From positions 1-64,000 of the forward strand of contig JAKZES010000009.1 in NCBI GenBank assembly GCA_022548915.1: DNA of 64,000 nt, read 5' to 3'. Positions 1 to 64,000 of the stretch are shown piece by piece. The translations under genes and the position numbers were made by a program. The stretch is from Verrucomicrobiaceae bacterium E54 (lineage in GTDB: Bacteria > Verrucomicrobiota > Verrucomicrobiia > Verrucomicrobiales > Akkermansiaceae). Position 1 is the stretch's first letter; each line of letters begins with the position of its first letter. The notes under the pieces were generated by a model. It was not told where the DNA came from. It ran no database searches and saw nothing but the letters and a program-made list of their open reading frames with translations.

Positions 1-57
1 CAGCAGGGTGTAGCCACCCCGCCCTTTCCGTGTTCCGTCTGGTGCGTGGTTCCTCAT
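1..57 (-). CDS. Prepilin-like protein, 5' end only (partial)
   Basis: The first 19 codons of a minus-strand gene run off the window. They read MRNHAPDGTRKGRGGYTLL: a short basic leader, then G followed by an aromatic residue and a hydrophobic run (G|YTLL), which is the prepilin-peptidase cleavage pattern of type IV pilins and pseudopilins. The Glu expected at +5 would be the next residue outside the window. The ATG overlaps the stop of the preceding prepilin-like gene (ATGA, 4 bp), so the two are probably translationally coupled and act in the same pilus or secretion assembly at the inner membrane. The subtype cannot be decided from so little sequence. Confidence 0.6.
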   Translation of the reverse strand, partial: MRNHAPDGTRKGRGGYTLL

Positions 58-536
58 TGCGATCTCACCACCGTCCGGCTCTTCACGTAGTCACGGCCGC
101 CGATCTCGTAGACCAGCAGGCTCTGAAAGTTCCACACCCTCATTCCCGCCGGGTTGTCCGCCGTCGTTCCGCTGCCACCATCCACGGGAAAGTTGTCCGA
201 GTTGGGGACCCGGGTGCGGATCACCCGCCCCTCGACCGGAGCCCCCCCCGGCAGCTTGCCCAGCGAGACCATCAGCTCGCTTTTGTCCGGGTAGGCCGGC
301 CAAGGGGAGTCTTCGTCCAGCAGGTCGGCGAAGGGAAGGCGTTGGGCCAGGGCCTTCTCGTAGGTCAGGTAGGCGTCGGTCACCGTCTGCTGCAACGTCC
401 ACTGCCGGGGCGCGGTGATGTTGATCGACAGCTTCAGCAGCACCAGCGACAGCGCCGTCAGGAAACTCAGCGCATACGCCGCCTCCATCATCACCCAGCC
501 GCGGCGACGCTTGTTTCGCCGTCGATTTGCAGGCAT
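54..536 (-). CDS. Prepilin-like (pseudopilin) protein, 160 aa
   Basis: The start at 536 gives a very basic leader (MPANRRRNKRRRG), then W-V-M-M-E and a long hydrophobic helix. Cleavage after that Gly puts Glu at +5, the hallmark of type IV prepilins, which supports this start over the internal Met pair near 491. After the helix comes a soluble domain of about 110 residues with little homology I can name; it contains a GG-S-G-T-T loop and a C-terminal RDYVKSRTVVRSQ strand. It overlaps the next prepilin-like gene by 4 bp. Verrucomicrobia often carry cassettes of several pseudopilin-like genes, and this may be part of one (inference). Function beyond pseudopilin is unknown. Confidence 0.65.
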   Translation of the reverse strand: MPANRRRNKRRRGWVMMEAAYALSFLTALSLVLLKLSINITAPRQWTLQQTVTDAYLTYEKALAQRLPFADLLDEDSPWPAYPDKSELMVSLGKLPGGAPVEGRVIRTRVPNSDNFPVDGGSGTTADNPAGMRVWNFQSLLVYEIGGRDYVKSRTVVRSQ

Positions 537-545
537 GTTGCCCGC

Positions 546-1145
546 ATGTCCAAAGCCCTGCTTCTGCTGTGGCTCCTGCTGGCTTCTCCGCTCGCCGGTC
601 AGGCCGTGCTGGAGCCCCCGTTCGGATTGAAGTGGGGCGACTCGCCCGAACGGCTCCTCACCTGGGCCGACCGGCACAAGCTCGACATCCACATCGACCT
701 TCCCGCAAAGGCTCCCGCGATCCGGATTTTCCGGATCGACCGCAAGGGAGCCCCGCTGCCCGACTCTCCCGCCCGCGCGGTCGAGGCGCGCTTCCACGAC
801 GGACGGCTGATCGAGGTCACCGTCCACTACGGCATGCCCGGCGACAAGGCCGAGACGGTCGAAGCCGACTTCAACCGGCTGAAACGCGAGCTGGGAAAGG
901 AACACGGAAATCTCTCCGCGAACCAGCAGGAGCGGAGCGTCGAGGACAACTTCTCCACCCGTACCCTCTCCTTCCATCGCGAGCCCGTGAGGGGGCTGTT
1001 CCTCCTCATGGCCTTCACCGAAATCGAAGACCTGCTGCGAAAATCCCGCCGCGCCACCTTCTCGGTGATCTACCGCAACGACAACCTTCGGATAAGGCTC
1101 GAAAATGCGGCCCGCCCTTCCGGCGGACCATCCCTGGGGGAATGA
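546..1145 (+). CDS. Secreted protein of unknown function, 199 aa
   Basis: The ATG at 546 gives a clear Sec signal peptide (M-S-K, a Leu-rich core, then PLAGQA). The mature part starts with P-P-F-G-L-K-W-G, followed by a mixed alpha/beta sequence with a helical stretch (ETVEADFNRLKREL) and a C-terminal strand (TFSVIYRNDNL). The PFGLKWG start resembles small periplasmic proteins seen widely in bacteria, but I do not recognise the family. The gene diverges from the prepilin-like gene with only 9 bp between start codons, so at least one promoter must lie inside a coding region. It is convergent with the operon that ends at 1174. Confidence 0.6.
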   Translation: MSKALLLLWLLLASPLAGQAVLEPPFGLKWGDSPERLLTWADRHKLDIHIDLPAKAPAIRIFRIDRKGAPLPDSPARAVEARFHDGRLIEVTVHYGMPGDKAETVEADFNRLKRELGKEHGNLSANQQERSVEDNFSTRTLSFHREPVRGLFLLMAFTEIEDLLRKSRRATFSVIYRNDNLRIRLENAARPSGGPSLGE

Positions 1146-1173
1146 CGGCCGGATTTTCATCATGGGATTGGGA

Positions 1174-2211
1174 TTACTCGACGGTGGTCACGCTGCCGTT
1201 GACCTCGATGTCGCGGTTGATGTTGAAGGTGACGTAGTCGAGCCGGTCGACGCCGAAGGGCGTCGCCGTCAGCAGTTCCATCGTGTAGTCGCCGCTGGCG
1301 GTGATGATGTTGCCCCAGTCGTCGATCACGAGCGTCTTGTCGTGCGGCACCGAGTCGTAAACCACGTAGCCCGAGCCGGGAATGACCGTTCCCTCGGTGC
1401 CCAGTGACGGTCCCCCGGGGTAGATCTGCACATAAGTCCGCGAGTCGGGATAAAGGTCGTTGAGGGTGATGGTCAGGTTCGGCGTGCTGAACCGCAGCTT
1501 GTCACCCTCCTCGATCCCGCTGATCGCGCCATCCGCCACCGGCCAGATCTGCACGAACATCGATGCAAGCTGTGAAGCCGGGGCCTGGTAATCGTCCAGT
1601 GAGAAGACCGAGAACCGCTCCTCGCCCCGCACCTTGGACCGGTCGGGCCCGGGGATCGAACTCACCGTGTAGCTCAGCCGGTGGATCGCGTTGTCCACCA
1701 GCGAGACCTGATGGAAGAGGGTCGCCTGGGTGCGGTCGATGTTCTCGCCGGTCCCGCCCTCGCCGTAGGACTGCACGTGCCGGAGCAGGTTCACGCTCTT
1801 CGACGCGACGGGATCGTCCTCGCCGTTGAGCAGGCCGGAAACCTCCACATCCACGATGAAGGGCTGGTCGGCCCGGGTGCGGGGAATTCCTCCGGTGTAC
1901 TGGTAGGAGTCACCGGTGCGGATCATCACGTTCGCCACCGGGACGTAGGTGCCGACATACCTGGTATCGAGCAGATAGACCTGCAGCGGGTCGTTCTGGA
2001 TCGTCCAGAGCTCGAATCGGGCACCGCCGGGATCGATCGGGAGCGGGGAAAACTGCTCGCCGGCCGGGTCGATCGTAACGTCCCAAACCACGCCGCTGGG
2101 CAACTGGACCTGGCGCAGGAAATTGGTGAAGTAGTCCTCGGCCTGGCCACGGACATCCGACGCGGTGCCGAGCAACAAGAGCAGAAGGGAGAGTGAATGA
2201 TGCGTTTTCAT
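1174..2211 (-). CDS. Secreted protein of unknown function, 345 aa
   Basis: It starts with MKTHHS and a Leu-rich signal peptide ending near RGQA. The mature part is acidic and beta-rich, with PSGVVWDVTIDPAGEQFSPLP near the start and Tyr/Asp-rich strands throughout; no catalytic motif or domain is recognisable. Its ATG overlaps the stop of the upstream gene (ATGA), so it is the last gene of a three-gene operon (3703 to 1174) whose products all have signal peptides. Joint action at the cell surface or in the periplasm is plausible, and the nearby prepilin-like genes hint at a link to a pilus-like machine, but this is inference only. Confidence 0.6.
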   Translation of the reverse strand: MKTHHSLSLLLLLLGTASDVRGQAEDYFTNFLRQVQLPSGVVWDVTIDPAGEQFSPLPIDPGGARFELWTIQNDPLQVYLLDTRYVGTYVPVANVMIRTGDSYQYTGGIPRTRADQPFIVDVEVSGLLNGEDDPVASKSVNLLRHVQSYGEGGTGENIDRTQATLFHQVSLVDNAIHRLSYTVSSIPGPDRSKVRGEERFSVFSLDDYQAPASQLASMFVQIWPVADGAISGIEEGDKLRFSTPNLTITLNDLYPDSRTYVQIYPGGPSLGTEGTVIPGSGYVVYDSVPHDKTLVIDDWGNIITASGDYTMELLTATPFGVDRLDYVTFNINRDIEVNGSVTTVE

Positions 2212-2759
2212 GGCTGTTCCTGGTCGGCGATGGAAGGTTCCTCGGGTTGTTTGAGGGGCAGCACCGAGATCGGCCCGCCCCGGTGGGTGGCGACGATGAG
2301 ATTGGAGCTTTTCGCAATCTGCTCGCTGGTTTCCTCGGGTAGCGGCTTGTTGCCCTCGGCCTCGATCCGGCTCACCTCGATGGTGGAAATCCACCCCCGG
2401 TTGCGGGACAAGAAGTCGGCCCAGCCGATGATGCGGGCCTTGGGATCGAGCGTCATGTAGCGCCGGTAGTTGTCCGGCACCGAAAGAATCGCCCGCTTCG
2501 GCACCAAGGTGGCGAAGCCTCCGAAGCTGATGATGTCGGACTGCTCCAGCAGATCGACGGGGCGGTTGACCTTCGAGGGATCCTCACCCGTCACCGCCTC
2601 CCGGTTTTTCATCGGATCGCGGTTCTGCATCTTCCGCAACTCGAGCGCGAGTTGATCATGCGTGGCCGCATCCCGGTAAACCGGCTTGTCCTTCTCCGCG
2701 GCTCCCGCGATCGAGATGCACCCGGCGATCAGGCAGGCATGTCTGATGATTGCTTTCAT
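2208..2759 (-). CDS. Secreted protein of unknown function, 183 aa
   Basis: The ATG at 2759 (MKAIIRHACLIAGCISIAGA) gives a good signal peptide. An upstream GTG at 2786 would add nine residues and overlap the preceding stop as GTGA, so it cannot be excluded. The mature protein is charged and Pro-rich, with PVDLLEQSDIISFGG and RYMTLDPKARIIGWADFL segments. The latter pattern (a setpoint-like loop plus WADFLSRNRGW) suggests a small globular domain of unknown family. It is the middle gene of the operon 3703-1174 and overlaps the downstream gene by 4 bp. Confidence 0.55.
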   Translation of the reverse strand: MKAIIRHACLIAGCISIAGAAEKDKPVYRDAATHDQLALELRKMQNRDPMKNREAVTGEDPSKVNRPVDLLEQSDIISFGGFATLVPKRAILSVPDNYRRYMTLDPKARIIGWADFLSRNRGWISTIEVSRIEAEGNKPLPEETSEQIAKSSNLIVATHRGGPISVLPLKQPEEPSIADQEQP

Positions 2760-2782
2760 GATGGTGGTCAGGTCCCGGGATT

Positions 2783-3703
2783 TCACGGATTGCTCGGTGC
2801 CGCGCCGCCGCCGGAGCCCTCGTCATCAACATTGGGGTCGGTGTCGAGGTTGATGAAGGGCGCGCTGCCCGGGTTGCTCGAGTCGATCCCGTCGATGTTG
2901 TTTCCGTGTCCGTTGTTGGTCCGGGCCTTGGACTTGAAGGTGCACAGGATGACCATGTCCTGCAGGTCGTAGCCGGGGTCCGACTTCTGGGAGTCGTAGT
3001 GCGTCAATTCCATGAACACGATAACGTCCATCGGACCGATGTTCACCCGTCCGTCCGGCCGCAGGTAGGGCTGGAGGAAACTCTCCAGCGACGGCGCGCC
3101 GTAGTCGGGAACCTTGTCCGGCGGGATGTCGCCATTGACCAGCGTCCGCACGTTGTCGCCGCCGCTGTCGGACCAGAAAAACGGCCCCCACCCGTTGTAA
3201 TAGTAGCGCCCGCCGAACTTCAGCTCTTCATTCTTCCTGAGCGTGAAGGACTCGACGACCTGATTCGGGTTGACGTCGAGGTTGGTGCCCCAGAACAGAC
3301 GATCCCAGCCGTCGATGTACATCCATGCCTCGGTCGGAACGAACTCGAATCCGGCCTGGTTCGAGCGGGTGACGGTCACGCCGGCACCGAGGATGCGGAT
3401 CTCGCACTCGATGTCCTCGTCCGCCTGGATCGTCGCCGGCTCCTCGATCGTCACATAATCTTCGACGATCGAGGGATAGTTGATCCCCCAGGTCAGGGTT
3501 GGGTGGGTTCCGGTCTGGACCATGACGGGGAAGGCGGTCAGCCAACCCGAGGGCATCTCGGGATAAAGCTTCGCGGTTTTCGGGTTGCTCTTGTGGTTGC
3601 CGTCGTCCGTGTCGCTCTTGCGCTTGGCGGCGCAGGGTTCGATCGCGATGACCGCAAGGGTGACAAGGGTCGCGGACACCGCGACGCGTTGGCTGGTTTT
3701 CAT
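2783..3703 (-). CDS. Secreted protein of unknown function, 306 aa
   Basis: MKTSQRVAVSATLVTLAVIA begins a signal peptide that ends near EPCAA. The mature sequence has a Lys/Asp/Asn-rich linker and then an all-beta, Trp/Tyr-rich region (WMYIDGWDRLFWG; GGRYYYNGWGPFFW), with an acidic Gly/Ala/Pro-rich tail. Several conserved-looking Trp residues suggest a beta-sandwich, but I cannot assign a family. It is the first gene of the operon 3703-1174. The upstream spacer (3704-3979) contains two inverted repeats that may be a terminator or an operator. Confidence 0.6.
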   Translation of the reverse strand: MKTSQRVAVSATLVTLAVIAIEPCAAKRKSDTDDGNHKSNPKTAKLYPEMPSGWLTAFPVMVQTGTHPTLTWGINYPSIVEDYVTIEEPATIQADEDIECEIRILGAGVTVTRSNQAGFEFVPTEAWMYIDGWDRLFWGTNLDVNPNQVVESFTLRKNEELKFGGRYYYNGWGPFFWSDSGGDNVRTLVNGDIPPDKVPDYGAPSLESFLQPYLRPDGRVNIGPMDVIVFMELTHYDSQKSDPGYDLQDMVILCTFKSKARTNNGHGNNIDGIDSSNPGSAPFINLDTDPNVDDEGSGGGAAPSNP

Positions 3704-3747
3704 GGCTGGTTTGGGTGTGGGATTGGGAAGCGAAGCGCTTCACGGGT

Positions 3748-3771
3748 CGGGCGATCGGGACGGATCGCCCG
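3748..3771. other. 9-bp inverted repeat upstream of the 3703 operon
   Basis: CGGGCGATC (3748-3756) and GATCGCCCG (3763-3771) form a perfect 9-bp stem with a 6-nt loop. A second small hairpin, GAAGCG-AAG-CGCTTC, lies at 3727-3741. No U-tract follows on either strand, so this is a weak terminator for the 3980-4756 gene or a protein-binding palindrome in the leader of the operon starting at 3703. The rest of 3704-3979 shows no gene. Confidence 0.4.
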
Positions 3772-3979
3772 GGAAGACGGTCCGGAGGAGATAAAGGCAG
3801 AGAGCTTTCCTGGCTGTGGAACTCGCTCTGCCGGTTCGGGACAGAACCTCTCTCCGGACCGCCGGAAACACCGCTCGGGACTGCGAGCTTCCGGACATCT
3901 TCGCTATGGGTGTGGGATCGGTTGGATCAGTAGTGGGCGGGTGTAAGGGTTGGTGGTTGAACAGCAGTCAGGGTGAAAA

Positions 3980-4756
3980 TCACGGGCGCCAGTCCTTCCA
4001 CGGACCGGGCGGCACGTCATGGGACTCGACGAAACGCCACTGGACGCGCTCGCCGCTCTTCAGTTGCAGGTAGTCGCGCACGGCCGGGCTGAGATCGATG
4101 CCGGCACCGCCGTTGCGGTTGTCGCGCGGCTCGGCACCTCGGAAGACGTACTCCCAGTGGTCGGTGTCGAAGGGGCCGACATCCTCCCACTGCGCGTAGC
4201 AGACGCGGCCGTCGAGGTGGATCGCGATCCAGCGCCCCTTGCAGACCGACACGCCGTCGCCGCGATAGTCGCGCCAGAACCACGGGATCACTTCCGAGGC
4301 CTCGGGCTTGTGACGCCAGTCCGAGCCGATGTCGTTGTAGGGCAGCGCGATGTAGAAGGGATTCAAGCGGGGAACGAAACCGGCCGGCAGGAATCCGTCG
4401 CGGCGCTTGGGGTCGTCGTAGCCTCCGAAGTTCGACTCCCAGTTGGGATCCCAGGCGCTGACATCGTTCGGTGTGGGATTGTTTTCCGTGGGCTGCTCGC
4501 CCACCCAGAAGATGGTGGCCACCACGTTGCCGCGCCAGGCGGCGGCGCGACGATAGATCTCGTTGTCGTTTTCCAAGACGACCTTGGCGGCCTGCGGAAC
4601 CCCGAATGGATCACTCAAGGAAGGGAAGGCCTCACGCCGGTCTTCGAGCAGGGCCTCATGACGCTCCGACAGCCGGTCCTCGATCGACATCGATGCCGCC
4701 AACTGTCCGATGGACAGGATCAGGGCAAGGGCCGAAGCTGGAACGGAAGCACTCAC
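3980..4756 (-). CDS. Secreted protein with an RlpA-like double-psi beta-barrel
   Basis: The start is GTG at 4756, directly before a signal peptide (SASVPASALALILSIGQLAAS). The C-terminal third carries QWEDVGPF, then IDLSPAVRDYLQLKSGERVQW, matching the double-psi beta-barrel pattern of RlpA and related proteins (V-x-D-x-GPF; DLS-x-A-x-x-x-L; G-x-x-V-x-W). RlpA-type proteins bind or cleave peptidoglycan, so a periplasmic wall-related role is likely. The N-terminal 150 residues (Trp- and Pro-rich, AWDPNWESNFGGYDDP) are unfamiliar. It stands alone on the minus strand, after an AT-rich 445-bp spacer that could hold its promoter. Confidence 0.6.
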   Translation of the reverse strand: MSASVPASALALILSIGQLAASMSIEDRLSERHEALLEDRREAFPSLSDPFGVPQAAKVVLENDNEIYRRAAAWRGNVVATIFWVGEQPTENNPTPNDVSAWDPNWESNFGGYDDPKRRDGFLPAGFVPRLNPFYIALPYNDIGSDWRHKPEASEVIPWFWRDYRGDGVSVCKGRWIAIHLDGRVCYAQWEDVGPFDTDHWEYVFRGAEPRDNRNGGAGIDLSPAVRDYLQLKSGERVQWRFVESHDVPPGPWKDWRP

Positions 4757-5201
4757 AGTTTTACAAAAACTTCGCAGATCGTGTGACCTACGTGATCGAG
4801 TATGTTTGATTCAGAAATCTAAACAAGAAGTTTCTGATAAAAATTTGAACGCTTTGAATTTCAAGCGGTCTAAGGGGTCGCTCTCAAGGCTGGACGCCCG
4901 TCAAATCGGGCTCTTCCGCAAATTCCCGCGAATTTTCAGGCAGACCCCGAAGCCGAAAAACCAGCGAGATCCTTGCAAACTCAAGGATTTCCGGGCTTCG
5001 ACCGAGGAATCACGGCCGCCCGCCCGGAAAGACCCCCTCATTGCTTGCTGCATTCAACCAGATCCGGCGGGAGGGCTCAATAAAAATTTTAGAAACTCAA
5101 ACCAAAAACCTTTCCAAACAGAATCCGCCGAAAATTTCTCGCCGACCGCACCGACCCGGTGGATCTCACACTTTTTTGAGAAAATGCGGATTCCCCACCC
5201 C
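4757..5201. other. AT-rich spacer without a recognisable gene
   Basis: These 445 bp are clearly richer in A and T than the surrounding DNA. I see no credible ORF on either strand; the long frame through it is only an open frame of mutL's opposite strand. It holds small inverted repeats (CAGAAA/TTTCTG near 4813-4837; CCTTG/CAAGG near 4973-4988) and the possible promoter at 4799-4826. It may be decayed DNA or an unrecognised RNA; I cannot tell. Confidence 0.4.
4799..4826 (-). promoter_or_regulatory. Possible sigma70-like promoter for the 4756 gene
   Basis: Reading the minus strand, TTGTTT (4821-4826), a 16-nt spacer and CATACT (4799-4804) lie about 45 bp before the GTG start. Spacing and sequence fit a vegetative promoter. 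In this AT-rich stretch such matches arise by chance fairly easily. Confidence 0.3.
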
Positions 5202-6893
5202 TCAGCGCGAAAACCGTTTCTCCAGTTCACTCAGGGAAAACTCGCTCAGGGTCGGTCGGCCATCCGCCGCGCAGTAGGGCAAGTCGCAGGCGAAGAGTTG
5301 CTCGAGCAGGGCCGGGGCCTCATGCGGCCCGGGAGATTCCCGGCGTGCCGCCCGGCGGGCAAGGACCGCCGCCACCTTTTCCGAGGCGAACCGCGACGAG
5401 CCGCTCGCGCCCTCGGCGAGGTCGTCGACCACCTCCAACAGCAAGGACGCCGGATCCTCGTCGTGCAGAAAGGCCGGAGTCGCCCCCAAGCGGATGCTGC
5501 CGTTTCCAAAATCCTCGATCTCGAAACCGGCGGCATCGAAAAGCTCGCGGTGGCGCAGCAGAAGATCGACCTCCCGGGGGCCCGGCTCGATCACCCGCGG
5601 AACGAGCAGCGCCTGGGTGGCCACGCCCTCGGTGCCCGCCGCCAGCCATCTTTCATAGAGGATGCGCTCCCGCGCCGCCCGTGGATCGAGCATGACCAGT
5701 CCGTCCTCGGATTCCATCAGCGCGAAACGACCCAGCAGCTCGCCGATTTGCCGGAAACGGGGTGCCCTCGGCCCGGGTTTCGCGGTCTCCTCAGCCGCCG
5801 GAGCCTCCAATGGCAGGGGCCGCTCGATGGCAGCGACGGGACGCGCGACAAACGATGGAGAAGATGCCGCCAGAGGCTTGGAAGGCGCAGGTTCCTGCCT
5901 CGGGCGTTCGATCGCCGCCAGGCCCCGGCGCACCGACTCGGCGACGGCTTCGCGGAGGTCGTGCGGACGATGCAGCCGGATCTCCCGCTTGGCCGGGTGG
6001 ACGTTGACGTCGACCAGTTTCGGGTCGAGTTCGATCCACAGCCAAGCTGCCGGATGCAGGCCGTCATTCACCGCTCCACGGAATCCCTCGGCAAGTCCCC
6101 GGGAGATCGCCGGGTCCTCCACCGGCCTCCCGTTCAGGAACACGCACTGGTGTCGCCTGCCCTTCCGCGCATGGCGGGCCGGCAGCACGAATCCCGACAC
6201 CCGCAGCCCGCGTCCGCGTTGCTCGGGCAGGTCGATCAGCTCACCGGCCAGCGATGTCCCCACCGCCCAGCGCACCCGGTCCCTGCGCGAACGCCCGGCC
6301 GGAAGCTCGAAAACCTGTCGCTCATCCTTCAGAAACCGGAAGCGCACCCCGTCGGCCGCGAGCGCGTGAAGCCTGAGTTGGTGCTCGATGTGTGCCGACT
6401 CCGTGGTCTCGGTCCGGAGGAACTTCCGCCGGGCCGGCACGTTGAAGAACAAGTCGCGAACCTCGATCATCGTTCCCTCGGCGCACCCCGCCTCGCGGAC
6501 CTGCGCCTCCGCTCCACCGTCCAACCGGATCTCGGTTCCGGCCAGATCACCCCGCGGCCGGGTCACCATCCGGAACCGCGACACGCTGGCGATGCTCGGC
6601 ACCGCCTCGCCACGAAAGCCGAGCGTCTGGATCCGGTGCAGGTCGGCCGCCTCCGCGAGCTTGCTGGTCGCGTGGCGCTCGAGGGAGAGAAGCGCATCCT
6701 CCCGCGACATCCCGCAGCCGTCGTCGCTCACCCGCATCAGCGCCGCGCCACCCCGCCGGATCTCGACCAGCACTTCACCCGCACCGGCATCGAGGCTGTT
6801 CTCCACGAGTTCCTTGATCACGCTGGACGGGCGTTCCACCACCTCGCCGGCCGCCACCTGGCTGGCCAGAACGTCGGGCAGAATCCGGATCAC
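5202..6893 (-). CDS. mutL: DNA mismatch repair protein MutL
   Basis: The start is GTG at 6893, preceded by CAGG seven bases upstream; frames further upstream run into the repeat arrays. The N-terminal GHKL ATPase is clear: IRILPDVLASQVAAGEVVERP, ELVENSLDAGA (catalytic Glu and Asn), DDGCGM, ATSKL and GFRGEA. A C-terminal dimerisation domain follows, for 563 aa in total. All three endonuclease-site motifs appear degenerate: DQHA-x2-E-x4-E reads DPRAARERILYE, ACR reads ARR, and CPHGRP reads CAADGRP. The protein probably bridges MutS to downstream repair factors without nicking DNA itself (inference). It is transcribed away from the IscA/HesB-type gene, with repeat arrays in the shared upstream region. 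Confidence 0.93.
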   Translation of the reverse strand: MIRILPDVLASQVAAGEVVERPSSVIKELVENSLDAGAGEVLVEIRRGGAALMRVSDDGCGMSREDALLSLERHATSKLAEAADLHRIQTLGFRGEAVPSIASVSRFRMVTRPRGDLAGTEIRLDGGAEAQVREAGCAEGTMIEVRDLFFNVPARRKFLRTETTESAHIEHQLRLHALAADGVRFRFLKDERQVFELPAGRSRRDRVRWAVGTSLAGELIDLPEQRGRGLRVSGFVLPARHARKGRRHQCVFLNGRPVEDPAISRGLAEGFRGAVNDGLHPAAWLWIELDPKLVDVNVHPAKREIRLHRPHDLREAVAESVRRGLAAIERPRQEPAPSKPLAASSPSFVARPVAAIERPLPLEAPAAEETAKPGPRAPRFRQIGELLGRFALMESEDGLVMLDPRAARERILYERWLAAGTEGVATQALLVPRVIEPGPREVDLLLRHRELFDAAGFEIEDFGNGSIRLGATPAFLHDEDPASLLLEVVDDLAEGASGSSRFASEKVAAVLARRAARRESPGPHEAPALLEQLFACDLPYCAADGRPTLSEFSLSELEKRFSR

Positions 6894-6913
6894 GGGCACG
6901 CCTGTAGTGGAGA

Positions 6914-6962
6914 GTTCCAAGTTCCAAGTTCCAAGTTCCAAGTTGAGAGTTCGGAGTTCGGG
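6914..6962. repeat. 7-bp tandem array, GTTCCAA type
   Basis: Four perfect GTTCCAA units (6914-6941) are followed by three degenerate ones (GTTGAGA, GTTCGGA, GTTCGGG). The array lies just before the mutL start, in the divergent upstream region. Confidence 0.85.
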
Positions 6963-6987
6963 CGGTCCCGGGGGTGGGTCACCAACA

Positions 6988-7120
6988 TTCCGCCTTCCGC
7001 CTTCCGCCTTCCGCCTTCCGCCTTCCGCCTTCCGCCTTCCGCCTTCCGCCTTCCGCCTTCCGCTTTCCGCCTTCCGCCTTCCGCCTTCCGCCTTCCGCCT
7101 TCCGCCTTCCGCTTTCCGCT
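6988..7120. repeat. 7-bp tandem array, 19 units of TTCCGC(C/T)
   Basis: Exactly 133 bp made of 19 head-to-tail heptamers, 16 TTCCGCC and 3 TTCCGCT. It fills the space between the mutL upstream region and the gene at 7158. The open frames through it in several phases are repeat artefacts, not genes. Confidence 0.95.
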
Positions 7121-7157
7121 TTCACCGGCGGGCATCCGACCGTATCAGTCTCCCGCC

Positions 7158-7532
7158 ATGATCCGCATCAGTGAACCCGCCACCGAAGCCCTGCGCACGC
7201 TGCTCCAGAGCAAGAATGCCGGCCCCGAGGCCGGACTCCGACTCGCCGTCACCCGCGGCGGCTGTGCCGGCTGGCAGTATGAGATGAAAATCGCGGAACC
7301 CGGCGAAGGCGACCAGGTCTCCGAGACCGAGGGTGGCCGCCTCATCGTCGCGGCCGACAGCCTCGAAAAACTCAACGACTGCGTGGTCGACTACGTCGAT
7401 TCCCTCTCCGACGCCGGCTTCCGCATTCGCAACCCCCAGGCATCGCGATCCTGCGGCTGCGGCACTTCCTTTGAAACCGAAGACGAGCCGGCGCCCGACC
7501 CCTCCGAGGTCGAGGACTGCGGAAAGAACTGA
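7158..7532 (+). CDS. IscA/HesB-type iron-sulfur cluster carrier
   Basis: 124 aa. It starts MIRISEPATEALRTLL, the usual opening of A-type Fe-S carriers, and has the three ligand cysteines: one in GGCAGW near residue 36 and the pair in SCGCGTSF near residues 99-101. This spacing is diagnostic for the IscA/ErpA/SufA/HesB family, which carries Fe-S clusters to apoproteins in the cytoplasm. An acidic C-terminal tail of about 20 residues is extra. The subtype cannot be set from sequence alone. Its stop codon overlaps the next start by one base (TGATG), so the pair is probably co-translated. Confidence 0.88.
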   Translation: MIRISEPATEALRTLLQSKNAGPEAGLRLAVTRGGCAGWQYEMKIAEPGEGDQVSETEGGRLIVAADSLEKLNDCVVDYVDSLSDAGFRIRNPQASRSCGCGTSFETEDEPAPDPSEVEDCGKN

Positions 7533-8275
7533 TGCCCAAAGAAGCTCCAGTCCGGAGAAAGCGCCGGGGCCACTACTACTGGTGGACCCTCGCCAACGTC
7601 CTCGCCGCTTGCGCGGCCATTCTCAGCTGGGTTCTCTGTCTCCATGTCTTCGGGCATCCCGAAATCCCCCGCAACTACGACCTGATCCGCAAGCTCGGGC
7701 GGACCGAGCCGGCCGTGGCCTTCACCCTGCAGCAGGCACCGCCCGGCGAGGCGGCCGACCCGCGGGCCCTCTACCGCCGCTACGCCGAGCTCGGGGACGC
7801 GGCCACCTCGCGGCTCAACCGGGCGCTGATGCGCAACTATCTCACCGGACTCGAGGAGCCCGGACTCATCCAGTACGTCGAAGGCGACTTCGAGATCACG
7901 ATGGTCCGGGAACTCGACGCCGACGACCTCTTCGCGCCCGGCTTCGCCGTGAGGGCCCGAGCGATGGTGCGCCCGGATGAGTTCAGCGAAGCCGCCCCAT
8001 GGCCGGTCACCATCGACTACCTCTTTCCCACCCGCAACACGGTCGCTTCCGGCTGGTTCAACCCCGGCGACCGCCTTGAAGTCTCCAAGGTTCCCAACTG
8101 CGCGATGCTCCTGCACGTCGGCCGGAGCGAAGGAGGAGATACGCCCCTCGTCCGGCTCGTGGTCGTGCCCATCGCCGTGGGCGAATACCGGATCGGAAGC
8201 GATCGCTCCTTCACCACCATCGCCCCCGAGGTGCTGAATCCCGCCGCCCGCTTCCCGGTGTTTCCGGAGGATTGA
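7532..8275 (+). CDS. Membrane-anchored protein of unknown function, 247 aa
   Basis: A basic N-terminus (PVRRKRRGHYYWW) precedes one transmembrane helix (TLANVLAACAAILSWVLCLHVFG); the rest is probably periplasmic. HPEIPRNYDLIRKLGR follows the helix. A region of about 160 residues looks like a beta-rich domain and ends with APEVLNPAARFPVFPED. It overlaps the Fe-S carrier gene by one base and converges on asnS, leaving 6 bp between stop codons. I believe this layout and protein type are conserved in Verrucomicrobiales, but I cannot name a family. Confidence 0.65.
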   Translation: MPKEAPVRRKRRGHYYWWTLANVLAACAAILSWVLCLHVFGHPEIPRNYDLIRKLGRTEPAVAFTLQQAPPGEAADPRALYRRYAELGDAATSRLNRALMRNYLTGLEEPGLIQYVEGDFEITMVRELDADDLFAPGFAVRARAMVRPDEFSEAAPWPVTIDYLFPTRNTVASGWFNPGDRLEVSKVPNCAMLLHVGRSEGGDTPLVRLVVVPIAVGEYRIGSDRSFTTIAPEVLNPAARFPVFPED

Positions 8276-8281
8276 CCCCGT

Positions 8282-9649
<1,368 letters not shown>

Positions 9650-9801
9650 GCCCTTCCCTAGCAAGCGTGGGCCCGGCAGCAAGGGCGGAAGCCCGCTTCC
9701 CGCCGGATCGCATCGCCGCCAGAAACTCGGGCTTCCCGGCGGCCCGGCCTTGAATGGCCGGATCCGCACTGCTAAACGCCCCCCCGTTCCCCTCAGCGTC
9801 C

Positions 9802-11127
9802 ATGAACATCACCATCATCGGCACCGGCTACGTCGGGCTTACCAGCGGCACCTGCTTTGCGGAGGTCGGTCACCACGTCACCTGCGTCGACAACAACCAG
9901 GAAAAGATCGAAACCCTTCTCCGCGGGGAAATTCCGATCTACGAGCCGGGTCTTGCCGACCTCGTGAAGGCCAACGTGGACAGCGGACGCCTCAAGTTCA
10001 CCACCTCCACCGAAGACGGGGTCAAGTCGGGTGACATCATCTTCATCGCGGTGCCGACCCCGCCCCAGCCGGACGGCTCGGTGGATCTTTCCTTCATCGA
10101 GAAGGTCGCCCGTGAGATTGCCGAGTGCCTCACTCCGGAGCTCGGCTACCGCGTGATCGTCGACAAGTCCACCGTGCCGGTGAAGACCGGCGACAAGGTC
10201 AAGCAGACCGTCCGGCGCTACGCCCCGGATGGCGTCGAGTTCGGCGTCGTCTCCAACCCCGAATTCCTGCGCGAAGGCTGCGCCGTCGAGGATCTGCTTC
10301 ACCCCGACCGCATCGTCATCGGATCGAACGACGAGAAGGCGCTGGCCCTGATGCAGAAGCTCTACGAGCCCTTCGTCGCGCCCGTGCTGGTCACCGACAT
10401 CAATTCGGCCGAACTCATCAAGCACGCGGCGAACTCGTTCCTCGCACTGAAGATTTCCTACATCAACGCCGTCGCGAACATCTGCGAGGCCTCGCACGCC
10501 GACGTCGAGAAGGTCGCCGAGGGAATCGGCATGGACAAGCGCATCGGTCGGGCCTTCCTCAACGCCGGCCTCGGCTATGGAGGCTCCTGCTTCCCGAAGG
10601 ACATCAAGGCCTTCATCGCCATCTCCGAATCGCTCGGCCAGCCTTTCGACCTGCTCAAGGAGGTCGAGCGCATCAATGCCGACCAGATGAACCGCTTCCT
10701 CGACAAGATCCGCGAAAAGCTGTGGGTCTTCCGCGACAAGAAAATCGCCCTCTGGGGACTGGCCTTCAAACAGAACACCGACGACGTCCGCGAGTCGGTC
10801 GCCATCCGAATGGCCAAGGTCATGCTCAAGGAAGGCGCCCGCGTCATCGCCAACGATCCCCAGGCAATCGCCACGGCCAAGAAGTTCGGCGAGTTCGAGG
10901 GTGAGATCGACTACACCCCGGACATGTATGCGGCTCTGGATGATGCCGATGCGCTGGTCATTGCCACCGAATGGCCGCAATACGCCAACGCCGACCTCAC
11001 CGAGATCGCCCGGCGCCTGCGCACGCCGCTCGTCTTCGACGGCCGCAACCTGCTGGATCCGGCAGACACCAAGGCCGCCGGCCTCGAATACGAGTGCATC
11101 GGTCGCGCCGCGGTTGACGCGAGTTGA
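9802..11127 (+). CDS. ugd: UDP-glucose 6-dehydrogenase
   Basis: 441 aa. It has an N-terminal Rossmann motif ([10 protein letters not shown]), [13 protein letters not shown], the NPEFLREG signature, and the catalytic cysteine in [12 protein letters not shown]-terminal UDP-binding domain follows ([27 protein letters not shown]). It oxidises UDP-glucose to UDP-glucuronate with two NAD+, supplying precursors for surface polysaccharide. It stands alone, diverging from asnS across a 152-bp gap. The gene is followed directly by a 7-bp repeat array that can fold back on itself. Confidence 0.95.
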
Positions 11128-11245
11128 GAGACAGAAGACTTCAAGACAGAAGACTTGAAGACGGAAGACGGAAGACGTGAACTGTCGGTCCTTGCCGGAG
11201 ATCTCCAGTCTTCTGTCTTTTCATCTTCCGTCTTCAGTCTTTTTG
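11128..11245. repeat. Paired 7-bp arrays in inverted orientation (GAAGACG / CGTCTTC)
   Basis: The left arm, about 11128-11176, is built of heptamers of the form GAAGACG, AAGACTT and AGACAGA. The right arm, about 11206-11245, is built of the complementary forms TCTTCTG, ATCTTCC and GTCTTCA, and ends in a T run (GTCTTTTT) one base before the rsmB start. The arms can pair into a long imperfect hairpin, which on the plus strand would also work as a terminator for ugd. Confidence 0.8.
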
Positions 11246-11246
11246 A

Positions 11247-12464
11247 ATGAAATCCCCCCGCCGCGCCGCCGTCTCCATCCTCCGGGCCTGGGGCAAGGGC
11301 CATGCCTACGCCGACAGCCTGATCGAGCGCCACGCGTCCCGCAACGAGCTCTCGGCGGCCGACCGTGGACTGCTCAATGCCATCGTCCTCGGCGTCTTGC
11401 GGCACCGCCGCCTGCTCGATGAGTGGATCCGTCGCCTCCGAAAGGGCAAGCTCGACCACGAAACGCGCGACATTCTGCGGGTCGGGCTCTGCCAGCTCTT
11501 GATTCTCCGTCTGCCCGATCACGCCGCCGTCTTCGAAACCGTCGAGCTTGGAAAAGCACCGGTGCGAGGGCTGATCAATGCCGTGCTCCGGCGCGCCGTC
11601 GCCCAGCGCAACAAGCTCCTCGAGCTCGACGAGCTCCCGCCCGCCGTCGCCTTTTCGCATCCCGACTGGCTCTTCAACCGGTGGAAGAAGCGCTTCGGCA
11701 AGGACAAGGCCATCGAACTGATGGCCTTCAACAACGCCCCACCTCCGACCATCGCCCGGGTCAATCCACTCGTTCGGACCGCCGATGATGAAATCGGCAT
11801 CCCGACCGGCCTCGAAGGCTACTTTGAGATCGAAGGCCCCGTTCCCCGCGATCTGCTCAAGGATGGCGCGATCTACATCACCGATCCGGCCACCCGGCAC
11901 TGCGTCGAATTGCTCGACCCGAAACCCGGCGAGCACATTCTCGATGCCTGCGCCGCCCCGGGCGGCAAGGCCTTCCTGATCGCCGCGGCGCAAGGCTCCG
12001 GCGAGACGCTCACGGTCACCGATTCCAACGAGAAGCGCCTGCCACGCCTGCGGGAAAACCTCGAACGCCTCCACATCCGGCCGGCCGAGGTGGCCTGCCA
12101 CGACTGGACGCAACCCGCCCCCGAAAAGTGGCACCAGGCCTTCGACGCGATCCTGCTCGACGTGCCCTGCTCCAACACTGGAGTGCTTCGCCGCCGGGTC
12201 GATGTCCGCTGGCGTCTCCAACCCGAGCAGATCGACGAGCTGGTCAAGATCCAGCGCAACATTCTCGAAGCGGCCCTTCCCTGCCTCAAGCCCGGGGGGC
12301 GTCTCGTTTACTCGACCTGCTCGATCGAGCCCGAGGAGAACGAGGAGCAGATCGAGCGATTCCTCGCCGGTCACCCGGGGCTTGAGCCAGCCGGCACTCG
12401 CCAGGCCCTGCCCCAGCGCGACGGCACCGACGGAGCCTTCGCCGCGATGCTCCGGCGACTCTGA
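11247..12464 (+). CDS. rsmB: 16S rRNA (cytosine-C5) methyltransferase RsmB-like
   Basis: 405 aa. A NusB-like RNA-binding domain fills roughly residues 1-140 (RRAAVSILRAWGKGHAY; LGVLRHRRLLD). An RsmB/NOL1-type SAM methyltransferase domain follows, with DACAAPGGKAF (SAM loop), LDVPCSNTGVLRRRVDVRW (catalytic PCS cysteine), and YSTCSIEPEENE (second cysteine, TCS). These motifs identify the m5C RNA methyltransferase family that acts on 16S rRNA. The start lies one base after the repeat array. A small hairpin (GGTCGG-GCGA-CCGACC, 12473-12488) follows the stop. Confidence 0.9.
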   Translation: MKSPRRAAVSILRAWGKGHAYADSLIERHASRNELSAADRGLLNAIVLGVLRHRRLLDEWIRRLRKGKLDHETRDILRVGLCQLLILRLPDHAAVFETVELGKAPVRGLINAVLRRAVAQRNKLLELDELPPAVAFSHPDWLFNRWKKRFGKDKAIELMAFNNAPPPTIARVNPLVRTADDEIGIPTGLEGYFEIEGPVPRDLLKDGAIYITDPATRHCVELLDPKPGEHILDACAAPGGKAFLIAAAQGSGETLTVTDSNEKRLPRLRENLERLHIRPAEVACHDWTQPAPEKWHQAFDAILLDVPCSNTGVLRRRVDVRWRLQPEQIDELVKIQRNILEAALPCLKPGGRLVYSTCSIEPEENEEQIERFLAGHPGLEPAGTRQALPQRDGTDGAFAAMLRRL

Positions 12465-12576
12465 GCGATCCCGGTCGGGCGACCGACCGATCGCCGCAAG
12501 GGCCAATTTGGGCTTCCTCCCTCCACGTGAAGCCCCTTAAATGGAGTGATACTGCCGTCAATCATTGCTTTTCCGC

Positions 12577-15500
12577 ATGAAACGCCTCGCTCTCTTCACG
12601 TCCCTCCTTCTCTCGCTGCCGGCACTCGCCAGCTTCACTGAAACCATCGTCAGCTTCTCGATCACCAGCGGCGACTACCTGATCGATTCCGACGCCTCAC
12701 GCGGGGCCACCTACGATCGCGACGAGATCGCCGTCCAGGCGAGCATCAACTTCACCAGCACCGGACCGGGCAGTTCCAATTACCGCTGCGACTACCAGCT
12801 CTATGACTTCAACGACAACCTGGTGATGCTCGACGACGGCGCCGGCAACCCGGTGGCCTCCGTGCAGGGAACCTCGTTTGCGGTCACCGCCAGTTCGGGC
12901 CGGGTCGTCTTCGACCGTATCAAGCCGGCCGCCACGCTTGAGTCCGGCAAGCTCTACTACGTCCGCCTGCTGCTCAAGGAACAGACCGCCCCGCTGGTCT
13001 ACGCCACGGTCGCCCAGGAGGACACGGCGTGGAAACGGATCATTCATTTCACCAACACCACCTCGGCCGACGCCGCCGTCAACGTCCGTTCCTACATCGA
13101 TTCGGTGCAGTGGGTGAAGCGCTTCGCCTGCGACACCGATCCGGCCAACGACCGCTTCGTCGCCTCGGCCACGCTCAAGCTCCACCGCTACGACGCCTAT
13201 CTATCCGCCTCGCCGACCACCGACATCATCCCCCACCACATCACCTACGAGTTGGTCGAGGCCTTCACCCAGAACGTCGTCGCCATCGCCGGCACGACCA
13301 CCGGCCCGGGCTACAACCTCGACCAGCACGACAACTCGGGCACGATCGAGGCCCCCGCCATCCGCACCGTCACCCGCGAGTTCAACGTCAATCCCGACGT
13401 CCAGCTCGATCCCATCAACAAGACCTACTACGTCCGCTGCACGTTGAGCCACGAGGAGGTGCCCGGCGACCCCTACGTCACCGACGACGGCCCCTACGCC
13501 GGCCCGGCTTCGACCCTCCTCCACTACAACGGCCGCGTCGTGGCGAACAACGACACCGACGAACTGGTCCTGACCTCGATCACGAACGACCCCTTCACCC
13601 GCGGCTACACCGACCTCGGCGACCACTACGCCACCATCGTCGAGGTCGGCGAGTCGCACGTTCTCAATAACGACGACTTCTCGGTCGATTGGGGAGGAAT
13701 CGAGCATTTCCTGCTGCTCTACGACGACGGCACCGCCTACTACGACAGCGCCACGGCTCTCGACGTGACGGCTCCCGACGACCCCGACGTCGGCTCCACC
13801 GCCAACGTCCGCTTCCGCCGCGAGGCGATGTTCTTCGACATCAACGGGCTGCAGGGCAACGTGAAGGTTTTCCTCCCCGCGGGCATGGGCGCCTACCTCG
13901 GCGATCCGACCGCCCCGTCCAACCATGTCCTCGAGTCCATCCTCGACACCGGTGCCCGCCACTTCACCCAGGAACTGCGGCCGGAAGCCACCGCGATCTC
14001 CATTCCCTCGCCGAACCCCGGCGAGGTCTGGCACCTCCGGGAAGAATCAAAACCGGTCGAGATCACCTGCCTCAACGTCCTCTGGAACGTCGACACCGGC
14101 GAGTTCGCCGGCGGCGTGCCTGTCCCCGGCAGCGACCGCTGCCGCTACGTCCGGCGCTTCGAGATGGACTTCCTCGACGCGACCCCGATCCCCGCCGCCG
14201 ACAAGGAACTGCATTCCAACGAACTCTACTACAACCACGTCGGCCCGACTCCGACCGCCGCCACGACCTGGGCCGCCGACGCCGACGGCGTGGCCGAAAT
14301 GACCACCACCCTCGCCATCGATCCCGGCTCGTTCTCGACCCACTTCCCTTTCGACGCCGAGCTGTCCTGGTCATCGCAGGGCAGCATCGAGATCGCCGGT
14401 GATCTCGTCGTTCCCGCCACCTCCTCCCTCCCCGGCGCGGCGATCGTTTCCATGCCCTACGCCCGCGACTGCGCCGAGGCCTGCGGCACCATCGGCGACG
14501 CCACCGTCAAGCTCGACCCCGGAACCGCCGCCTTCGGCTTCACCCGCGACGGCGGCCTCGGGCTCGGCGGCACCTACATCAACGTCGGCTCCCGCCGCGA
14601 CGTGGTCATGGGCTACATCGACGCGCTCTCGCCCGACGGCTCCGGCAATCCGGTTTATGCCCACGACTCGACCATCTTCCTCAACGGCCGCTTCCTGATG
14701 GCCGGGCACCATCTCGACGCCGCGGACTTCACACAGATCAACGACGACGGGCCCGGCGTGCTGCTCAACACCGGCTTCGACCCCGCCAACCTCGACGTCC
14801 CCGAGCGCCCCGGCCAGGCGGCCTACCTCGACGGCCTCGGCGACTACCCGGGCATGAACTACCGCGTCTCCGCCGAAACCACGGCGCCGACCGCGGTTTC
14901 CGTCCTCGGCGGCGAAACCACGCCGGCCTACACGCTCTCCTCCCGCTCGAAGTACTACACCCGCCAGAGCGGTGTGTCCGGCATCCACGAACCCGACACC
15001 AACCCCTTCACCGGCCCCGTCTTCATCTACGGCTACGAGTTCCAGTTCACATCCTACGGCCTGTCCTTCCTAGGCAGCGAGGTTCACGAATCGATCACCG
15101 CCGGCAGCCTCGACGTCCCCACGCCGTCGAACTTCACGCTCGCCTTCGACCCGCTCTACTTCAACTGCCTCGGCGGCCTGACCACCGCCGAGATCCCCGG
15201 CGGATCCTTCGAGGACGACCTCGATTTCTGGAGCGCCGACTTCACCGGGATTTCCGCCCACTTCCAGCCCGCCATCGGGGCCGACTGCGACCCGTCGGAG
15301 GCCAACCTGGTCGTCGGGGTCCGCTCCTTCGCCTCGAACATCGCGCCCGCCCTCGCCGGCTCGCTCGGCTTCCACCCCGACGGCAACCTGATCACCGAGG
15401 CCGACGGCCGACTGGAAGGCATCGACTCCCGGCTCAACCTGCCCTCCACCCTCGAGATCGCCGGTCCCGGCAACGAGGTCTACACCTTCTTCCCGACCCA

Positions 15501-17961
15501 CGACGCCTACTACGAGAACTTCGAGCACTCCTCGGAGGTGCAGGGCGACCTGTCCTTTGCCGGCCTGCTCGACGTGCCCTTCTTCGAGGACCTCGAGGTC
15601 CATTTCCACACCGGCACCACCGAGGGCAACACCACCGACGCCATCCACATGATGGGCGGCTGGACGTCCGGCGGCGGCGACATCACGGCCTCGTCCTTCG
15701 ACACCGACAACCGCTCCTACCCGACATCCGACACGCTGGCGAACTACCGCGACCTCGCCAGTGCCGACTATCGGGTCCACGCCGTCCACAACTGGCTCGG
15801 TGTGGTCAACTTCGACTACCCGCTCGACTGGGACACCACCACCCGCTCGTTCCGCGCCAGCGCACCGGTCGAGAACGACCTGATGGTCCTCACCACCGAG
15901 CACGAGTTGACCTACCTATCCGCCGAGAACGCCGAGCTCGACTTCGGCGCCTCGCTCGACCTCGACGTGCCCGAAATCAACCTTTCCAACATCTCGATCG
16001 ACCTGGTCGAAAACACCGGCGTGCTCAGCGCGGTGGAGACCGCCATTTCGGAGAATGTCACCGATGCGCTGATCGACGGACTCGACGCCTCGGCGGAGTT
16101 GCTCAATGATCGCATGGACGACTTCTACGACCGCCTGTTCGCGGTCTCGGTCGACCCGGTCGTCGACACCCTCCACGCCGAACTCGCCGCCATTCCCGAG
16201 GGTGCCGGCACCCTCGCGGCCCGCCAGGCGCTGGTCGAGGACTACCTCTGCACCCGCGTCGATTCCGTCCAGCAGGCGCTCTACGCCATCGACGGCTCGG
16301 TCGGCGAGGCCGGCACCATCATCGACGAGGTCGATCAGGCCCTCGCCCGCCTGCAGATCGCGATCCGCACCATCATCGGCCGGGTCGAGGTCTCCGGCGG
16401 CGAGGTGGTTCTTTCCACCGGAGAAATCACCGTGCCGGAAGACGCCGTGATCACCGCCGGCGGGGTGCTGGTCGAGGGCATCTTCGCCGATGCCGACGGC
16501 GACGGCTACGATCTCGCCGAACTTCTCACCGCGGCGCTGATCGAGGAACTTGCGCCCGACATCGCCGCCTCGCTTTCCTCCGTGCTCAGCGACATCGCCG
16601 GCGACCTGGCCGGCCAGCTCGAGGACGAGCTCAACGCGCAGTTCGATGACGCCGGCCCGAGCATCGAGCGGATCAAGGAGGTCCTCGCCGAGCTCCACAA
16701 CACCATCCAGCAGATCCGCGACGCCGGCACCTTCTACACCGAGATCTCCGACGTCATCCTCGCCGCCACCGGGGACATCGACGCTCTCTGCATCGCCGCC
16801 AAGGACGAGGTGAACGGCTTCCTCGGCGACATCGACTTCGAGGAATACACCGCCGACGAGATCAAGACCGTCATCCGCGAAGCCATCCGCGACCAGTTCA
16901 ACGCCTCGACCGTGATCGCCTCGGTCCAGGCCACGCTCAAGGGCTACGTCTACGACCTCGACGCCGCGATCAACGAGTCCATCTCGTCGGCCTTCGGCGA
17001 GGTCAACCGCATCATCACCCGGCTGCTGCAGAACGCGTTGCCGACCGACGGCGCGCTGGCCGACATGCTTGGTGACGTCGCCGACATCTCCGCCGCCGGC
17101 GAAATCGACGGCTACGCCCACATCAACGGCGACGCGTTGCGCACGCTGCGCCTCGACGCCGCCCTGCAACTCAAACTGCCCGACGATTTCGAGTTCAATG
17201 GCTACGTCGAAATCAACCAGCTCGACTCCGACGGCGACGGCTCGTGCTCCTTCGCCGGCGAGGGTGAATACGCCGCCGAGGTCAAGATGGGGGCGGTCGA
17301 TGTGCCGGTCGGCTGGACCGGCGACGGCCTGCGTTTCGACGTCGAAACCAAATTCACCTTCGACACCGCCACCGACTTCCGGCTGCGCGGCTTCGGCGGC
17401 TCATTCGAGATGACCCAGGGCGAGATTGGCTTCGAAAGCATGGGCATCACCTCGCTCGGAGCCGCCGCCATGTTCGGCCTCGACGAGAACTACCTCGCCG
17501 CCCAGGTCGGCCTGAAGTTCGAGTCCTACCAGCTCGACGGCGGCGTCTTTTTCGGCCGCACCTGCACCGTCGACCCGCTGGAACTGGTCGACCCCGACGT
17601 CACCAAGGTCCTGGGCAGCCCGCCCTTCACCGGCATCTATGCCTACGGCGAGGCGCAGATCCCCATCGTCAACGCCGGCTGCTTCTTCAACCTCTCGGCC
17701 AAGGCCGGCGCCGGCGTGTTCTGGTTCGAGGAGGGCAACACCTACGGCGGCAAGATGGTCGTCGGCGCCACCGGCCGCGCGCTGTGCGCCGTCGGCGTCG
17801 GCGGTGACCTCACCCTCATCGGCTCCAAGTCCGGCAACAACTACTCCTTCTTCGGCAAGGGCCGCGTCTTCGGCGAGATCGGCAAGTGCAAGCTCTGCAC
17901 CCGCTTCGAGGAACAGGTCGAGCTCACCTACAAGAACAACAAGTGGTCCTACGACTTCTAA
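12577..17961 (+). CDS. Giant secreted protein, 1794 aa, unknown function
   Basis: The ATG at 12577 begins a signal peptide (MKRLALFTSLLLSLPALA). Residues ~20-1130 are Gly/Asp/Thr-rich and probably beta-stranded. Residues ~1140-1510 change character to long amphipathic helices with heptad-like Leu/Ile/Val spacing, few aromatics and many acidic residues. Residues ~1510-1794 return to beta-rich Gly/aromatic sequence with paired cysteines (KCKLC near the end). No enzyme motif is visible. It is the first of three giant secreted proteins on one strand, with 107 and 110 bp between them. An extracellular structural role is an inference. Confidence 0.7.
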   Translation: MKRLALFTSLLLSLPALASFTETIVSFSITSGDYLIDSDASRGATYDRDEIAVQASINFTSTGPGSSNYRCDYQLYDFNDNLVMLDDGAGNPVASVQGTSFAVTASSGRVVFDRIKPAATLESGKLYYVRLLLKEQTAPLVYATVAQEDTAWKRIIHFTNTTSADAAVNVRSYIDSVQWVKRFACDTDPANDRFVASATLKLHRYDAYLSASPTTDIIPHHITYELVEAFTQNVVAIAGTTTGPGYNLDQHDNSGTIEAPAIRTVTREFNVNPDVQLDPINKTYYVRCTLSHEEVPGDPYVTDDGPYAGPASTLLHYNGRVVANNDTDELVLTSITNDPFTRGYTDLGDHYATIVEVGESHVLNNDDFSVDWGGIEHFLLLYDDGTAYYDSATALDVTAPDDPDVGSTANVRFRREAMFFDINGLQGNVKVFLPAGMGAYLGDPTAPSNHVLESILDTGARHFTQELRPEATAISIPSPNPGEVWHLREESKPVEITCLNVLWNVDTGEFAGGVPVPGSDRCRYVRRFEMDFLDATPIPAADKELHSNELYYNHVGPTPTAATTWAADADGVAEMTTTLAIDPGSFSTHFPFDAELSWSSQGSIEIAGDLVVPATSSLPGAAIVSMPYARDCAEACGTIGDATVKLDPGTAAFGFTRDGGLGLGGTYINVGSRRDVVMGYIDALSPDGSGNPVYAHDSTIFLNGRFLMAGHHLDAADFTQINDDGPGVLLNTGFDPANLDVPERPGQAAYLDGLGDYPGMNYRVSAETTAPTAVSVLGGETTPAYTLSSRSKYYTRQSGVSGIHEPDTNPFTGPVFIYGYEFQFTSYGLSFLGSEVHESITAGSLDVPTPSNFTLAFDPLYFNCLGGLTTAEIPGGSFEDDLDFWSADFTGISAHFQPAIGADCDPSEANLVVGVRSFASNIAPALAGSLGFHPDGNLITEADGRLEGIDSRLNLPSTLEIAGPGNEVYTFFPTHDAYYENFEHSSEVQGDLSFAGLLDVPFFEDLEVHFHTGTTEGNTTDAIHMMGGWTSGGGDITASSFDTDNRSYPTSDTLANYRDLASADYRVHAVHNWLGVVNFDYPLDWDTTTRSFRASAPVENDLMVLTTEHELTYLSAENAELDFGASLDLDVPEINLSNISIDLVENTGVLSAVETAISENVTDALIDGLDASAELLNDRMDDFYDRLFAVSVDPVVDTLHAELAAIPEGAGTLAARQALVEDYLCTRVDSVQQALYAIDGSVGEAGTIIDEVDQALARLQIAIRTIIGRVEVSGGEVVLSTGEITVPEDAVITAGGVLVEGIFADADGDGYDLAELLTAALIEELAPDIAASLSSVLSDIAGDLAGQLEDELNAQFDDAGPSIERIKEVLAELHNTIQQIRDAGTFYTEISDVILAATGDIDALCIAAKDEVNGFLGDIDFEEYTADEIKTVIREAIRDQFNASTVIASVQATLKGYVYDLDAAINESISSAFGEVNRIITRLLQNALPTDGALADMLGDVADISAAGEIDGYAHINGDALRTLRLDAALQLKLPDDFEFNGYVEINQLDSDGDGSCSFAGEGEYAAEVKMGAVDVPVGWTGDGLRFDVETKFTFDTATDFRLRGFGGSFEMTQGEIGFESMGITSLGAAAMFGLDENYLAAQVGLKFESYQLDGGVFFGRTCTVDPLELVDPDVTKVLGSPPFTGIYAYGEAQIPIVNAGCFFNLSAKAGAGVFWFEEGNTYGGKMVVGATGRALCAVGVGGDLTLIGSKSGNNYSFFGKGRVFGEIGKCKLCTRFEEQVELTYKNNKWSYDF

Positions 17962-17962
17962 C

Positions 17963-17990
17963 GGAGCGCCGAATATGAATTCGGCACGCC
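17963..17990. repeat. Dispersed small hairpin, copy 1
   Basis: GGAGC, then stem GCCGAAT, loop ATGA and stem ATTCGGC, then ACGCC. It begins one base after the stop codon of the giant gene. Other copies lie at 21386, 43788, 44079, 48023, 48121, 51433 and 55387; stems change together so that pairing is kept. Confidence 0.75.
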
Positions 17991-18068
17991 TCGCCCCTTC
18001 ACTTCCTCCCGAGAGCACGCTCCGCACCTCACACGCCCAGCCTCAACTCCTTTTCACTTTCCACTCCC

Positions 18069-21000
18069 ATGCGCCTCCTCCTCACCCTGCTCGTGTTCGC
18101 CACGGCCGCCTTCTCCCAGGACGACCTGCGTTTCCTGTCCTCGACGACCTACCACGACCCGGCGACCTCGACCAACCACGCCTATTTCATGTGGCAGGCC
18201 GAGAACCTCGAAGCCCTGCGCGATCTCTCGCTCGAGGTCTACGCCAAGCCCGGCCAACCGGGCGCCACCGCACCTTTCACCCGCCGTGGCCGCATGGCCT
18301 TCCAGACCAACGTCGCCGTCCTCGAGGCCCTGCTCGACAGCCTGCCCGACGCACTCATCGACGCCGACCTGCTCGAAGAACGCATCGACGGCCTCTTCGG
18401 TTCGCTCCTTCCCGCCGACGATCTGTCCCTCGCCATGAAGGTCTCCGGTGTGCTCCAGGTTGCGCAAACCGACCCCGCCGTGTTCCGCCGGCTGGTTTTC
18501 TTCTCCCGAGCCCATCCCTTCGTCGGCATCGCCATGGGCACCGGCGCCAGCTTCCCTCTCAGCACCCCGGTCACCACCTTCGAGCTGCGCAGCGCCAGCG
18601 GCGACGAGGCGGTCGTCGAGGCCCGCTTCACCCTCGATCTCAACAATCCGCCTACCATTCCCGAGCCCGGCCCACCGGTGCACGTGATCGATGAAAGCGC
18701 CAGCGGCCACCTCAACGCCAAGATCCGCTGGGGGATCCCCGACGACCTCGCCCGCAAAACCGCGCTGACCTACGGCTTCAACCTCTATCGCCTCGACCGC
18801 GCCTTCGCCGAGGGCGCCGGCTACCACACCACCCCGCCCGCGCCCGCCGCGATGACCGCCCTACTGACCTCGAACCCCGCCGAGGCCGCGCTCGTCAATC
18901 GCGTCCCGCTGATGCCCATCGCGAACCTCTCGCCGGTCGAAGCCGCCGACCTCGTCGCCGATCCCGACACCGCCTTCATCACCGACGACCGCGGCGTGAT
19001 GCTCGACAACGCCACCACGCCCTTCAACGACGGCGATGCCTTTTACTACTTCGTCGCCGCCCGCGACATCCTCGGCCGGCCCGGCACCATCTCCGACGGC
19101 ACCCTGGTCACGATCTGCGACCGCCAGCGCCCGCAACCGCCGATCCGCGCCCGCGTCGCTCACATCCACGACGGCTCGGCCCCGGTCACCGATTTTCTCC
19201 GGGTCTCGTGGGAGGGGCCGCGCGACGGCGACGCTCCCGACTTCTACTACGTCTATCGTTGGGAAAACCCGGCCCAAATGCTACAGGCCGCCCACCCCTT
19301 CGTGCCGGCCGACCACCGCGTCTCGGGCGTGATTCCACACGATCCCGCGGTCACCCGCTACAGCTTCGATGACAACGGCTCCGGTGCCCCGCAACTCGTT
19401 CCCGGCGGCTACCGCACCACCGGCGACGACGGCAAGACCTACTGGTACTCCGTGCGGGCCGTGAAGAACACCGCCTGCGGCCCGCTCTACAGCGGCAACT
19501 CCAGCCCGGCCTGGGGCGTGCTCCGCGACCGCATCGGACCCAATGCCGCGGGTGCCTCCTCGGTCGTCGCCACCCGCAGCTTCCCGGAGGTCACCCACAA
19601 CGACCCCTACACCCGCAACCCGCTTCCCGGCGAAGACCCCGCCTCCTACACCGGCCCCGGACCCTACAAGCTGCGCATCACCGTCACCCGCCAGGACCCC
19701 CGCATCGAAGGCGCCATCCTCTATCGCTACGCCCAGGACAACAGCCCCAACGGCTTCTCCCTCACCAAGATCGGCCAGAAGCTCTTCTCCACCGGCAACG
19801 ACGTTCTCGAGGTCAAGCTCGACGCTCCGGCCGACCTGTTCAGCGGCGACAACGAGGGCTTCATCGCCGTCGCCCGCGACCTCCAAGGCCGCATCGACTA
19901 CGATCTCGTCCTCGACGCCCAACTACCCGACCCCTCGCCGACCGTCGTCACCGAACTGCCCTTCCTTGCCGACGTCGTCCAGAAAACCACCACCATCACC
20001 GGTGGCAGCGTGGGCGACGATCCGGTGCACGACAGCATCGACGAAACCACCGGCGACACCAACCCGGTCGAGGTCACCTTCGATCCCTCGAACGACGCCC
20101 GCGAATACAAGCTCTACAAGCGCATCGACGGCGGTGCGCTGCTGCTCGTCGACCAGGGCGAGGTCGAGGACCCGGCGGTGGACATCACGCTTGAGGACGG
20201 GGCGCTGCCGGCCAACTCGTCGCAGGTCTGCTACTTCGTCCAGTATTTCGATGAACACGGCAATCCGAGCCCGCTCGCCGATCTCGGTTGCGTGCGCACC
20301 ACCGCCAAGGTGGATCTGCCCGTGCCCATCCTCGCCCGACCCGAGAAGGCCGGCACCGAGGTCGACCCGCAGGTCACCCTGCGCTGGTTCAGCGAGACCG
20401 AGGGCGTCGAACGCTTCCGGGTTTACATCGAAGCCGGCGACACGCCGGTCGCGGCCGACTACTCGCCCGACCTTTCGCCCGTCCTCATCACCAGCCTCAC
20501 GGCGACCGCGACCACGATTCCGAGCATTCCCACCCTCGGCAGCGGCCGCGCACCGAGCAGCTCCTCCTTCGCCGGCGCGGCCGCTGGCTTCCGCGCCTAT
20601 CAGACCGGTCGCGTCGGCGGCAACTTCGGCGATCCCGCCGAACCAAACCAGTTCGAGGTCACCTTCAGCATCGCCAGCGGCGTTGATTACCGGTTCTACA
20701 TCGAAAGCGTCTCCCCTGCCGGCGACACCTCCGGCCCGTCCAACACCGAGCCCTTCACCTGGTCGCCGTCGCCCGCGGCCGTCGGTCCGCTCGTCCCGTG
20801 GCCGGCCCGCTCACTGCCGCCGGTCGACGACGCCTTCATCTCCGAGGTCAAGGCCCAGTATGTCGAGAACAGCACCGAGGATCGCTACTACCCGGTGGTG
20901 AAGATCGGCGAGATCACCGGCAGCACGGCCCAGACCGGCGCCCAAGTCTCGATCAGCGGTTCGGAGGCGGGCCAGGCCTTCCGTCAGGATCCCTTCTACT

Positions 21001-21380
21001 ACAACGAGAGCGTCACGCTGAACCTCTACACCAGCTCCGGCGGAGAAACCGCGCTGCCCTTCGTCCTCTACCGCTACCAGGTGGCCAACGAGTATTTCCC
21101 CGAGGTATCCGGCGATGTCCTCCAAGTCTCGCCGCGCATCGACCGCATCCGCACTGTCGACGGCGACCGCGACGGCATCTCCATCGTCACCATCGTCGAT
21201 CCGTTCTTCGAGCTTCTCCACGACCCCGAGGAAGGTCACTTCGGTGTCTACGTGAAGGATACTCAGGGTGCCGTCCGCGGCGCGACCTACAAGTACGTCC
21301 TCGTCCGCTTCAAGGACGACGGCGAGATCGACCGATCCTTCCCCACCAACGAACTCTTCATCCCCTTCGTCGATCCCTGA
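18069..21380 (+). CDS. Giant secreted protein with fibronectin-like repeats, 1103 aa
   Basis: Signal peptide MRLLLTLLVFATAAFS. The mature protein has several segments resembling fibronectin type III domains, for example SDGTLVTICDRQRPQPP followed by an FLRVSWEGP strand, LPVPILARPEKAGTEVDPQVTLRWF, and YRFYIESVSPAGDTSGPSN. Tyr/Asp-rich linkers join them. The C-terminal 200 residues (YPVVKIGEITGSTAQTG onward) do not match a domain I know, and no catalytic motif is seen. It lies 107 bp after the 1794-aa gene and 110 bp before the 1223-aa gene, and a shared operon is likely. Adhesion or matrix function is inference. Confidence 0.7.
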   Translation: MRLLLTLLVFATAAFSQDDLRFLSSTTYHDPATSTNHAYFMWQAENLEALRDLSLEVYAKPGQPGATAPFTRRGRMAFQTNVAVLEALLDSLPDALIDADLLEERIDGLFGSLLPADDLSLAMKVSGVLQVAQTDPAVFRRLVFFSRAHPFVGIAMGTGASFPLSTPVTTFELRSASGDEAVVEARFTLDLNNPPTIPEPGPPVHVIDESASGHLNAKIRWGIPDDLARKTALTYGFNLYRLDRAFAEGAGYHTTPPAPAAMTALLTSNPAEAALVNRVPLMPIANLSPVEAADLVADPDTAFITDDRGVMLDNATTPFNDGDAFYYFVAARDILGRPGTISDGTLVTICDRQRPQPPIRARVAHIHDGSAPVTDFLRVSWEGPRDGDAPDFYYVYRWENPAQMLQAAHPFVPADHRVSGVIPHDPAVTRYSFDDNGSGAPQLVPGGYRTTGDDGKTYWYSVRAVKNTACGPLYSGNSSPAWGVLRDRIGPNAAGASSVVATRSFPEVTHNDPYTRNPLPGEDPASYTGPGPYKLRITVTRQDPRIEGAILYRYAQDNSPNGFSLTKIGQKLFSTGNDVLEVKLDAPADLFSGDNEGFIAVARDLQGRIDYDLVLDAQLPDPSPTVVTELPFLADVVQKTTTITGGSVGDDPVHDSIDETTGDTNPVEVTFDPSNDAREYKLYKRIDGGALLLVDQGEVEDPAVDITLEDGALPANSSQVCYFVQYFDEHGNPSPLADLGCVRTTAKVDLPVPILARPEKAGTEVDPQVTLRWFSETEGVERFRVYIEAGDTPVAADYSPDLSPVLITSLTATATTIPSIPTLGSGRAPSSSSFAGAAAGFRAYQTGRVGGNFGDPAEPNQFEVTFSIASGVDYRFYIESVSPAGDTSGPSNTEPFTWSPSPAAVGPLVPWPARSLPPVDDAFISEVKAQYVENSTEDRYYPVVKIGEITGSTAQTGAQVSISGSEAGQAFRQDPFYYNESVTLNLYTSSGGETALPFVLYRYQVANEYFPEVSGDVLQVSPRIDRIRTVDGDRDGISIVTIVDPFFELLHDPEEGHFGVYVKDTQGAVRGATYKYVLVRFKDDGEIDRSFPTNELFIPFVDP

Positions 21381-21385
21381 AATGA

Positions 21386-21408
21386 GGAGCGCGGCTTTCC
21401 AAGCCGCC
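21386..21408. repeat. Dispersed small hairpin, variant copy
   Basis: GGAGC followed by stem GCGGCTT, loop TCC and stem AAGCCGC. It is a variant of the 17963 family, with the same 5' flank and a different stem. Confidence 0.6.
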
Positions 21409-21469
21409 GTCTTTCATCGCCCCAACCAACGGAGGTCCCGCAGCTCACCCGCTCCCACCAAATCTTCCC

Positions 21470-21490
21470 CACTGATCACTGATCACTGCC
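21470..21490. repeat. Three 7-bp units (CACTGAT) before a start codon
   Basis: CACTGAT, CACTGAT and CACTGCC run directly into the ATG at 21491. It has the same 7-bp period as the longer arrays in this window, and occupies the position where a ribosome binding site would be expected. Confidence 0.6.
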
Positions 21491-24400
21491 ATGAAACTCC
21501 CGCTCATCCTGATGGCGACCGCCCTCCCCGCGGCGGCCATCAACCCTCGCCACACCTACACGACGCCCGCCGAACTCCAGGGATTCGGCGATTTCAACGC
21601 CGACAGTCGGCTCGACGTGGTCGTCATCGACCGCCCGACGGGGCTCCACCGCGTCGGCCTCGGCCAGCCCGACGGCTCGCTGATCTGGCAGGCGCCGAAA
21701 CCCACCGGCTGCCCCGACGCCGAAGCGCTCGCGGTCGGCCCGGTCGTCTCGGCCACCAGCGACCAGATCGTCGTCACCGGCAAGTCCGCCAACCAGCTCT
21801 TCATCATCGACCCTTCCGCACCCTACGTTCGCCCGTGGGTCCACACTCCCCAAGGCATCGGCCCGGCCGCCGTCGCCGCGGTCGATCTCAGCCTTCCCGG
21901 CAACGACCCCACCCTGCTCGACCTCGTCACCGCCACGCACTGGAACTCCGCCCCCAACACCCACCAGCGCCAGCTCGTCCAGTCGCTTTCGAGCGGCCCC
22001 GTCGATGCTGGCACCATCAACACCGGCTCGCCGCTGGCCGACCTCGCCCGCGTCCAACTCGACACCGCCGGACCCGAACACTTCGCCGCCGTCCTCCGCG
22101 GCGGCACCGACCAGTTGCGCCTGATCGACGCCACCGACCCCTTGCTTCCGTTGCTCGGCTCCCTGCCGGGCCTCTCCCTCGGCAGCGATTTCGTCCACGC
22201 CCCATTCCTTGGCAGCGCGCTGTCGCAGTTCGTCCTCTTCACCCCGGGCACCGAGGACATCCTCTACTCGCCGTGGAGCGGCACCGCCCTCGCCAGTCCC
22301 GTTTCGAAGAACACCGGACCCGACCCGGTGTTCGTCGTCAACCTGATCGACGACGGCACGCACCTCGGCATCGCCGTGATCTACAATGACGGCTCCCACG
22401 CCGGACTCTTCCACTTCGACGCTTCGGGAAACCTCATCCCCGACGGCGCCATCCACCCGCCCGCCGGCGAAACGCTCAACGGCATCCTGTGCCACACCCC
22501 GGGGCACTTCGCCGCCCTGTCCGGCCCGCCGGGCACCGGTTCTACCACCACCACGCCCTACTCGCACGACGGCTCCGACTGGGTCGCCGGCACCCCCGAA
22601 TCGCTCGACCCGCTCGACACCGTGAGCACCCGCGCCAACGTCTTCGTCTATGACAAGGAGCCGCTGGTCAACGACGACGCCAGACTTGTCGAGACCTTCC
22701 AGGTCCCCGACTGGAGCAGCACCTTCACGCTGACCCTTTCCGGCGGCGGTGGTCCGGCGGGCATGGCACTCACCGTGGAAACCTTCGACGGCGAAGCCAG
22801 CGGACTCGACAACCCCGCGACCACCAGCGTCCCAGGCCTGCCGCCGGCCGGGCTTTCATCGAAGGCCCTCATCAACCAGAACCAGCCCGAGGTCGCCGTC
22901 TCGTCGACCTCCGGCACGCTCGGCATCGTGCCCATCCAGATCTCCATCGACCCCCCAGCCGGCACCTACACCCGCTACGTTGCCCCCGAACTCGTCGTTC
23001 CCGACCCGACCGGCATCGACGCCTTCTACCGCACCAGCCTTGCCGATCCCTGGACCACCTACACCTTCGGCACCGCCATCACGCCGCCCGGCGACACCCT
23101 CGAACCCTTCACCGTCTGGTTCTACGCCGAGGACAGTAGTTCCGGCAGGCGCTCGCCGGTTCACCAGGCCGACTACGCCTTCACCGGGGAACCGGGCGAA
23201 CTCGACTCCGATGGCGACGGCGTGCCCGACTTCGTCGAAATCCAGAAGGGCCTCGATCCGCTCGCCGGTCCCGACTCCGACGAAGACGGCCTCACGGACC
23301 TCGAAGAACTGCTCTACGGATCGGACCCTGCCAACGACGCCGAAACCGCGACCTACGGCGGCGACGTGCTCGACCTCCCGCCGTCCCGAACCAACGACGA
23401 GGATGGCGACGGCCATTCCGACTTCGCCGAGTGGACCGCCGGATCGAATCCCTTCGACGCCGGTGACACGCCCGCCGCCGACGCGCTGGCCGAGTACGGC
23501 AACACCTTCGATCTTAACGTCCTCCCCCTTTCCCACTCGGGCAGCCCCGGCGATCCACCGGACCGCAAGTCCTTCGCCATCGGCGACCCGACCTTCTCCC
23601 CCACGGACGTCCGCGCCCACGACCTCGGCGCCCGCCTGCTCGCCACTGCCCCGACCGGCAATCACGGCGGCGGCACACTCGCCGACCCCCATGCCCGCCT
23701 GACATCGCTGCCGGCAACCGGTCGCGACGAATTTGTCATCGTTTCCACCCCGGCGACCTTCGACTGTGAGAATCCGGACGACAGCCCGGGCACCGGCCGC
23801 GAACTCATCGGACTCGTCCCCATTCCTTCCCTCGACGCCGGACCCGTCCCCTTCACCGGCAGCGCCAGCTCCACAGCCGCCGACTGGATCAGCGCCGCTC
23901 AGGCCCACTACGCCTCACTGCCCCGCGCGACCATCGACCAAACGCTCGATCTCCACGACACCCTTGCCTACCTGCTGTGGGAACGCCTCGCCGGCGAACT
24001 CCTCACCGACCGCGGCCTACTCACCGGTCCGCTGCCGCTCGGTCTCGCAACCTTCCGTGACACGGTCGAGGACGAGTCCCAGACCGCCACCGCCGACGAT
24101 CTGCTGCAGCTCCAATCCTACGTCGATGCCGGCGATCCGGGCATCCTTCTGCAACAGCTCGCCGCCGCGATCACGGCGGAAATCGACAGTCCGACCAGCG
24201 TCACCACCAGCGCCCTCAAACAACTCGCGAACCAGATCTATCAGCTCTCCGCCGCCCAAGCCGACGAGGATCGCGGCCTGTTCCCCTCGCCTTTCGAAAC
24301 CCTTCGCGACATCGTCCGCCACCTGCCCACCGATCCCGGCGATCTCGACGGACTCATTCCCCTTCCCGGAGACGATCCGACGACTCCGATCAGCTACGCC

Positions 24401-25162
24401 GGTGGCCACACCCTCGGCACCGCCGGCATCGTCCGCGCCGAACAGGCACTCATCCACCTGCTCACGCTCGTCCCCGGGCGCCCGACCGCGACCTACAGCG
24501 CCGAGGTTACCGCCACCAGCTTCGCCACCCCGGTGCCGGTCCTTGAAGACAGCACCAGCGGCGCCGGGCTGCGGCTCTTCGACGCCGACGGCGACCCCTT
24601 CGTGTTCCCGCAGTCGCTCGACCTGCCCGCCGGCACGACACTGGAGGTTCTCGCCTTCACCGACCGCACCGACCTGCCCGCCGGCGACGGCACCGCCCTG
24701 GAAACCATCAGCGCCACCATCACCGGCTTCCCCGAGGGCACGCCCGGCGACCTGAACCAGAATGCCATCGACGACGAATACGAGGACTACTTCTTCGGCG
24801 GCCCGGTGGATCCCTTTGGCGACGAGGACGGCGATGGCTACATCAACCTCCAGGAAGCCCTCGACGGCACCCATCCCGCCGACGCCGCCAGCACGCCCGG
24901 CGGCACCCCGCTGCCCGACGCCCCGCCGCCGGTCGAGGTCGCCGTCAGCGGGGGCGACCTCGTCTTCACGCTCGAGTTCCCCAGCGAATACGGTGATCGG
25001 ATCCACTTCCTCCTGCAGGGCTCCGGCACCAGCCTCTCGGCCGCCTTCATCGAAAGCACCGATGCGGCCACCGACTCCGGGTCGAATGAATACACCCTCA
25101 GCATCCCGAAGCCGTCCGAGACCCGCAGCTTCTACCGTTTCCGTCTCGGCCTGCGCCCGTAG
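21491..25162 (+). CDS. Giant secreted protein with FG-GAP-like start and calcium repeats, 1223 aa
   Basis: It opens with a short signal peptide (MKLPLILMATALPAAA). The first 400 residues contain FG-GAP/VCBS-like sequence (FGDFNADSRLDVVVIDRPTG), pointing to a beta-propeller. Around residues 575-660 are thrombospondin type 3-like calcium repeats (DSDGDGVPDFVE; DSDEDGLTDLEELLYGSDP; DEDGDGHSDFAEW), and near residue 1110 another (DEDGDGYINLQEALDGTHP). The C-terminus (SFYRFRLGL) is the ending typical of verrucomicrobial secreted proteins of this type. It is the third gene in the giant-protein cluster and probably acts outside the cell or at the surface. Confidence 0.72.
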   Translation: MKLPLILMATALPAAAINPRHTYTTPAELQGFGDFNADSRLDVVVIDRPTGLHRVGLGQPDGSLIWQAPKPTGCPDAEALAVGPVVSATSDQIVVTGKSANQLFIIDPSAPYVRPWVHTPQGIGPAAVAAVDLSLPGNDPTLLDLVTATHWNSAPNTHQRQLVQSLSSGPVDAGTINTGSPLADLARVQLDTAGPEHFAAVLRGGTDQLRLIDATDPLLPLLGSLPGLSLGSDFVHAPFLGSALSQFVLFTPGTEDILYSPWSGTALASPVSKNTGPDPVFVVNLIDDGTHLGIAVIYNDGSHAGLFHFDASGNLIPDGAIHPPAGETLNGILCHTPGHFAALSGPPGTGSTTTTPYSHDGSDWVAGTPESLDPLDTVSTRANVFVYDKEPLVNDDARLVETFQVPDWSSTFTLTLSGGGGPAGMALTVETFDGEASGLDNPATTSVPGLPPAGLSSKALINQNQPEVAVSSTSGTLGIVPIQISIDPPAGTYTRYVAPELVVPDPTGIDAFYRTSLADPWTTYTFGTAITPPGDTLEPFTVWFYAEDSSSGRRSPVHQADYAFTGEPGELDSDGDGVPDFVEIQKGLDPLAGPDSDEDGLTDLEELLYGSDPANDAETATYGGDVLDLPPSRTNDEDGDGHSDFAEWTAGSNPFDAGDTPAADALAEYGNTFDLNVLPLSHSGSPGDPPDRKSFAIGDPTFSPTDVRAHDLGARLLATAPTGNHGGGTLADPHARLTSLPATGRDEFVIVSTPATFDCENPDDSPGTGRELIGLVPIPSLDAGPVPFTGSASSTAADWISAAQAHYASLPRATIDQTLDLHDTLAYLLWERLAGELLTDRGLLTGPLPLGLATFRDTVEDESQTATADDLLQLQSYVDAGDPGILLQQLAAAITAEIDSPTSVTTSALKQLANQIYQLSAAQADEDRGLFPSPFETLRDIVRHLPTDPGDLDGLIPLPGDDPTTPISYAGGHTLGTAGIVRAEQALIHLLTLVPGRPTATYSAEVTATSFATPVPVLEDSTSGAGLRLFDADGDPFVFPQSLDLPAGTTLEVLAFTDRTDLPAGDGTALETISATITGFPEGTPGDLNQNAIDDEYEDYFFGGPVDPFGDEDGDGYINLQEALDGTHPADAASTPGGTPLPDAPPPVEVAVSGGDLVFTLEFPSEYGDRIHFLLQGSGTSLSAAFIESTDAATDSGSNEYTLSIPKPSETRSFYRFRLGLRP

Positions 25163-25193
25163 CTGCGGCGACCCACCACGGGTCTGGCAGCTA
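25160..25193. other. Nested inverted repeat after the giant-gene cluster
   Basis: TAGCTGC (25160-25166) pairs with GCAGCTA (25187-25193), and inside it GACCC (25170-25174) pairs with GGGTC (25180-25184). It begins within the stop codon of the 1223-aa gene. It may end the transcript, but no U-tract follows. Confidence 0.4.
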
Positions 25194-25242
25194 TCCGGAC
25201 CGCAGGCTTGAAATCCACGGCACGCCCTCCGAAGCTCCGCCC

Positions 25243-25362
25243 ATGAAGTCCTGCCTCGGCATGCTGATTGCCATCGTCCTGCTGGTCGCCGTCCTCGGCA
25301 CGCTGGGCGGCATCTACTACCTCAGCACCACCGCCGAATTCTCGCGGGTGGAAGCACCCTGA
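25243..25362 (+). CDS. Small single-pass membrane protein, 39 aa
   Basis: The ATG at 25243 opens a 39-codon frame: MKSCLGM, then a hydrophobic helix (LIAIVLLVAVLGTLGGIYYL), then STTAEFSRVEAP. The layout (one helix, then a short polar tail) and a codon use like its neighbours support a real gene. I believe similar short proteins ending in YYLSTTAEFSR occur in other Verrucomicrobia, from memory and unchecked. The function is unknown. It sits 80 bp after the giant-protein cluster. Confidence 0.55.
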   Translation: MKSCLGMLIAIVLLVAVLGTLGGIYYLSTTAEFSRVEAP

Positions 25363-25380
25363 GGCAGCTCAGTTCTGTTC

Positions 25381-25490
25381 GTAGTTCCCCCTTCAGGGGG
25401 TCTTCGGTCCGTTCGCTTTGAGCGGGCGCAAACGTTCAATTTTGTGGTCGGGATACGCCGGGCTGAAAGACCTCCTAAAGGAGGAACTAC
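25381..25490. repeat. Pair of inverted 24-bp hairpins (BIME-like)
   Basis: 25381-25404 reads GTAGTTCC, CCCTTCAGGG, GGTCTT. 25467-25490 is its reverse complement with three changes, and two of these are a paired C:G to T:A change inside the stem. The 62 bp between them hold nothing I recognise. Two inverted, structure-conserving copies resemble REP/BIME elements. Confidence 0.75.
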
Positions 25491-25552
25491 CTACGCCAAT
25501 GGCGTGCCAGTTGGGGTTGCCGTTTCCGTGAGAGGTGCCGACCTTTCCGAAG

Positions 25553-25592
25553 GAAGAAAAAAGGCCGCCACCCCTTGCGGAGTGACGGCCTT
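25553..25592 (-). terminator. Rho-independent terminator of pnp
   Basis: After the pnp stop, the minus strand reads AAGGCCGTCAC, a 10-nt loop, then GTGGCGGCCTT followed directly by TTTTTT. The stem is about 10 bp with one mismatch and a clear U-tract. Confidence 0.85.
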
Positions 25593-25607
25593 GAAACGGG
25601 ATAGGGA

Positions 25608-27761
25608 TCAGTCTTCCGAAGATTCCGCATCATCGGATCCTTCGGACTGTTCGGCCTTCTGGTCGCGGAGGTAGGAGCGGCGGCTCATCTTCACGCGGCC
25701 CTTCTCGTCGACGCCGATGCACTTGGCGGTGACGATGTCGCCCTTCTTGAGCACGTCCTCGACCTTCTCGGTGCGGCCTTCCTGCAGCTCCGAGATGTGG
25801 ATGAGGCCGTCCTTGCCGGGCAGCACTTCCATGAAGGCGCCGAAGTTGGTGACCGAAACCACCGGGCCGGTGTAAACTGTGCCGACCTCGATCTCCGCGA
25901 AAATGCGGTCGATGAGTTCCTTGGCGCGCTGCAGGCCCTCCTCCTTGGAGGCGTAGATGTGCACGGTGCCGTCATCCTCGATGTTGATGTCGGCGCCGGA
26001 CTCGGCCTGGATGCCCTTGATGTTCTTGCCGCCGGGCCCGATCAGTTCGCCGATGCGGTCGGCCGGAATCTTGACCGACACGATGCGCGGGGCATTCGGG
26101 CTGAGTTCCTGCGGACCGGGGATCACCTCGTTCATCTTGGCGATGACCTTGGTGCGGCCGTCCTTGGCGATGCGCACGCCCTCCTCGAGGATGGACAGCG
26201 GAAGACCGGGCAGCTTGAGGTCGAGCTGGAAGCCCGTCACGCCCGCGTCGGTGCCGCAGAGCTTGAAGTCCATGTCGCCGTAGAAGTCCTCGGAGCCGAT
26301 GATGTCGAGCAGCACCTTGTGCGCCTTCAGCGTCCCGTCCTCGTTCCACTCGGTCACCAGACCGGCGGAAATGCCGCCAACGGGTGCCTTGAGCGGCACG
26401 CCCGCTGCCAGCAGCGCCATGCTGCCGGCACAGACGGTGGCCATCGAGGTCGAGCCGTTGGACTCCATGACCTCCGAGGAGATCCGCATCGCGTACGGGA
26501 ACTCGTCCTCGTCGGGAATCACCGGTGCGATGGAACGCTCGGCGAGCGCACCGTGACCGATTTCGCGGCGGTTCATGCCGCCCATGCGTCCGGTCTCACC
26601 CACCGAGAACGGAGGGAAGTTGTAGTGGAGGATGAAGCGCTTGCTGTCCTCGCCACCGGCATAGTTGTCGAAGAACTGCTTCTCGTCGGCCGGAGCCAGC
26701 GTGCAGATGCCCATCGCCTGGGTTTCGCCGCGGGCGAAGATCGCCGAACCGTGAACGCGGGGCAGCGAGTTGGCTTCGGCAAAGAGCGGACGGAGATCGC
26801 CGACCTGGCGACCGTCGGCGCGCACGCCCTTCTCCATGATCGAAAGGCGGAAGGCCTTCTTCTGAATGTATTCGAAGACCTGCTCGATCTCGAAGTCGGT
26901 CGTCTCGGGATACTTCTCCTTGATCGCGGCTTCCACCTCGTCGCGGAGGGCGCCGACCTTCTTGCCGCGCTCGACCTTCGACGCCGCGTAGATCGCATCC
27001 TCGATGCGGTCGCCGGCGACGGCGTAACCCACTTCGAGAAGCTCGTCCTTGGCGACGGTCACCTCGTATTCACGCTTCGGCTTGCCGGCGAGCTTCACCA
27101 GCTCCTCCTGGGCTTCGACCAGCTTGGTCACGCTCTCCTGGGCGAAGTGCAGCGCCTTGATGAAATCATCCTCGGGCAGCTCGTCGGCGGCGCCTTCGAT
27201 CATGATGACGTCCTGCTTGTTGCCGACGTAAACGAGGTCGAGATCGCTCTCCTCGCGCTCATCGAAGGTGGGGTTGATGACGAACTCGCCATTGACCCGG
27301 CCCACGCGCACGGCGCCGATGGGGCCGGCAAAGGGAATGTCGGAAACCGCGAGGGCGGCGGAAGCACCGTTCATGGCGACGATGTCCGAGTCGTTGATCT
27401 GGTCCGCCGAAAGCAGCAGGGCGACGATCTGGGTGTCGTAAAGGTAGCCCTTCGGGAAGAGCGGCCGCAGCGGGCGGTCGGTCATCCGGCAGGTGAGGAT
27501 TTCCTTCTCGGTGGGGCGGCCTTCGCGCTTGAAGTAGCCTCCCGGGAACTGGCCGGCGGCCGATGCTTTCTCCTTATACTCAACGGAGAGCGGGAACCAG
27601 GTCTGGCCCTCGCGGATCTTGGTCTGCGAAACCGCCGTGCAGAGAACCACGGTCTCGCCGCAGGTCACGACGACAGCGCCGTCCGCCAGTTTGGCGAGCT
27701 TGCCGGTTTCGAAGGTAATGGGGTTCGAGCCGACCTGGCCCGTAACGGTATGGATGTTCAT
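25608..27761 (-). CDS. pnp: Polyribonucleotide nucleotidyltransferase
   Basis: 717 aa. Two RNase PH domains are visible ([16 protein letters not shown] at the N-terminus; [14 protein letters not shown] starting the second core near residue 330). A C-terminal KH domain ([16 protein letters not shown]) and an S1 domain ([33 protein letters not shown]) follow. The catalytic [12 protein letters not shown] segment is intact. The enzyme degrades RNA 3' to 5' with phosphate, in the degradosome or alone. The start MNIHTVTG at 27761 lies 173 bp after rpsO, in the classical rpsO-pnp order, with a strong hairpin between them. An acidic Ser/Glu/Asp tail ends the protein. Confidence 0.97.
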
Positions 27762-27894
27762 GATGTTGTTTGCTGTCTTGCATTGCCCCGCCGGCACGGC
27801 AGGGACTTGGTGGGTTTCGGACAGTCCCTCGAAGAAAATGACTAGGAGGTCTTTCCCGGGGAACCCGCAGAGGCGGGAGCACCGTTTCAAGCGA

Positions 27895-27923
27895 AACGGC
27901 CACGGGGATTTCCCGTGGCCGTT
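27895..27923 (-). terminator. Strong hairpin between rpsO and pnp
   Basis: AACGGCCACGGG and its complement CCCGTGGCCGTT form a perfect 12-bp stem with a 5-nt loop, 12 bp after the rpsO stop. Only short U-runs follow. In other bacteria this gap holds an rpsO terminator and an RNase III site that controls pnp, and either role is possible here. Confidence 0.65.
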
Positions 27924-27934
27924 CCGTAGAAAGT

Positions 27935-28192
27935 TTAGCGACGAAGGCCGAGGCCCTTGATCAGCTTCTGGTAGCGCTCCTCGGAATGCGCCTTGATGTA
28001 GTCGAGGAGCTTGCGGCGCTGGGCCACGAGCTTGAGGAGTCCGCGGCGCGAGGAGTTGTCCTTCTTGTGCGTCGCGAGGTGAGCCGTCAGGTGGACGATT
28101 CGCTTGGTCAGCACGGCGACCTGATAGTCGGCGCTGCCGGTGTCGGTTTCGTGGACCTTGTAATCGGCCGGATTGATGGTGCTTTCGCTCAT
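27935..28192 (-). CDS. rpsO: 30S ribosomal protein S15
   Basis: 85 aa. It has the S15 pattern: [46 protein letters not shown], and a C-terminal KGLGLRR. The HKKD-SSRRGL stretch is the 16S rRNA-binding core. It binds the central domain of 16S rRNA early in 30S assembly. It is followed by pnp on the same strand, and S15 often represses its own mRNA through leader structure, but I see no clear pseudoknot to claim. Confidence 0.97.
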
Positions 28193-28291
28193 TGTGGTGG
28201 TTTGATTCGGTCCAGCCACCTTGGCCGGTCCGCCCTTGCTCGGGACGGCGGAGAAAAGCGGGTTTCGCCCGATTTGCAAGGACAGAATGAC

Positions 28292-29512
28292 TTAAACAGG
28301 TGTTTCAGGCCCGCCCGGGGATGACTGGATCAGGGCCGTGAGTCGCTTTTCGAGCAGCGCCGTGAGCCGGGTCGGGCCTCCCTTCTTCGGCAAATCCCCG
28401 GCTGCGATCATCGCCGTGACGTCAATCGGCTTTCCGGCCCGCACCAAGCCACGACGGGCGACGGGATAGGCGGGAAATCCGAAAAGATCCTCCTCTAGCT
28501 TCATGATGGTCTCGGCGTGACGGTCGAGCGTGGGCTCCGCGAGGAGGTAATCGCCGATGTAGCTGTGGGCCTGCAGCGCGGTGAACACCCGGTCGAGGTC
28601 GTCGAGCAGCATCTCCCGTTCCGCCTGCGCCGGCGGGTCGTCCTCATCGAGGAGGCGGCGTCGCAGCCGATAGCGCATCGCGCGGACCCGTTCCGGCGGA
28701 TTGCTTGCCTTCGGATCCGAGCCCATCCGCTCCTCGACCTGCCCCAGCAGGCGCTCGCAGAGGCTCGTCAATCGCTCCTGGAGCTCTCCACGACCGGCCT
28801 CGCCGAGGTATTCCACTTCCTTCAGCGCCATGATGCCGGTGCCGAGACGGATGATGCGCTCGCGGACGGGCATCGACGGCTTCGGCGTCCATCCGATCCG
28901 GTCCTCCAGCCGGTCGAGCCGGCCACTGAAGGTCGCCTCGACCGCCGGATCGTGATGAAACCTCATGCCGACCGGCACCAGCCACGCGGTCCGCCCCTCC
29001 GGCAATCTTGCCGCCGCCTTCATCAGGATCGACGCCACCCCCTCGTGCAGCGGGTCGAGACGCTCGTGGTGGTGGTAGATTTCCCCCTCGGGATAGATCA
29101 CCATCGGCACACCGTCGCCGAGAAGGGTGATCGCCGTCTTGATCGCGGCCAGGTCCGGCCCGTCGCGATCCACCGAGAAGATCCCCATCGACTGCAGCGC
29201 CCAGGTCCGGATCGCCTTCTCTTCAAAGATCTCGCGCGCCGCCATGAAATGGAGCCGCATGCCGTGCCTCCGGCCGACCTCCATCATCAGGTGCGGGTCG
29301 GCATGATCGGCGTGATTCGGTGCCAGCAGGACGGCATCCCCCGCCGCCACCTTCGCGGCAAGGCCGCTGAAACCCTGCTCCTCGATTTCCGCAATCCGGT
29401 ACTTCCGCTCGAGGAGGGAGCGCCGGTTCAACCACAGGGCGAAGGGCCGGAACCAGGCTTTCGGCAACGGCGGGCGGAAGGTGTAGGGCAGGTCGTTGCG
29501 AAGGCGGCGCAT
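28292..29512 (-). CDS. PlsC-family 1-acyl-glycerol-3-phosphate acyltransferase-like protein
   Basis: 406 aa. The acyltransferase motifs are present: NHADHAD (NH-x4-D, residues ~65-71), GIFSVDRDGPD (motif II region) and VIYPEGEIYHH (PEGE, motif III). These define the PlsC/GPAT family, which adds a fatty acid to a phospholipid precursor at the inner face of the membrane. After the catalytic domain (~210 residues) comes a helical, charged C-terminal part of about 190 residues that is unusual for PlsC proper, so the substrate is uncertain. It sits between rpsO and the smpB fragment on the same strand. Confidence 0.8.
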   Translation of the reverse strand: MRRLRNDLPYTFRPPLPKAWFRPFALWLNRRSLLERKYRIAEIEEQGFSGLAAKVAAGDAVLLAPNHADHADPHLMMEVGRRHGMRLHFMAAREIFEEKAIRTWALQSMGIFSVDRDGPDLAAIKTAITLLGDGVPMVIYPEGEIYHHHERLDPLHEGVASILMKAAARLPEGRTAWLVPVGMRFHHDPAVEATFSGRLDRLEDRIGWTPKPSMPVRERIIRLGTGIMALKEVEYLGEAGRGELQERLTSLCERLLGQVEERMGSDPKASNPPERVRAMRYRLRRRLLDEDDPPAQAEREMLLDDLDRVFTALQAHSYIGDYLLAEPTLDRHAETIMKLEEDLFGFPAYPVARRGLVRAGKPIDVTAMIAAGDLPKKGGPTRLTALLEKRLTALIQSSPGGPETPV

Positions 29513-29587
29513 GGGGGTTTTTAGCGGTCCGCACTCCGCGTCGGAAGCTCTGAATCCGAAGGCGCGGCCGACATGGAAGACCGTGCC

Positions 29588-29768
29588 CTACTGCCGGTTG
29601 AACCGCGCCACCTCGCGCTGGGCCTCGCGGAGTTCGACCTTCTTCTTCAGGTCGTGGCGTTGGTCGCGGTGGCTCTTGCCCTTGCCAACGCCGATCTCGA
29701 CCTTCACCCGGCGGTTCTTCCAGTACATCCGCTGGCACGGGAGGGTCGATCCCTTGGACTTGAGTTCT
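29588..29768 (-). pseudogene. smpB: Displaced 3' fragment of smpB
   Basis: It encodes KGSTLPCQRMYWKNRRVKVE and the rest of an SmpB tail ending in REVARFNRQ, about 92% identical in DNA to the smpB tail at 36543-36723. Differences are almost all synonymous. The upstream two thirds of the gene, including the start and the OB-fold core, are missing. Synonymous divergence suggests that both copies were selected as functional tails before one was displaced. It marks the left edge of the island. Confidence 0.85.
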
Positions 29769-29791
29769 TTTCGCCCGAAATCCGCCCGTTT

Positions 29792-30036
29792 CGCCCGGCC
29801 CAGAACCCGCGACAACCATTGATATTTCAACGATTTCTCCTGCTACGACGACTGCATGCCTGGCGTTTTGTCTCGCGGTCCGAGATAATCGCTCAGGGTG
29901 TATCCAAAGAGACTGTTTTCCTTTCCGCTCCCAATCCGTTCCCAATCCGCCCCCCTGCGCCCGGCCCAAGACCCGCGAAAACCATTGATATCTCAAAGAT
30001 TTTTCCGCCTACCGTCACTGCATGCCTGGCATATTG
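29792..30036. repeat. Two ~80-bp direct repeats at the island's left end
   Basis: 29792-29871 and 29958-30036 are about 84% identical. Both run from CGCCCGGCCCA through CCGCGA-AACCATTGATAT to CTGCATGCCTGGC. They are separated by 86 bp. There is no convincing ORF in 29769-30164. The repeats may be element ends or binding sites. Confidence 0.75.
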
Positions 30037-30164
30037 TATATTGTGTGTATTGTGTGAAAGAGAGGCCCGGTCTGATCCGGTTCGAACTTCCCATGGTGGC
30101 GTCATCGGAGGCCTCGGTGTCAAGCGCCGGCGGCAGACAGCCCACAAGCGATGGAGCCCGGAAG

Positions 30165-31061
30165 TCACTCCTCGGCCTTCGACCATGCTCCGCTTGCGAT
30201 GTGCCGCTGGCGTTGGATGAGGAAATGATCACCATTGTGCACGCCTTTGGACTCCTCCGTCAGGAGTTCCAGGAACCGTCCATGGTCATCGCCGTTCCAC
30301 TTCTCGCCCTCACGCAGGATCATCTCATGATCCAGCGCGAGTCTGGCATGGAAGGAGAGCTTGTCGGAGAACCGATGCTCCCGGGCAAAATCGGCGAGCA
30401 AGGTGCCGTCCAATTTCGCGAGGAAGTGAACCGAACTGATCGCCACCAGCGGGTTGCGACTGAAAATCCCCTGACGAACCCGCATTCTCAGATCCTCAGG
30501 GTCCTTGATCAGGGTCAGCGACCGTACGTATTCGCCCCACTGCTTCTGACGCCCGAGGATCTCAGGAAAACGGACGCCATACACCCTCATCCTGGGTTGC
30601 TCCAAAAGGAGATAGAAGCAGGAGAATTTCGGGAAGTTGTACGGGTTGAAATTCCGGTTTGAGGGATCGAAATCCTCGCGGGGAATCACCGTGAGCACGA
30701 TCTCGGCACCGACAGGCAACTCATCTTTCATGGCAAAGCCTCTAAACGATACATCCGTGTGAGTAAGTCTTGCCGGATTTCCAGGAAAATAGGGCGGAGG
30801 CGTCAATCGAAACACCCGCCCTTTCAGGTGTCGATCACCAGAATAGACCTCTTCAACAACTCCCTGCCCATTATGCACCATCAGGGATGTTCGTCCGAGT
30901 CTTCGAGCAACCGCTTCTTCCACCGAAAGAGGTTCAACACTCAGCACTTTAATCAGAACTAGGTTCTCATCGAACTTAGGGAAACCACCGTCTTCTTCTG
31001 CAGCACGACCGATGAGGAAGGTCGCCGCCACAAAAAAAACCACGAGATTCTCGATTTTCAT
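30165..31061 (-). CDS. Secreted protein of unknown function, 298 aa, island-borne
   Basis: It starts MKIENLVVFFVAATFLIGRAA, a signal peptide. The mature part is mixed alpha/beta with FRLTPPPYFPGNPARLTHTDV and a Pro-Asn-rich segment (PSNRNFNPYNFPKF), then helical sequence (DPEDLRMRVRQGI; LARLALDHEMILREGEKW-like). I recognise no domain. It begins 14 bp after the stop of the 1775-aa protein and on the same strand, so the two are one transcription unit. It could be an accessory, chaperone or immunity factor for the giant protein. This is context-based inference only. Confidence 0.55.
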   Translation of the reverse strand: MKIENLVVFFVAATFLIGRAAEEDGGFPKFDENLVLIKVLSVEPLSVEEAVARRLGRTSLMVHNGQGVVEEVYSGDRHLKGRVFRLTPPPYFPGNPARLTHTDVSFRGFAMKDELPVGAEIVLTVIPREDFDPSNRNFNPYNFPKFSCFYLLLEQPRMRVYGVRFPEILGRQKQWGEYVRSLTLIKDPEDLRMRVRQGIFSRNPLVAISSVHFLAKLDGTLLADFAREHRFSDKLSFHARLALDHEMILREGEKWNGDDHGRFLELLTEESKGVHNGDHFLIQRQRHIASGAWSKAEE

Positions 31062-31075
31062 AACACTAGCTGCTT

Positions 31076-34000
31076 CTATTCGTCAGTCCAATCTTCATGG
31101 GCTGCATTGCCGCCGGGCAACAAATCCGGATACTCCTTAGCGATAAGGTGCTCTCCAACCGCCTCCTTCACAAGCTCCAATCTTTGACCAACTCGAACAC
31201 CAAACATTGTCAGTGCATATCCACCAAACAACTCTTCCGGAATCCGCCCATCGATAGACGCGTTCGGAGGTTGTAGGTCGCCATCAATAATCCGGCCAAA
31301 ATTTGTGTATCGCCACGACTGAGTTTGATCAGCCAGAATGAAGAACCGAGAGTCAGCTGCCGGCATGCCCGAGTCGGTACAAGTTGCCAGTGCAAGATCG
31401 GATTTGAGTTCCAATCGGAAATTGGTTGGCTTGTTTCCATTTATTTCGAACTGATCAGAGAGCATTATCCCCGGCCTATCTCCGCCATACGGGATCTTTC
31501 CTCGTCTAAAGGCATAGTGAAACGCTATCGTATTTGGGCCAATGCGCTCGTTGATCTCGCTCTGATGGTAAGATTTCCTCAAATGAATCGATGAACCAGG
31601 AGGTGGGTCGCACATCTCATCCTCCAGCCACGGAAGCCTATCTGGAGGGAGGTAGCTATCCACATGCCAATCCATTCCCTCCAACGAGGAGACTCGCTGG
31701 CGATCTGGGTAAATTGCCCTCTTCGAAATCCACTTTGAGCGTTGAACAAACCCAAACCGAACTCTATCCACGCCTCGGTTCGAAATCCCTGCACGGACTG
31801 GACCTTGAAGCTGCTTGACTTCGATCCAAGCTCGCAGTGCTGGCCACGTGTTTGCACTCGTCATCACGGCAGGCTCGTTGCCGGACGGTTGTGATCCAAG
31901 AGTGTCTGTATCCCACATATTACCCAAGACACCTTCACTAGCCAACACGTTTTTTGGTCGAAGCTCGTTTTCGCCATCACCCTGAGTGGCAGGGAGATCA
32001 ATCGAAACGATATCCACTTCCCGACCCCATGACAATCCCTCGATTGGCGAGTAAGCGACACATCCGTTCATGCCCATGCCTAGTGGATCGGAGTCCCAGA
32101 ATACATTACTAACAGAGCTCGGATTTTCAGGCTCTCCAAACACACCGTGGTACACCTTGTCCCATCTCCCGCCGATGTTCTGAACCCCAGAAGCCGAGTA
32201 CTCATAATTCGTGCTCGCTACAACCGATGTTGGGCCTTCAATATCAAAGATGCTTACCTTCACCTCTGCCTCGGCCTCGATAATTCCACCAGTTGCATCC
32301 TGAATTTCAAAAACTATGTTGAGTTTGGATTCACCCACTTGAACGCCTTCCACGTAGATCGTAACGACCTCTGAAAGATTTATGCCGTCTGCGGGAGTCC
32401 CTTCTTCACCGAGGCCCACCACGCGACCAGTTCGGTTGGAGGATCGCCAGAGCCGAATGTTGTCGGGAATATCAAATGCAGCGCTGATTGCAGAGAAGTT
32501 GAGGCCAAATTCCCCATCGATTCTGATTGGCAAGAGATCGGTTTCCGCGACCTCACCATTGGGTCCGGTGATTGGCCGCCAATCGCCGTCCAGGCCAACA
32601 TCATCCTTATCAGGGGTTCCCGAATAGTCATCATCATCGCTGTTCAAAAGGACGGCAATCCCTTTCTGCATGACCACATCCGGTGACACACAATCGTCAA
32701 AATCAAATTGGTTCTTGTCATCGCTCCAACTAACTTTGGGGATCTTCAATCCCACCGGATGAGCCAGGATCGTTCTGGACGCCCCGGAACCGCCTTGGTC
32801 TGAGACCAAGAGAAACGAGCCCTTGCTGTTGCTATCCACAACCGTAAGAGCCTCGGCGCCCTCTCCCCCAAGGCCCGAGCACCACTCTGACGGCGCGATC
32901 AGCTTCCCATTGCACCAAAGCCAGTTGTCCCGCGTCACAGCCGTTCCGTTTGCGGCGAATCGGACGATTCCGTGCTGGGACAACTTCTCAGCCATCCTCA
33001 TTGAGGAGGATGAACTTTGTCCGTCTGTCGAAGTTACAAGTACAGACGAATCCCCACCGTCTTGGGTGGCACAAATGATGGCGGGACCATCGGGAAGAGT
33101 CTCTATTGCCAGGGTTGAGTAATCACCCATCAGGCTGCCCGGAAGGCTGACAACCTCTCCGGAGCTGCTCCATGCGGACGGGCGCCGTGGCGAGACAGGA
33201 TCATGCAGATCGGCGATCGTGTTGAGGACGACCCAGCCGCTCTGACTTACATCGAAAGTCTGACGATCATCGGTCGGTGCAGGATGCCACTGGTCCGGCA
33301 CCTCATACTTCACTGATTGCGGATTGCCCGGGGTGAAGGCGAGGAGTTCGGAGAATGAGTCCCCTCCCATTCCCTGTTGCCAATACACCCATTCGGTATC
33401 GACACAGAACTGGCGACCGCTTTCATCGACACCACGTGGCGCGATTCCGAACGGATCGGAATAGGGAGTCTCCGAGAAGATACCGAGGAAGCCCGGACTC
33501 TGGTTTGCCGGCCAGCCAATGCTAATATTCCATGGAGGAGCTCCGTAGGGTCCCTCACACTGGCCCTCGCCCAATAGATCTCCAGACGAATTGAAGTGTG
33601 CCCATGACGAGTGAGTGAAGGTGTACTGCTCGCCAAGGAAGTCATACTCAATTGGTTCTACTGGTCCGCATTCGATCCACGCTCCCGCCGACCATTTGCC
33701 GTTCTCGAAGAGCACCTCACCAAGATCGTTGACCTCCAGTCCGACGCCCAAAGCGGAGGGATGCTCAATCTCAAGGAGGACGTACGCCGCTGCTGTCGCA
33801 GGCGGCCAGGTGACGTCGGGATCGGCGGGGTCGGAGTCATCATCGTTTGTGACGCCGTCTCCGTCGTGATCTTCGGGTGTGGCGTCCGGCAGTGGTTGCA
33901 CGCCGGCCTGGTACGCCTCCAGATTCGTCAGGGGACCGCCTTGGAACAGACCGGCGGCGTTGTCGGCGAGCGGATCGAGACCAAAGAACGCCGCCCAGCC

Positions 34001-36403
34001 GTCGGGGATGCCGTCGCCTGAGGTGTCGGGATTTGTCGGATCGGTGCCGAGGGCGAACTCTTCGGCGGCGGACAACCCGTCGCCATCCGCGTCGTATGAG
34101 TTGGCCAGTCCGTAACGCAGCCGGAAGAACCCGCTCGGGCTTGGCAGACCGCCAAGCCACTGGTCGATATCGACCACCAGTTCGTGATTGGTGCCGATGA
34201 AGCCGTATGGGAAGACCTGCCAGTTTGCCAAGTCAGTAGAAACCTCGACCGTATACCAGAAGTCACTCCGGCCAAACCACTGAAGTTTGTTCGTGTATCT
34301 GAAGTCGTCGGGATCAAATTTCTCATGCTTGAGCGCCGCCACTCTTCCGACATCGTGCTCGTCCTTGTTCGACATCCCGTCGTTGTCAAAATCGCCGGTC
34401 GGTGCCTTGCTGGTTCCCAGTTCCAGCGACAGCGGCGAGAACCCGTGCCAGTTCTCGTAGCCGTCCTCCATCCCGTCGCCATCGGTGTCGGGATTAAGCG
34501 GATCCGTCAGGTAAGTGTCGATTTCAGCGCCGTTGCTCAGCCCGTCGCCATCGGCATCAAGGAGCGGATCCAGCTCAATCTCGAAGCTCCAAGGAGCCGA
34601 CATCGCCTGCACGCCGTCGTGGTCGGTGACCACGGCCACCGCATTCCCCGCTCCGGCAGGCAGCTCCCCGACCGCCAGCTGCCAGGGCGAACTGGTCGCC
34701 GAGCCGGCAAACTCTCCATTCACATGGAAATCGACCCGCGCGATGTGCGCCACGCCGAAGGGACCGCTGTGCGAAGGAGACGCCGCGAGGACCATCCCAC
34801 CCGGCTCGACCGGTTCCACCACCATGCCTGTAAGGGTAACCGAGGGCGCACCCTCGTCGATGATGTTCTCCGTCTGGGCATCCGGGAGCTTGATGCCCCA
34901 CCAGCTGCTGTACGACCCGTTGCCGAGCTGGCCCTGGTCATTGCGGCCCCACACCCAGATGACGCCATCCGAATCAATCGCGGCGCTCGCACCCTGGATG
35001 CCGACGCCGCCTGCGGCGACCCGCACGATATTCTGAAGGTAGCCCGTGCCTGCCGCGTCCTTCACCCGGGCGGCCGCGCCGCGCAGCGTGTTGGTATTGT
35101 CGCCCAGTTGTCCGTAAATATTCGACCCCCACGCCCAGACCTCGCCGTTGGCATCCAGGGCGAGCGCATGCACCCCGCCACAGGCCACCTGCACGATGTT
35201 CTCAAGCGGGAGTCCATCATCCGCCCGGATGACCTTGGCGGGATCGGTCACCGTGCCAGAAGAGGTCGATCCTTGCCCCAATCGACCGTTCGTCTGCCGT
35301 CCGCAGGTCCACACGGTGCCCTGCAGGTCCGGATCGGTCGGGTGCCACCGGACCACCGCCGAGTAGTATTCGCCAGCCTCGATGGACCAGGCATCGGTCA
35401 GCGGCGTGGTCGCATCCAGCATCATCGGGACCGCGCGCGACCGCGACACCAGATCACCCTGCCCGAGCTGTCCCTGGTTGTTGTAGCCCCAAGTCCAGAC
35501 CTCGCCGGTCCCACCAGACTCCTCAAGCTGATTCGGACTCCGGGCGATCGCATGGTAGTCCCCGCCCGCGACTTCACGAATCCCCCCGAGTGCCGGATAG
35601 CCCGGCGACTCGGAAAGTTCGACCCGCATCGCGTAGGTCTGCGAGCCGGTGGTGACACCTCTCCCGGTTTGTCCGTATTGGTTCCATCCCCACGACCACA
35701 GATCACCATTGGAACCGACGGCGTACGAGCCTTGAATGCCACCGGCCACGTCCACCACATCCCGCAAGGGCGCACCGGGACCCGTGAGCACCTGGTCTGG
35801 AACGTAGGCATGCTGGGTGGCTCCGTTGCCCACTGCGCCATAACTGTTCTGGCCCGCGACCCAGACGTCGCCCGCGTCGTCGATAAGCAGGGAATGGGTG
35901 AAACCGGCGGCAAGTTCGCGTCCATTGTCGAAGTTCGACGCTCCATCCGGTGCCAGGACGCGAAGCGGCAAGACTTTCCGCACGAGCGAGCCGTAGCCGT
36001 TCCCCAACCGCCCGTGTTGCTGATACCCCCAAGACCAGGCCCGTCCCCCCACACTGAGGGCGAGACCATGCTTGTCGCCGAGTGCCACCGATCCGGTGAT
36101 CCGGTAATCGCCCGTGGTGACATCGCTGGCCTCGGACCCAGACCATGCGCGAGCCTTCACCATGGCGGTCCGGGCGACCGTAAGCGTCTCCCCCGCCCCA
36201 ACCAAGGGGTCGAAAGTGTCTGGATCCCGTCCGTCGAGCGTGTAGCGAATCACCACCCCTGACTCCGGCGAATCGACCAGCACCTCAAGGCCTGTCGGCG
36301 AATCCGCCACCAGCGGCGTGAGAATCGGGGCCTCCACGGCCCAGAGCATGCTCCCAAAAGCTCCCAAGCTCCACGAAATCAACCCCGCTGCAACCCGCTG
36401 CAA
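31076..36403 (-). CDS. Giant RCC1/calcium-repeat secreted protein, 1775 aa, island-borne
   Basis: The open frame begins with TTG at 36403 inside a 10-bp repeat, then a hydrophobic signal-like segment. Residues ~28-95 resemble the chitobiase C-terminal fold (VVIRYTLDGRDPDTFDP). Residues ~105-450 hold about six RCC1 beta-propeller repeats (W-x-WG-x-N-x-x-GQLG). Thrombospondin type 3-like calcium repeats follow at ~620-660 and ~760-860 (DADGDGLSNGAEI). The last ~900 residues are unfamiliar, and their DNA (31076-33700) is visibly AT-richer than the 5' half. An upstream ATG at 36431 is out of frame (see findings), so the true start is uncertain. Confidence 0.7.
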   Translation of the reverse strand: MQRVAAGLISWSLGAFGSMLWAVEAPILTPLVADSPTGLEVLVDSPESGVVIRYTLDGRDPDTFDPLVGAGETLTVARTAMVKARAWSGSEASDVTTGDYRITGSVALGDKHGLALSVGGRAWSWGYQQHGRLGNGYGSLVRKVLPLRVLAPDGASNFDNGRELAAGFTHSLLIDDAGDVWVAGQNSYGAVGNGATQHAYVPDQVLTGPGAPLRDVVDVAGGIQGSYAVGSNGDLWSWGWNQYGQTGRGVTTGSQTYAMRVELSESPGYPALGGIREVAGGDYHAIARSPNQLEESGGTGEVWTWGYNNQGQLGQGDLVSRSRAVPMMLDATTPLTDAWSIEAGEYYSAVVRWHPTDPDLQGTVWTCGRQTNGRLGQGSTSSGTVTDPAKVIRADDGLPLENIVQVACGGVHALALDANGEVWAWGSNIYGQLGDNTNTLRGAAARVKDAAGTGYLQNIVRVAAGGVGIQGASAAIDSDGVIWVWGRNDQGQLGNGSYSSWWGIKLPDAQTENIIDEGAPSVTLTGMVVEPVEPGGMVLAASPSHSGPFGVAHIARVDFHVNGEFAGSATSSPWQLAVGELPAGAGNAVAVVTDHDGVQAMSAPWSFEIELDPLLDADGDGLSNGAEIDTYLTDPLNPDTDGDGMEDGYENWHGFSPLSLELGTSKAPTGDFDNDGMSNKDEHDVGRVAALKHEKFDPDDFRYTNKLQWFGRSDFWYTVEVSTDLANWQVFPYGFIGTNHELVVDIDQWLGGLPSPSGFFRLRYGLANSYDADGDGLSAAEEFALGTDPTNPDTSGDGIPDGWAAFFGLDPLADNAAGLFQGGPLTNLEAYQAGVQPLPDATPEDHDGDGVTNDDDSDPADPDVTWPPATAAAYVLLEIEHPSALGVGLEVNDLGEVLFENGKWSAGAWIECGPVEPIEYDFLGEQYTFTHSSWAHFNSSGDLLGEGQCEGPYGAPPWNISIGWPANQSPGFLGIFSETPYSDPFGIAPRGVDESGRQFCVDTEWVYWQQGMGGDSFSELLAFTPGNPQSVKYEVPDQWHPAPTDDRQTFDVSQSGWVVLNTIADLHDPVSPRRPSAWSSSGEVVSLPGSLMGDYSTLAIETLPDGPAIICATQDGGDSSVLVTSTDGQSSSSSMRMAEKLSQHGIVRFAANGTAVTRDNWLWCNGKLIAPSEWCSGLGGEGAEALTVVDSNSKGSFLLVSDQGGSGASRTILAHPVGLKIPKVSWSDDKNQFDFDDCVSPDVVMQKGIAVLLNSDDDDYSGTPDKDDVGLDGDWRPITGPNGEVAETDLLPIRIDGEFGLNFSAISAAFDIPDNIRLWRSSNRTGRVVGLGEEGTPADGINLSEVVTIYVEGVQVGESKLNIVFEIQDATGGIIEAEAEVKVSIFDIEGPTSVVASTNYEYSASGVQNIGGRWDKVYHGVFGEPENPSSVSNVFWDSDPLGMGMNGCVAYSPIEGLSWGREVDIVSIDLPATQGDGENELRPKNVLASEGVLGNMWDTDTLGSQPSGNEPAVMTSANTWPALRAWIEVKQLQGPVRAGISNRGVDRVRFGFVQRSKWISKRAIYPDRQRVSSLEGMDWHVDSYLPPDRLPWLEDEMCDPPPGSSIHLRKSYHQSEINERIGPNTIAFHYAFRRGKIPYGGDRPGIMLSDQFEINGNKPTNFRLELKSDLALATCTDSGMPAADSRFFILADQTQSWRYTNFGRIIDGDLQPPNASIDGRIPEELFGGYALTMFGVRVGQRLELVKEAVGEHLIAKEYPDLLPGGNAAHEDWTDE

Positions 36404-36420
36404 CCCGCTGCAACCCGCTG
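36384..36420. repeat. 10-bp tandem repeat at the start of the giant RCC1 gene
   Basis: Three exact CAACCCGCTG units (36391-36420) and a partial fourth. On the coding strand the unit reads CAGCGGGTTG. The unit length is not a multiple of three, and the array lies between an upstream ATG (36431) and the body of the reading frame. Confidence 0.9.
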
Positions 36421-36542
36421 AAACGCTTCATGGCGGTGAAAGCAAAGCTTCGCGTGACTCGCGGCTCAAGGCCAAGCAAGGGAGGCGAAGTTTTCCACAA
36501 TCGGTGCCCGCCCCTCCGACCATCTGAGTGACGCGAGCCTTT

Positions 36543-37001
36543 CTACTGCCGGTTGAAACGCGCCACCTCGCGCTGGGCCTCGCGGAGTTCGACCTTCTTC
36601 TTGAGGTCGTGCCGCTGATCGCGGTGGCTCTTGCCCTTGCCGACCCCAATCTCGACCTTCACCCGGCGGTTCTTCCAGTACATCCGGAGGCACGGGAGGG
36701 TCGAGCCCTTGGCCTCCAGTTCGTGCTCGAGCTTGTTGATTTCGGACTTGTGCAGCAGCAGGCGACGCGAGCGCCGGGCTTCATGCTGGAAAAAGGCCCC
36801 GGCCGTTTCCCACGGCTGGATGTGGCAGCCGTAGAGGAAGATCTGGCCGTTCTCGATCCGCGCGAAGGCGTCGGAGATGTTGATCTTACCGGCGCGCACC
36901 GACTTGACCTCGGTGCCCTTCAGCTCGATGCCCGCCTCAAAGGTCTCGCCGATGTGATAGTCCCGGCGTGCCTTGCGGTTGTTGGCGATCTCGTTGCTCA
37001 T
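36543..37001 (-). CDS. smpB: SsrA-binding protein SmpB
   Basis: 152 aa, the normal length. NRKARRDYHIGETFEAGIEL and GTEVKSVRAGK form the OB-fold core that binds tmRNA, HEARRSRRLLLHK follows, and the basic tail (GKSHRDQRHDLKKK) enters the decoding centre. It works with tmRNA to rescue stalled ribosomes; I find no ssrA gene in this window. The last ~55 codons are duplicated at 29588. It is followed downstream by the probable island and preceded by rpoZ on the same strand. Confidence 0.96.
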   Translation of the reverse strand: MSNEIANNRKARRDYHIGETFEAGIELKGTEVKSVRAGKINISDAFARIENGQIFLYGCHIQPWETAGAFFQHEARRSRRLLLHKSEINKLEHELEAKGSTLPCLRMYWKNRRVKVEIGVGKGKSHRDQRHDLKKKVELREAQREVARFNRQ

Positions 37002-37044
37002 CGCCGGCGATGCCCCGACGGGCGCTGGACGCGAAACGCGTCGA

Positions 37045-37317
37045 TCACATGTTCGCCGCCTCGCCGGACAGCTTGATCTTGCCCTCGATGATCTCCTGAA
37101 GCGCGATATCGGCCGCACCCATGCTGGGCACCGTCGGGATCAGGGGGGACCGGCCGCTGTTCAACTGGCGGACCCGCTTGGAAACCATGTTGATGAGAAC
37201 CAGGGGATCGGTGATGATTTCGGAAGCCTTTTCGACAAGATCGCTTTTCATGGGTGTGCCTGCAAACCGGGTAGAAGTCGTCGGCTGCTCGAAAGGAATG
37301 ATGTTTTCGCGAGACAT
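37045..37317 (-). CDS. rpoZ: RNA polymerase omega subunit
   Basis: The conserved part, from residue ~23, reads MKSDLVEKASEIITDPLVLINMVSKRVRQLNSG, the helix that holds the omega fold (R-V-x-Q-L), followed by PLIPTVPSMGAADIALQEIIEGKI. The start at 37317 has GGAAGG six bases upstream and gives 90 aa. A Met at 37251 would give the core-only 68-aa form, with CAGG upstream, and cannot be excluded. Omega assists assembly of RNA polymerase. smpB lies downstream on the same strand, 43 bp away. Confidence 0.85.
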   Translation of the reverse strand: MSRENIIPFEQPTTSTRFAGTPMKSDLVEKASEIITDPLVLINMVSKRVRQLNSGRSPLIPTVPSMGAADIALQEIIEGKIKLSGEAANM

Positions 37318-37413
37318 GCCGGACCTTCCGGCCCTCCACGACCGGGAGGCGCGACAGAACACGAAAACATCTGTTTGACAAGCCGAAACTGGCGACTTCG
37401 AAAGAAAAAATGG

Positions 37414-37809
37414 CTATTTCGGCATCAGGTCGATCCCAAACTGACGCAGAACCACCACGGTCAGCCAGAAGCAGCCGACGGTGATCAGGCAGTTCAGCCC
37501 GAGCGCCGGCCAGAAACCCCAGCCCGCCCGAAGCATCCACGGCAGGATCAGGAACATCGGCAGGGTCGGCAGCACGAACCAGAAGGTGCCTTCCGCGTGG
37601 TTGGCGATGCGCTCGCTGCCCTGCTTGCCGGCCTGCATCCACACCATCGCGATCAGCGAGGTGAGCGGAAGGGCTATCAGGAGGGCCGAAAGCCGGTCGC
37701 TGACGACCTGGATCTTGGTCACGAAAAGGATCACCAGCGCCGTGACGACCAGCTTCACCGCGTCCATTGCCGAGAAACTGAAGACTCTTTCCCAATCGAT
37801 CTTGCTCAT
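37414..37809 (-). CDS. DUF3147 family membrane protein
   Basis: 131 aa with four predicted transmembrane helices. The pattern KLVVTALVILFVTKI, then ALLIALPLTSLIAMVWM, a loop with EGTFWFVLPTLPMFLILPWML, and ALGLNCLITVGCFWL matches the DUF3147 family. These are short inner-membrane proteins of unknown function. It starts at 37809 and diverges from the lipoprotein gene at 37853 across 43 bp. Confidence 0.75.
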   Translation of the reverse strand: MSKIDWERVFSFSAMDAVKLVVTALVILFVTKIQVVSDRLSALLIALPLTSLIAMVWMQAGKQGSERIANHAEGTFWFVLPTLPMFLILPWMLRAGWGFWPALGLNCLITVGCFWLTVVVLRQFGIDLMPK

Positions 37810-37852
37810 GGTCCGACTTGCGACGGGCCGAGCCTGAGGGTAGGGCTGGGGG

Positions 37853-38677
37853 ATGCAAGCTCTCGGTTTACCCGCCCTGCTCCTTTTCTCCGCCCTCGCC
37901 GTGACCTCCTGCGGCCCGTCCGCCCCGGCCGCCGATTCACCGTCGGGCGTGGGTGGAAACCTGAGCGCCGCCGAGAAGAACAAGATCGGACGGAAAATCT
38001 GGCAGAACGAATGCGGCGGAACCATCAACGGACTGACCACCTGGAATGACGGCGAGGAATTCCCCTCGCTCGGCATCGGCCACTTCATCTGGTATCCGGC
38101 CGACTTCCAGGGCCGCTGGGAGGAAAGCTGGCCGAGCTTCGTCAGCTACGCCCGCTCGCGCGGGGCCACGGTGCCCGCCATCGGCACCAACCCGGACGCC
38201 CCCTGGCCCAACAAGGCGGCCTTCCAGGCCCAGTTCAACAGCCCGCCCATCACGGAACTCCGCCAGTGGCTGGCCAATCGCGTGACGCTGCAGACCGACT
38301 TCATCATCGCCCGCTCGCAGGCCGCGCTGCCGAAGATCCTCGACGCCGCGCCGGCCTCCGACCGGAACCGGATCCGCGACAACTACCACAAGGTCGCGAG
38401 CACGGCGAACGGCACCTATGCGCTGATCGACTACGTCAACTTCAAGGGCGACGGCACCAAGGCCACCGAGCGCTACAACGGCCAGGGCTGGGGGCTGCTC
38501 CAGGTGCTGCGAGGGATGAAGAACGTGCCTTCCGGGCAAGCCGCCGCCCGGGAATTCGCCGCCTCGGCCAAGCGTGCCCTCGACCGCCGCATCGCCAACT
38601 CGCCCCCGGCACGCGGCGAGTCACGCTGGCGCGCCGGCTGGCACAACCGCTGCGATACCTACGCCCGCCCGCTCTGA
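37853..38677 (+). CDS. Lipoprotein of unknown function, possibly lysozyme-like
   Basis: 274 aa. The lipobox VTSC ends the signal peptide at about residue 20. The mature protein has ECGGTINGLTTWNDGEEFPS and LGIGHFIWYP, which loosely recalls the Glu...Thr/Gly-x-GH arrangement of lysozyme-like folds; this is weak and may be coincidental. A helical segment (LRQWLANRVTLQTDFIIARSQ) follows. It ends 5 bp before the first pqiA-like gene, so it is probably the first gene of that operon and acts in the envelope. Confidence 0.6.
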   Translation: MQALGLPALLLFSALAVTSCGPSAPAADSPSGVGGNLSAAEKNKIGRKIWQNECGGTINGLTTWNDGEEFPSLGIGHFIWYPADFQGRWEESWPSFVSYARSRGATVPAIGTNPDAPWPNKAAFQAQFNSPPITELRQWLANRVTLQTDFIIARSQAALPKILDAAPASDRNRIRDNYHKVASTANGTYALIDYVNFKGDGTKATERYNGQGWGLLQVLRGMKNVPSGQAAAREFAASAKRALDRRIANSPPARGESRWRAGWHNRCDTYARPL

Positions 38678-38682
38678 GGACC

Positions 38683-39339
38683 ATGCGCCTGATCCAACAT
38701 CACCCCGGACTTCCCTGGCCGCGCCTGCAGCGGGACGAAAAGGTGGCGTGCGAGTTCTGCGACGCCGTCCAATCGGCGCCGCGACTTCGCGAGGGCGAGG
38801 CCGCCTTCTGTGTCCATTGCGGCGAACTCCTCTACCAGAACCGCCCCAACTCCCTCTCCCGCGCCACCGGTTTCTCCATCGCGGCCCTGATCTTCATGGG
38901 AATGGCGCACAGCTTCCCCTTTCTCTCGATGAGCGCCGCGGGCAACCGCAACGAGTTGACTCTGATCGGCTGCGTCGAAGCCCTGGCCGCGGATGATGCC
39001 CCGCTGCTGGCATGCCTCTGCCTGATCTTCACGGTGATCGCCCCGCTGCTTCTCACCACGGCACTGCTCTACCTCTGCGGACCGCTGATGATCGGCCGCG
39101 CGCTCCCCGGCGCCAAGCAGGTCGCCCGGGCCCTGCAGGCTTCCGAACCGTGGTCGATGCTGGAGGTCTTCCTGCTCGGGTTCATCGTCTCGCTGATGAA
39201 ACTCGGGGATGTCGCCGAGATCCAGTTCCACATCGGCCTCGCGGCACTGGTCGCGGTCGTGGTCTCGATCGCCGGTGCCACCGGCGGCATCGACCGGCGG
39301 GAATTGTGGGACCGTCTCGAACTCGCCAACGCCCGATGA
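38683..39339 (+). CDS. pqiA: PqiA/LetA-type membrane protein, first copy
   Basis: 218 aa. An N-terminal zinc ribbon (CEFCDAV...FCVHCGELL) precedes four transmembrane helices. The PNSLSRATGFSIAALIFM stretch and LSMSAAGNRNE match the PqiA domain. In E. coli PqiA and LetA carry two such domains in one chain; here they are two genes. It overlaps the next gene by 4 bp (ATGA). The product probably couples with the MCE protein PqiB to move lipids between membranes. Confidence 0.85.
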   Translation: MRLIQHHPGLPWPRLQRDEKVACEFCDAVQSAPRLREGEAAFCVHCGELLYQNRPNSLSRATGFSIAALIFMGMAHSFPFLSMSAAGNRNELTLIGCVEALAADDAPLLACLCLIFTVIAPLLLTTALLYLCGPLMIGRALPGAKQVARALQASEPWSMLEVFLLGFIVSLMKLGDVAEIQFHIGLAALVAVVVSIAGATGGIDRRELWDRLELANAR

Positions 39340-39950
39340 GCACGCCTTCCTTCGCGGCCGACCAGGGCCTCGCCTCCTGCCACACCTGCGGTCGGCTGAG
39401 TCCCGCCACGGATCACCACTGCCGCCGCTGCGGTGCCAAACTCCACCTGCGCAAGCCGAACAGCCTCGCCCGGACCGTGGCCCTCCTGCTGGCCTCGATC
39501 GCCCTCTACGTTCCGGCCATGTCGCTTCCGGTCATGAACGTGTCGGGCATCGGCAGCGAGGACGGCGGCACCATCATTTCCGGCGTGATCACCTTCTGGG
39601 AAATGGGCTCCTACCCCGTGGCAATCATCATCTTCACCGCCAGTGTCATCATTCCGGTCCTGAAGATCGTGGCCCTGGCCTGGCTGTGTCTCGCCGCCAC
39701 CGGCAAGGTCGGCGGCACCGGCCACCGCCTCGCCCTCACCTACCACGTCACCGAAATCGTCGGCCGCTGGTCGATGATCGACGTGTTCGTCGTCGCCATC
39801 CTCGTCTGCCTCGTCCGGCTCGGCACGCTGATGACGATCACCCCGGGTCCCGCGGCTTTATCCTTCGCCTCGGTCGTCATTCTCACCATGCTTGCCGCGA
39901 TGTCATTCGATCCCCGCCTGCTCTGGGATCGCCAACGCCGGACCTCATGA
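39336..39950 (+). CDS. pqiA: PqiA/LetA-type membrane protein, second copy
   Basis: 204 aa. A zinc ribbon (CHTCGRL...HCRRCGAKL) is followed by KPNSLARTVALLLASIALYVPAMSLPVMNV and further helices, including GSYPVAIIIFTASVIIPVLKI. This is the second PqiA domain. It starts 4 bp inside the first and overlaps pqiB by 4 bp, so the three are translationally coupled. It sits in the inner membrane. Confidence 0.87.
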   Translation: MSTPSFAADQGLASCHTCGRLSPATDHHCRRCGAKLHLRKPNSLARTVALLLASIALYVPAMSLPVMNVSGIGSEDGGTIISGVITFWEMGSYPVAIIIFTASVIIPVLKIVALAWLCLAATGKVGGTGHRLALTYHVTEIVGRWSMIDVFVVAILVCLVRLGTLMTITPGPAALSFASVVILTMLAAMSFDPRLLWDRQRRTS

Positions 39951-41584
39951 GCGACGAAACCCCGAAACCCAAGGTGCGACCGAGGCGCCGCATCAGCTCC
40001 GTGTGGCTGGTGCCGCTGGTGGCCCTTGGCCTCGCCTCATGGCTGGTGTGGCAGGATCGCACCGCCCGCGGACCGCTGGCCACGGTGTTCTTCGAGACGG
40101 CGGAAGGCATCTCCACCGGCAAGACCGAGGTCCGCTGTCGCTCGGTGAAAGTCGGCATCGTCGAGAATGTCCGGCTCTCCGACGATCTCGACGGCGTGCG
40201 GGTGGAACTGCGCATCGACTCCGATTACGAGGATCTGCTCAAGCGGGACAGCCGCTTCTGGGTCGTCCGCCCGCGGGTCTCGACCAGCGCCGTCTCCGGC
40301 CTCGGCACCCTGATCACGGGTGCCTACATCGAACTCGACCCGGCCGAGTCCGGTCCGCGGACGGACTACTTCGCCGGTCTCGAGGAGCCCCCCGTCACGC
40401 CGGCCAACGTCCCCGGGCTGCGGCTTTCCCTGGTCGCCGAAGACGCCGGCTCGCTCAGCGTCGGGGCACCGATCTACCACCGAGGCTACGAGGTCGGACG
40501 GGTCGAGCGAACCACCCTCGATGCCGAGGCCGACGGGGTCCGCTTCGACATCTTCATCGAAAAGGAATACGCCAGCCTGGTGCGCTCCAGCAGCCGCTTC
40601 TGGAACAACAGCGGCATCGAGGTGAGTGCCGGGACCGAGGGCTTCAAGTTCCGCACGCCCACCGTGCAATCGCTGGTCACGGGCGGCGCCTCCTTTTCGA
40701 CCCCGTCGAAATTCCTCGATGCGCCCCCCGCGGAGAACGACATGTCCTTCGCCCTGCACCGGGATGAAGAGGCGGCCCTCTCGACCTTCGAGGCGGATCT
40801 TCGTCTGCTGCTGCTCTTCGCCCAGTCGGTGCGCGGCCTTCGCGCCGATGCCCCGGTCGAGTTTCGCGGGATCCCGCTGGGCCGCGTGGTCGACATCTCC
40901 CTCGACGAAGTGCAACCCGGCGACCGGCGGATTCCGGTGATCATCGAACTCGACTCCAATGCCTTTCGGCGGGCATCGGCGCTCGGCAGGAACGATGAAA
41001 TCGACCTTGCCGGCGCGGTCGAGGCCGGCCTCCGCGCCCGTCTTGCCACCGCGTCGCTGATCACCGGGGCTCTCTACATCGATCTCGATATCTTCCCCGA
41101 TGCCCCCCCGGCGACGGTCGGTCAGCGGGGCGAATACCAGGTAATCCCCACGATATCCTCCGGCCTCGCGCAGTTGGAGGTCCGGGTGAACGCCATCCTG
41201 GCGAAGATCGAGAAACTGCCGCTCGAGGAGTCCCTCGCAAGCTTCCAGGAGGCCGCGGACGAAACGGCGCTGACCCTGGCCGAGTCGCGCAACACCATGA
41301 CCGAGCTGGAGAACACCCTCGCCGAGGTGCGCGGGTTCATCGCCGACGACTCCACCCGCGAGATCCCCGAGAACCTCAACAAGACCCTCGCGGAACTTCA
41401 GACCTCCATCGAATCCCTCGGACCGGGCGGCCCCGTCCAGGGCGATCTGCGCCGGACCCTTGACGAACTCCGGTCCGCCCTGCGGGCCTTCGAGACCCTT
41501 TCGAACACCATCGACGAGAAACCCAACTCGCTGCTCTTCGGGCGCGAATCGTCGGGTGATCCGATTCCCAAGGCCCGTCGCTGA
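39947..41584 (+). CDS. pqiB: PqiB-type MCE-domain protein
   Basis: 545 aa. After a basic N-terminus (KVRPRRRIS) comes one membrane helix (VWLVPLVALGLASWLVW). Three MCE domains follow at residues ~38-135, ~150-250 and ~275-375: EGISTGKTEVRCRSVKVGIV, SLSVGAPIYHRGYEVGRV and LRADAPVEFRGIPLGRVVDI. The C-terminal ~120 residues are helical (NAILAKIEKLPLEE; TMTELENTLAEVRGF), as in PqiB. The protein forms a tube through the periplasm for lipid transfer. The start ATG overlaps the second pqiA gene. Confidence 0.9.
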   Translation: MSDETPKPKVRPRRRISSVWLVPLVALGLASWLVWQDRTARGPLATVFFETAEGISTGKTEVRCRSVKVGIVENVRLSDDLDGVRVELRIDSDYEDLLKRDSRFWVVRPRVSTSAVSGLGTLITGAYIELDPAESGPRTDYFAGLEEPPVTPANVPGLRLSLVAEDAGSLSVGAPIYHRGYEVGRVERTTLDAEADGVRFDIFIEKEYASLVRSSSRFWNNSGIEVSAGTEGFKFRTPTVQSLVTGGASFSTPSKFLDAPPAENDMSFALHRDEEAALSTFEADLRLLLLFAQSVRGLRADAPVEFRGIPLGRVVDISLDEVQPGDRRIPVIIELDSNAFRRASALGRNDEIDLAGAVEAGLRARLATASLITGALYIDLDIFPDAPPATVGQRGEYQVIPTISSGLAQLEVRVNAILAKIEKLPLEESLASFQEAADETALTLAESRNTMTELENTLAEVRGFIADDSTREIPENLNKTLAELQTSIESLGPGGPVQGDLRRTLDELRSALRAFETLSNTIDEKPNSLLFGRESSGDPIPKARR

Positions 41585-41594
41585 CGCTCCTCGC

Positions 41595-41710
41595 CAATGC
41601 CAAATGCTCCAATGCCGAATGCCGAAATGAGATCCTCCGCACCCCTTGCCACGACACGCCGACCGCCTTCGTTTTGGCATTGGTGCCTGGTCATTGGAAA
41701 TTCCTGCCTG
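41595..41710. repeat. Paired 7-bp arrays in inverted orientation (CAATGCC / GGCATTG)
   Basis: The left arm (41595-41630) reads CAATGCC, AAATGCT, C, CAATGCC, GAATGCC, GAAATGA. The right arm (41676-41710) reads GGCATTG, GTGCCTG, GTCATTG, GAAATTC, CTGCCTG. The arms are complementary and flank 45 bp. The right arm encodes part of the pqiC signal peptide (see findings). Confidence 0.85.
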
Positions 41711-42244
41711 CTCGTTCTGGCAGCCGGATCGATCACTTCCTGCGCGCCTTCCAAGTCCTACTATCTCCTCACCCCCGAGGGCCCGGCCCCTTCCGGCGGC
41801 GGGCGCGGGATCGGCGTCGGCCCGGTGGCGGTCGCCGCCTACATCGACCGTCCGAATCTCGTCTTCCAGGAAAGCGGCAACCGCCTGGCCGTCGCCGAGT
41901 CCCACCGCTGGGCCGGCGACCTCGAGGACAATGTCGCGTCCGTCCTCGCCGCCAATCTCGGAAGACGACTCGGCACCGGCAACGTCCGCACCTATCCATG
42001 GTCCGACGACGGCGACCTGACCCGGCAGATCAGCATCGACATCCGCCAGATGCACGGCACGGCCGATGGCGATGCCTTCCTCGAGGCGGCATGGCGCGTT
42101 TACTCGCTCCCCGACCGCCGCATGACGGCCAGCAGGAGTTGGTCGGGTACCGAACCGCTCGAGACCGACGGCTACGACGCCCTTGCCGCCGCCCACTCCC
42201 GGCTTCTCGCCCGGCTTGCCCACGAGATCGGCGGATCGCTCTGA
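41627..42244 (+). CDS. pqiC: PqiC-like ABC transport auxiliary lipoprotein
   Basis: A lipobox (ITSC) follows a hydrophobic stretch, and the mature part starts APSKSYYLLTPEG, the typical PqiC/DUF330 opening (KxYYLL). The IDRPNLVFQESGNRLAVAESHRWAGDL region and Arg/Asp-rich strands also fit the family, which completes the PqiABC lipid-transport complex at the outer membrane. Start choice is difficult: ATGs at 41597, 41612 and 41627 all come from the repeat array; 41627 is taken as the shortest leader (205 aa). No ribosome binding site is evident. It follows pqiB by 42 bp. Confidence 0.82.
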   Translation: MRSSAPLATTRRPPSFWHWCLVIGNSCLLVLAAGSITSCAPSKSYYLLTPEGPAPSGGGRGIGVGPVAVAAYIDRPNLVFQESGNRLAVAESHRWAGDLEDNVASVLAANLGRRLGTGNVRTYPWSDDGDLTRQISIDIRQMHGTADGDAFLEAAWRVYSLPDRRMTASRSWSGTEPLETDGYDALAAAHSRLLARLAHEIGGSL

Positions 42245-42302
42245 GGAGCCCGGTGCCTCAAAAGTCTTGCCTACGGGTCTCCCCCACCCTACCTCCCCGC
42301 GC

Positions 42303-42734
42303 ATGGCCACCGAGACCACCCTCATTCTTTTCAAGCCCGACGCCGTCGCCAAGAACATCGTCGGAACCGTGCTTTCCCGCTTCGAGAAGGAAGGCTTCAA
42401 GATCCGCGCCCTCAAGATGATGTCCCTCAGCGACGAAATCCTCGCCGAGCACTACGCCCACATCGCCGACAAGCCCTTCTTCCCGGACGTCCGTTCGTTC
42501 ATGCAGGAGACTCCGGTGATTGCCATGGTGCTGGAAGGCGAAGACGTGATTTCCAAGGTCCGCGACCTGCTCGGGCCGACCGACTCCAAGGAAGCCGCCG
42601 CCGGCACCATCCGCGGTGATTTCGGCGACAAGGGCGGCGACGCCAAGATGCGCAACGTCTGCCACGCCTCCGACGGCCCGGAAACCGCCACCGCCGAGAT
42701 CCGGCGCTTCTTCCACGAAGGCGAGGTTTACTGA
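42303..42734 (+). CDS. ndk: Nucleoside diphosphate kinase
   Basis: 143 aa. The motifs are TLILFKPDAV at the N-terminus, LSRFEKEGFKI, SDEILAEHY, and the active site NVCHASDGPETA with the phospho-acceptor histidine. The length matches the family. It transfers the gamma-phosphate between nucleotides in the cytoplasm. The gene sits alone, 58 bp after pqiC, and ends with a good terminator. Confidence 0.97.
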   Translation: MATETTLILFKPDAVAKNIVGTVLSRFEKEGFKIRALKMMSLSDEILAEHYAHIADKPFFPDVRSFMQETPVIAMVLEGEDVISKVRDLLGPTDSKEAAAGTIRGDFGDKGGDAKMRNVCHASDGPETATAEIRRFFHEGEVY

Positions 42735-42755
42735 GTCGCACTTACTTCTTTCCTC

Positions 42756-42789
42756 AAACGGCTGGCCCCAACCGGGACCGGCCGTTTTT
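42756..42789 (+). terminator. Rho-independent terminator of ndk
   Basis: AAACGGC-TGG, a 12-nt loop and CC-GGCCGTTTTT form a stem with one G-T pair and a five-T tail, 21 bp after the ndk stop. It lies between ndk and the convergent SBF gene and may serve both. Confidence 0.8.
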
Positions 42790-42795
42790 CGGCAG

Positions 42796-43749
42796 TCACG
42801 GCATTCCCGCCGGCGGCTTTCTCCGCCACCACGCCGCCAGCACACTGCCGATGATGCAGTGATACACCGCGGAGATTGCCGCCGGCACCGGTGCCAGGGC
42901 GAACTCGGCGAAATGCTTGGTCGCCAGGGCCGCACCAAGACCGCTGTTCTGCATCCCGACCTCGATCGAGGCGGTGCGGCGCATCCCCACGTCCCGCCCC
43001 ATCATCCCCATCACCGCATAGCCCACGCCAAACCCCAGCGCGTGCAGCGCGAAGACCGCTACAAACAGCGGCACCCCCGCGGCGGCGATCAAATCACGCT
43101 TCAGCGCGACGATGCAGCCGACGATCAGGACGATCACCAGCACGCTGATCACCGGGCCGATGGCATCCACTCCTTTTCGGACCACCTCGGCCCGCTTGAG
43201 CCTGCCGACGCCTGAATTCACCGCGATCCCCGCCACCAAGGGCAGCAGCACGATCACCAGCATCGACTTGAAAAGCTCGAGGGCATCCACAGGCAGAACC
43301 TTTCCCGCCAGCAACTTGGTCAAGAGGGGCGTCAGTACGACGGCGGCGAAGGTCGAGCACATCGTCATCAGGACGCTGAGCGCCACGTTCGCCCGGGCCA
43401 GATAGCAGATCACGTTGCTCGCGGTTCCACCCGGACAGCAGGCCACCAGGATCAAGCCCAGTGTCAGCTGCGGCTGCAGGGCGAAGGTTTTCGCCACCAG
43501 CCAGCCACTGACCGGCATGATCACGAATTGCGCGGCCACGCCGGCAAACACCGCCTTCGGCTGCCTCGCCACCGCCGCGAAGTCCGCCACGCGCAGGGTC
43601 AGCCCCATGCCCAGCATGATCAACCCGAGGCCCGGGCGGATCCACGGAGCAAACCACGTCCACGCCTCCGGCTGGATCCACGCCCACGCGCAACCCAGCA
43701 CGATCCAAAGCGGGAACGCCGCTGCAAACCATCCGCACCACTTCGTCAC
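42796..43749 (-). CDS. Bile acid:sodium symporter (SBF/BASS) family transporter
   Basis: 317 aa, about ten transmembrane helices. Family signatures include IMLGMGLTLRVADFAAV and LVACCPGGTASNVICYLARANVALSVLMT (the conserved GG-x-x-SN segment lining the transport site), SIEVGMQNSGLGAALA and PAAISAVYHCIIGSVLA. It starts at GTG 43749. BASS proteins import organic anions with sodium at the inner membrane, and the substrate is unknown. Upstream lies a repeat-rich spacer. Confidence 0.88.
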   Translation of the reverse strand: MTKWCGWFAAAFPLWIVLGCAWAWIQPEAWTWFAPWIRPGLGLIMLGMGLTLRVADFAAVARQPKAVFAGVAAQFVIMPVSGWLVAKTFALQPQLTLGLILVACCPGGTASNVICYLARANVALSVLMTMCSTFAAVVLTPLLTKLLAGKVLPVDALELFKSMLVIVLLPLVAGIAVNSGVGRLKRAEVVRKGVDAIGPVISVLVIVLIVGCIVALKRDLIAAAGVPLFVAVFALHALGFGVGYAVMGMMGRDVGMRRTASIEVGMQNSGLGAALATKHFAEFALAPVPAAISAVYHCIIGSVLAAWWRRKPPAGMP

Positions 43750-43787
43750 CGGGCGTTTCTAAGCATTCCCCCCGGCAAGGGAAGCAA

Positions 43788-43814
43788 GGAGCGCCGGTGC
43801 TGAAACCGGCACGC
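43788..43814. repeat. Dispersed small hairpin, copy 3
   Basis: GGAGC, stem GCCGGTG, loop CTGA, stem AACCGGC, ACGC. The stem has one mismatch compared with other copies. Confidence 0.7.
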
Positions 43815-43933
43815 ATGCTCATCGGCTCCTGATACCCCTCAAAACCCGACCTCACGTCCAAACGGCACCCCCGGCAGGGTGCAACTGAAAATGGTGGGCG
43901 GAGCGAGTCGGCGTAATCGGCATGCGGCGGACT

Positions 43934-44003
43934 GTGGCCGGGCCTTCCAGGCCCGTGGCCCGGATCGACATTCGTGATGCCGGGCCTGAAAGACCCGGCC
44001 ACC
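43934..44003. repeat. Double hairpin with outer complementary arms
   Basis: GTGGCCGGG at the left pairs with CCCGGCCAC at the right. Inside are the small hairpin GGGCCT-TCC-AGGCCC and the near-copy GGGCCTGAAAGACCC. This resembles a bipartite REP element. Confidence 0.65.
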
Positions 44004-44035
44004 TGCCGCTGCCCGCCACTTCCAGTTGCCCCCCC

Positions 44036-44069
44036 GGCACCCACGGCACCCACGGCACCCACGGCACCC
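44036..44069. repeat. 9-bp tandem repeat, 3.8 copies of GGCACCCAC
   Basis: Three perfect GGCACCCAC units and a partial fourth (GGCACCC). It sits within the gene-free spacer. Confidence 0.85.
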
Positions 44070-44078
44070 TTCCTTGAC

Positions 44079-44103
44079 ATGCCGGTTTCACAACCGGCGC
44101 TCC
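44079..44103. repeat. Dispersed small hairpin, copy 4 (inverted)
   Basis: In reverse complement: GGAGC, stem GCCGGTT, loop GTGA, stem AACCGGC. The same family as 17963, opposite orientation to the copy at 43788. Confidence 0.75.
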
Positions 44104-44120
44104 ACCCTCAGCCCACAACC

Positions 44121-44146
44121 ATTGCTGCTAAAAAATTAGCAGCAAT
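44121..44146. other. Perfect 11-bp AT-rich inverted repeat
   Basis: ATTGCTGCTAA and TTAGCAGCAAT flank AAAA, 45 bp downstream of the fusion gene's stop. On the minus strand the loop is TTTT. It lacks a U-tract, so it may be a weak terminator or a binding site. Confidence 0.45.
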
Positions 44147-44190
44147 CCATCCGCACCCCGATGGGGCATTCCGTGGCTCACTCCGTGGGC

Positions 44191-46605
44191 TCACTCGGGG
44201 GTTCGGGGCGTGCCGGGGACGGTCCACTCTCCAATCCTGCCTCCGTCGGCACCTTTCAGCTTCTTGGGGAAGACCGCGTTGCCAAGCGAGTGCACGACCA
44301 CCGCGCCGCCGTGAGCTTCCTCGCGCTGCACCACATGCGGACCCGATCCAGCCAACAGCCGCGCCCCGCGCGCGACCAACCAGCGCGCCCAACGGCGCTG
44401 ATCGTCGTTGACCTCCCGGCGGTACTCGTCGCCACCATGCACGAGGACCACGACCGACTCGCCCCGTGCCCGCGCCGCCGCGATTTCGTGCTCGATCAGG
44501 CGGGCGTGCCGGGGAACGGCCGCCACCCCCGGTCCGTCGCCCGCCGCCATCGACGGCACGAGCGAAACCCCGAAACACGCAACACCTTCAGACACCCAGG
44601 GACGGCAAGCCTCCGCAGCGTCCCGGCCCGCACCAAACACCCCGATGCCCGCCTTGCGAAGCTCCGCCAGTCCGTCGACGAGGCCCTCCGACCCCGCGTC
44701 GCCAGCATGGTTGTTCGCCAGCGAAACCGCGTCCACTCCCCGCTCCCGCAACCAGCCCAGCCGCTCCGGTGGAAAACGAAAATCGTGGCGCGCCGCGCCG
44801 ACGGCCGGCAAACGGGTCGGCACGCCCTCCAGATTCGCGACAAACAGGTCGGCCCCTCCCTTTTCAAATCCCGCCACTGCCGCGACATCCCCGACCGGCA
44901 CCACATCTCCAGCGACCCTCACGACGACCTCCTCCCGCTCCGGAAGCACCCAAACCCGGAACGGCGGCCGGCCCTCCTGCAGTGCTGCAACGGTGGTGAT
45001 CTCCGCCCAACCCCCGAGATGATGGAACACCCGGTCCTCCGGGCCGATCCATCCCCAAGGCTCCCGGTCCTCGAACAAGGCCGCGACGTGACTCCCGAAG
45101 TCGATCATCACTCCCCGCTCGATCGCCTCCGGTGCCAAACGGCCCGACCACTCGACCAACTGCCGCCGCAATCGGCCGGGATCGCCCCACTCCATCGGCA
45201 CCCCGCAGCGACGCCAAGCATGCACCAGCACGTTGGAACAATCCGCACCCCAACCGGATTCCACGCCTGTCAGATCATCCTCCTCCACCCCGGCGATGCC
45301 GAAGACATAGGGCATGCCCATCGTTTCCGACAACGCCCCACGGAACCCGGCACCATGCTGAAATCGCATCTCGATCACGCCCGCCGGCAGCCAGTGTCCG
45401 TCCTTCTCATACGACGCCTCGATCCGGATCCGAGACTTGCTGGCCAGCCATGGCTTCCAGGACAGCGCAAAGTCCTCCGTGGTGGCCAGCGGCACCGGGC
45501 GCTCGTAAATCCACCGTCCGGCACCTCCCGAGAACCCCTTGCCAAGGCCGGTTTCGGGGAGCAGGTCGTAGGCCTTGCGCGCCGGCCTCAACTCGCGCCA
45601 GCGCACCCGTCCGCTGCCCTCCGCCCCCCGCAACCGCAACACCGGCACGAGGTCCGGCGGGATCCGCCAGACGCCGTCGAGATCGGTCTCCAAACCCTCG
45701 ACCTCCAGCCGCACCGGCAGCGCCGGGAACGCGTGGCGACGAACCCGGTCAAGCACCCCGCACCGAGATCCGAGCCGCCCGATCCAACCCTTCACCTCCG
45801 GCGAGGCCGCGGCGAGGTCCCACCGTTTCACACTGCCCCGGCGGGAGTGGAGCGAGTCATCAGGCCGGTCGTCGATCGAGGCGTCGATCTCCAGCACCGC
45901 CCCCCGCGTCCGCGAAACGGCGGACAGCAACATCGCCACCAACCGGTCGGCCTGCGCGTCGCTTTCCAGCCATGGCCGGGAAACCGAGACCCCCACTCCA
46001 CACAGCCCCGGCCAATCCATCGCCGCCACCCACATCCGCTCGAAGGACGCCGCAGCTTCCATTGCGTCCATCTCCGCGAAAAAGTCGAGATCGAGACTCC
46101 ACACCACCGGCCTCATCCCGGGCTTCCATGACTCCATGGCAGCGAGGTCAGTGACCCGCCACCGCTCTCCCAGCGTGCCGGCCGACCGCGGCTCGACCTC
46201 GAGGCGCCCGTCGCAAGCCCGCCGCGCATCCGCCAGCATCGCACGCAGGTCGCCGCCCGGCGCCACCCACAGCACCTGCCCGAAGGGCCGCGGCATCAGC
46301 GGCTCGATCCAGTTGTAGGCCTGGATTCTTCCGCCCGACCGCCAGGCCTCAATCCTCTCCGCCCGCTCGTCCTCGCTCGCCACCCTCCGCAGCCGCTCGC
46401 GGATCTCCCCGGAACGCTCGACCGCCGATGCATCCGAATGCGCATCGGTCAGCACCAGCACGTGCTCCGCATCGAGATCAAAGGTCCGCGAGATCCAGCC
46501 GAAATTCTCCGCGTGGTTGTCAGCCAGAAACACGGGAAGAGCTTCCCGCGGCATGACCGTCCCGGTCATGACTCCCAGCAGCAGCAGCACCCCGACAGCT
46601 CTCAC
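44191..46605 (-). CDS. UPF0489-like / CapA-like multidomain secreted protein, 804 aa
   Basis: The GTG at 46605 overlaps the stop of the preceding gene (GTGA) and gives a signal peptide (RAVGVLLLLGVMTGTV). The N-terminal third carries LADNHAENFGWI and HVLVLTDAHSD, the pattern of UPF0489-type, arginase-like proteins. The middle has SGWGADCSNVLVHAWRRCG, resembling an NlpC/P60-like catalytic Cys region. The C-terminal third has CapA motifs: ADLFVANLEG, SLANNHAGDAG, GIGVFGAGRDAAEA and VVVLVHGGDEY, then GPHVVQ. CapA domains act in poly-gamma-glutamate or capsule handling. The three-part fusion is unusual. Envelope function is likely. Confidence 0.7.
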   Translation of the reverse strand: MRAVGVLLLLGVMTGTVMPREALPVFLADNHAENFGWISRTFDLDAEHVLVLTDAHSDASAVERSGEIRERLRRVASEDERAERIEAWRSGGRIQAYNWIEPLMPRPFGQVLWVAPGGDLRAMLADARRACDGRLEVEPRSAGTLGERWRVTDLAAMESWKPGMRPVVWSLDLDFFAEMDAMEAAASFERMWVAAMDWPGLCGVGVSVSRPWLESDAQADRLVAMLLSAVSRTRGAVLEIDASIDDRPDDSLHSRRGSVKRWDLAAASPEVKGWIGRLGSRCGVLDRVRRHAFPALPVRLEVEGLETDLDGVWRIPPDLVPVLRLRGAEGSGRVRWRELRPARKAYDLLPETGLGKGFSGGAGRWIYERPVPLATTEDFALSWKPWLASKSRIRIEASYEKDGHWLPAGVIEMRFQHGAGFRGALSETMGMPYVFGIAGVEEDDLTGVESGWGADCSNVLVHAWRRCGVPMEWGDPGRLRRQLVEWSGRLAPEAIERGVMIDFGSHVAALFEDREPWGWIGPEDRVFHHLGGWAEITTVAALQEGRPPFRVWVLPEREEVVVRVAGDVVPVGDVAAVAGFEKGGADLFVANLEGVPTRLPAVGAARHDFRFPPERLGWLRERGVDAVSLANNHAGDAGSEGLVDGLAELRKAGIGVFGAGRDAAEACRPWVSEGVACFGVSLVPSMAAGDGPGVAAVPRHARLIEHEIAAARARGESVVVLVHGGDEYRREVNDDQRRWARWLVARGARLLAGSGPHVVQREEAHGGAVVVHSLGNAVFPKKLKGADGGRIGEWTVPGTPRTPE

Positions 46606-47954
46606 CGCTGCGGCGTGATCTCCGGCTTCCGCTCGAGCGCCACCTCCAACCGCACTCCACTCACGCACAGGTCGTCGAAGCGCGAGCCCGGATGAACCTC
46701 CTTGAAGGTCAGTCTGACGGTCTTCACCGGCTTGTCATAGCCCCGAACCCGGATGCTTTGCGCCCCTTTCGCATCCTCGATCTCCGCCTCGAAGCGATGC
46801 TCACCGTTGAGCAGCACCTCCACCCGCTTCGGGCGCGCGTTCGCGGCGAAGAGGTCGTCGCTCTTGTCGTATCCCGGCACGATCTCGATCGCCTTCAACG
46901 GTTTCGGCACGTTCGGCGTAAGCTCCAGCCACTCGCCCGCGCCGTTCCCCTCGACCCCCTCGCTCCACGCACCCTCCCACTCCCTCACCTTGGCGGGCGA
47001 GTAGGAAATGTCGCCGTCATCCGCCAGCGTCGAACTCGCACGGACCTCGTAATTTGCATGGCTCATCGACCATTTCCCCGCCCGGGATCGGTAACTCACA
47101 TGGCTGGTCGGATCATCCCAATCACCAAGCGACCGCCCGTAGCTGTATTCCTCGGGCTGGACCTCGATCGAGAGGTCGTCGTCGAGCGTCGGCTCGAGGT
47201 TTTGAAACTCCCACACCCACTTCGCCCCCTCGCGGCGGAACCGGTTCACCGGCTTGATCACCCGCAGGTCGGCGGGATCGATGTCCACCGGCACCAACTC
47301 GATGCGACCGCGGGCGATCGTCCCGCCCCACACCGCCGCGGTCGAGAGCCGGTAGGGAAATACGACCGCCTCCACGTGGCCGTCGTCGCTCACTCCCGTC
47401 TCCGTCCGCGGCAGCCGGCTGCGGAACGAGATCCGCACCGGTTTCTCCTCGTCCCCCGCGAACTTCACCTCGGAAACGAGCCAGCCCTTGATGTTGTCGA
47501 AGCGCGTCACATCCCAGTCCTCGTGCACGTCCGGGTTGCGCTTCGGCTTCGGCTCGGGCTCCCACCTCGCCTTCACCGCCCGGCCCGCGGCCTCGATCCG
47601 GTAGTTCTCGCAGTAAAGGAGATCCTCGCGCCCCTCCGGTCGCTTCATCGCTGGCGAGCCACCGGGATCGGTCCCGGCGTCGTAGCTCTCCTCCACCGGA
47701 AACCCGAAACGCACCGTCACCGCGCGGCCGGTCAGGTTCTTCATCAGGTAGCGCACCTCGACATCCGCGAAGCTCTCGTGGCACTCGAACCGCAGCAGTT
47801 CGTCGACGATCCGCACCTTCTCCGTGTTTTCCGGCTCGAAGCCCGCGACATCCCCCATGGCCTCGACGCCTCCGCGACGATAACCACCGCCGTTCGCAAG
47901 CACGACGGTGCCGATGCCGAGCAGGATCAGGATGGCGAGCTTCATGATGTTCAT
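46602..47954 (-). CDS. Secreted DUF4424-like protein with a discoidin-type glycan-binding domain
   Basis: 450 aa. Signal peptide MNIMKLAILILLGIGTVVLA. The N-terminal half (ESFADVEVRYLMKNLTGRAVTVRFGFP) resembles DUF4424-type proteins. The C-terminal ~130 residues (ASSTLADDGDISYSPAKVREW, WLELTPN, VLLNGEHRF, VKTVRLTFKEVHPG, RFDDLCVSGVRL) fit the discoidin-fold 'NADase-type glycan-binding' domain. It therefore probably binds carbohydrate outside the cell. Its stop overlaps the start of the UPF0489/CapA fusion by 4 bp, so the two are coupled and likely work together. Start at 47954, with an internal Met at 47945 possible. Confidence 0.72.
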   Translation of the reverse strand: MNIMKLAILILLGIGTVVLANGGGYRRGGVEAMGDVAGFEPENTEKVRIVDELLRFECHESFADVEVRYLMKNLTGRAVTVRFGFPVEESYDAGTDPGGSPAMKRPEGREDLLYCENYRIEAAGRAVKARWEPEPKPKRNPDVHEDWDVTRFDNIKGWLVSEVKFAGDEEKPVRISFRSRLPRTETGVSDDGHVEAVVFPYRLSTAAVWGGTIARGRIELVPVDIDPADLRVIKPVNRFRREGAKWVWEFQNLEPTLDDDLSIEVQPEEYSYGRSLGDWDDPTSHVSYRSRAGKWSMSHANYEVRASSTLADDGDISYSPAKVREWEGAWSEGVEGNGAGEWLELTPNVPKPLKAIEIVPGYDKSDDLFAANARPKRVEVLLNGEHRFEAEIEDAKGAQSIRVRGYDKPVKTVRLTFKEVHPGSRFDDLCVSGVRLEVALERKPEITPQR

Positions 47955-48022
47955 GCTGACGGAAAAAGCGACCCGGTGAAACTCATTCGTCTCGCCGATC
48001 AGGTGCAGCGCCAAGAGCCAAA

Positions 48023-48146
48023 GGAGCGCCGATTATGAAATCGGCACGCCAGATCACCCGCTCTCGATCCGCCTCAACATCGACCTCCCGTCTCGAGGTG
48101 CCTCAACCGCTCCTCATGCGGATGCCGATTTCACAATCGGCGCTCC
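48023..48146. repeat. Pair of dispersed small hairpins, inverted
   Basis: 48023-48050: GGAGC, stem GCCGATT, loop ATGA, stem AATCGGC, ACGCC. 48121-48146 is the opposite-orientation copy (GCCGATT, GTGA, AATCGGC). The second copy overlaps the 3' end of mnmM, whose stop codon TGA lies in its loop. About 70 bp separate the pair. Confidence 0.8.
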
Positions 48147-48667
48147 CACACCACCAGGAAGGGCGCGCCCTTCCGGGCCTGCGGAAACACCTGGCCACCA
48201 CGCGCTTCGACCCAAGCCTTCACCGCCGCCGCTTCCTCGTCTCCACCGGGATGCCCGGGATAGCACACCACCGTCAGGATGCCACTCGTCCGCAGCAGAC
48301 CGACCGCGACCTCCAACGCCCGAAGCGTTTCATCGGTCCGGGTGATCCGCGCATGATCCCCGCCCGGCAGGTATCCGAGGTTGAACATCACCGCACCCAC
48401 GCCCGGCTCCACCCTCTCGGCCATCCGGATATGGGACTCGCACCACAGGTCGATGCACCCCGCCACCCCCGCATCCTCCAAGCGCCGCCGCGTCGATTCA
48501 ATCGCCGCCTCCTGCACGTCGAACGCCACCACCCTGCCCGACTCCCCGACCAAACCGGCGAGAAACAAGGAGTCGTGACCATTTCCCGCCGTCGCGTCGA
48601 CCCCGGTCTCGCCCTCCTTCACCACCCCGCTCACGATCTCGTGTGCCTGCTGCGTCGGCCGTTTCAT
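48131..48667 (-). CDS. mnmM: tRNA methyltransferase MnmM-like (YtqB family)
   Basis: 178 aa. The SAM-binding motif is VDATAGNGHDSLFLAGLVGESGRV, followed by AFDVQEAA and the family's NLGYLPGGD segment with TRTDETLRAL. These match the YtqB/MnmM family, which methylates the wobble uridine of some tRNAs (mnm5s2U34). The start is ATG at 48667. The last residues (WERRL) and the stop come from a dispersed hairpin (48121-48146), an unusual gene end. Confidence 0.82.
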   Translation of the reverse strand: MKRPTQQAHEIVSGVVKEGETGVDATAGNGHDSLFLAGLVGESGRVVAFDVQEAAIESTRRRLEDAGVAGCIDLWCESHIRMAERVEPGVGAVMFNLGYLPGGDHARITRTDETLRALEVAVGLLRTSGILTVVCYPGHPGGDEEAAAVKAWVEARGGQVFPQARKGAPFLVVWERRL

Positions 48668-48810
48668 CACGGGAATTCTCCGCCATCCGGCCTGGTTTGG
48701 AACCCGGAAAGCCCTCGATTAATTCCTTGTCGGCCCCGGAAAATCAAGTTATTCACAACGACGACGGGCGTCGCACCCACGACGTGACGGAATTCCACCC
48801 TCTTCCTTAC

Positions 48811-49581
48811 ATGTCCCCCAGACTCATCCTGTTCGTCAGCGCCATTGGCACCGGCCTCTTGCTGCCCTCGTTCGGCCAGACCTTTTCGGCCGACCAGACC
48901 TTTCCCTACGGCCCGAACACGTATCGAACCGAGGGTGTCTACACCACGGGAAACATCACCTTCAACGATGTTGCCCAGAAGAGCGGTTCGCCAACCTACG
49001 ACGTCACTCCCGACTTCAAGGAGACCACGCTGACCTTGTCCGACCTCAGCGAGGTCGAGGTCTTTGACATCTGCGCCGAGATGTTCGTCGGGCCGACAGG
49101 CTCGTCGACCTACTCAGTGAGCGAGGGCTTCGGACCGCTGACCGGCAGTCAGGAAAGCGCCGCCCGTGCCCTGTTTTCGAATGCCATCTCGGAGTTTGTT
49201 CTGGCCCGCGACACGCTCGTCCAGGACCCCGATGTCGTCGGAGTCGCCATCCAGATCGCCTACTGGGAGATCGTGGAGGATCCGGTCATCACCTCGAACT
49301 TATCGCTCGACGACCTCGGAGCATTCCCTGGCGATCTTTCCATCGTCGATTTCGCCAGCGGCTACAGCGGCGTGACCGCCGACGCCGTGAGCCTCGCCGA
49401 AACCTACCTCGCAAACGTGCGCAGCGGCACCTGGACCGATCAGGGCGGCCTGACCTACTACTATGCCGATGCCACCGGCGAGCAGGACCGCCTGTGGATC
49501 ACCACCGGGGTCATACCTGAACCATCCGTCGCCCTGCTCGGGCTGCTGGGTGGTGTGCTTCTTCTGCGGCGCCGTCGCTAG
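48811..49581 (+). CDS. PEP-CTERM sorted protein, 256 aa
   Basis: ATG at 48811, signal peptide MSPRLILFVSAIGTGLLLPS. The C-terminus is a PEP-CTERM signal: IPEPSVALLGLLGGVLLL, then RRRR, which exosortase would process to release or anchor the protein in the envelope matrix. The body is acidic and beta-rich (YDVTPDFKETTLTLSDLSE; AYWEIVEDPVI), with no enzyme motif. PEP-CTERM proteins are linked to exopolysaccharide-related sorting. It is the same sorting class as the DGR target at 58589. A terminator follows the gene. Confidence 0.8.
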   Translation: MSPRLILFVSAIGTGLLLPSFGQTFSADQTFPYGPNTYRTEGVYTTGNITFNDVAQKSGSPTYDVTPDFKETTLTLSDLSEVEVFDICAEMFVGPTGSSTYSVSEGFGPLTGSQESAARALFSNAISEFVLARDTLVQDPDVVGVAIQIAYWEIVEDPVITSNLSLDDLGAFPGDLSIVDFASGYSGVTADAVSLAETYLANVRSGTWTDQGGLTYYYADATGEQDRLWITTGVIPEPSVALLGLLGGVLLLRRRR

Positions 49582-49635
49582 CCCGAATGCCGCTTGCTTA
49601 AGCGGGTTTCCGAGGGGAGACGACTCGGAGGGACG

Positions 49636-49670
49636 GAGGTCCAAAGGTCTGAAGGTCCAAGGTCGAAAGT
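49636..49670. repeat. 7-bp repeat array (AGGTCCA type)
   Basis: AGGTCCA, AAGGTCT, GAAGGTC, CAAGGTC, GAAAGTC: five degenerate heptamers in the 218-bp gap between the PEP-CTERM gene and fumarase. Confidence 0.7.
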
Positions 49671-49688
49671 CCCTTCTCTCTCTATTGC

Positions 49689-49720
49689 AGCCCGCCCTCC
49701 CGCATGGACGGCGGGCTTTT
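49689..49720 (+). terminator. Rho-independent terminator after the PEP-CTERM gene
   Basis: AGCCCGCC, a 13-nt loop, GGCGGGCT and TTT. Perfect 8-bp stem with T-tail. Confidence 0.75.
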
Positions 49721-49799
49721 CGTCGCTCCGATTCTATCCGCTTCCACGCGTTTCCTCCGATGCGCTGGACCTGCGGCGGGCTCTCCGTAGAGTCCCCGC

Positions 49800-51431
49800 A
49801 TGTCCGAAAAGCCGTTCCACTATCAGGACCCCTTCCCGCTCGGCCCCGACACCACGGAGTACGAGAAGATCAGCTCCGAGCATGTCTCCGTCGGCGAGTT
49901 TGACGGGAAGCCGATGCTCAAGATCCAGCCCGAGGCCCTCGCCCTCCTCTCCAACGAGGCGTTCAAGGCGATCAATTTCATGCTGCGCCCCAGTCATCTG
50001 AAGCAGGTCGCCGCGATCCTCGACGACCCCGAGGCGACCGACAACGACCGCATGGTCGCCGCAATGCTGCTGAAGAATGCTGAGATCGCCGCCAACGGCA
50101 TCCTCCCGAACTGCCAGGACACCGGCACCGCGACCGTGATCGGCAAGAAGGGCCAGCAGGTCTGGACCGGTTGCGACGACGCCGAATGGTTGTCGAAGGG
50201 CATCCACAAAACCTACACCGAGGAGAATCTCCGCTACTCGCAGACGGCCCCCCTCTCGATGTTCGAGGAGACCAACACCAAGACCAACCTTCCCGCCCAG
50301 ATCGACCTCTATGCGACCGAGGGCGATGCCTACAAGTTCCTCTTCGTCAGCAAGGGCGGCGGCTCGGCCAACAAGACCTTCCTCTACCAGGAAACCAAGG
50401 CCCTGCTGAACCCGAAGCGGCTCCGCGAGTTCGCCATCGAAAAGATGCGCTCGCTCGGCACCGCCGCCTGCCCGCCCTACCACCTCGCCTTCGTCATCGG
50501 TGGCACCTCGGCGGAGACCTGCCTCAAGACCGTCAAGATGGCCTCGACGCGCTACTACGACGAGCTTCCGACCACCGGCAACGAGCACGGTCGTGCCTTC
50601 CGTGACCTCGAACTGGAAAAGGAGTTCCTGGCCATCGCCCGCGAGGTCGGGATTGGCGCGCAGTTCGGCGGCAAGTATTTCGCGCTCGATGTGCGCGTGA
50701 TTCGCCTGCCCCGCCATGGTGCCTCCTGCCCGGTCGGCATCGGCGTCTCCTGCTCGGCCGACCGCCAGGCCAAGGCGAAGATCACCAAGGACGGCATCTT
50801 CCTCGAGAAGCTTGAGAAGAACCCGGGCCAGTACATCCCGGACGAGTACCGGAACTGGAAGTTCTCCGGCGTCGAGATCAACCTCGACGAGGGCATGGAG
50901 AAGACCCTCGCCACCCTGAGCAAGTATCCGGTCACCACCGCGGTATCGCTCAGCGGCACCATCATCGTCGCCCGCGACATCGCCCACGCGAAGCTCAAGG
51001 AGCGGCTCGATGAAACCGGCGAGCTGCCCGAGTATTTCAAGCAGCACCCGGTCTACTACGCCGGCCCGGCCAAGACCCCGGAAGGCATGCCCTCCGGCTC
51101 CTTCGGTCCGACCACGGCGGGACGCATGGACCCCTACGTCGATCTCTTCCAAAGCCACGGCGGATCGATGGTGATGCTGGCCAAGGGCAACCGCTCGCAG
51201 CAGGTCACCGATGCCTGCAAGAAGCACGGCGGCTTCTACCTCGGCTCGGCCGGAGGACCCGCCGCGCTGCTGGCCAAGGAGCACATCCGCAGCCAGGAGG
51301 TCGTCGAGTTCCCGGAAATCGGCATGGAGGCGGTGTGGAAGATCACGGTGGAGAATTTCCCCGCCTTCATCCTGGTCGACGACAAGGGCAACGACTTCTT
51401 CGCCCAGATCAACCAGTGCCCGGTCTGCTGA
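49800..51431 (+). CDS. fumA: Class I (Fe-S) fumarate hydratase
   Basis: 543 aa, the normal size for the class I enzyme. Characteristic segments include [74 protein letters not shown], and the C-terminal domain [22 protein letters not shown] and [16 protein letters not shown]. The cysteines in [15 protein letters not shown] and HGASCPVG are the likely Fe-S ligands. It interconverts fumarate and malate in the TCA cycle. fumB-type enzymes look the same, so the symbol is by class. A dispersed hairpin starts one base after its stop. Confidence 0.93.
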
Positions 51432-51432
51432 A

Positions 51433-51458
51433 GGAGCGCCGGTTATGAAACCGGCACT
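51433..51458. repeat. Dispersed small hairpin, copy 7
   Basis: GGAGC, stem GCCGGTT, loop ATGA, stem AACCGGC, begun one base after the fumarase stop. It lies between fumarase and the convergent oxidoreductase gene and may help end both transcripts. Confidence 0.75.
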
Positions 51459-51485
51459 CTAGGAGCCAAAGTCTTCCGCGGCACC

Positions 51486-52760
51486 TCAGATCGTAAACGG
51501 CGCCCGCCGCTCGTAGGAGCACAGCGCGTTCGCCTCGTCGTCGCCGGTGAAGGTCTCCTTGACGGGATCGAACTTCAGCCGGCGGTCGAGTTTCCAGCTG
51601 ATCGCCGACGCATGGCAGGCGACCTCGGTATGGCGCACCACGGTGGAGTTGCAAGCGGTCGGGCGCCTCGACTTGATGGAGTCGATGAACTCCCGGACAT
51701 GCTTGGCCGGGTCGATGCCATACATCTCGGCCGGCATGTCACCATCGTGGATCGAGGGGTCGCTGAAGGCGATCTCGCTGTTGTCGCCGGCCTCGACCCA
51801 TCCCTTGTCGCCCTCGAAACGCACCGGGCAGGATCCAAGTCCCAGCCAGTCGCCTTCCTTCCCGAAACCCGCCAGCCGCATCACCAGGTTGACCCCGTTG
51901 GCGTAGCGCGCGCAAAGCCTGTCGTCTTCGGTCCAGTACTCGACCGGCGCCGTGTCGTCGGCGTCGATCGCCCACTGGCACATGTTCACCGTGTGGGAGG
52001 CCCAGTCGTGCAGGCCCCACCCGGCGGAAAGCCCGGCGTGGTGCCGCCACCGGCCGCGGACATACGCCTCGTTGTAGGGTCGGTCGGGCGCCGGGCCGAG
52101 CCAGCGGTTCCAGTCGATCACCGCGGGGTCCGGTTCCGGTTGACCCGGAAGGTCGGGCTTCACCGGCACCGGCAGCCAGATGCCCGCATGCAGGGTGTGC
52201 AGCTTGCCGAGTTTGCCTGAGCGCGCGAGCTCGGCAGCGAGCTGGAAATTGTCGACGTTGCGGCGCTGCATGCCACCCTGGTAGATCCGCCCGTGCTTGA
52301 GGACCGCCTCGTCGAGCTGGCGGCATTCCTCGATGCTCATCGTGCAGGGCTTCTCGCAGTAGATGTCCTTGCCGGCCTGTGCGGCGAGAATCGAGGCGGT
52401 GCCGTGCCAACGATCCGAGGTCGCGATGATCACCGCATCGATGTCGTCCCGCCCGAAGATCTCGCCCATGTCGATGAAGGAGCGGCATTCCTCGTTTCCA
52501 TAATGCCGGTTCACCGTCCTGCGGATGATCTCGCGCCGGGACTCCTGAACATCGGCGATGGCGACGAAACGCACCGCCGGATGGTCGAGAAAGGGTTCGA
52601 GCACCTTGCGACCCCGGGGGCCGAGGCCGATCCCGGCCACCGTGATCTGGTCATTGGGGCCGACGCGGCGTTTCCCGCCGAGGGCGATCGAGGGAGCAAA
52701 CGCGGAGACGCCGGTGAGCGTGGCGGCCCGCTTCATGAAGTCTCGACGAGTGGATGTCAT
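51486..52760 (-). CDS. Gfo/Idh/MocA-family oxidoreductase, Tat-exported
   Basis: 424 aa. A twin-arginine signal (TSTRRDFMKRAA) begins the protein. The NAD(P)-binding fold follows (VAGIGLGPRGRKVLEPF, AVIIATSDRWHG, IYCEKPCTMSIEEC, with the family EKP motif). A C-terminal substrate domain holds GWGLHDWASHTVNMCQW and the HDWASH metal/substrate motif. Secreted Gfo/Idh enzymes of this type are common in Verrucomicrobia and Planctomycetes and are thought to act in sugar or sugar-derivative breakdown. It lies 18 bp downstream of the DUF1080 gene on the same strand, so the two probably form an operon. Confidence 0.88.
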   Translation of the reverse strand: MTSTRRDFMKRAATLTGVSAFAPSIALGGKRRVGPNDQITVAGIGLGPRGRKVLEPFLDHPAVRFVAIADVQESRREIIRRTVNRHYGNEECRSFIDMGEIFGRDDIDAVIIATSDRWHGTASILAAQAGKDIYCEKPCTMSIEECRQLDEAVLKHGRIYQGGMQRRNVDNFQLAAELARSGKLGKLHTLHAGIWLPVPVKPDLPGQPEPDPAVIDWNRWLGPAPDRPYNEAYVRGRWRHHAGLSAGWGLHDWASHTVNMCQWAIDADDTAPVEYWTEDDRLCARYANGVNLVMRLAGFGKEGDWLGLGSCPVRFEGDKGWVEAGDNSEIAFSDPSIHDGDMPAEMYGIDPAKHVREFIDSIKSRRPTACNSTVVRHTEVACHASAISWKLDRRLKFDPVKETFTGDDEANALCSYERRAPFTI

Positions 52761-52778
52761 AGGATCGAATGGTTTGGT

Positions 52779-53522
52779 TCAGGGTGCCGGCGTGGCGTTC
52801 AACGACGTCAGGTGGAGGTTCTTGAACTGCACCTTCATGGGCGGACCCGGATGCATCTGAAGTCCGATCCACCCGCTTTTCGCGGCCGTGGCGGAACCCT
52901 GGTCGGCGATGTGGCACATCTCCACGCCGTTGAGCCAGACGGTGATTTCACCGCCCCGGCAGAGGATGCGGTAGTGATTCCATTCGCCCGCCTTGTAGTG
53001 CCTGAGAAGGTGTGCGGGCTTGTCCAGGGCCTCGACGTGCCGCTCGCCCCCGGCATCCAGGGTGACCCGCTGGCCCCGCTCGGCGACCAGCCCGTGCTTG
53101 TGGTGGTAGATGTAACCGATCAGCTTCCCCTCACCCGTCATGTCCGCCTGGTAACCGAACATGTCGAAGTTCGGCCGCCTTTCGGAGCGGATCTGGATTC
53201 CCGAGTTGCCCTGCCCGCTCAGCTTGAAATCCAGGTCGAGTTGGAAATCCGCGGGCTGTCCCCCGGTCCAGACGAGATAATTGGCCTTCTTGCAGGGCTT
53301 TTCCACGGTGCTCTCCGAGGTCAGCGCCCCGTCCTCGACCGTCCACCAGCCCGGAGCGCCCTCCCAGCCGGTGAGGTCCTTGCCGTTGAAAAGGGCGATC
53401 CGTTCACCCGCCTGATCCGCAAGGGAAGGGCCCGCAAGGAGGCCGAGGGTGATCGCCAGCACCACGAGTCCAGGGAAGGAATTCCGTCCCGGCCATATCA
53501 CCCACTCCACGCGCGAGTTCAT
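52779..53522 (-). CDS. DUF1080 (3-keto-disaccharide hydrolase-type) secreted protein
   Basis: 247 aa. A signal peptide (residues ~1-35, core GLVVLAITLGLLAG) precedes the domain. Typical segments are ALFNGKDLTGWEG, WTVEDGALTSE, DFQLDLDFKLSGQGNSGIQIRS, HYRILCRGGEITVWLNG and GWIGLQMHPGPPMKVQFKNL, the LamG-like jelly roll of DUF1080. The family includes hydrolases of 3-keto-glycosides, which fits the neighbouring Gfo/Idh enzyme. The chosen start is ATG 53522, with GTG at 53525 just upstream. It is the first gene of the pair, and the region before it (53523-53721) is the divergent upstream region shared with rpmI. Confidence 0.85.
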   Translation of the reverse strand: MNSRVEWVIWPGRNSFPGLVVLAITLGLLAGPSLADQAGERIALFNGKDLTGWEGAPGWWTVEDGALTSESTVEKPCKKANYLVWTGGQPADFQLDLDFKLSGQGNSGIQIRSERRPNFDMFGYQADMTGEGKLIGYIYHHKHGLVAERGQRVTLDAGGERHVEALDKPAHLLRHYKAGEWNHYRILCRGGEITVWLNGVEMCHIADQGSATAAKSGWIGLQMHPGPPMKVQFKNLHLTSLNATPAP

Positions 53523-53721
53523 CACCAGAGGCTACGCCTGCGGGTCCCGCATCTATCAGCGATTGCGGGGAACCTGCCGACTGCGGAAGCCGCTCTTGCG
53601 CCCGCGGCCGGGCCAGCACCGGGAAAGGCGACGACCGGGAGGACCCGCCACCACGGTTTTCCCTCGTTTCCACCCACTTTTGCCTTGCCAACCCGGCCCT
53701 GAGTCCTAGTTTCGCCGCCCC

Positions 53722-53931
53722 ATGGCTCGAACCGCAGGAAAAGCAAAGACCCGCAAGGCTGTCGCCAAGCGCTTCAAGGTGACCGGCACCGGGAAGGTCC
53801 TGCGCCGGAAGCAGGGCAAGCGCCACTTGCTCCAGAACAAGAACCGCAAACGCAAGCGGAATCTGGGCAAGGCCACGCTTGTTTCCGACGCCGACATCAA
53901 GAACGTGAAGGAAAACCTTCCCTTCGCCTGA
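53722..53931 (+). CDS. rpmI: 50S ribosomal protein L35
   Basis: 69 aa. ARTAGKAKTRKAVAKRFKVTG and GKVLRRKQGKRHLLQNK match the L35 pattern (K-T-x-x-A-x-x-KRFK-x-TG-x-G; HLL-x-x-K). It binds 23S rRNA. It lies 149 bp upstream of rplT on the same strand, and the pair is usually one operon with infC, but infC is not in this window. Confidence 0.95.
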   Translation: MARTAGKAKTRKAVAKRFKVTGTGKVLRRKQGKRHLLQNKNRKRKRNLGKATLVSDADIKNVKENLPFA

Positions 53932-54080
53932 ACCGGGTCCCGAGACATCACCACGCCCCCGTCGGCGTCAAACGACGGGCCTCCATTGCCGCCAGATCCC
54001 GCCAACGCGAGATACCACCGGACGAGCGAGACGGCAGGAGGAAGACGAAACCAACGGCCCGTCCGACCTGATACCACACC

Positions 54081-54458
54081 ATGCCACGCGCAACCAACAG
54101 CCCGGCCTCCCGCGCCCGCCGCAAGCGGGTCCTCCAGCGTGCCAAAGGCTTCCGCGGATTCCGCTCGAAGCTCTACCGCTACGCCAAGGACGCCGTCCGC
54201 AAGGCCCAGGAATACGAATACCGCGACCGCAAGAAGCGGAAGGGGCAATTCCGTCGTCTCTGGATCCAGCGCATCAGCGCCGCGACCCGCAACGAGGGAC
54301 TCACCTACTCCCGCTTCATCGAGGGACTCAACGCCGCCGGCATCGAAGCCGACCGCAAGATCCTCGCTGACCTCGCCGTGAACGACGCCGAAGCCTTTAC
54401 GGCCATCGTCGAGCAGGCCAAGGCAGCGCTCGAGAAGAAGAAGGAAGCGGCCGCCTGA
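54081..54458 (+). CDS. rplT: 50S ribosomal protein L20
   Basis: 125 aa. [47 protein letters not shown] and [24 protein letters not shown] are the L20 signatures. It binds 23S rRNA domain I/II early in 50S assembly and often autoregulates its operon. A GC-rich hairpin follows its stop. Start ATG 54081. Confidence 0.96.
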
Positions 54459-54484
54459 GGCGCTTTCCCCCATTTCCCTTCCCA

Positions 54485-54516
54485 ACGCCGCCCGGCCCTC
54501 GTGCCCGGCGGCGTCT
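54485..54516 (+). terminator. GC-rich hairpin after rplT
   Basis: ACGCCGCC pairs with GGCGGCGT across about 15 nt and is followed by CTTT. It is a plausible terminator but with a short T-run. Confidence 0.5.
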
Positions 54517-54644
54517 TTCGTGGTGCGTGGCTGCCCCGGCCCGGGGCAGGCCGTGGTGGCGGCGGCCCGCCGCAAGCCGTCTTTCGTGGTGCGTGGCTGC
54601 CCCGGCCCGGGGCAGGCCGTGGTTGCGGCGGCCCGCCGCAAACT
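54513..54644. repeat. Two direct 66-bp tandem copies
   Basis: 54513-54578 and 54579-54644 are near-identical (one difference near the middle). Each contains a strong palindrome, TGCCCCGG-C-CCGGGGCA. The second copy ends 1 bp before the stop codon of the VapC-type gene. Confidence 0.88.
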
Positions 54645-54645
54645 G

Positions 54646-55062
54646 TCACGCAAAGGGATTCACCACCCGCACACCACCGTAGTCCTGTCCGTCGGCCAGA
54701 TCCTCCGACCAAAGCTCCTCGCACTCCATTTCCCGCGCCGCCTCCAGAATCGCGGCATCCCAGTAGGAGAGCTGCCAGCGGACCTTCGCCGCCAGCGCCC
54801 GATCCAGAATTCCCACGGTCAGCTCCTGCACCGGATACCGCTTCCAGCTCTCGATCAACTCCACCGCCTCCTCGTGGGTCAAGGCATCGGACCGCCCGAG
54901 TCGGGTCGCCTGCACATAAAACTCCTGCAGCACCTGCACCGAGAGAAACAAATCCTCGCGCTCCAGAATCTCCGCAGCCTTTTCCTGCTTCGCCGACTCT
55001 CCCCGATCGCCACTCACCAGGTAGAGCAGCACGTTGGTATCAACGAAGGGCATCGCGATCAT
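54646..55062 (-). CDS. vapC: PIN-domain toxin, VapC type
   Basis: 138 aa. PIN signature residues: PFVDTNVLLYLVS (first Asp), VLQEFYVQATR (conserved Glu), SYWDAAILEAA (second Asp) and SEDLADG (third Asp). PIN toxins are RNases controlled by a cognate antitoxin. Its start region overlaps the antitoxin gene by about 20 bp; ATG 55062 is taken, with 55053 (MPFVDTN) an equally good option. It stands next to the 66-bp tandem repeats. Confidence 0.83.
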   Translation of the reverse strand: MIAMPFVDTNVLLYLVSGDRGESAKQEKAAEILEREDLFLSVQVLQEFYVQATRLGRSDALTHEEAVELIESWKRYPVQELTVGILDRALAAKVRWQLSYWDAAILEAAREMECEELWSEDLADGQDYGGVRVVNPFA

Positions 55063-55294
55063 GGAGTTCGTCCCGACTCAACCGCCTGCCAGCCGAGAAC
55101 CGAGCCGATCGCTTCTTCAAGCGTGCCAGCACGGCCTGCTGCCGCCGTTTCAAGCGCTCGAATTCGGTCTCCTCGGCGGCAAATTTGCCGAGCATTTCCC
55201 GCACCACCGCCGACACCGAAGACCGCTGCTCCGCCGCCCTCACGCGCGCCCTGTGGTAAGTTTCATCATCCACAGAAACTGTGACATTTTTCAT
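55040..55294 (-). CDS. vapB: Antitoxin of the VapBC-type module
   Basis: 84 aa. The opening KNVTVSVDDETYHRARVRA matches a ribbon-helix-helix DNA-binding N-terminus (beta strand, then helix). The C-terminal half is charged and helical (ETEFERLKRRQQAVLARLKKR), fit to bind the toxin. It starts at ATG 55294 and ends inside the toxin's start region. Such proteins repress their own operon and neutralise the PIN toxin. Confidence 0.78.
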   Translation of the reverse strand: MKNVTVSVDDETYHRARVRAAEQRSSVSAVVREMLGKFAAEETEFERLKRRQQAVLARLKKRSARFSAGRRLSRDELHDRDALR

Positions 55295-55386
55295 GCTCAC
55301 AGGATAGATGGATTCGTTTTGCGATCAAGCGGGAAACGACCGAATTCCCCGCCACCGAGGCGCGGAGAAGCGCGACCCATCGCACG

Positions 55387-55407
55387 GGCGCGGACTTCAG
55401 TCCGCCT
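55387..55407. repeat. Dispersed small hairpin, copy 8, at a gene end
   Basis: GGC, then GCGGACT-TC-AGTCCGC. The stop codon (TCA read on the minus strand, 55397-55399) of the 284-aa gene lies in the turn of this hairpin, as also seen for mnmM. Confidence 0.65.
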
Positions 55408-56251
55408 CTGGCCGCTCCGCCCAGATCTCCTCCACCGGCCGCTCGCCCTCGATCCAGCCCACCGCCCGGCACTTCACGATTTCAAACAAGGGCTCCCCCG
55501 CCCCCTCGTGCCGCACCACCTCGAGCACGAAGCGCTGACGATACCGCGCCGATCCCAGTACCACTTTCTTCATCATCTCCTCGCGCACCGTCCCGATCTC
55601 TGCGAAACCGAGCGCCACACGCCCCATATCGGGACTGCTCAGGCGAAAAGTCGTCCACCGCTCCCAGTCGTCGAAAGGCTCAGGATACTCGGTCGAAGGT
55701 TCACAAAACACCCTTACCACCGCACGTTCCGCCTTGCCCGACCAAAGGTCCTCCCAGGTCGCCGTGCCATGCCGCGCATACGCGTCCCAATCGACCCGAG
55801 GCCCCTCCGGCGTGTCCACCACCTCCAGCAGCCGCACCTCTCCCGAGGGCAGCGCCACCGCGAAGGCCGTCGTGCCGCCGCCATGCCCGATCATCTTCTC
55901 GATCTCCCCAACCTCACTCCGCGCCGCGGAGGGATAGTCGGCGACTCGATTTCGGACTTCCTCCGCGTTCCTCACCCACCGCAGGCGCTCCTCCATCCCG
56001 CTGCCGGCAAGGAACGCCTGCGCCACGGCTTCCGCCTCCTCCAGCGCGTTTCGCACCTCCGCGACCGGTGCCGCCGCGGCATGGATCTCTCCCTCCCCGC
56101 GCGGCCACAACATCACCGCCAGCCCGATTCCCAATACCAGCACGACCCCACCGACCATCCATCCGACCCACCGAGGCGTCCGCTTCGGCGGTGGCTTCTC
56201 CCACCCCTTCTCGGGCTCACCCCTCCGCCCCTGCCCCATCCGAATCAACAT
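55397..56251 (-). CDS. Membrane-anchored protein of unknown function, 284 aa
   Basis: The N-terminus is Pro/Lys-rich (GWEKPPPKRTPRW), then one membrane helix (VGWMVGGVVLVLGIGLAVML). Most of the protein would be periplasmic: LRWVRNAEEVRNRVADYPSAARS and FAVALPSGEVRLLEVVDTPEG. It is acidic and mixed alpha/beta. No family is recognised. Verrucomicrobial genomes often encode similar anchored proteins. The start at 56251 is uncertain, with an internal Met five residues later. It follows the DGR template region on the same strand. Confidence 0.6.
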   Translation of the reverse strand: MLIRMGQGRRGEPEKGWEKPPPKRTPRWVGWMVGGVVLVLGIGLAVMLWPRGEGEIHAAAAPVAEVRNALEEAEAVAQAFLAGSGMEERLRWVRNAEEVRNRVADYPSAARSEVGEIEKMIGHGGGTTAFAVALPSGEVRLLEVVDTPEGPRVDWDAYARHGTATWEDLWSGKAERAVVRVFCEPSTEYPEPFDDWERWTTFRLSSPDMGRVALGFAEIGTVREEMMKKVVLGSARYRQRFVLEVVRHEGAGEPLFEIVKCRAVGWIEGERPVEEIWAERPEAD

Positions 56252-56290
56252 GACGAAACAATCCTGCTGGGTGATGCGCCGGTGACCCCG

Positions 56291-56335
56291 CCACGGCTTT
56301 CGCCCGAAAGGCTACTCACCGCGACGGAGCCGTGG
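56291..56335 (-). other. Nested hairpin downstream of the DGR template repeat
   Basis: CCACGGCT (56291-56298) pairs with AGCCGTGG (56328-56335), and inside it CTTTCG-CC-CGAAAG (56297-56310) forms a second stem. It lies about 155 bp 3' of the template repeat in the direction of transcription. It may end or structure the template RNA. The rest of 56252-56489 shows no gene but several further GC-rich stems. Confidence 0.5.
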
Positions 56336-56489
56336 CTGATTCGCCGGAGACTTCCGTGGAGGTCTCCCGCCGGAATCTCCGGTGGTTCCTGAGCGCGGCA
56401 CGGCCGCGGACGGCACCCGCCCTCCGCGATTCTGGCCGCAAGCAGTGGCTTGTCCGGGGCCGACCCGGAGGCCCTCCCCGGCCGGGAGC

Positions 56490-56615
56490 CTGCGACACGG
56501 AAACCGATGTTGTTGTTCTCGTTCGTGGGGCTGTTGTTGTTGCGGTTCGACGACGCCAGGTTGTTGGAGTTGTTGTTCCAGTTGCCGCCGCGGATCACCC
56601 GCGACTCACCAGCCG
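56490..56615 (-). other. DGR template repeat (TR), 126 bp
   Basis: Read on the minus strand, it encodes RVIRGGNWNNNSNNLASS, then NRNNNSPTNENNNIGFRV in the same frame as the target gene. It contains 14 AAC codons, as expected for an adenine-rich template. It matches the variable repeat at 58666-58791 in length and in every non-adenine position. It starts 28 bp after the reverse transcriptase stop. Five further adenines (56616-56620) may belong to it. Confidence 0.95.
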
Positions 56616-56643
56616 TTTTTCGCCCGGACATCCCGCCGCACAT

Positions 56644-57684
56644 TCAAGGCCCCAGCACCGCCCGGCGCAAGCCCCAGCTCTGCGCATGCTCCGCATGCGC
56701 CACCCAGGCCCGCACCGAGGCGGTCAGCTCCGCCGGGTCGAGCCACCCCATCCGCACCTCCCGCCGCATCCAGCGGAACTTCCTGCGGAATCGCCGCGCA
56801 TTCGCCGAGCGCACCCGCACCCGCCCATCGGCACGCACCACGTAGCCGCAGAAATCCACCCCGTCCGCCGTCGGGATCAGCCGGTACTTATCCGGGTGGA
56901 TCTCGAGCCGCTCCGCCGCCAGGAACTCCCGGCAGGCCGCTCCCCATGCCTTCAGCTCGCCCCGGCTTCCACCAAAGAGCAGGAAGTCGTCCACGTAGCG
57001 AAGGTAGCCCTTCACCCCCAGCTCCTGCTTCACGAAATGGTCGAAGCGGTCGAGGAAGATGTTGGCGAAGAACTGGCTCGTCAGGTTCCCGATCGGCAGC
57101 CCCCGCCGTCGCTCCTCCACCGCAAAAAGGTCTCCGCCCGCCGGCCACACCTGCTCGGTGCGCTCGAAATGGCTGGCGAGAATCAAGTCGATGAGCGCCA
57201 GCACCCTCTCGTCGCCCACCACCCGCGCGATCTTCTCACGCAGCAGCCCCTGGTCGATCGAGGGAAAGTAGCGCCTGATGTCGCACTTGAGCGCAAAGGG
57301 GTGCCGCCTCGCGAAGTGGAGCGCCCGCCGCATCCCGGCGTGAGTCCCACGCCCCGGGCGGCAGGCGTAGCTGTCCTCGATGAAGCGCGGCTCGAAGATC
57401 GGCTCCAAGACGCGCACCAAAGCGTGATGCACCACCCGGTCGCGGAAGGGCGCCGCCGCCACCACCCGCTCCTTGGGTTCGTGAATCGTGAAATAGTGGT
57501 AGGCCCCCGGCTGATAGCTCCCCTCCTGCAGCTCCCGCTCCAGCGCGATCACCTCCGTCTCCCACTTCCCGAAAAACTCCGCTCCGGCCCGCTTCCCGCG
57601 CTTGCCCCGCAGCGCCTCACAGGCCGCCGCAGCGAGATTCTCCAAGCTCGCCACCTTCTCCCACAGCCGCTTGTGACGTTTCAC
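56644..57684 (-). CDS. DGR-class reverse transcriptase
   Basis: 346 aa. It opens MKRHKRLWEKVASLENLAAA, the usual start of DGR reverse transcriptases, and has FALKCDIRRYFPSID (first catalytic Asp), RRRGLPIGNLTSQFFANIF (DGR-type IG-x3-SQ in place of the QG-x3-SP of retroviral enzymes) and GYLRYVDDFLLF (YVDD at ~230-233). It ends with SWGLRRAVLG. It copies the template RNA with errors at adenines and exchanges the cDNA into the variable repeat. The GTG start overlaps the stop of hicA as GTGA, so translation is likely coupled. Confidence 0.95.
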   Translation of the reverse strand: MKRHKRLWEKVASLENLAAAACEALRGKRGKRAGAEFFGKWETEVIALERELQEGSYQPGAYHYFTIHEPKERVVAAAPFRDRVVHHALVRVLEPIFEPRFIEDSYACRPGRGTHAGMRRALHFARRHPFALKCDIRRYFPSIDQGLLREKIARVVGDERVLALIDLILASHFERTEQVWPAGGDLFAVEERRRGLPIGNLTSQFFANIFLDRFDHFVKQELGVKGYLRYVDDFLLFGGSRGELKAWGAACREFLAAERLEIHPDKYRLIPTADGVDFCGYVVRADGRVRVRSANARRFRRKFRWMRREVRMGWLDPAELTASVRAWVAHAEHAQSWGLRRAVLGP

Positions 57685-57896
57685 AAGGCCTCAATGAAAT
57701 CCTTTGCCGCAACATCCGCCTGTTTGAGGAGACCAGCCAAGGTGCCCGTCTTGATTTCCTTGTGCATCGGCACCGTACAGCCCGATTCACCCCGGCGCAT
57801 GATCACGTGGCTGCCGCGCTGCCGGACCTGCTCAAAGCCCAGTTTCCGCAGCGCCTTGCAACACTGCCTCCCGCTAACAACCGGCAGTTTCGGCAT
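57681..57896 (-). CDS. hicA: HicA-type toxin
   Basis: 71 aa. PKLPVVSGRQCCKALRKLGFEQVRQRGSHVIM has the HicA pattern, including the catalytic histidine in RGSHVIM, then VPMHKEIKTGTLAGLLKQADV. HicA is a small dsRBD-fold mRNA interferase. It overlaps hicB by 23 bp and the reverse transcriptase by 4 bp, so the three form one operon. It may act as a normal toxin or have been adopted by the DGR; sequence cannot separate these. Confidence 0.88.
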   Translation of the reverse strand: MPKLPVVSGRQCCKALRKLGFEQVRQRGSHVIMRRGESGCTVPMHKEIKTGTLAGLLKQADVAAKDFIEAL

Positions 57897-58092
57897 CGCT
57901 CAGTTCAAAGCTGGTCATCATGGTTCCACTCTTCAGCGGGCGGGGGAATTCCTCCAGATACAATGCCGTAGCCTCCCGCAAGTTTGCCAGCGCCTCGTCC
58001 CGCGTCTCTCCCTGCGTCGTGGTTCCGGTTTCCGGATTGAAGGCAATGAATCCACCCTCTTCCGCCTCGGTGATGACCGCACTTAGAATCAT
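57874..58092 (-). CDS. hicB: HicB-type antitoxin
   Basis: 72 aa. ILSAVITEAEEGGFIAFNPETGTTTQGETRDEALANLREATALYLEEF is a HicB partial RNase H-like fold: a strand, an E-D/GG-loop, then a TQGETRDEAL helix, a standard pattern. The C-terminal DNA-binding part seen in longer HicBs is short here. It precedes hicA and overlaps it by 23 bp. Its upstream spacer (58093-58161) separates it from a GIY-YIG gene on the same strand. Confidence 0.86.
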   Translation of the reverse strand: MILSAVITEAEEGGFIAFNPETGTTTQGETRDEALANLREATALYLEEFPRPLKSGTMMTSFELSDAETAGC

Positions 58093-58161
58093 GTCCGCAT
58101 CCTAGCCCCTTCCCCGCCGCTTGTCGAGTCGCCCAGCGACCTCACCCAGCCCCCGACCCCG

Positions 58162-58443
58162 TCAGAGGCCCGAGGGTCTCTGACGGGGCAAGCCACCGAG
58201 GAATGCCTTGAGCCGGTTCTTCAGGTAGCGCTTGCCCATTCCGGTCTTGAGATATTTCTCCCGCGCCGCTGCATCGACCCTGCTCGGGCAGGCTTCATAG
58301 TACACCAGTCGGAAGGGCGTCCGGTGTTTCGTTGATGGAACCTCCCCGCTATTGTGTTCTTCAAGTCGCCGCCTCAAATCCGACGTCAGGCCGGTGTAGA
58401 ACTGCCCATCCGTCTCACTCAAGAGAACATAGACATATTGCAT
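58162..58443 (-). CDS. GIY-YIG domain nuclease-like protein
   Basis: 93 aa. MQYVYVLLSETDGQFYTGLTSDLRRRLEEHNSGEVPSTKHRTPFRLVYYE is a stand-alone GIY-YIG domain: the YVYVL and YTG strands, the conserved Arg in DLRRRL, and His/Tyr residues, with a downstream AREKYLK helix. Stand-alone domains are of uncertain function. It sits 69 bp upstream of hicB and downstream of the DGR target on the same strand, so it may be part of the DGR transcript or a separate insertion. Confidence 0.85.
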   Translation of the reverse strand: MQYVYVLLSETDGQFYTGLTSDLRRRLEEHNSGEVPSTKHRTPFRLVYYEACPSRVDAAAREKYLKTGMGKRYLKNRLKAFLGGLPRQRPSGL

Positions 58444-58453
58444 CGATCACTTG

Positions 58454-58550
58454 CCCCGTTTGAGGCGCAAGACTCAAATGGGGTCACGAAATAATTTCGA
58501 CCGCCTCCGGCGGTATCCCTTTCCCGAGGCTCCGCCGCGCCTTCGGCGCG
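58454..58550. other. Three hairpins between the DGR target and the GIY-YIG gene
   Basis: CCCCGTTTGAG/CTCAAATGGGG (58454-58483), ACCGCC-TCC-GGCGGT (58500-58514) and CGCGCC-TTC-GGCGCG (58536-58550). They lie 3' of the target gene in its direction of transcription. No U-tract follows. They may stop or process the target transcript, or act in retrohoming. Confidence 0.55.
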
Positions 58551-58588
58551 AAGAGGAAAAGGACAAAGAACCAAAGAGCAGAGGGAAG

Positions 58589-59530
58589 TCAGACACGCTT
58601 TCTTCTGAGTAGCAGCCCCATCATACCCACAACTGTGAGGATCGCTCCAGACGGCTCAGGAACAGCTGCGACACGGAAACCGATGGCGCTGCTCCCGCTC
58701 GTGGGGCTGTCGCCGAAGCGGTCCGACGACGCCAGGCCGAAGGAGCCGCTGTTCCAGCCGCCGCCGCGGAACACCCGCGACTCACCAGCCGAGTCGTTCG
58801 GAGCCGTGAAGCCCGACTCGCCCCACTCCCACACATTGCCGTTCTGCGCCATCGTGCCATACGGGCTCAGGCCACCCGCATTCGTGATGTCCGCAGGACC
58901 TGGTGGATTGGGATTCACGCCGTCGCGATACACTGCGGTGCCAGCCGTTGTCCCTCCGCTCGTTGTCGTCGGTGCCGTGTCACTCCCAGTCGCATAGTCC
59001 CAGTAGCCACCGCTTCCCCCATTTGCACTCGGATCGTAATACGCCGCCTTGTACCACTCGTCCTCGCTCGGCAGGAAGTAATACGCATTGCTGTTCCGGA
59101 ACGGATTGCTCGCATCATACCCAGCATCCGCTCCCGTCCACAACGCGATGTTGTCGTTCCCTCCCCCGGTCTCGAACTTGTAGGCCGCGCTGTATCCGCT
59201 GCTCGTGTTCAGCCAGTTCACAAACCGCGCCGCCTCGTTCCAGCTTACCGAGGTCGCCGGCTGGTCCGCGCTGAAAGGCGCGTAACGCGTGATCGCCGGC
59301 CCGCCGCTGAGCACGTTGTAGCTGTCGATCATCGCCCCGCTGATCTCGTAGGTGGACATCCGGTAGGCGTAATCGACCCCGCCGTAGCCGGTGTTGTCAT
59401 CCGCATTTCCGGCATCGCCGATATCGACGAAGTCGATGGTGAATTCATTCGCCCCGCTGCCGAAGGTGTCGGCAAGCACGGGGACAGCGAGAAACGGAAC
59501 GAGCGGGAGGAGGCGCAGCGGGGAGGTCAT
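58589..59530 (-). CDS. DGR target: FGE-like PEP-CTERM protein with a variable C-type-lectin-fold region
   Basis: 313 aa. A signal peptide (MTSPLRLLPLVPFLAVPVLA) is followed by a formylglycine-generating-enzyme-like (FGE-sulfatase/SUMF1) domain: YRMSTYEISGAMIDSYNVL, ATSVSWNEAARFVNWLN, YFLPSEDEWYKAAYYDP, GLSPYGTMAQNGNVWEW, then SRVFRGGGW. The variable repeat covers residues ~247-288, immediately before a PEP-CTERM signal (VPEPSGAILTVVGMMGLLLRRK). It is therefore diversified at its binding surface and sorted by exosortase. The ATG at 59530 is used because it starts the signal peptide; the frame runs further upstream. Confidence 0.9.
   Translation of the reverse strand: MTSPLRLLPLVPFLAVPVLADTFGSGANEFTIDFVDIGDAGNADDNTGYGGVDYAYRMSTYEISGAMIDSYNVLSGGPAITRYAPFSADQPATSVSWNEAARFVNWLNTSSGYSAAYKFETGGGNDNIALWTGADAGYDASNPFRNSNAYYFLPSEDEWYKAAYYDPSANGGSGGYWDYATGSDTAPTTTSGGTTAGTAVYRDGVNPNPPGPADITNAGGLSPYGTMAQNGNVWEWGESGFTAPNDSAGESRVFRGGGWNSGSFGLASSDRFGDSPTSGSSAIGFRVAAVPEPSGAILTVVGMMGLLLRRKRV
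58666..58791 (-). other. DGR variable repeat (VR), 126 bp
   Basis: Equal in length to the template repeat at 56490-56615, with 22 differences, every one at a template adenine on the coding strand. 15 of the codons change; examples are Asn to Ser, Gly, Phe, Asp and Ala. The last ~20 bp (ATCGGTTTCC-GTGTCGCAG) are identical and probably hold the initiation-of-mutagenic-homing site. Confidence 0.95.
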
Positions 59531-59617
59531 GGCGAAGCGAAACACTGCACAGTAAAAACCATGCCCAACCATTCGAAGGCAAGCCCCAATCTGCGTATTT
59601 TCCGTCACCCGCCTTGG

Positions 59618-59650
59618 GGACCGCGGTTCTGCAAGCCGCTCGCGCGGTCC
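59618..59650. other. Inverted repeat upstream of pheS
   Basis: GGACCGCG (59618-59625) and CGCGGTCC (59643-59650) with a 17-nt loop, about 96 bp before the pheS start. It could be part of a leader or of the promoter region shared with the DGR target on the other strand. Confidence 0.35.
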
Positions 59651-59746
59651 GGTTCAACCGCTGACAAAGCCGCCCTCTCGATTGACCGCAAGCGCCACAG
59701 CCGCTATCCCCGCCCCGCCTTTCCATCGATTTCCCATCCGCAGCCC

Positions 59747-60763
59747 ATGAAGGACCAGATCACCGCCACTCAGACCGAGGCCCTCGCCCGCATCGGCGAG
59801 GTCGAGGACGCCCGCAGCCTCGAAGACGCCCGGGTCGCCATTCTCGGCAAGCAGGGCAGCCTGACCCAGCTCTCGGCCGGCATGCGCGATGTGCCCAAGG
59901 AAGAGAAGGCCGAGGTCGGCCAACTGCTCAATGCGGCCCGCCAGGCCATCACCTCGGCCCTTGAGGAAAAGAAGGCCGGCCTCCAGGCCATCGCCGACGC
60001 CAAGGCGCTGGAAGGCATCGATCTCACCCTCCCCCCCCGCCCGCTCCACGGCGGTTCGCTGCATCCGCTCACCCTGATCCGTGACGAAGCGATCCAGATC
60101 CTCCGGCGCATGGGTTTCGCCCTGGCGGAGGGTCCCGAGATCGAAGACGAGTTCCACTGCTTCGACGCACTCAACACCCCCGAAGACCACCCGGCGCGCA
60201 ACGAGAAGGACACTTTCTATTTCGACTCCGGCAAGCTGCTGCGCACCCACACCTCGAGCGTGCAGGTCCGGACCATGGAAACGGAGAAGCCGCCGGTGCG
60301 CATCATCGCCCCCGGCTCGGCCTACCGCCGCGACGAGATCGACGCCACCCACCTCTCGGTCTTCAATCAGCTCGAGGGCCTCTACGTAGACACGGACGTC
60401 TCACTGGGCGACCTCAAGGGCACCCTGGAGTATTTCTTCCACGAACTCTTCGGCCCCGAGACCGACGTCCGATTCCGCCCCCACTTTTTCCCCTTCACCG
60501 AGCCCAGCTTCGAGATCGACGTGAAGCTCCACGTCAAGGGTCAGGCCCCGAAGTGGATCGAGGTCGCGGGCTGCGGCATGGTCGATCCCGCCGTCTTCGA
60601 GTCCATCGATGGCAACCGCAAGGACGACGCCTTTGATCCCGCCGCGGTCACCGGCTTCGCCTTCGGCATGGGCCTCGACCGCCTCGCCATGATCCGCTGG
60701 GGCATCAAGGACATCCGACTTCTGATCGAAAACGACGTCCGTTTCCTCAAACAGTTCGCCTGA
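59747..60763 (+). CDS. pheS: Phenylalanyl-tRNA synthetase alpha subunit
   Basis: 338 aa. An N-terminal coiled-coil arm (ALARIGEVEDARSLEDARVAILGKQGSLTQL) binds tRNA. The class II catalytic core has HPLTLIRDEAIQILRRMGF, THTSSVQVRTME, RRDEIDATHLSVFNQLEGLYVD and FGMGLDRLAMIRWGIKDIRLL. With PheT it forms the alpha2-beta2 enzyme that charges tRNA-Phe. pheT is on the same strand, but a 463-bp GxxExxY cassette sits between them. The ATG at 59747 is chosen because it starts the arm. Confidence 0.96.
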   Translation: MKDQITATQTEALARIGEVEDARSLEDARVAILGKQGSLTQLSAGMRDVPKEEKAEVGQLLNAARQAITSALEEKKAGLQAIADAKALEGIDLTLPPRPLHGGSLHPLTLIRDEAIQILRRMGFALAEGPEIEDEFHCFDALNTPEDHPARNEKDTFYFDSGKLLRTHTSSVQVRTMETEKPPVRIIAPGSAYRRDEIDATHLSVFNQLEGLYVDTDVSLGDLKGTLEYFFHELFGPETDVRFRPHFFPFTEPSFEIDVKLHVKGQAPKWIEVAGCGMVDPAVFESIDGNRKDDAFDPAAVTGFAFGMGLDRLAMIRWGIKDIRLLIENDVRFLKQFA

Positions 60764-60772
60764 GAAATCGGA

Positions 60773-61235
60773 TTCACCGCAAAGACGCGAAGAACGCGAA
60801 GTTGAGTGATGAATATCGAAGAAGTCGCCAAACAGGTCGTCGACGCTGCCTACACCGTCCACGTCGAACTCGGCCCCGGGTTACTCGAGAGCACCTATGA
60901 AGCCTGCCTTGAGCATGAACTCAGAGAGCGGGGACTCAACGTGCAGAGGCAACTTGAACAACCTGTCCACTACAAGGGTATCACGATTAATGCAGGCTAT
61001 CGCCTCGACCTGCTTGTTGAAGAGGGCGTTGTCGTCGAGTTGAAATCGGTGGAGCAACTCTTGCCGATCCATCAGGCGCAGGTCCTCACCTACCTCAAAC
61101 TATCCGGCAAGGAACTCGGTTTCCTCATCAATTTCAACGTTCCCCTTCTCAAGCAGGGCCTCCGCAGACTCATTCAATCATCCACGAAGTAACTCAGCTT
61201 CCCCAACTTCGCGAACTTCGCGTCTTTGCGGTGAA
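60773..61235. mobile_element. GxxExxY cassette bounded by 32-bp inverted repeats
   Basis: 60773-60804 and 61204-61235 are inverted repeats, 30 of 32 bases paired. Each is made of three related 9-bp units (of the type CCGCAAAGA, CGCGAAGAA, CGCGAAGTT). They bracket the GxxExxY gene and start 9 bp after the pheS stop and end 9 bp before the pheT start, so the cassette fills the whole pheS-pheT gap. Confidence 0.7.
60809..61192 (+). CDS. GxxExxY family protein, 127 aa
   Basis: The name-giving motif is G24-x-x-E27-x-x-Y30 in [39 protein letters not shown] holds a D-x11-E-x-K pattern consistent with a PD-(D/E)XK nuclease-like fold, as proposed for this family. The C-terminus reads [19 protein letters not shown]. 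The function is unknown. The start is ATG 60809; GTG 60806 is directly upstream. It lies between inverted repeats inside the pheST locus, where it is probably an insertion and might be transcribed with pheS and pheT. Confidence 0.88.
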
Positions 61236-61244
61236 CCCACCACC

Positions 61245-63620
61245 ATGAACGTCTCACTCAACTGGCTCGCCACCCATGTCGACCTCAAGGGCAAGTCGCC
61301 CGAAGAACTGGACAAGCTTCTCACCTTCGCCGGCGTCGAGGTCGAGGACATCCGGGTCAAGGGGGTCCCGTCCGATACGATTGTCGTCGCCCAGATCATG
61401 GAAGCCGTCCAGCACCCGAATGCCGACAAGCTCAAGGTCACCCAGGTCGATGCCGGCGAGGGCCAGCTCCGCCAGATCGTCTGCGGAGCACAGAACTACA
61501 AGGTCGGCGACAAGGTCCCCTGCTGCCTGCCCGGCACCGACCTCGGCGGCTTCGTGATCAAGGAGACAAAGATGCGTGGCGAGGAGTCGAAGGGAATGCT
61601 CGCCGCCGCCTCGGAGATCGGCCTGACCGATGCCGAGGACGGCCTCATGATCTTGCCCGAGGACGCAGAAATCGGCAAACCGGTGAAGGAAATGTTCGAC
61701 GCCGACGTGCTGCTGGAGGTCGAGGTCACGCCCAACCGACCCGACCTGCTCAGTCACTACGGCATGGCCCGTGAAATGGCGACGCTGCTGGAGGTGCCCC
61801 TCAAGGACCTGAAGATCCCGGCGCGAACCGAGACCTGCCCCGAGGGCATCCAACTCGAGGCCGCCGATGCCTGCCCCTACTACACCGCCGTCCGGATTTC
61901 CGGAGTGGAGGTCAAGGAAAGTCCGGCCTGGCTCAAGGAGCGCCTCGAGGCGATCGGGCTTCGACCGATCAACAACATCGTCGACATCACCAACTTCGTC
62001 CTCCACGAGCTGGGTCAGCCGCTGCACGCCTTCGATGCCGCCAAGGTCTCGGGCGACATCGTCGTCCGCAGTGCCAGGGACGGCGAGGTCTTCAAGGCTC
62101 TCGACGAGGCCGACTACCCGCTCGAAACCGGAGACTGCGTGATTTCCGATGAATCCGGTGCGGCGCTGGCCCTCGGCGGCGTGATGGGCGGGCTCGACAG
62201 CGGGGTCGTGGAAGGCACCACCGACATCCTTCTCGAGTCGGCTTACTTCACCCCTTCCCGGATCCGCCGCACCTCGCGCCGCACGGCGCTGATGTCGGAC
62301 TCCTCGTATCGCTTCGAACGGGGTGTCGATCCCGCGGGTGTCGACCCTGCCTCGGCCCTGGCCGTGAAGCTCATCCTCGAGCTTGCCGGCGGCAGCGCCG
62401 AGGCCGCGAGCCGGGTTGCCGGCGAGGCTCCGACCCTCACCGGTCCGGTCGCTCTCGACCTGGACCGCCTCGACCAGCTCAGCGGCGGCAGCATTTCCCA
62501 CGCCGACGCCGAATCCATTCTCACCCGTCTCGGGTTGGGCAAGAACACCGACGGGCTGTGGGAGGTTCCGTCCTTCCGGGCGGATCTCCAGCGGCACATC
62601 GACCTGGTCGAGGAAATCGTCCGCGTGAAGGGCCTCGATGCCGTGCCGTCGCGGCTGCGGGGCAGCTTCGTGCCATCGAGCCCGGTCGACCACGCCTACG
62701 ATGCCGACATGCGCCTTCGGCAGCGTCTGACCGGTCTGGGATTCCACGAGTGCCAGACGATCAAGCTGATCTCCGACGCCCAACTCGCCGACGCGCTGCC
62801 GCTCAAGCCGCTGCGCGACGGTGACACGATCCGCGTGAGCCTCCCGCTCAGCGAGGATCACGCCGTGATGCGCCCGAGCCTCGCTCCCGGCCTCCTCAGC
62901 TCGGCAGCCCGCAACATCCGTCAGGGTGCCACCAGCCTGCGTCTCTTCGAGATGGGCCGCTTCTTCCGCAACGCTGGCGGGGGCAAGGCCACCGACCTCG
63001 AAGCCGACGCACTCGGAATCCTCCTTTCCGGACCTTGCCAACCCGCCGGCTGGGATGGCTCACCGTCGAGCGCGGACGGGTTCGACCTGCTCGCCGCCAT
63101 CCAGGCACTGGTTCCGGGCACCAAGGTGCGTCTGTCGCCGCGCGAGCGCGACGGCTGGGCACTTGGGGCGGACATCCAGGCGGCAGGACAGAACCTCGGC
63201 TCTTTCGCCATGGTGGCACCCGCCCGCCAGCGCAATCTCGACGCACCCAACCCGGTCTTCCTCGCCGAACTCGACCTGGCCAAGCTGCGCAAGCTTTCGG
63301 CGGTTTCGAACGACATCGAGGAGCTTCCGCTGTACCCCGGCTCCAGCCGCGACGCGGCGATCGATGCCCCCATCGATCTCGCGAATGCCGAAATCGAAAA
63401 GGCCCTCTCGAAGGTCAACGAGCCGCTCCTCACGGGCTTCGAGTGCTTCGACCTCTTCACCGATGCCAGCGGCGAACGGCTTGCTGCCGACCGCAAGTCG
63501 ATCGCCTACCGGCTTCACTACCGTTCACCGGAAAAAACGCTCAAGACCAAGGAGGTCGACAAGGCGCACCAAGCGATCCTCGATCATCTGGCCAAAAGCC
63601 TGCCGATCCAGTTCCGCTGA
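61245..63620 (+). CDS. pheT: Phenylalanyl-tRNA synthetase beta subunit
   Basis: 791 aa. Domains in order: tRNA-binding EMAP-like domain at ~40-150 (VAQIMEAVQHPNADKLKVTQVD), B3/B4 editing domain (~210-380; FVLHELGQPLHAFDA), B5 (~400-470) and a C-terminal FDX-ACB anticodon domain (~695-791; LPLYPGSSRDAAIDAP, SIAYRLHYRSPEKTLKTKEVD). It is the partner of pheS. The gene is separated from it by the GxxExxY cassette. Start ATG 61245. Confidence 0.96.
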   Translation: MNVSLNWLATHVDLKGKSPEELDKLLTFAGVEVEDIRVKGVPSDTIVVAQIMEAVQHPNADKLKVTQVDAGEGQLRQIVCGAQNYKVGDKVPCCLPGTDLGGFVIKETKMRGEESKGMLAAASEIGLTDAEDGLMILPEDAEIGKPVKEMFDADVLLEVEVTPNRPDLLSHYGMAREMATLLEVPLKDLKIPARTETCPEGIQLEAADACPYYTAVRISGVEVKESPAWLKERLEAIGLRPINNIVDITNFVLHELGQPLHAFDAAKVSGDIVVRSARDGEVFKALDEADYPLETGDCVISDESGAALALGGVMGGLDSGVVEGTTDILLESAYFTPSRIRRTSRRTALMSDSSYRFERGVDPAGVDPASALAVKLILELAGGSAEAASRVAGEAPTLTGPVALDLDRLDQLSGGSISHADAESILTRLGLGKNTDGLWEVPSFRADLQRHIDLVEEIVRVKGLDAVPSRLRGSFVPSSPVDHAYDADMRLRQRLTGLGFHECQTIKLISDAQLADALPLKPLRDGDTIRVSLPLSEDHAVMRPSLAPGLLSSAARNIRQGATSLRLFEMGRFFRNAGGGKATDLEADALGILLSGPCQPAGWDGSPSSADGFDLLAAIQALVPGTKVRLSPRERDGWALGADIQAAGQNLGSFAMVAPARQRNLDAPNPVFLAELDLAKLRKLSAVSNDIEELPLYPGSSRDAAIDAPIDLANAEIEKALSKVNEPLLTGFECFDLFTDASGERLAADRKSIAYRLHYRSPEKTLKTKEVDKAHQAILDHLAKSLPIQFR

Positions 63621-63789
63621 CGATCGGCTCGGGGGTGACACGCTCCGAGCGCCATGACTTCGGGCGGTCGGCTGTCGGCCGACACGGAGACGCCGGGCTT
63701 TTCCAAGCCTCCCGGAGCCGTGGCTACACAGCGAACCCACTCACGGCAGCGTGGACGTCGCCCCGCCCCGTGGCCGGAGCCACTCCATC
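63621..63789. other. Spacer after pheT with a hairpin-rich sequence
   Basis: No gene is visible. It contains GTCGG-CCGAC and a GGCTT-TTCC-AAGCC stem, of the general type of the small hairpins elsewhere. It separates pheT from the convergent zinc-ribbon gene. Confidence 0.4.
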
Positions 63790-64000
63790 TCACCCGAGGT
63801 CCTCGCTCGTCACCGAGGTCTGCTCGCGGGAACCCAGCAGCTCGGCCTGCTCGATGACGCGCCGCGGCGCGTCATCAAAGCGGTAGCTGTGGCAATTCGG
63901 ACATAGCACGACCTGGCTGCCGACGATCGAGTCGCAACCCTCACAGACCTTGTATCCCCGGGGATTTTCGGCGATCTGCCGGGCTTTCTCCCGGCGGCTG
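63790..64000 (-). CDS. Zinc-ribbon protein, 3' end (partial)
   Basis: The last 69 codons and the stop (63790-63792) of a minus-strand gene whose start lies outside the window. The translated tail contains SRREKARQIAENPRGYKVC, then CEGCDSIV and VLCPNCHSYRF, a CxxC...CxxC zinc-ribbon, and ends SVTSEDLG. I believe similar zinc-ribbon tails occur in verrucomicrobial proteins of unknown function; no name can be given. A 24-bp perfect palindrome lies in its coding region. Confidence 0.7.
   Translation of the reverse strand, partial: SRREKARQIAENPRGYKVCEGCDSIVGSQVVLCPNCHSYRFDDAPRRVIEQAELLGSREQTSVTSEDLG
63853..63876. other. Perfect 24-bp palindrome in a coding region
   Basis: GATGACGCGCCG followed directly by CGGCGCGTCATC, its exact reverse complement. 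It codes for DDAPRRVI in the zinc-ribbon gene. Confidence 0.8.

What the first reader, a model, noticed from the sequence alone, without database searches (positions are those of the whole stretch)
29588..36543. Genomic island integrated at the 3' end of smpB
A ~180-bp repeat of the smpB 3' end flanks a 7-kb segment in the same orientation, matching exactly to the stop codon and diverging beyond. Differences are almost all synonymous, which fits two selected tails from different genomes, as when an integrating element restores the gene it enters. No integrase is seen, so mobility is unexplained.
Basis: partly seen in the sequence, partly recalled or inferred. Interest (0 to 1): 0.75.

Follow-up and report, generated by a model that had tools for sequence, protein, structure and literature searches.

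The report
Gene pair beside duplicated smpB end
A two-gene block sits beside the housekeeping gene smpB together with a leftover copy of that gene's end, which looks like the scar of DNA taken in from a sister species by ordinary recombination, with no mobile-element enzyme seen nearby.

Summary
The last 180 nt of smpB (36543-36722, minus strand) recur at 29588-29767, 166 of 180 identical, ending at the stop codon. An insertion is supported: 7 of 17 other genus genomes have smpB followed directly by the acyltransferase gene, and none of the 12 readable gaps holds this gene pair. The two tails were probably selected in two genomes: 11 of 14 differences are synonymous, and the relic has changed less than an old in-place duplicate should have, though that test weakens with nearer outgroups.

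The integrase reading is only partly supported. No tyrosine recombinase lies on the 128.6-kb contig, none of 194 other sampled family genomes shows a comparable smpB fragment, and the gap in relatives holds other genes without smpB tails. I prefer uptake of sister-species DNA anchored by recombination in smpB, leaving a hybrid smpB and a displaced tail.

The cargo is livelier: a giant RCC1/TSP3 protein with a rear part unmatched in the genus, a 298-aa partner, and a 10-bp repeat that puts a possible ATG out of frame. Donor, direction and cargo function remain unproven.

The parts
36543..37001 (-). functional smpB (152 aa)
   Evidence: NCBIfam PRK05422 E 9.6e-55 and TIGR00086 E 2.1e-48
36543..36722 (-). 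smpB 3' end present in two copies: functional copy
   Evidence: the repeat finder D1
29588..29767 (-). relic copy of the smpB 3' end, 166/180 identical, ends at the stop codon, 75 bp before the acyltransferase gene
31076..36403 (-). giant protein (1775 aa from a TTG): RCC1 repeats, TSP3 repeats, AT-rich C-terminal part without match in the genus; secreted by the look of its N-terminus (by eye)
   Evidence: Pfam WD40_RLD, RCC1, RCC1_2, TSP3_bac; GC profile and G014 comparison; genus search
36384..36424 (-). decamer tandem repeat (CAGCGGGTTG on the coding strand) at the start of the RCC1 gene; a possible ATG start at 36431 is out of frame with the gene at the present unit number
   Evidence: TRF 4.1 copies, 96%; frame bookkeeping
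30165..31061 (-). 298-aa protein, N-terminus looks like a signal peptide (by eye), no Pfam or NCBIfam match
   Evidence: remote homologue at G014:C53
29770..29874 (-). copy A of a ~100-bp dispersed repeat, directly upstream of the smpB relic
   Evidence: model R1, E 5.9e-28; this copy was used to build the model
29935..30040 (-). copy B of the same dispersed repeat
   Evidence: model R1, E 3.3e-27; also used to build the model
28292..29512 (-). acyltransferase gene, the gene that directly follows smpB in relatives with an empty site
   Evidence: Pfam Acyltransferase E 4.2e-13

Best explanation
The 7-kb segment is an inserted two-gene module with a recombination scar. DNA from a sister species, carrying an smpB 3' end followed by the RCC1 gene and the 298-aa gene, recombined by homology within the smpB tail of this lineage. 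It entered either as a circle by one crossover or as a linear piece with one homologous and one illegitimate end. Functional smpB is then a hybrid whose last part is the donor's, and the old tail was pushed 7 kb downstream, where it is now a non-functional relic in front of the acyltransferase gene. Shown: the duplication, the empty site in relatives, mainly synonymous divergence, no tyrosine recombinase on the contig. Inferred: the donor, the direction of transfer, the crossover type and the loss of function of the relic.
For: Empty site in 7 of 17 genus genomes. 14 differences, 11 synonymous; 14 random changes give a mean of 9.95 non-synonymous codons, P(<=3) = 1e-4 in 20,000 simulations. 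With 18 relatives as outgroups the functional branch has 8 synonymous and 0 non-synonymous changes and the relic branch 3 and 3; a relic neutral since the split should have about 35 changes and has 6 (Poisson 1.4e-9, conditional test 0.0014). The two tails are nearest each other (166/180), then the sister genome G014 (154 and 150), and pair in the tail tree at 94/77. The duplicated block ends abruptly beside unrelated sequence. No tyrosine recombinase on the contig. Precedents: partial lacZ duplication by single crossover of a re-circularised molecule, and HFIR (PMC3240628, passages); a proposed HFIR-like displacement of older genes at Vibrio T6SS loci (PMC5361080, passages).
Against: No donor genome was found. 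With only the five nearest relatives as outgroups the split is 5/0 and 5/3 with one unclear and the rate argument weakens (conditional P = 0.074, Poisson 0.0005). Native and donor tails cannot be told apart: in 16 comparisons of the sequence after the two stop codons with relatives, 2 passed the 95% shuffle level and none the best of 200 shuffles. G014, G002 and G015 carry metalloprotease genes after smpB, so an extra loss is needed if this lineage had an empty site. HFIR is rare by both papers; PMC3240628 gives about 1-kb inserts with similar deletions and micro-homology as typical and holds it largely restricted to competent species. Competence was not tested here and micro-homology cannot be tested without the donor. 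The tail tree places the pair apart from G014, at weak forks.
Confidence: 0.55

Rival explanations
1. Integrase-driven genomic island: attB lies in the smpB 3' end, the element carries a replacement tail, the old tail marks its far end, and the recombinase gene was lost or acted in trans.
For: Anatomy is as expected: gene restored, displaced fragment in the same orientation at the far end, empty site in relatives. The three non-synonymous changes lie in codons 1-12, upstream of a 38-bp identical block that could hold a crossover. A Staphylococcus phage record has an integrase gene as the next gene after smpB, so smpB neighbourhoods can host integrases.
Against: No tyrosine recombinase on contig C255; 16 PF00589 matches are elsewhere. 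No comparable fragment in 194 other sampled family genomes or at 47 smpB loci of genome contigs within the stretches held. In the phage collection a 59-aa tail query matched 39 records, all under 60% identity; 33 cover at least 80% of the query and 6 Klebsiella phage records 61%; I did not check each for a lone tail. No relative in viral contigs by a close-relative search.
Confidence: 0.22
2. Mirror event: the RCC1 pair was already next to smpB, and a donor fragment reaching from mid-smpB into the acyltransferase gene replaced the region downstream of the pair, so the relic is the foreign end.
For: Sister genomes carry other genes in the gap, while the relic-to-acyltransferase gap of 75 bp looks like an empty site. 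The anatomy is the same.
Against: The acyltransferase protein groups with G014 at 97/96, so nothing shows a foreign gene there; a sister donor would be hard to see.
Confidence: 0.12
3. Old in-place duplication of the smpB end within one lineage, with drift of the copy.
For: The relic branch has 3 non-synonymous changes, the functional branch none. With the five nearest relatives as outgroups, the conditional rate test is not significant (0.074).
Against: Fewer changes in the copy than neutrality since the split predicts (6 against about 35), and 14 random changes rarely give so few amino-acid changes (P = 1e-4).
Confidence: 0.06
4. Assembly chimera of two strains in a draft genome of 255 contigs.
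For: The genome is a draft in 255 contigs, 97.49% complete, 0.85% contamination. The two tails share identical blocks of 44 and 38 bp, long enough for a short-read assembler to swap tail letters between the copies.
Against: No N in the window. Around the junction (starts 29760-29789) the only word of 12, 14 or 16 letters found more than once in the window, both strands counted, is one self-complementary 12-mer. A swap of tails would not create the relic.
Confidence: 0.05

Closest known systems
Gene-restoring genomic islands in tRNA/tmRNA and protein-coding genes (Islander/TIGER type; PMC4383910 abstract passage, PMC12884075 passages)
   Same: Restored target gene at one end and displaced fragment at the other, same orientation; empty site in relatives.
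   Different: No tyrosine recombinase on the contig, a 180-bp repeat at 92% rather than a short identical core, no recurrence in the family sample.
Homology-facilitated illegitimate recombination and single-crossover integration of re-circularised molecules (PMC3240628, passages)
   Same: One homologous end, one non-homologous end, or a partial duplication of the anchor gene; no recombinase needed.
   Different: Natural event inferred from one genome, 7 kb rather than about 1 kb; donor, deletion and micro-homology are not visible.
Displacement arrays of T6SS effector-immunity modules in Vibrio cholerae (PMC5361080, passages)
   Same: A new module is added downstream of a conserved anchor and an older gene stays behind.
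   Different: Here the anchor is a housekeeping gene, the remnant is a gene end, and toxin-immunity function is not shown.
Polymorphic toxin modules with variable C-terminal part (PMC3482391, start of abstract and one passage)
   Same: Conserved N-terminal part, AT-rich C-terminal part unmatched in the genus, small downstream gene.
   Different: No known toxin or immunity domain was found. A find for RCC1, thrombospondin and TSP3 in the held text (300,000 of 357,715 characters) gave one hit, inside a virus strain name.

Membership tests
Integrase-type genomic island | fragment of the target gene at the far end, same orientation, target gene intact | tested here: met
Integrase-type genomic island | empty site in relatives | tested here: met
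   7 of 17 genus genomes with a 70-225 nt gap; 5 of 17 with other genes; 5 of 17 at a contig edge, rearranged or without the acyltransferase gene
Integrase-type genomic island | recombinase gene in the element | tested here: not met
   no PF00589 match on contig C255; Pfam on the two genes shows none. Serine recombinases were not searched genome-wide
Integrase-type genomic island | same site used by related elements | tested here: not met
   no comparable smpB fragment in 194 other sampled family genomes; G139 and G144 have a second smpB match in frames of 163 and 195 aa (both 6% contamination), G077 a weak 39-aa match
Integrase-type genomic island | identical core at both ends | tested here: inconclusive
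   longest identical blocks 44 and 38 bp inside a 92% repeat
Homology-facilitated illegitimate recombination | one homologous end and one non-homologous end | tested here: met
   the repeat starts abruptly at 29767 beside unrelated sequence
Homology-facilitated illegitimate recombination | short micro-homology or deletion at the illegitimate joint | not testable with these tools
   the donor sequence is unknown
Homology-facilitated illegitimate recombination | a naturally competent recipient, as a rule | not tested
   competence genes were not searched
Polymorphic toxin module | conserved N-terminal and variable C-terminal part with a small downstream gene | tested here: met
   residues 1-957 60% identical to G014:C53, 707-1219 44% to G014:C36; residues 1220-1775 without match in 17 other genus genomes at E <= 1e-5; GC 0.59-0.68 over codons 1-900, 0.49-0.55 after 1300; downstream genes of GC 0.52-0.54 at the three loci, at C53 with a GC 0.61 gene between
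Polymorphic toxin module | recognisable toxin domain and immunity protein | tested here: not met
   best Pfam and NCBIfam stretches of the large protein lie within residues 40-823; none for the 298-aa protein; toxicity untested
Phase-variable contingency gene | tandem repeat of a unit not divisible by three near the start codon | tested here: met
   10-bp unit, 4.1 copies; a possible ATG at 36431 is out of frame
Phase-variable contingency gene | unit number differs between strains at the same gene | tested here: inconclusive
   one homologue at another locus of another species has 9 units; of 11 RCC1-type loci of relatives scanned (several hold only part of a gene) it alone shows such an array
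Phase-variable contingency gene | observed switching within a population | not testable with these tools
   needs reads or cultures

The most novel reading that the evidence does not exclude
Phase-variable, polymorphic secreted RCC1 modules of Akkermansiaceae spread between species without any mobile-element machinery, by using the conserved end of a neighbouring housekeeping gene such as smpB as a recombination handle and leaving a displaced gene end as a scar.
Probability: 0.15. Interest if true: 0.55.

Novelty: new member of a known kind. Interest (0 to 1): 0.36.

Why it matters
It gives a readable scar of gene gain at a housekeeping gene, in which synonymous changes help separate time spent in another genome from time spent as a relic. 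It is a caution that a restored gene with a displaced fragment is not proof of an integrase island. The cargo points to a variable, possibly switchable protein pair in a little-studied group.

Tried and rejected
Tyrosine recombinase in or near the segment: none on the contig. Phage or viral carriers of an smpB tail: whole-smpB query, 67 phage records, all under 60% identity, 65 covering at least 80% (30 of 67 rows seen); tail query, 39 of 39 rows seen, all under 60%; no relative in viral contigs. Telling native from donor tail by flanking sequence: 2 of 16 comparisons passed the 95% shuffle level, none the best of 200 shuffles. The ~100-bp repeat as product of Y1 transposases: 19 Y1_Tnp matches in the genome, best repeat match in the loci around them E 0.28; its folding as single-stranded DNA is not beyond shuffles in three copies. 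Longer shared flanks between repeat copies: only the repeat itself matched, 65 and 81 bp. A relative of the 298-aa protein: none in genome contigs, one remote homologue in 17 other genus genomes. Literature: 'smpB gene' with 'attachment site' and 'integrated' gave 0 papers, a six-term search on protein-coding targets 0. Eight papers hold smpB with integration site, genomic island and integrase, of which I read passages of two. One search listed 8 of 22 papers on mapped elements; I read passages of one, in which smpB does not occur. Searches for RCC1 with polymorphic toxins and phase variation were seen as listings, plus passages of PMC9218822 and PMC3482391.

Full report
Two copies of the smpB 3' end, 180 nt, lie at 36543-36722 and 29588-29767, same strand, 6955 bp apart; the second copy scores E = 2.5e-70 in a search of the own genome. 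They match in 166 of 180 letters and both end at TAG. Ungapped, 4 of 33 letters match just before the repeat and 6 of 40 just after the stop. Functional smpB is 152 aa and matches the SmpB models. The relic lacks the first 93 codons.

Between the copies lie two large genes on the minus strand: a 1775-aa protein with RCC1 and TSP3 repeats, and a 298-aa protein without Pfam or NCBIfam match. After the relic comes an acyltransferase gene. I read the genes further out as rpsO and pnp, and the gene upstream of smpB as rpoZ, by eye only.

Relatives. Of 17 other genomes of the genus, 7 (G003, G005, G008, G011, G013, G016, G017) have the acyltransferase 70-225 nt after smpB (stop codon counted). Five (G002, G007, G009, G010, G015) have 0.9-3.7 kb of other genes between. 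Five (G001, G004, G006, G012, G014) end at a contig edge, lack the gene or have it elsewhere. None of the stretches read shows the RCC1 or 298-aa gene there. G014 is the sister in the acyltransferase tree (97/96). G014, G002 and G015 carry metalloprotease genes (named by eye) after smpB in the opposite orientation; the window has no relative of the G014 one (best E 0.023). So the spot is variable in the genus, but I found no smpB fragment at it in these others.

How rare is the fragment? In a 195-genome sample of the family, this genome included, 186 had an smpB tail match and 9 had none. By the match counts only four had two: this genome, G077, G139 and G144. The G077 extra is a weak 39-aa match, presumably the same place. 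G139 and G144 show a second match in frames of 163 and 195 aa, both at 6% contamination, so probably whole genes. In the 57-genome set, G015 had a far-off weak extra match at 31%.

What the differences say. Of 14 changed letters 11 are synonymous. Fourteen random changes give 9.95 non-synonymous codons on average; 3 or fewer came with frequency 1e-4 in 20,000 simulations. With all 18 relatives as outgroups, the functional tail has 8 synonymous and 0 other changes and the relic 3 and 3. If the relic had been free of selection since the split, about 35 changes would be expected; 6 are seen (Poisson 1.4e-9, conditional test 0.0014). With only the five nearest relatives the split is 5/0 and 5/3 with one unclear, and the tests give 0.0005 and 0.074. 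So most divergence probably arose while both tails were parts of working genes, hence in two genomes, and the relic has been free for a shorter time. The clearest damage is L->Q at codon 12, where all 18 relatives keep the T of the leucine codon; codons 3 and 4 vary in relatives anyway. That the three amino-acid changes sit in codons 1-12 may mean that this part came in as a truncated gene piece and the rest is the old native tail. The chance of that grouping is 10/286 by hand, and it was seen after the fact. The tail tree pairs the two copies (94/77) but places the pair apart from G014 at weak forks.

Mechanism. An integrase island would look like this, but its engine is missing: no tyrosine recombinase on the 128.6-kb contig although 16 matches exist in the genome, and no recurrence in the sample. 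Single crossover with a re-circularised molecule gave partial lacZ duplications in E. coli, and homology-facilitated illegitimate recombination joins one homologous and one foreign end (PMC3240628, passages). A mechanism akin to the latter was proposed for Vibrio modules that push older genes downstream (PMC5361080, passages). Both papers call it rare, and the first ties it mostly to competent species and to inserts of about 1 kb; competence was not tested here. I put recombination with sister-species DNA first (0.55) and an integrase second (0.22). The direction cannot be settled: of 16 comparisons of the sequences after the two stop codons with relatives, none beat the best of 200 shuffles. 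Identical blocks of 44 and 38 bp could let a short-read assembler swap tail letters, which would change the assignment but not create the relic.

A ~100-bp dispersed repeat has two copies just upstream of the relic. The nearer copy's shared part ends within about 6 nt of it, although I set the limits of the model. Three more copies lie elsewhere in the genome (one of them used to build the model), with weaker matches in 6 of 17 genus genomes. It is not linked to Y1 transposases in the loci examined. Its closeness to the joint may be chance or may mark the illegitimate end.

The cargo. Residues 1-957 of the large protein are 60% identical to a protein at G014:C53, and residues 707-1219 are 44% identical to one at G014:C36. 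Residues 1220-1775 have no match in 17 other genus genomes (E <= 1e-5). GC is 0.59-0.68 over codons 1-900 and 0.49-0.55 after codon 1300. At G014:C53 the remote homologue of the 298-aa protein (26%, GC 0.52) is the second gene downstream, with a GC 0.61 gene between; at C36 the next gene has GC 0.52 and no match to the 298-aa protein. This resembles variable-tip secreted proteins, but no toxin domain was found. DNA similarity to G014:C53 begins at 36424, at a decamer array. Here a possible ATG (36431) is out of frame with the large gene and would be in frame with one unit fewer or two more; G014:C53 has nine units. This suggests switching, which is untested; a TTG start at 36403 stays open.

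Verdict: a real, uncommon recombination scar of a known kind.

Noticed in passing
36384-36431: A 10-bp tandem repeat at the start of the RCC1 gene puts a possible ATG out of frame; the homologue at G014:C53 has 9 units. Looks like a phase-variable gene.
   Followed up: partly
29770-29874, 29935-30040; own genome C189:110397-110492, C209:23799-23899, C212:32380-32478: A ~100-bp dispersed repeat family of unknown nature, weakly seen in 6 of 17 other genomes of the genus.
   Followed up: partly
31076-36403 and 30165-31061: RCC1/TSP3 protein with conserved GC-rich front, AT-rich rear unmatched in the genus, and a 298-aa partner; related loci at G014:C53 and G014:C36.
   Followed up: partly
smpB-acyltransferase gap in L043, L044, L046, L049, L051: The gap after smpB holds different genes in different species: metalloproteases, an acetyltransferase-like gene, a sensor-kinase-like gene (names by eye).
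   Followed up: partly
6988-7123: About 19 copies of the heptamer TTCCGCC, beyond a reading frame that looks like mutL by eye (5202-6941).
   Followed up: no
54512-54641: A 66-bp unit in two copies, 98% alike.
   Followed up: no
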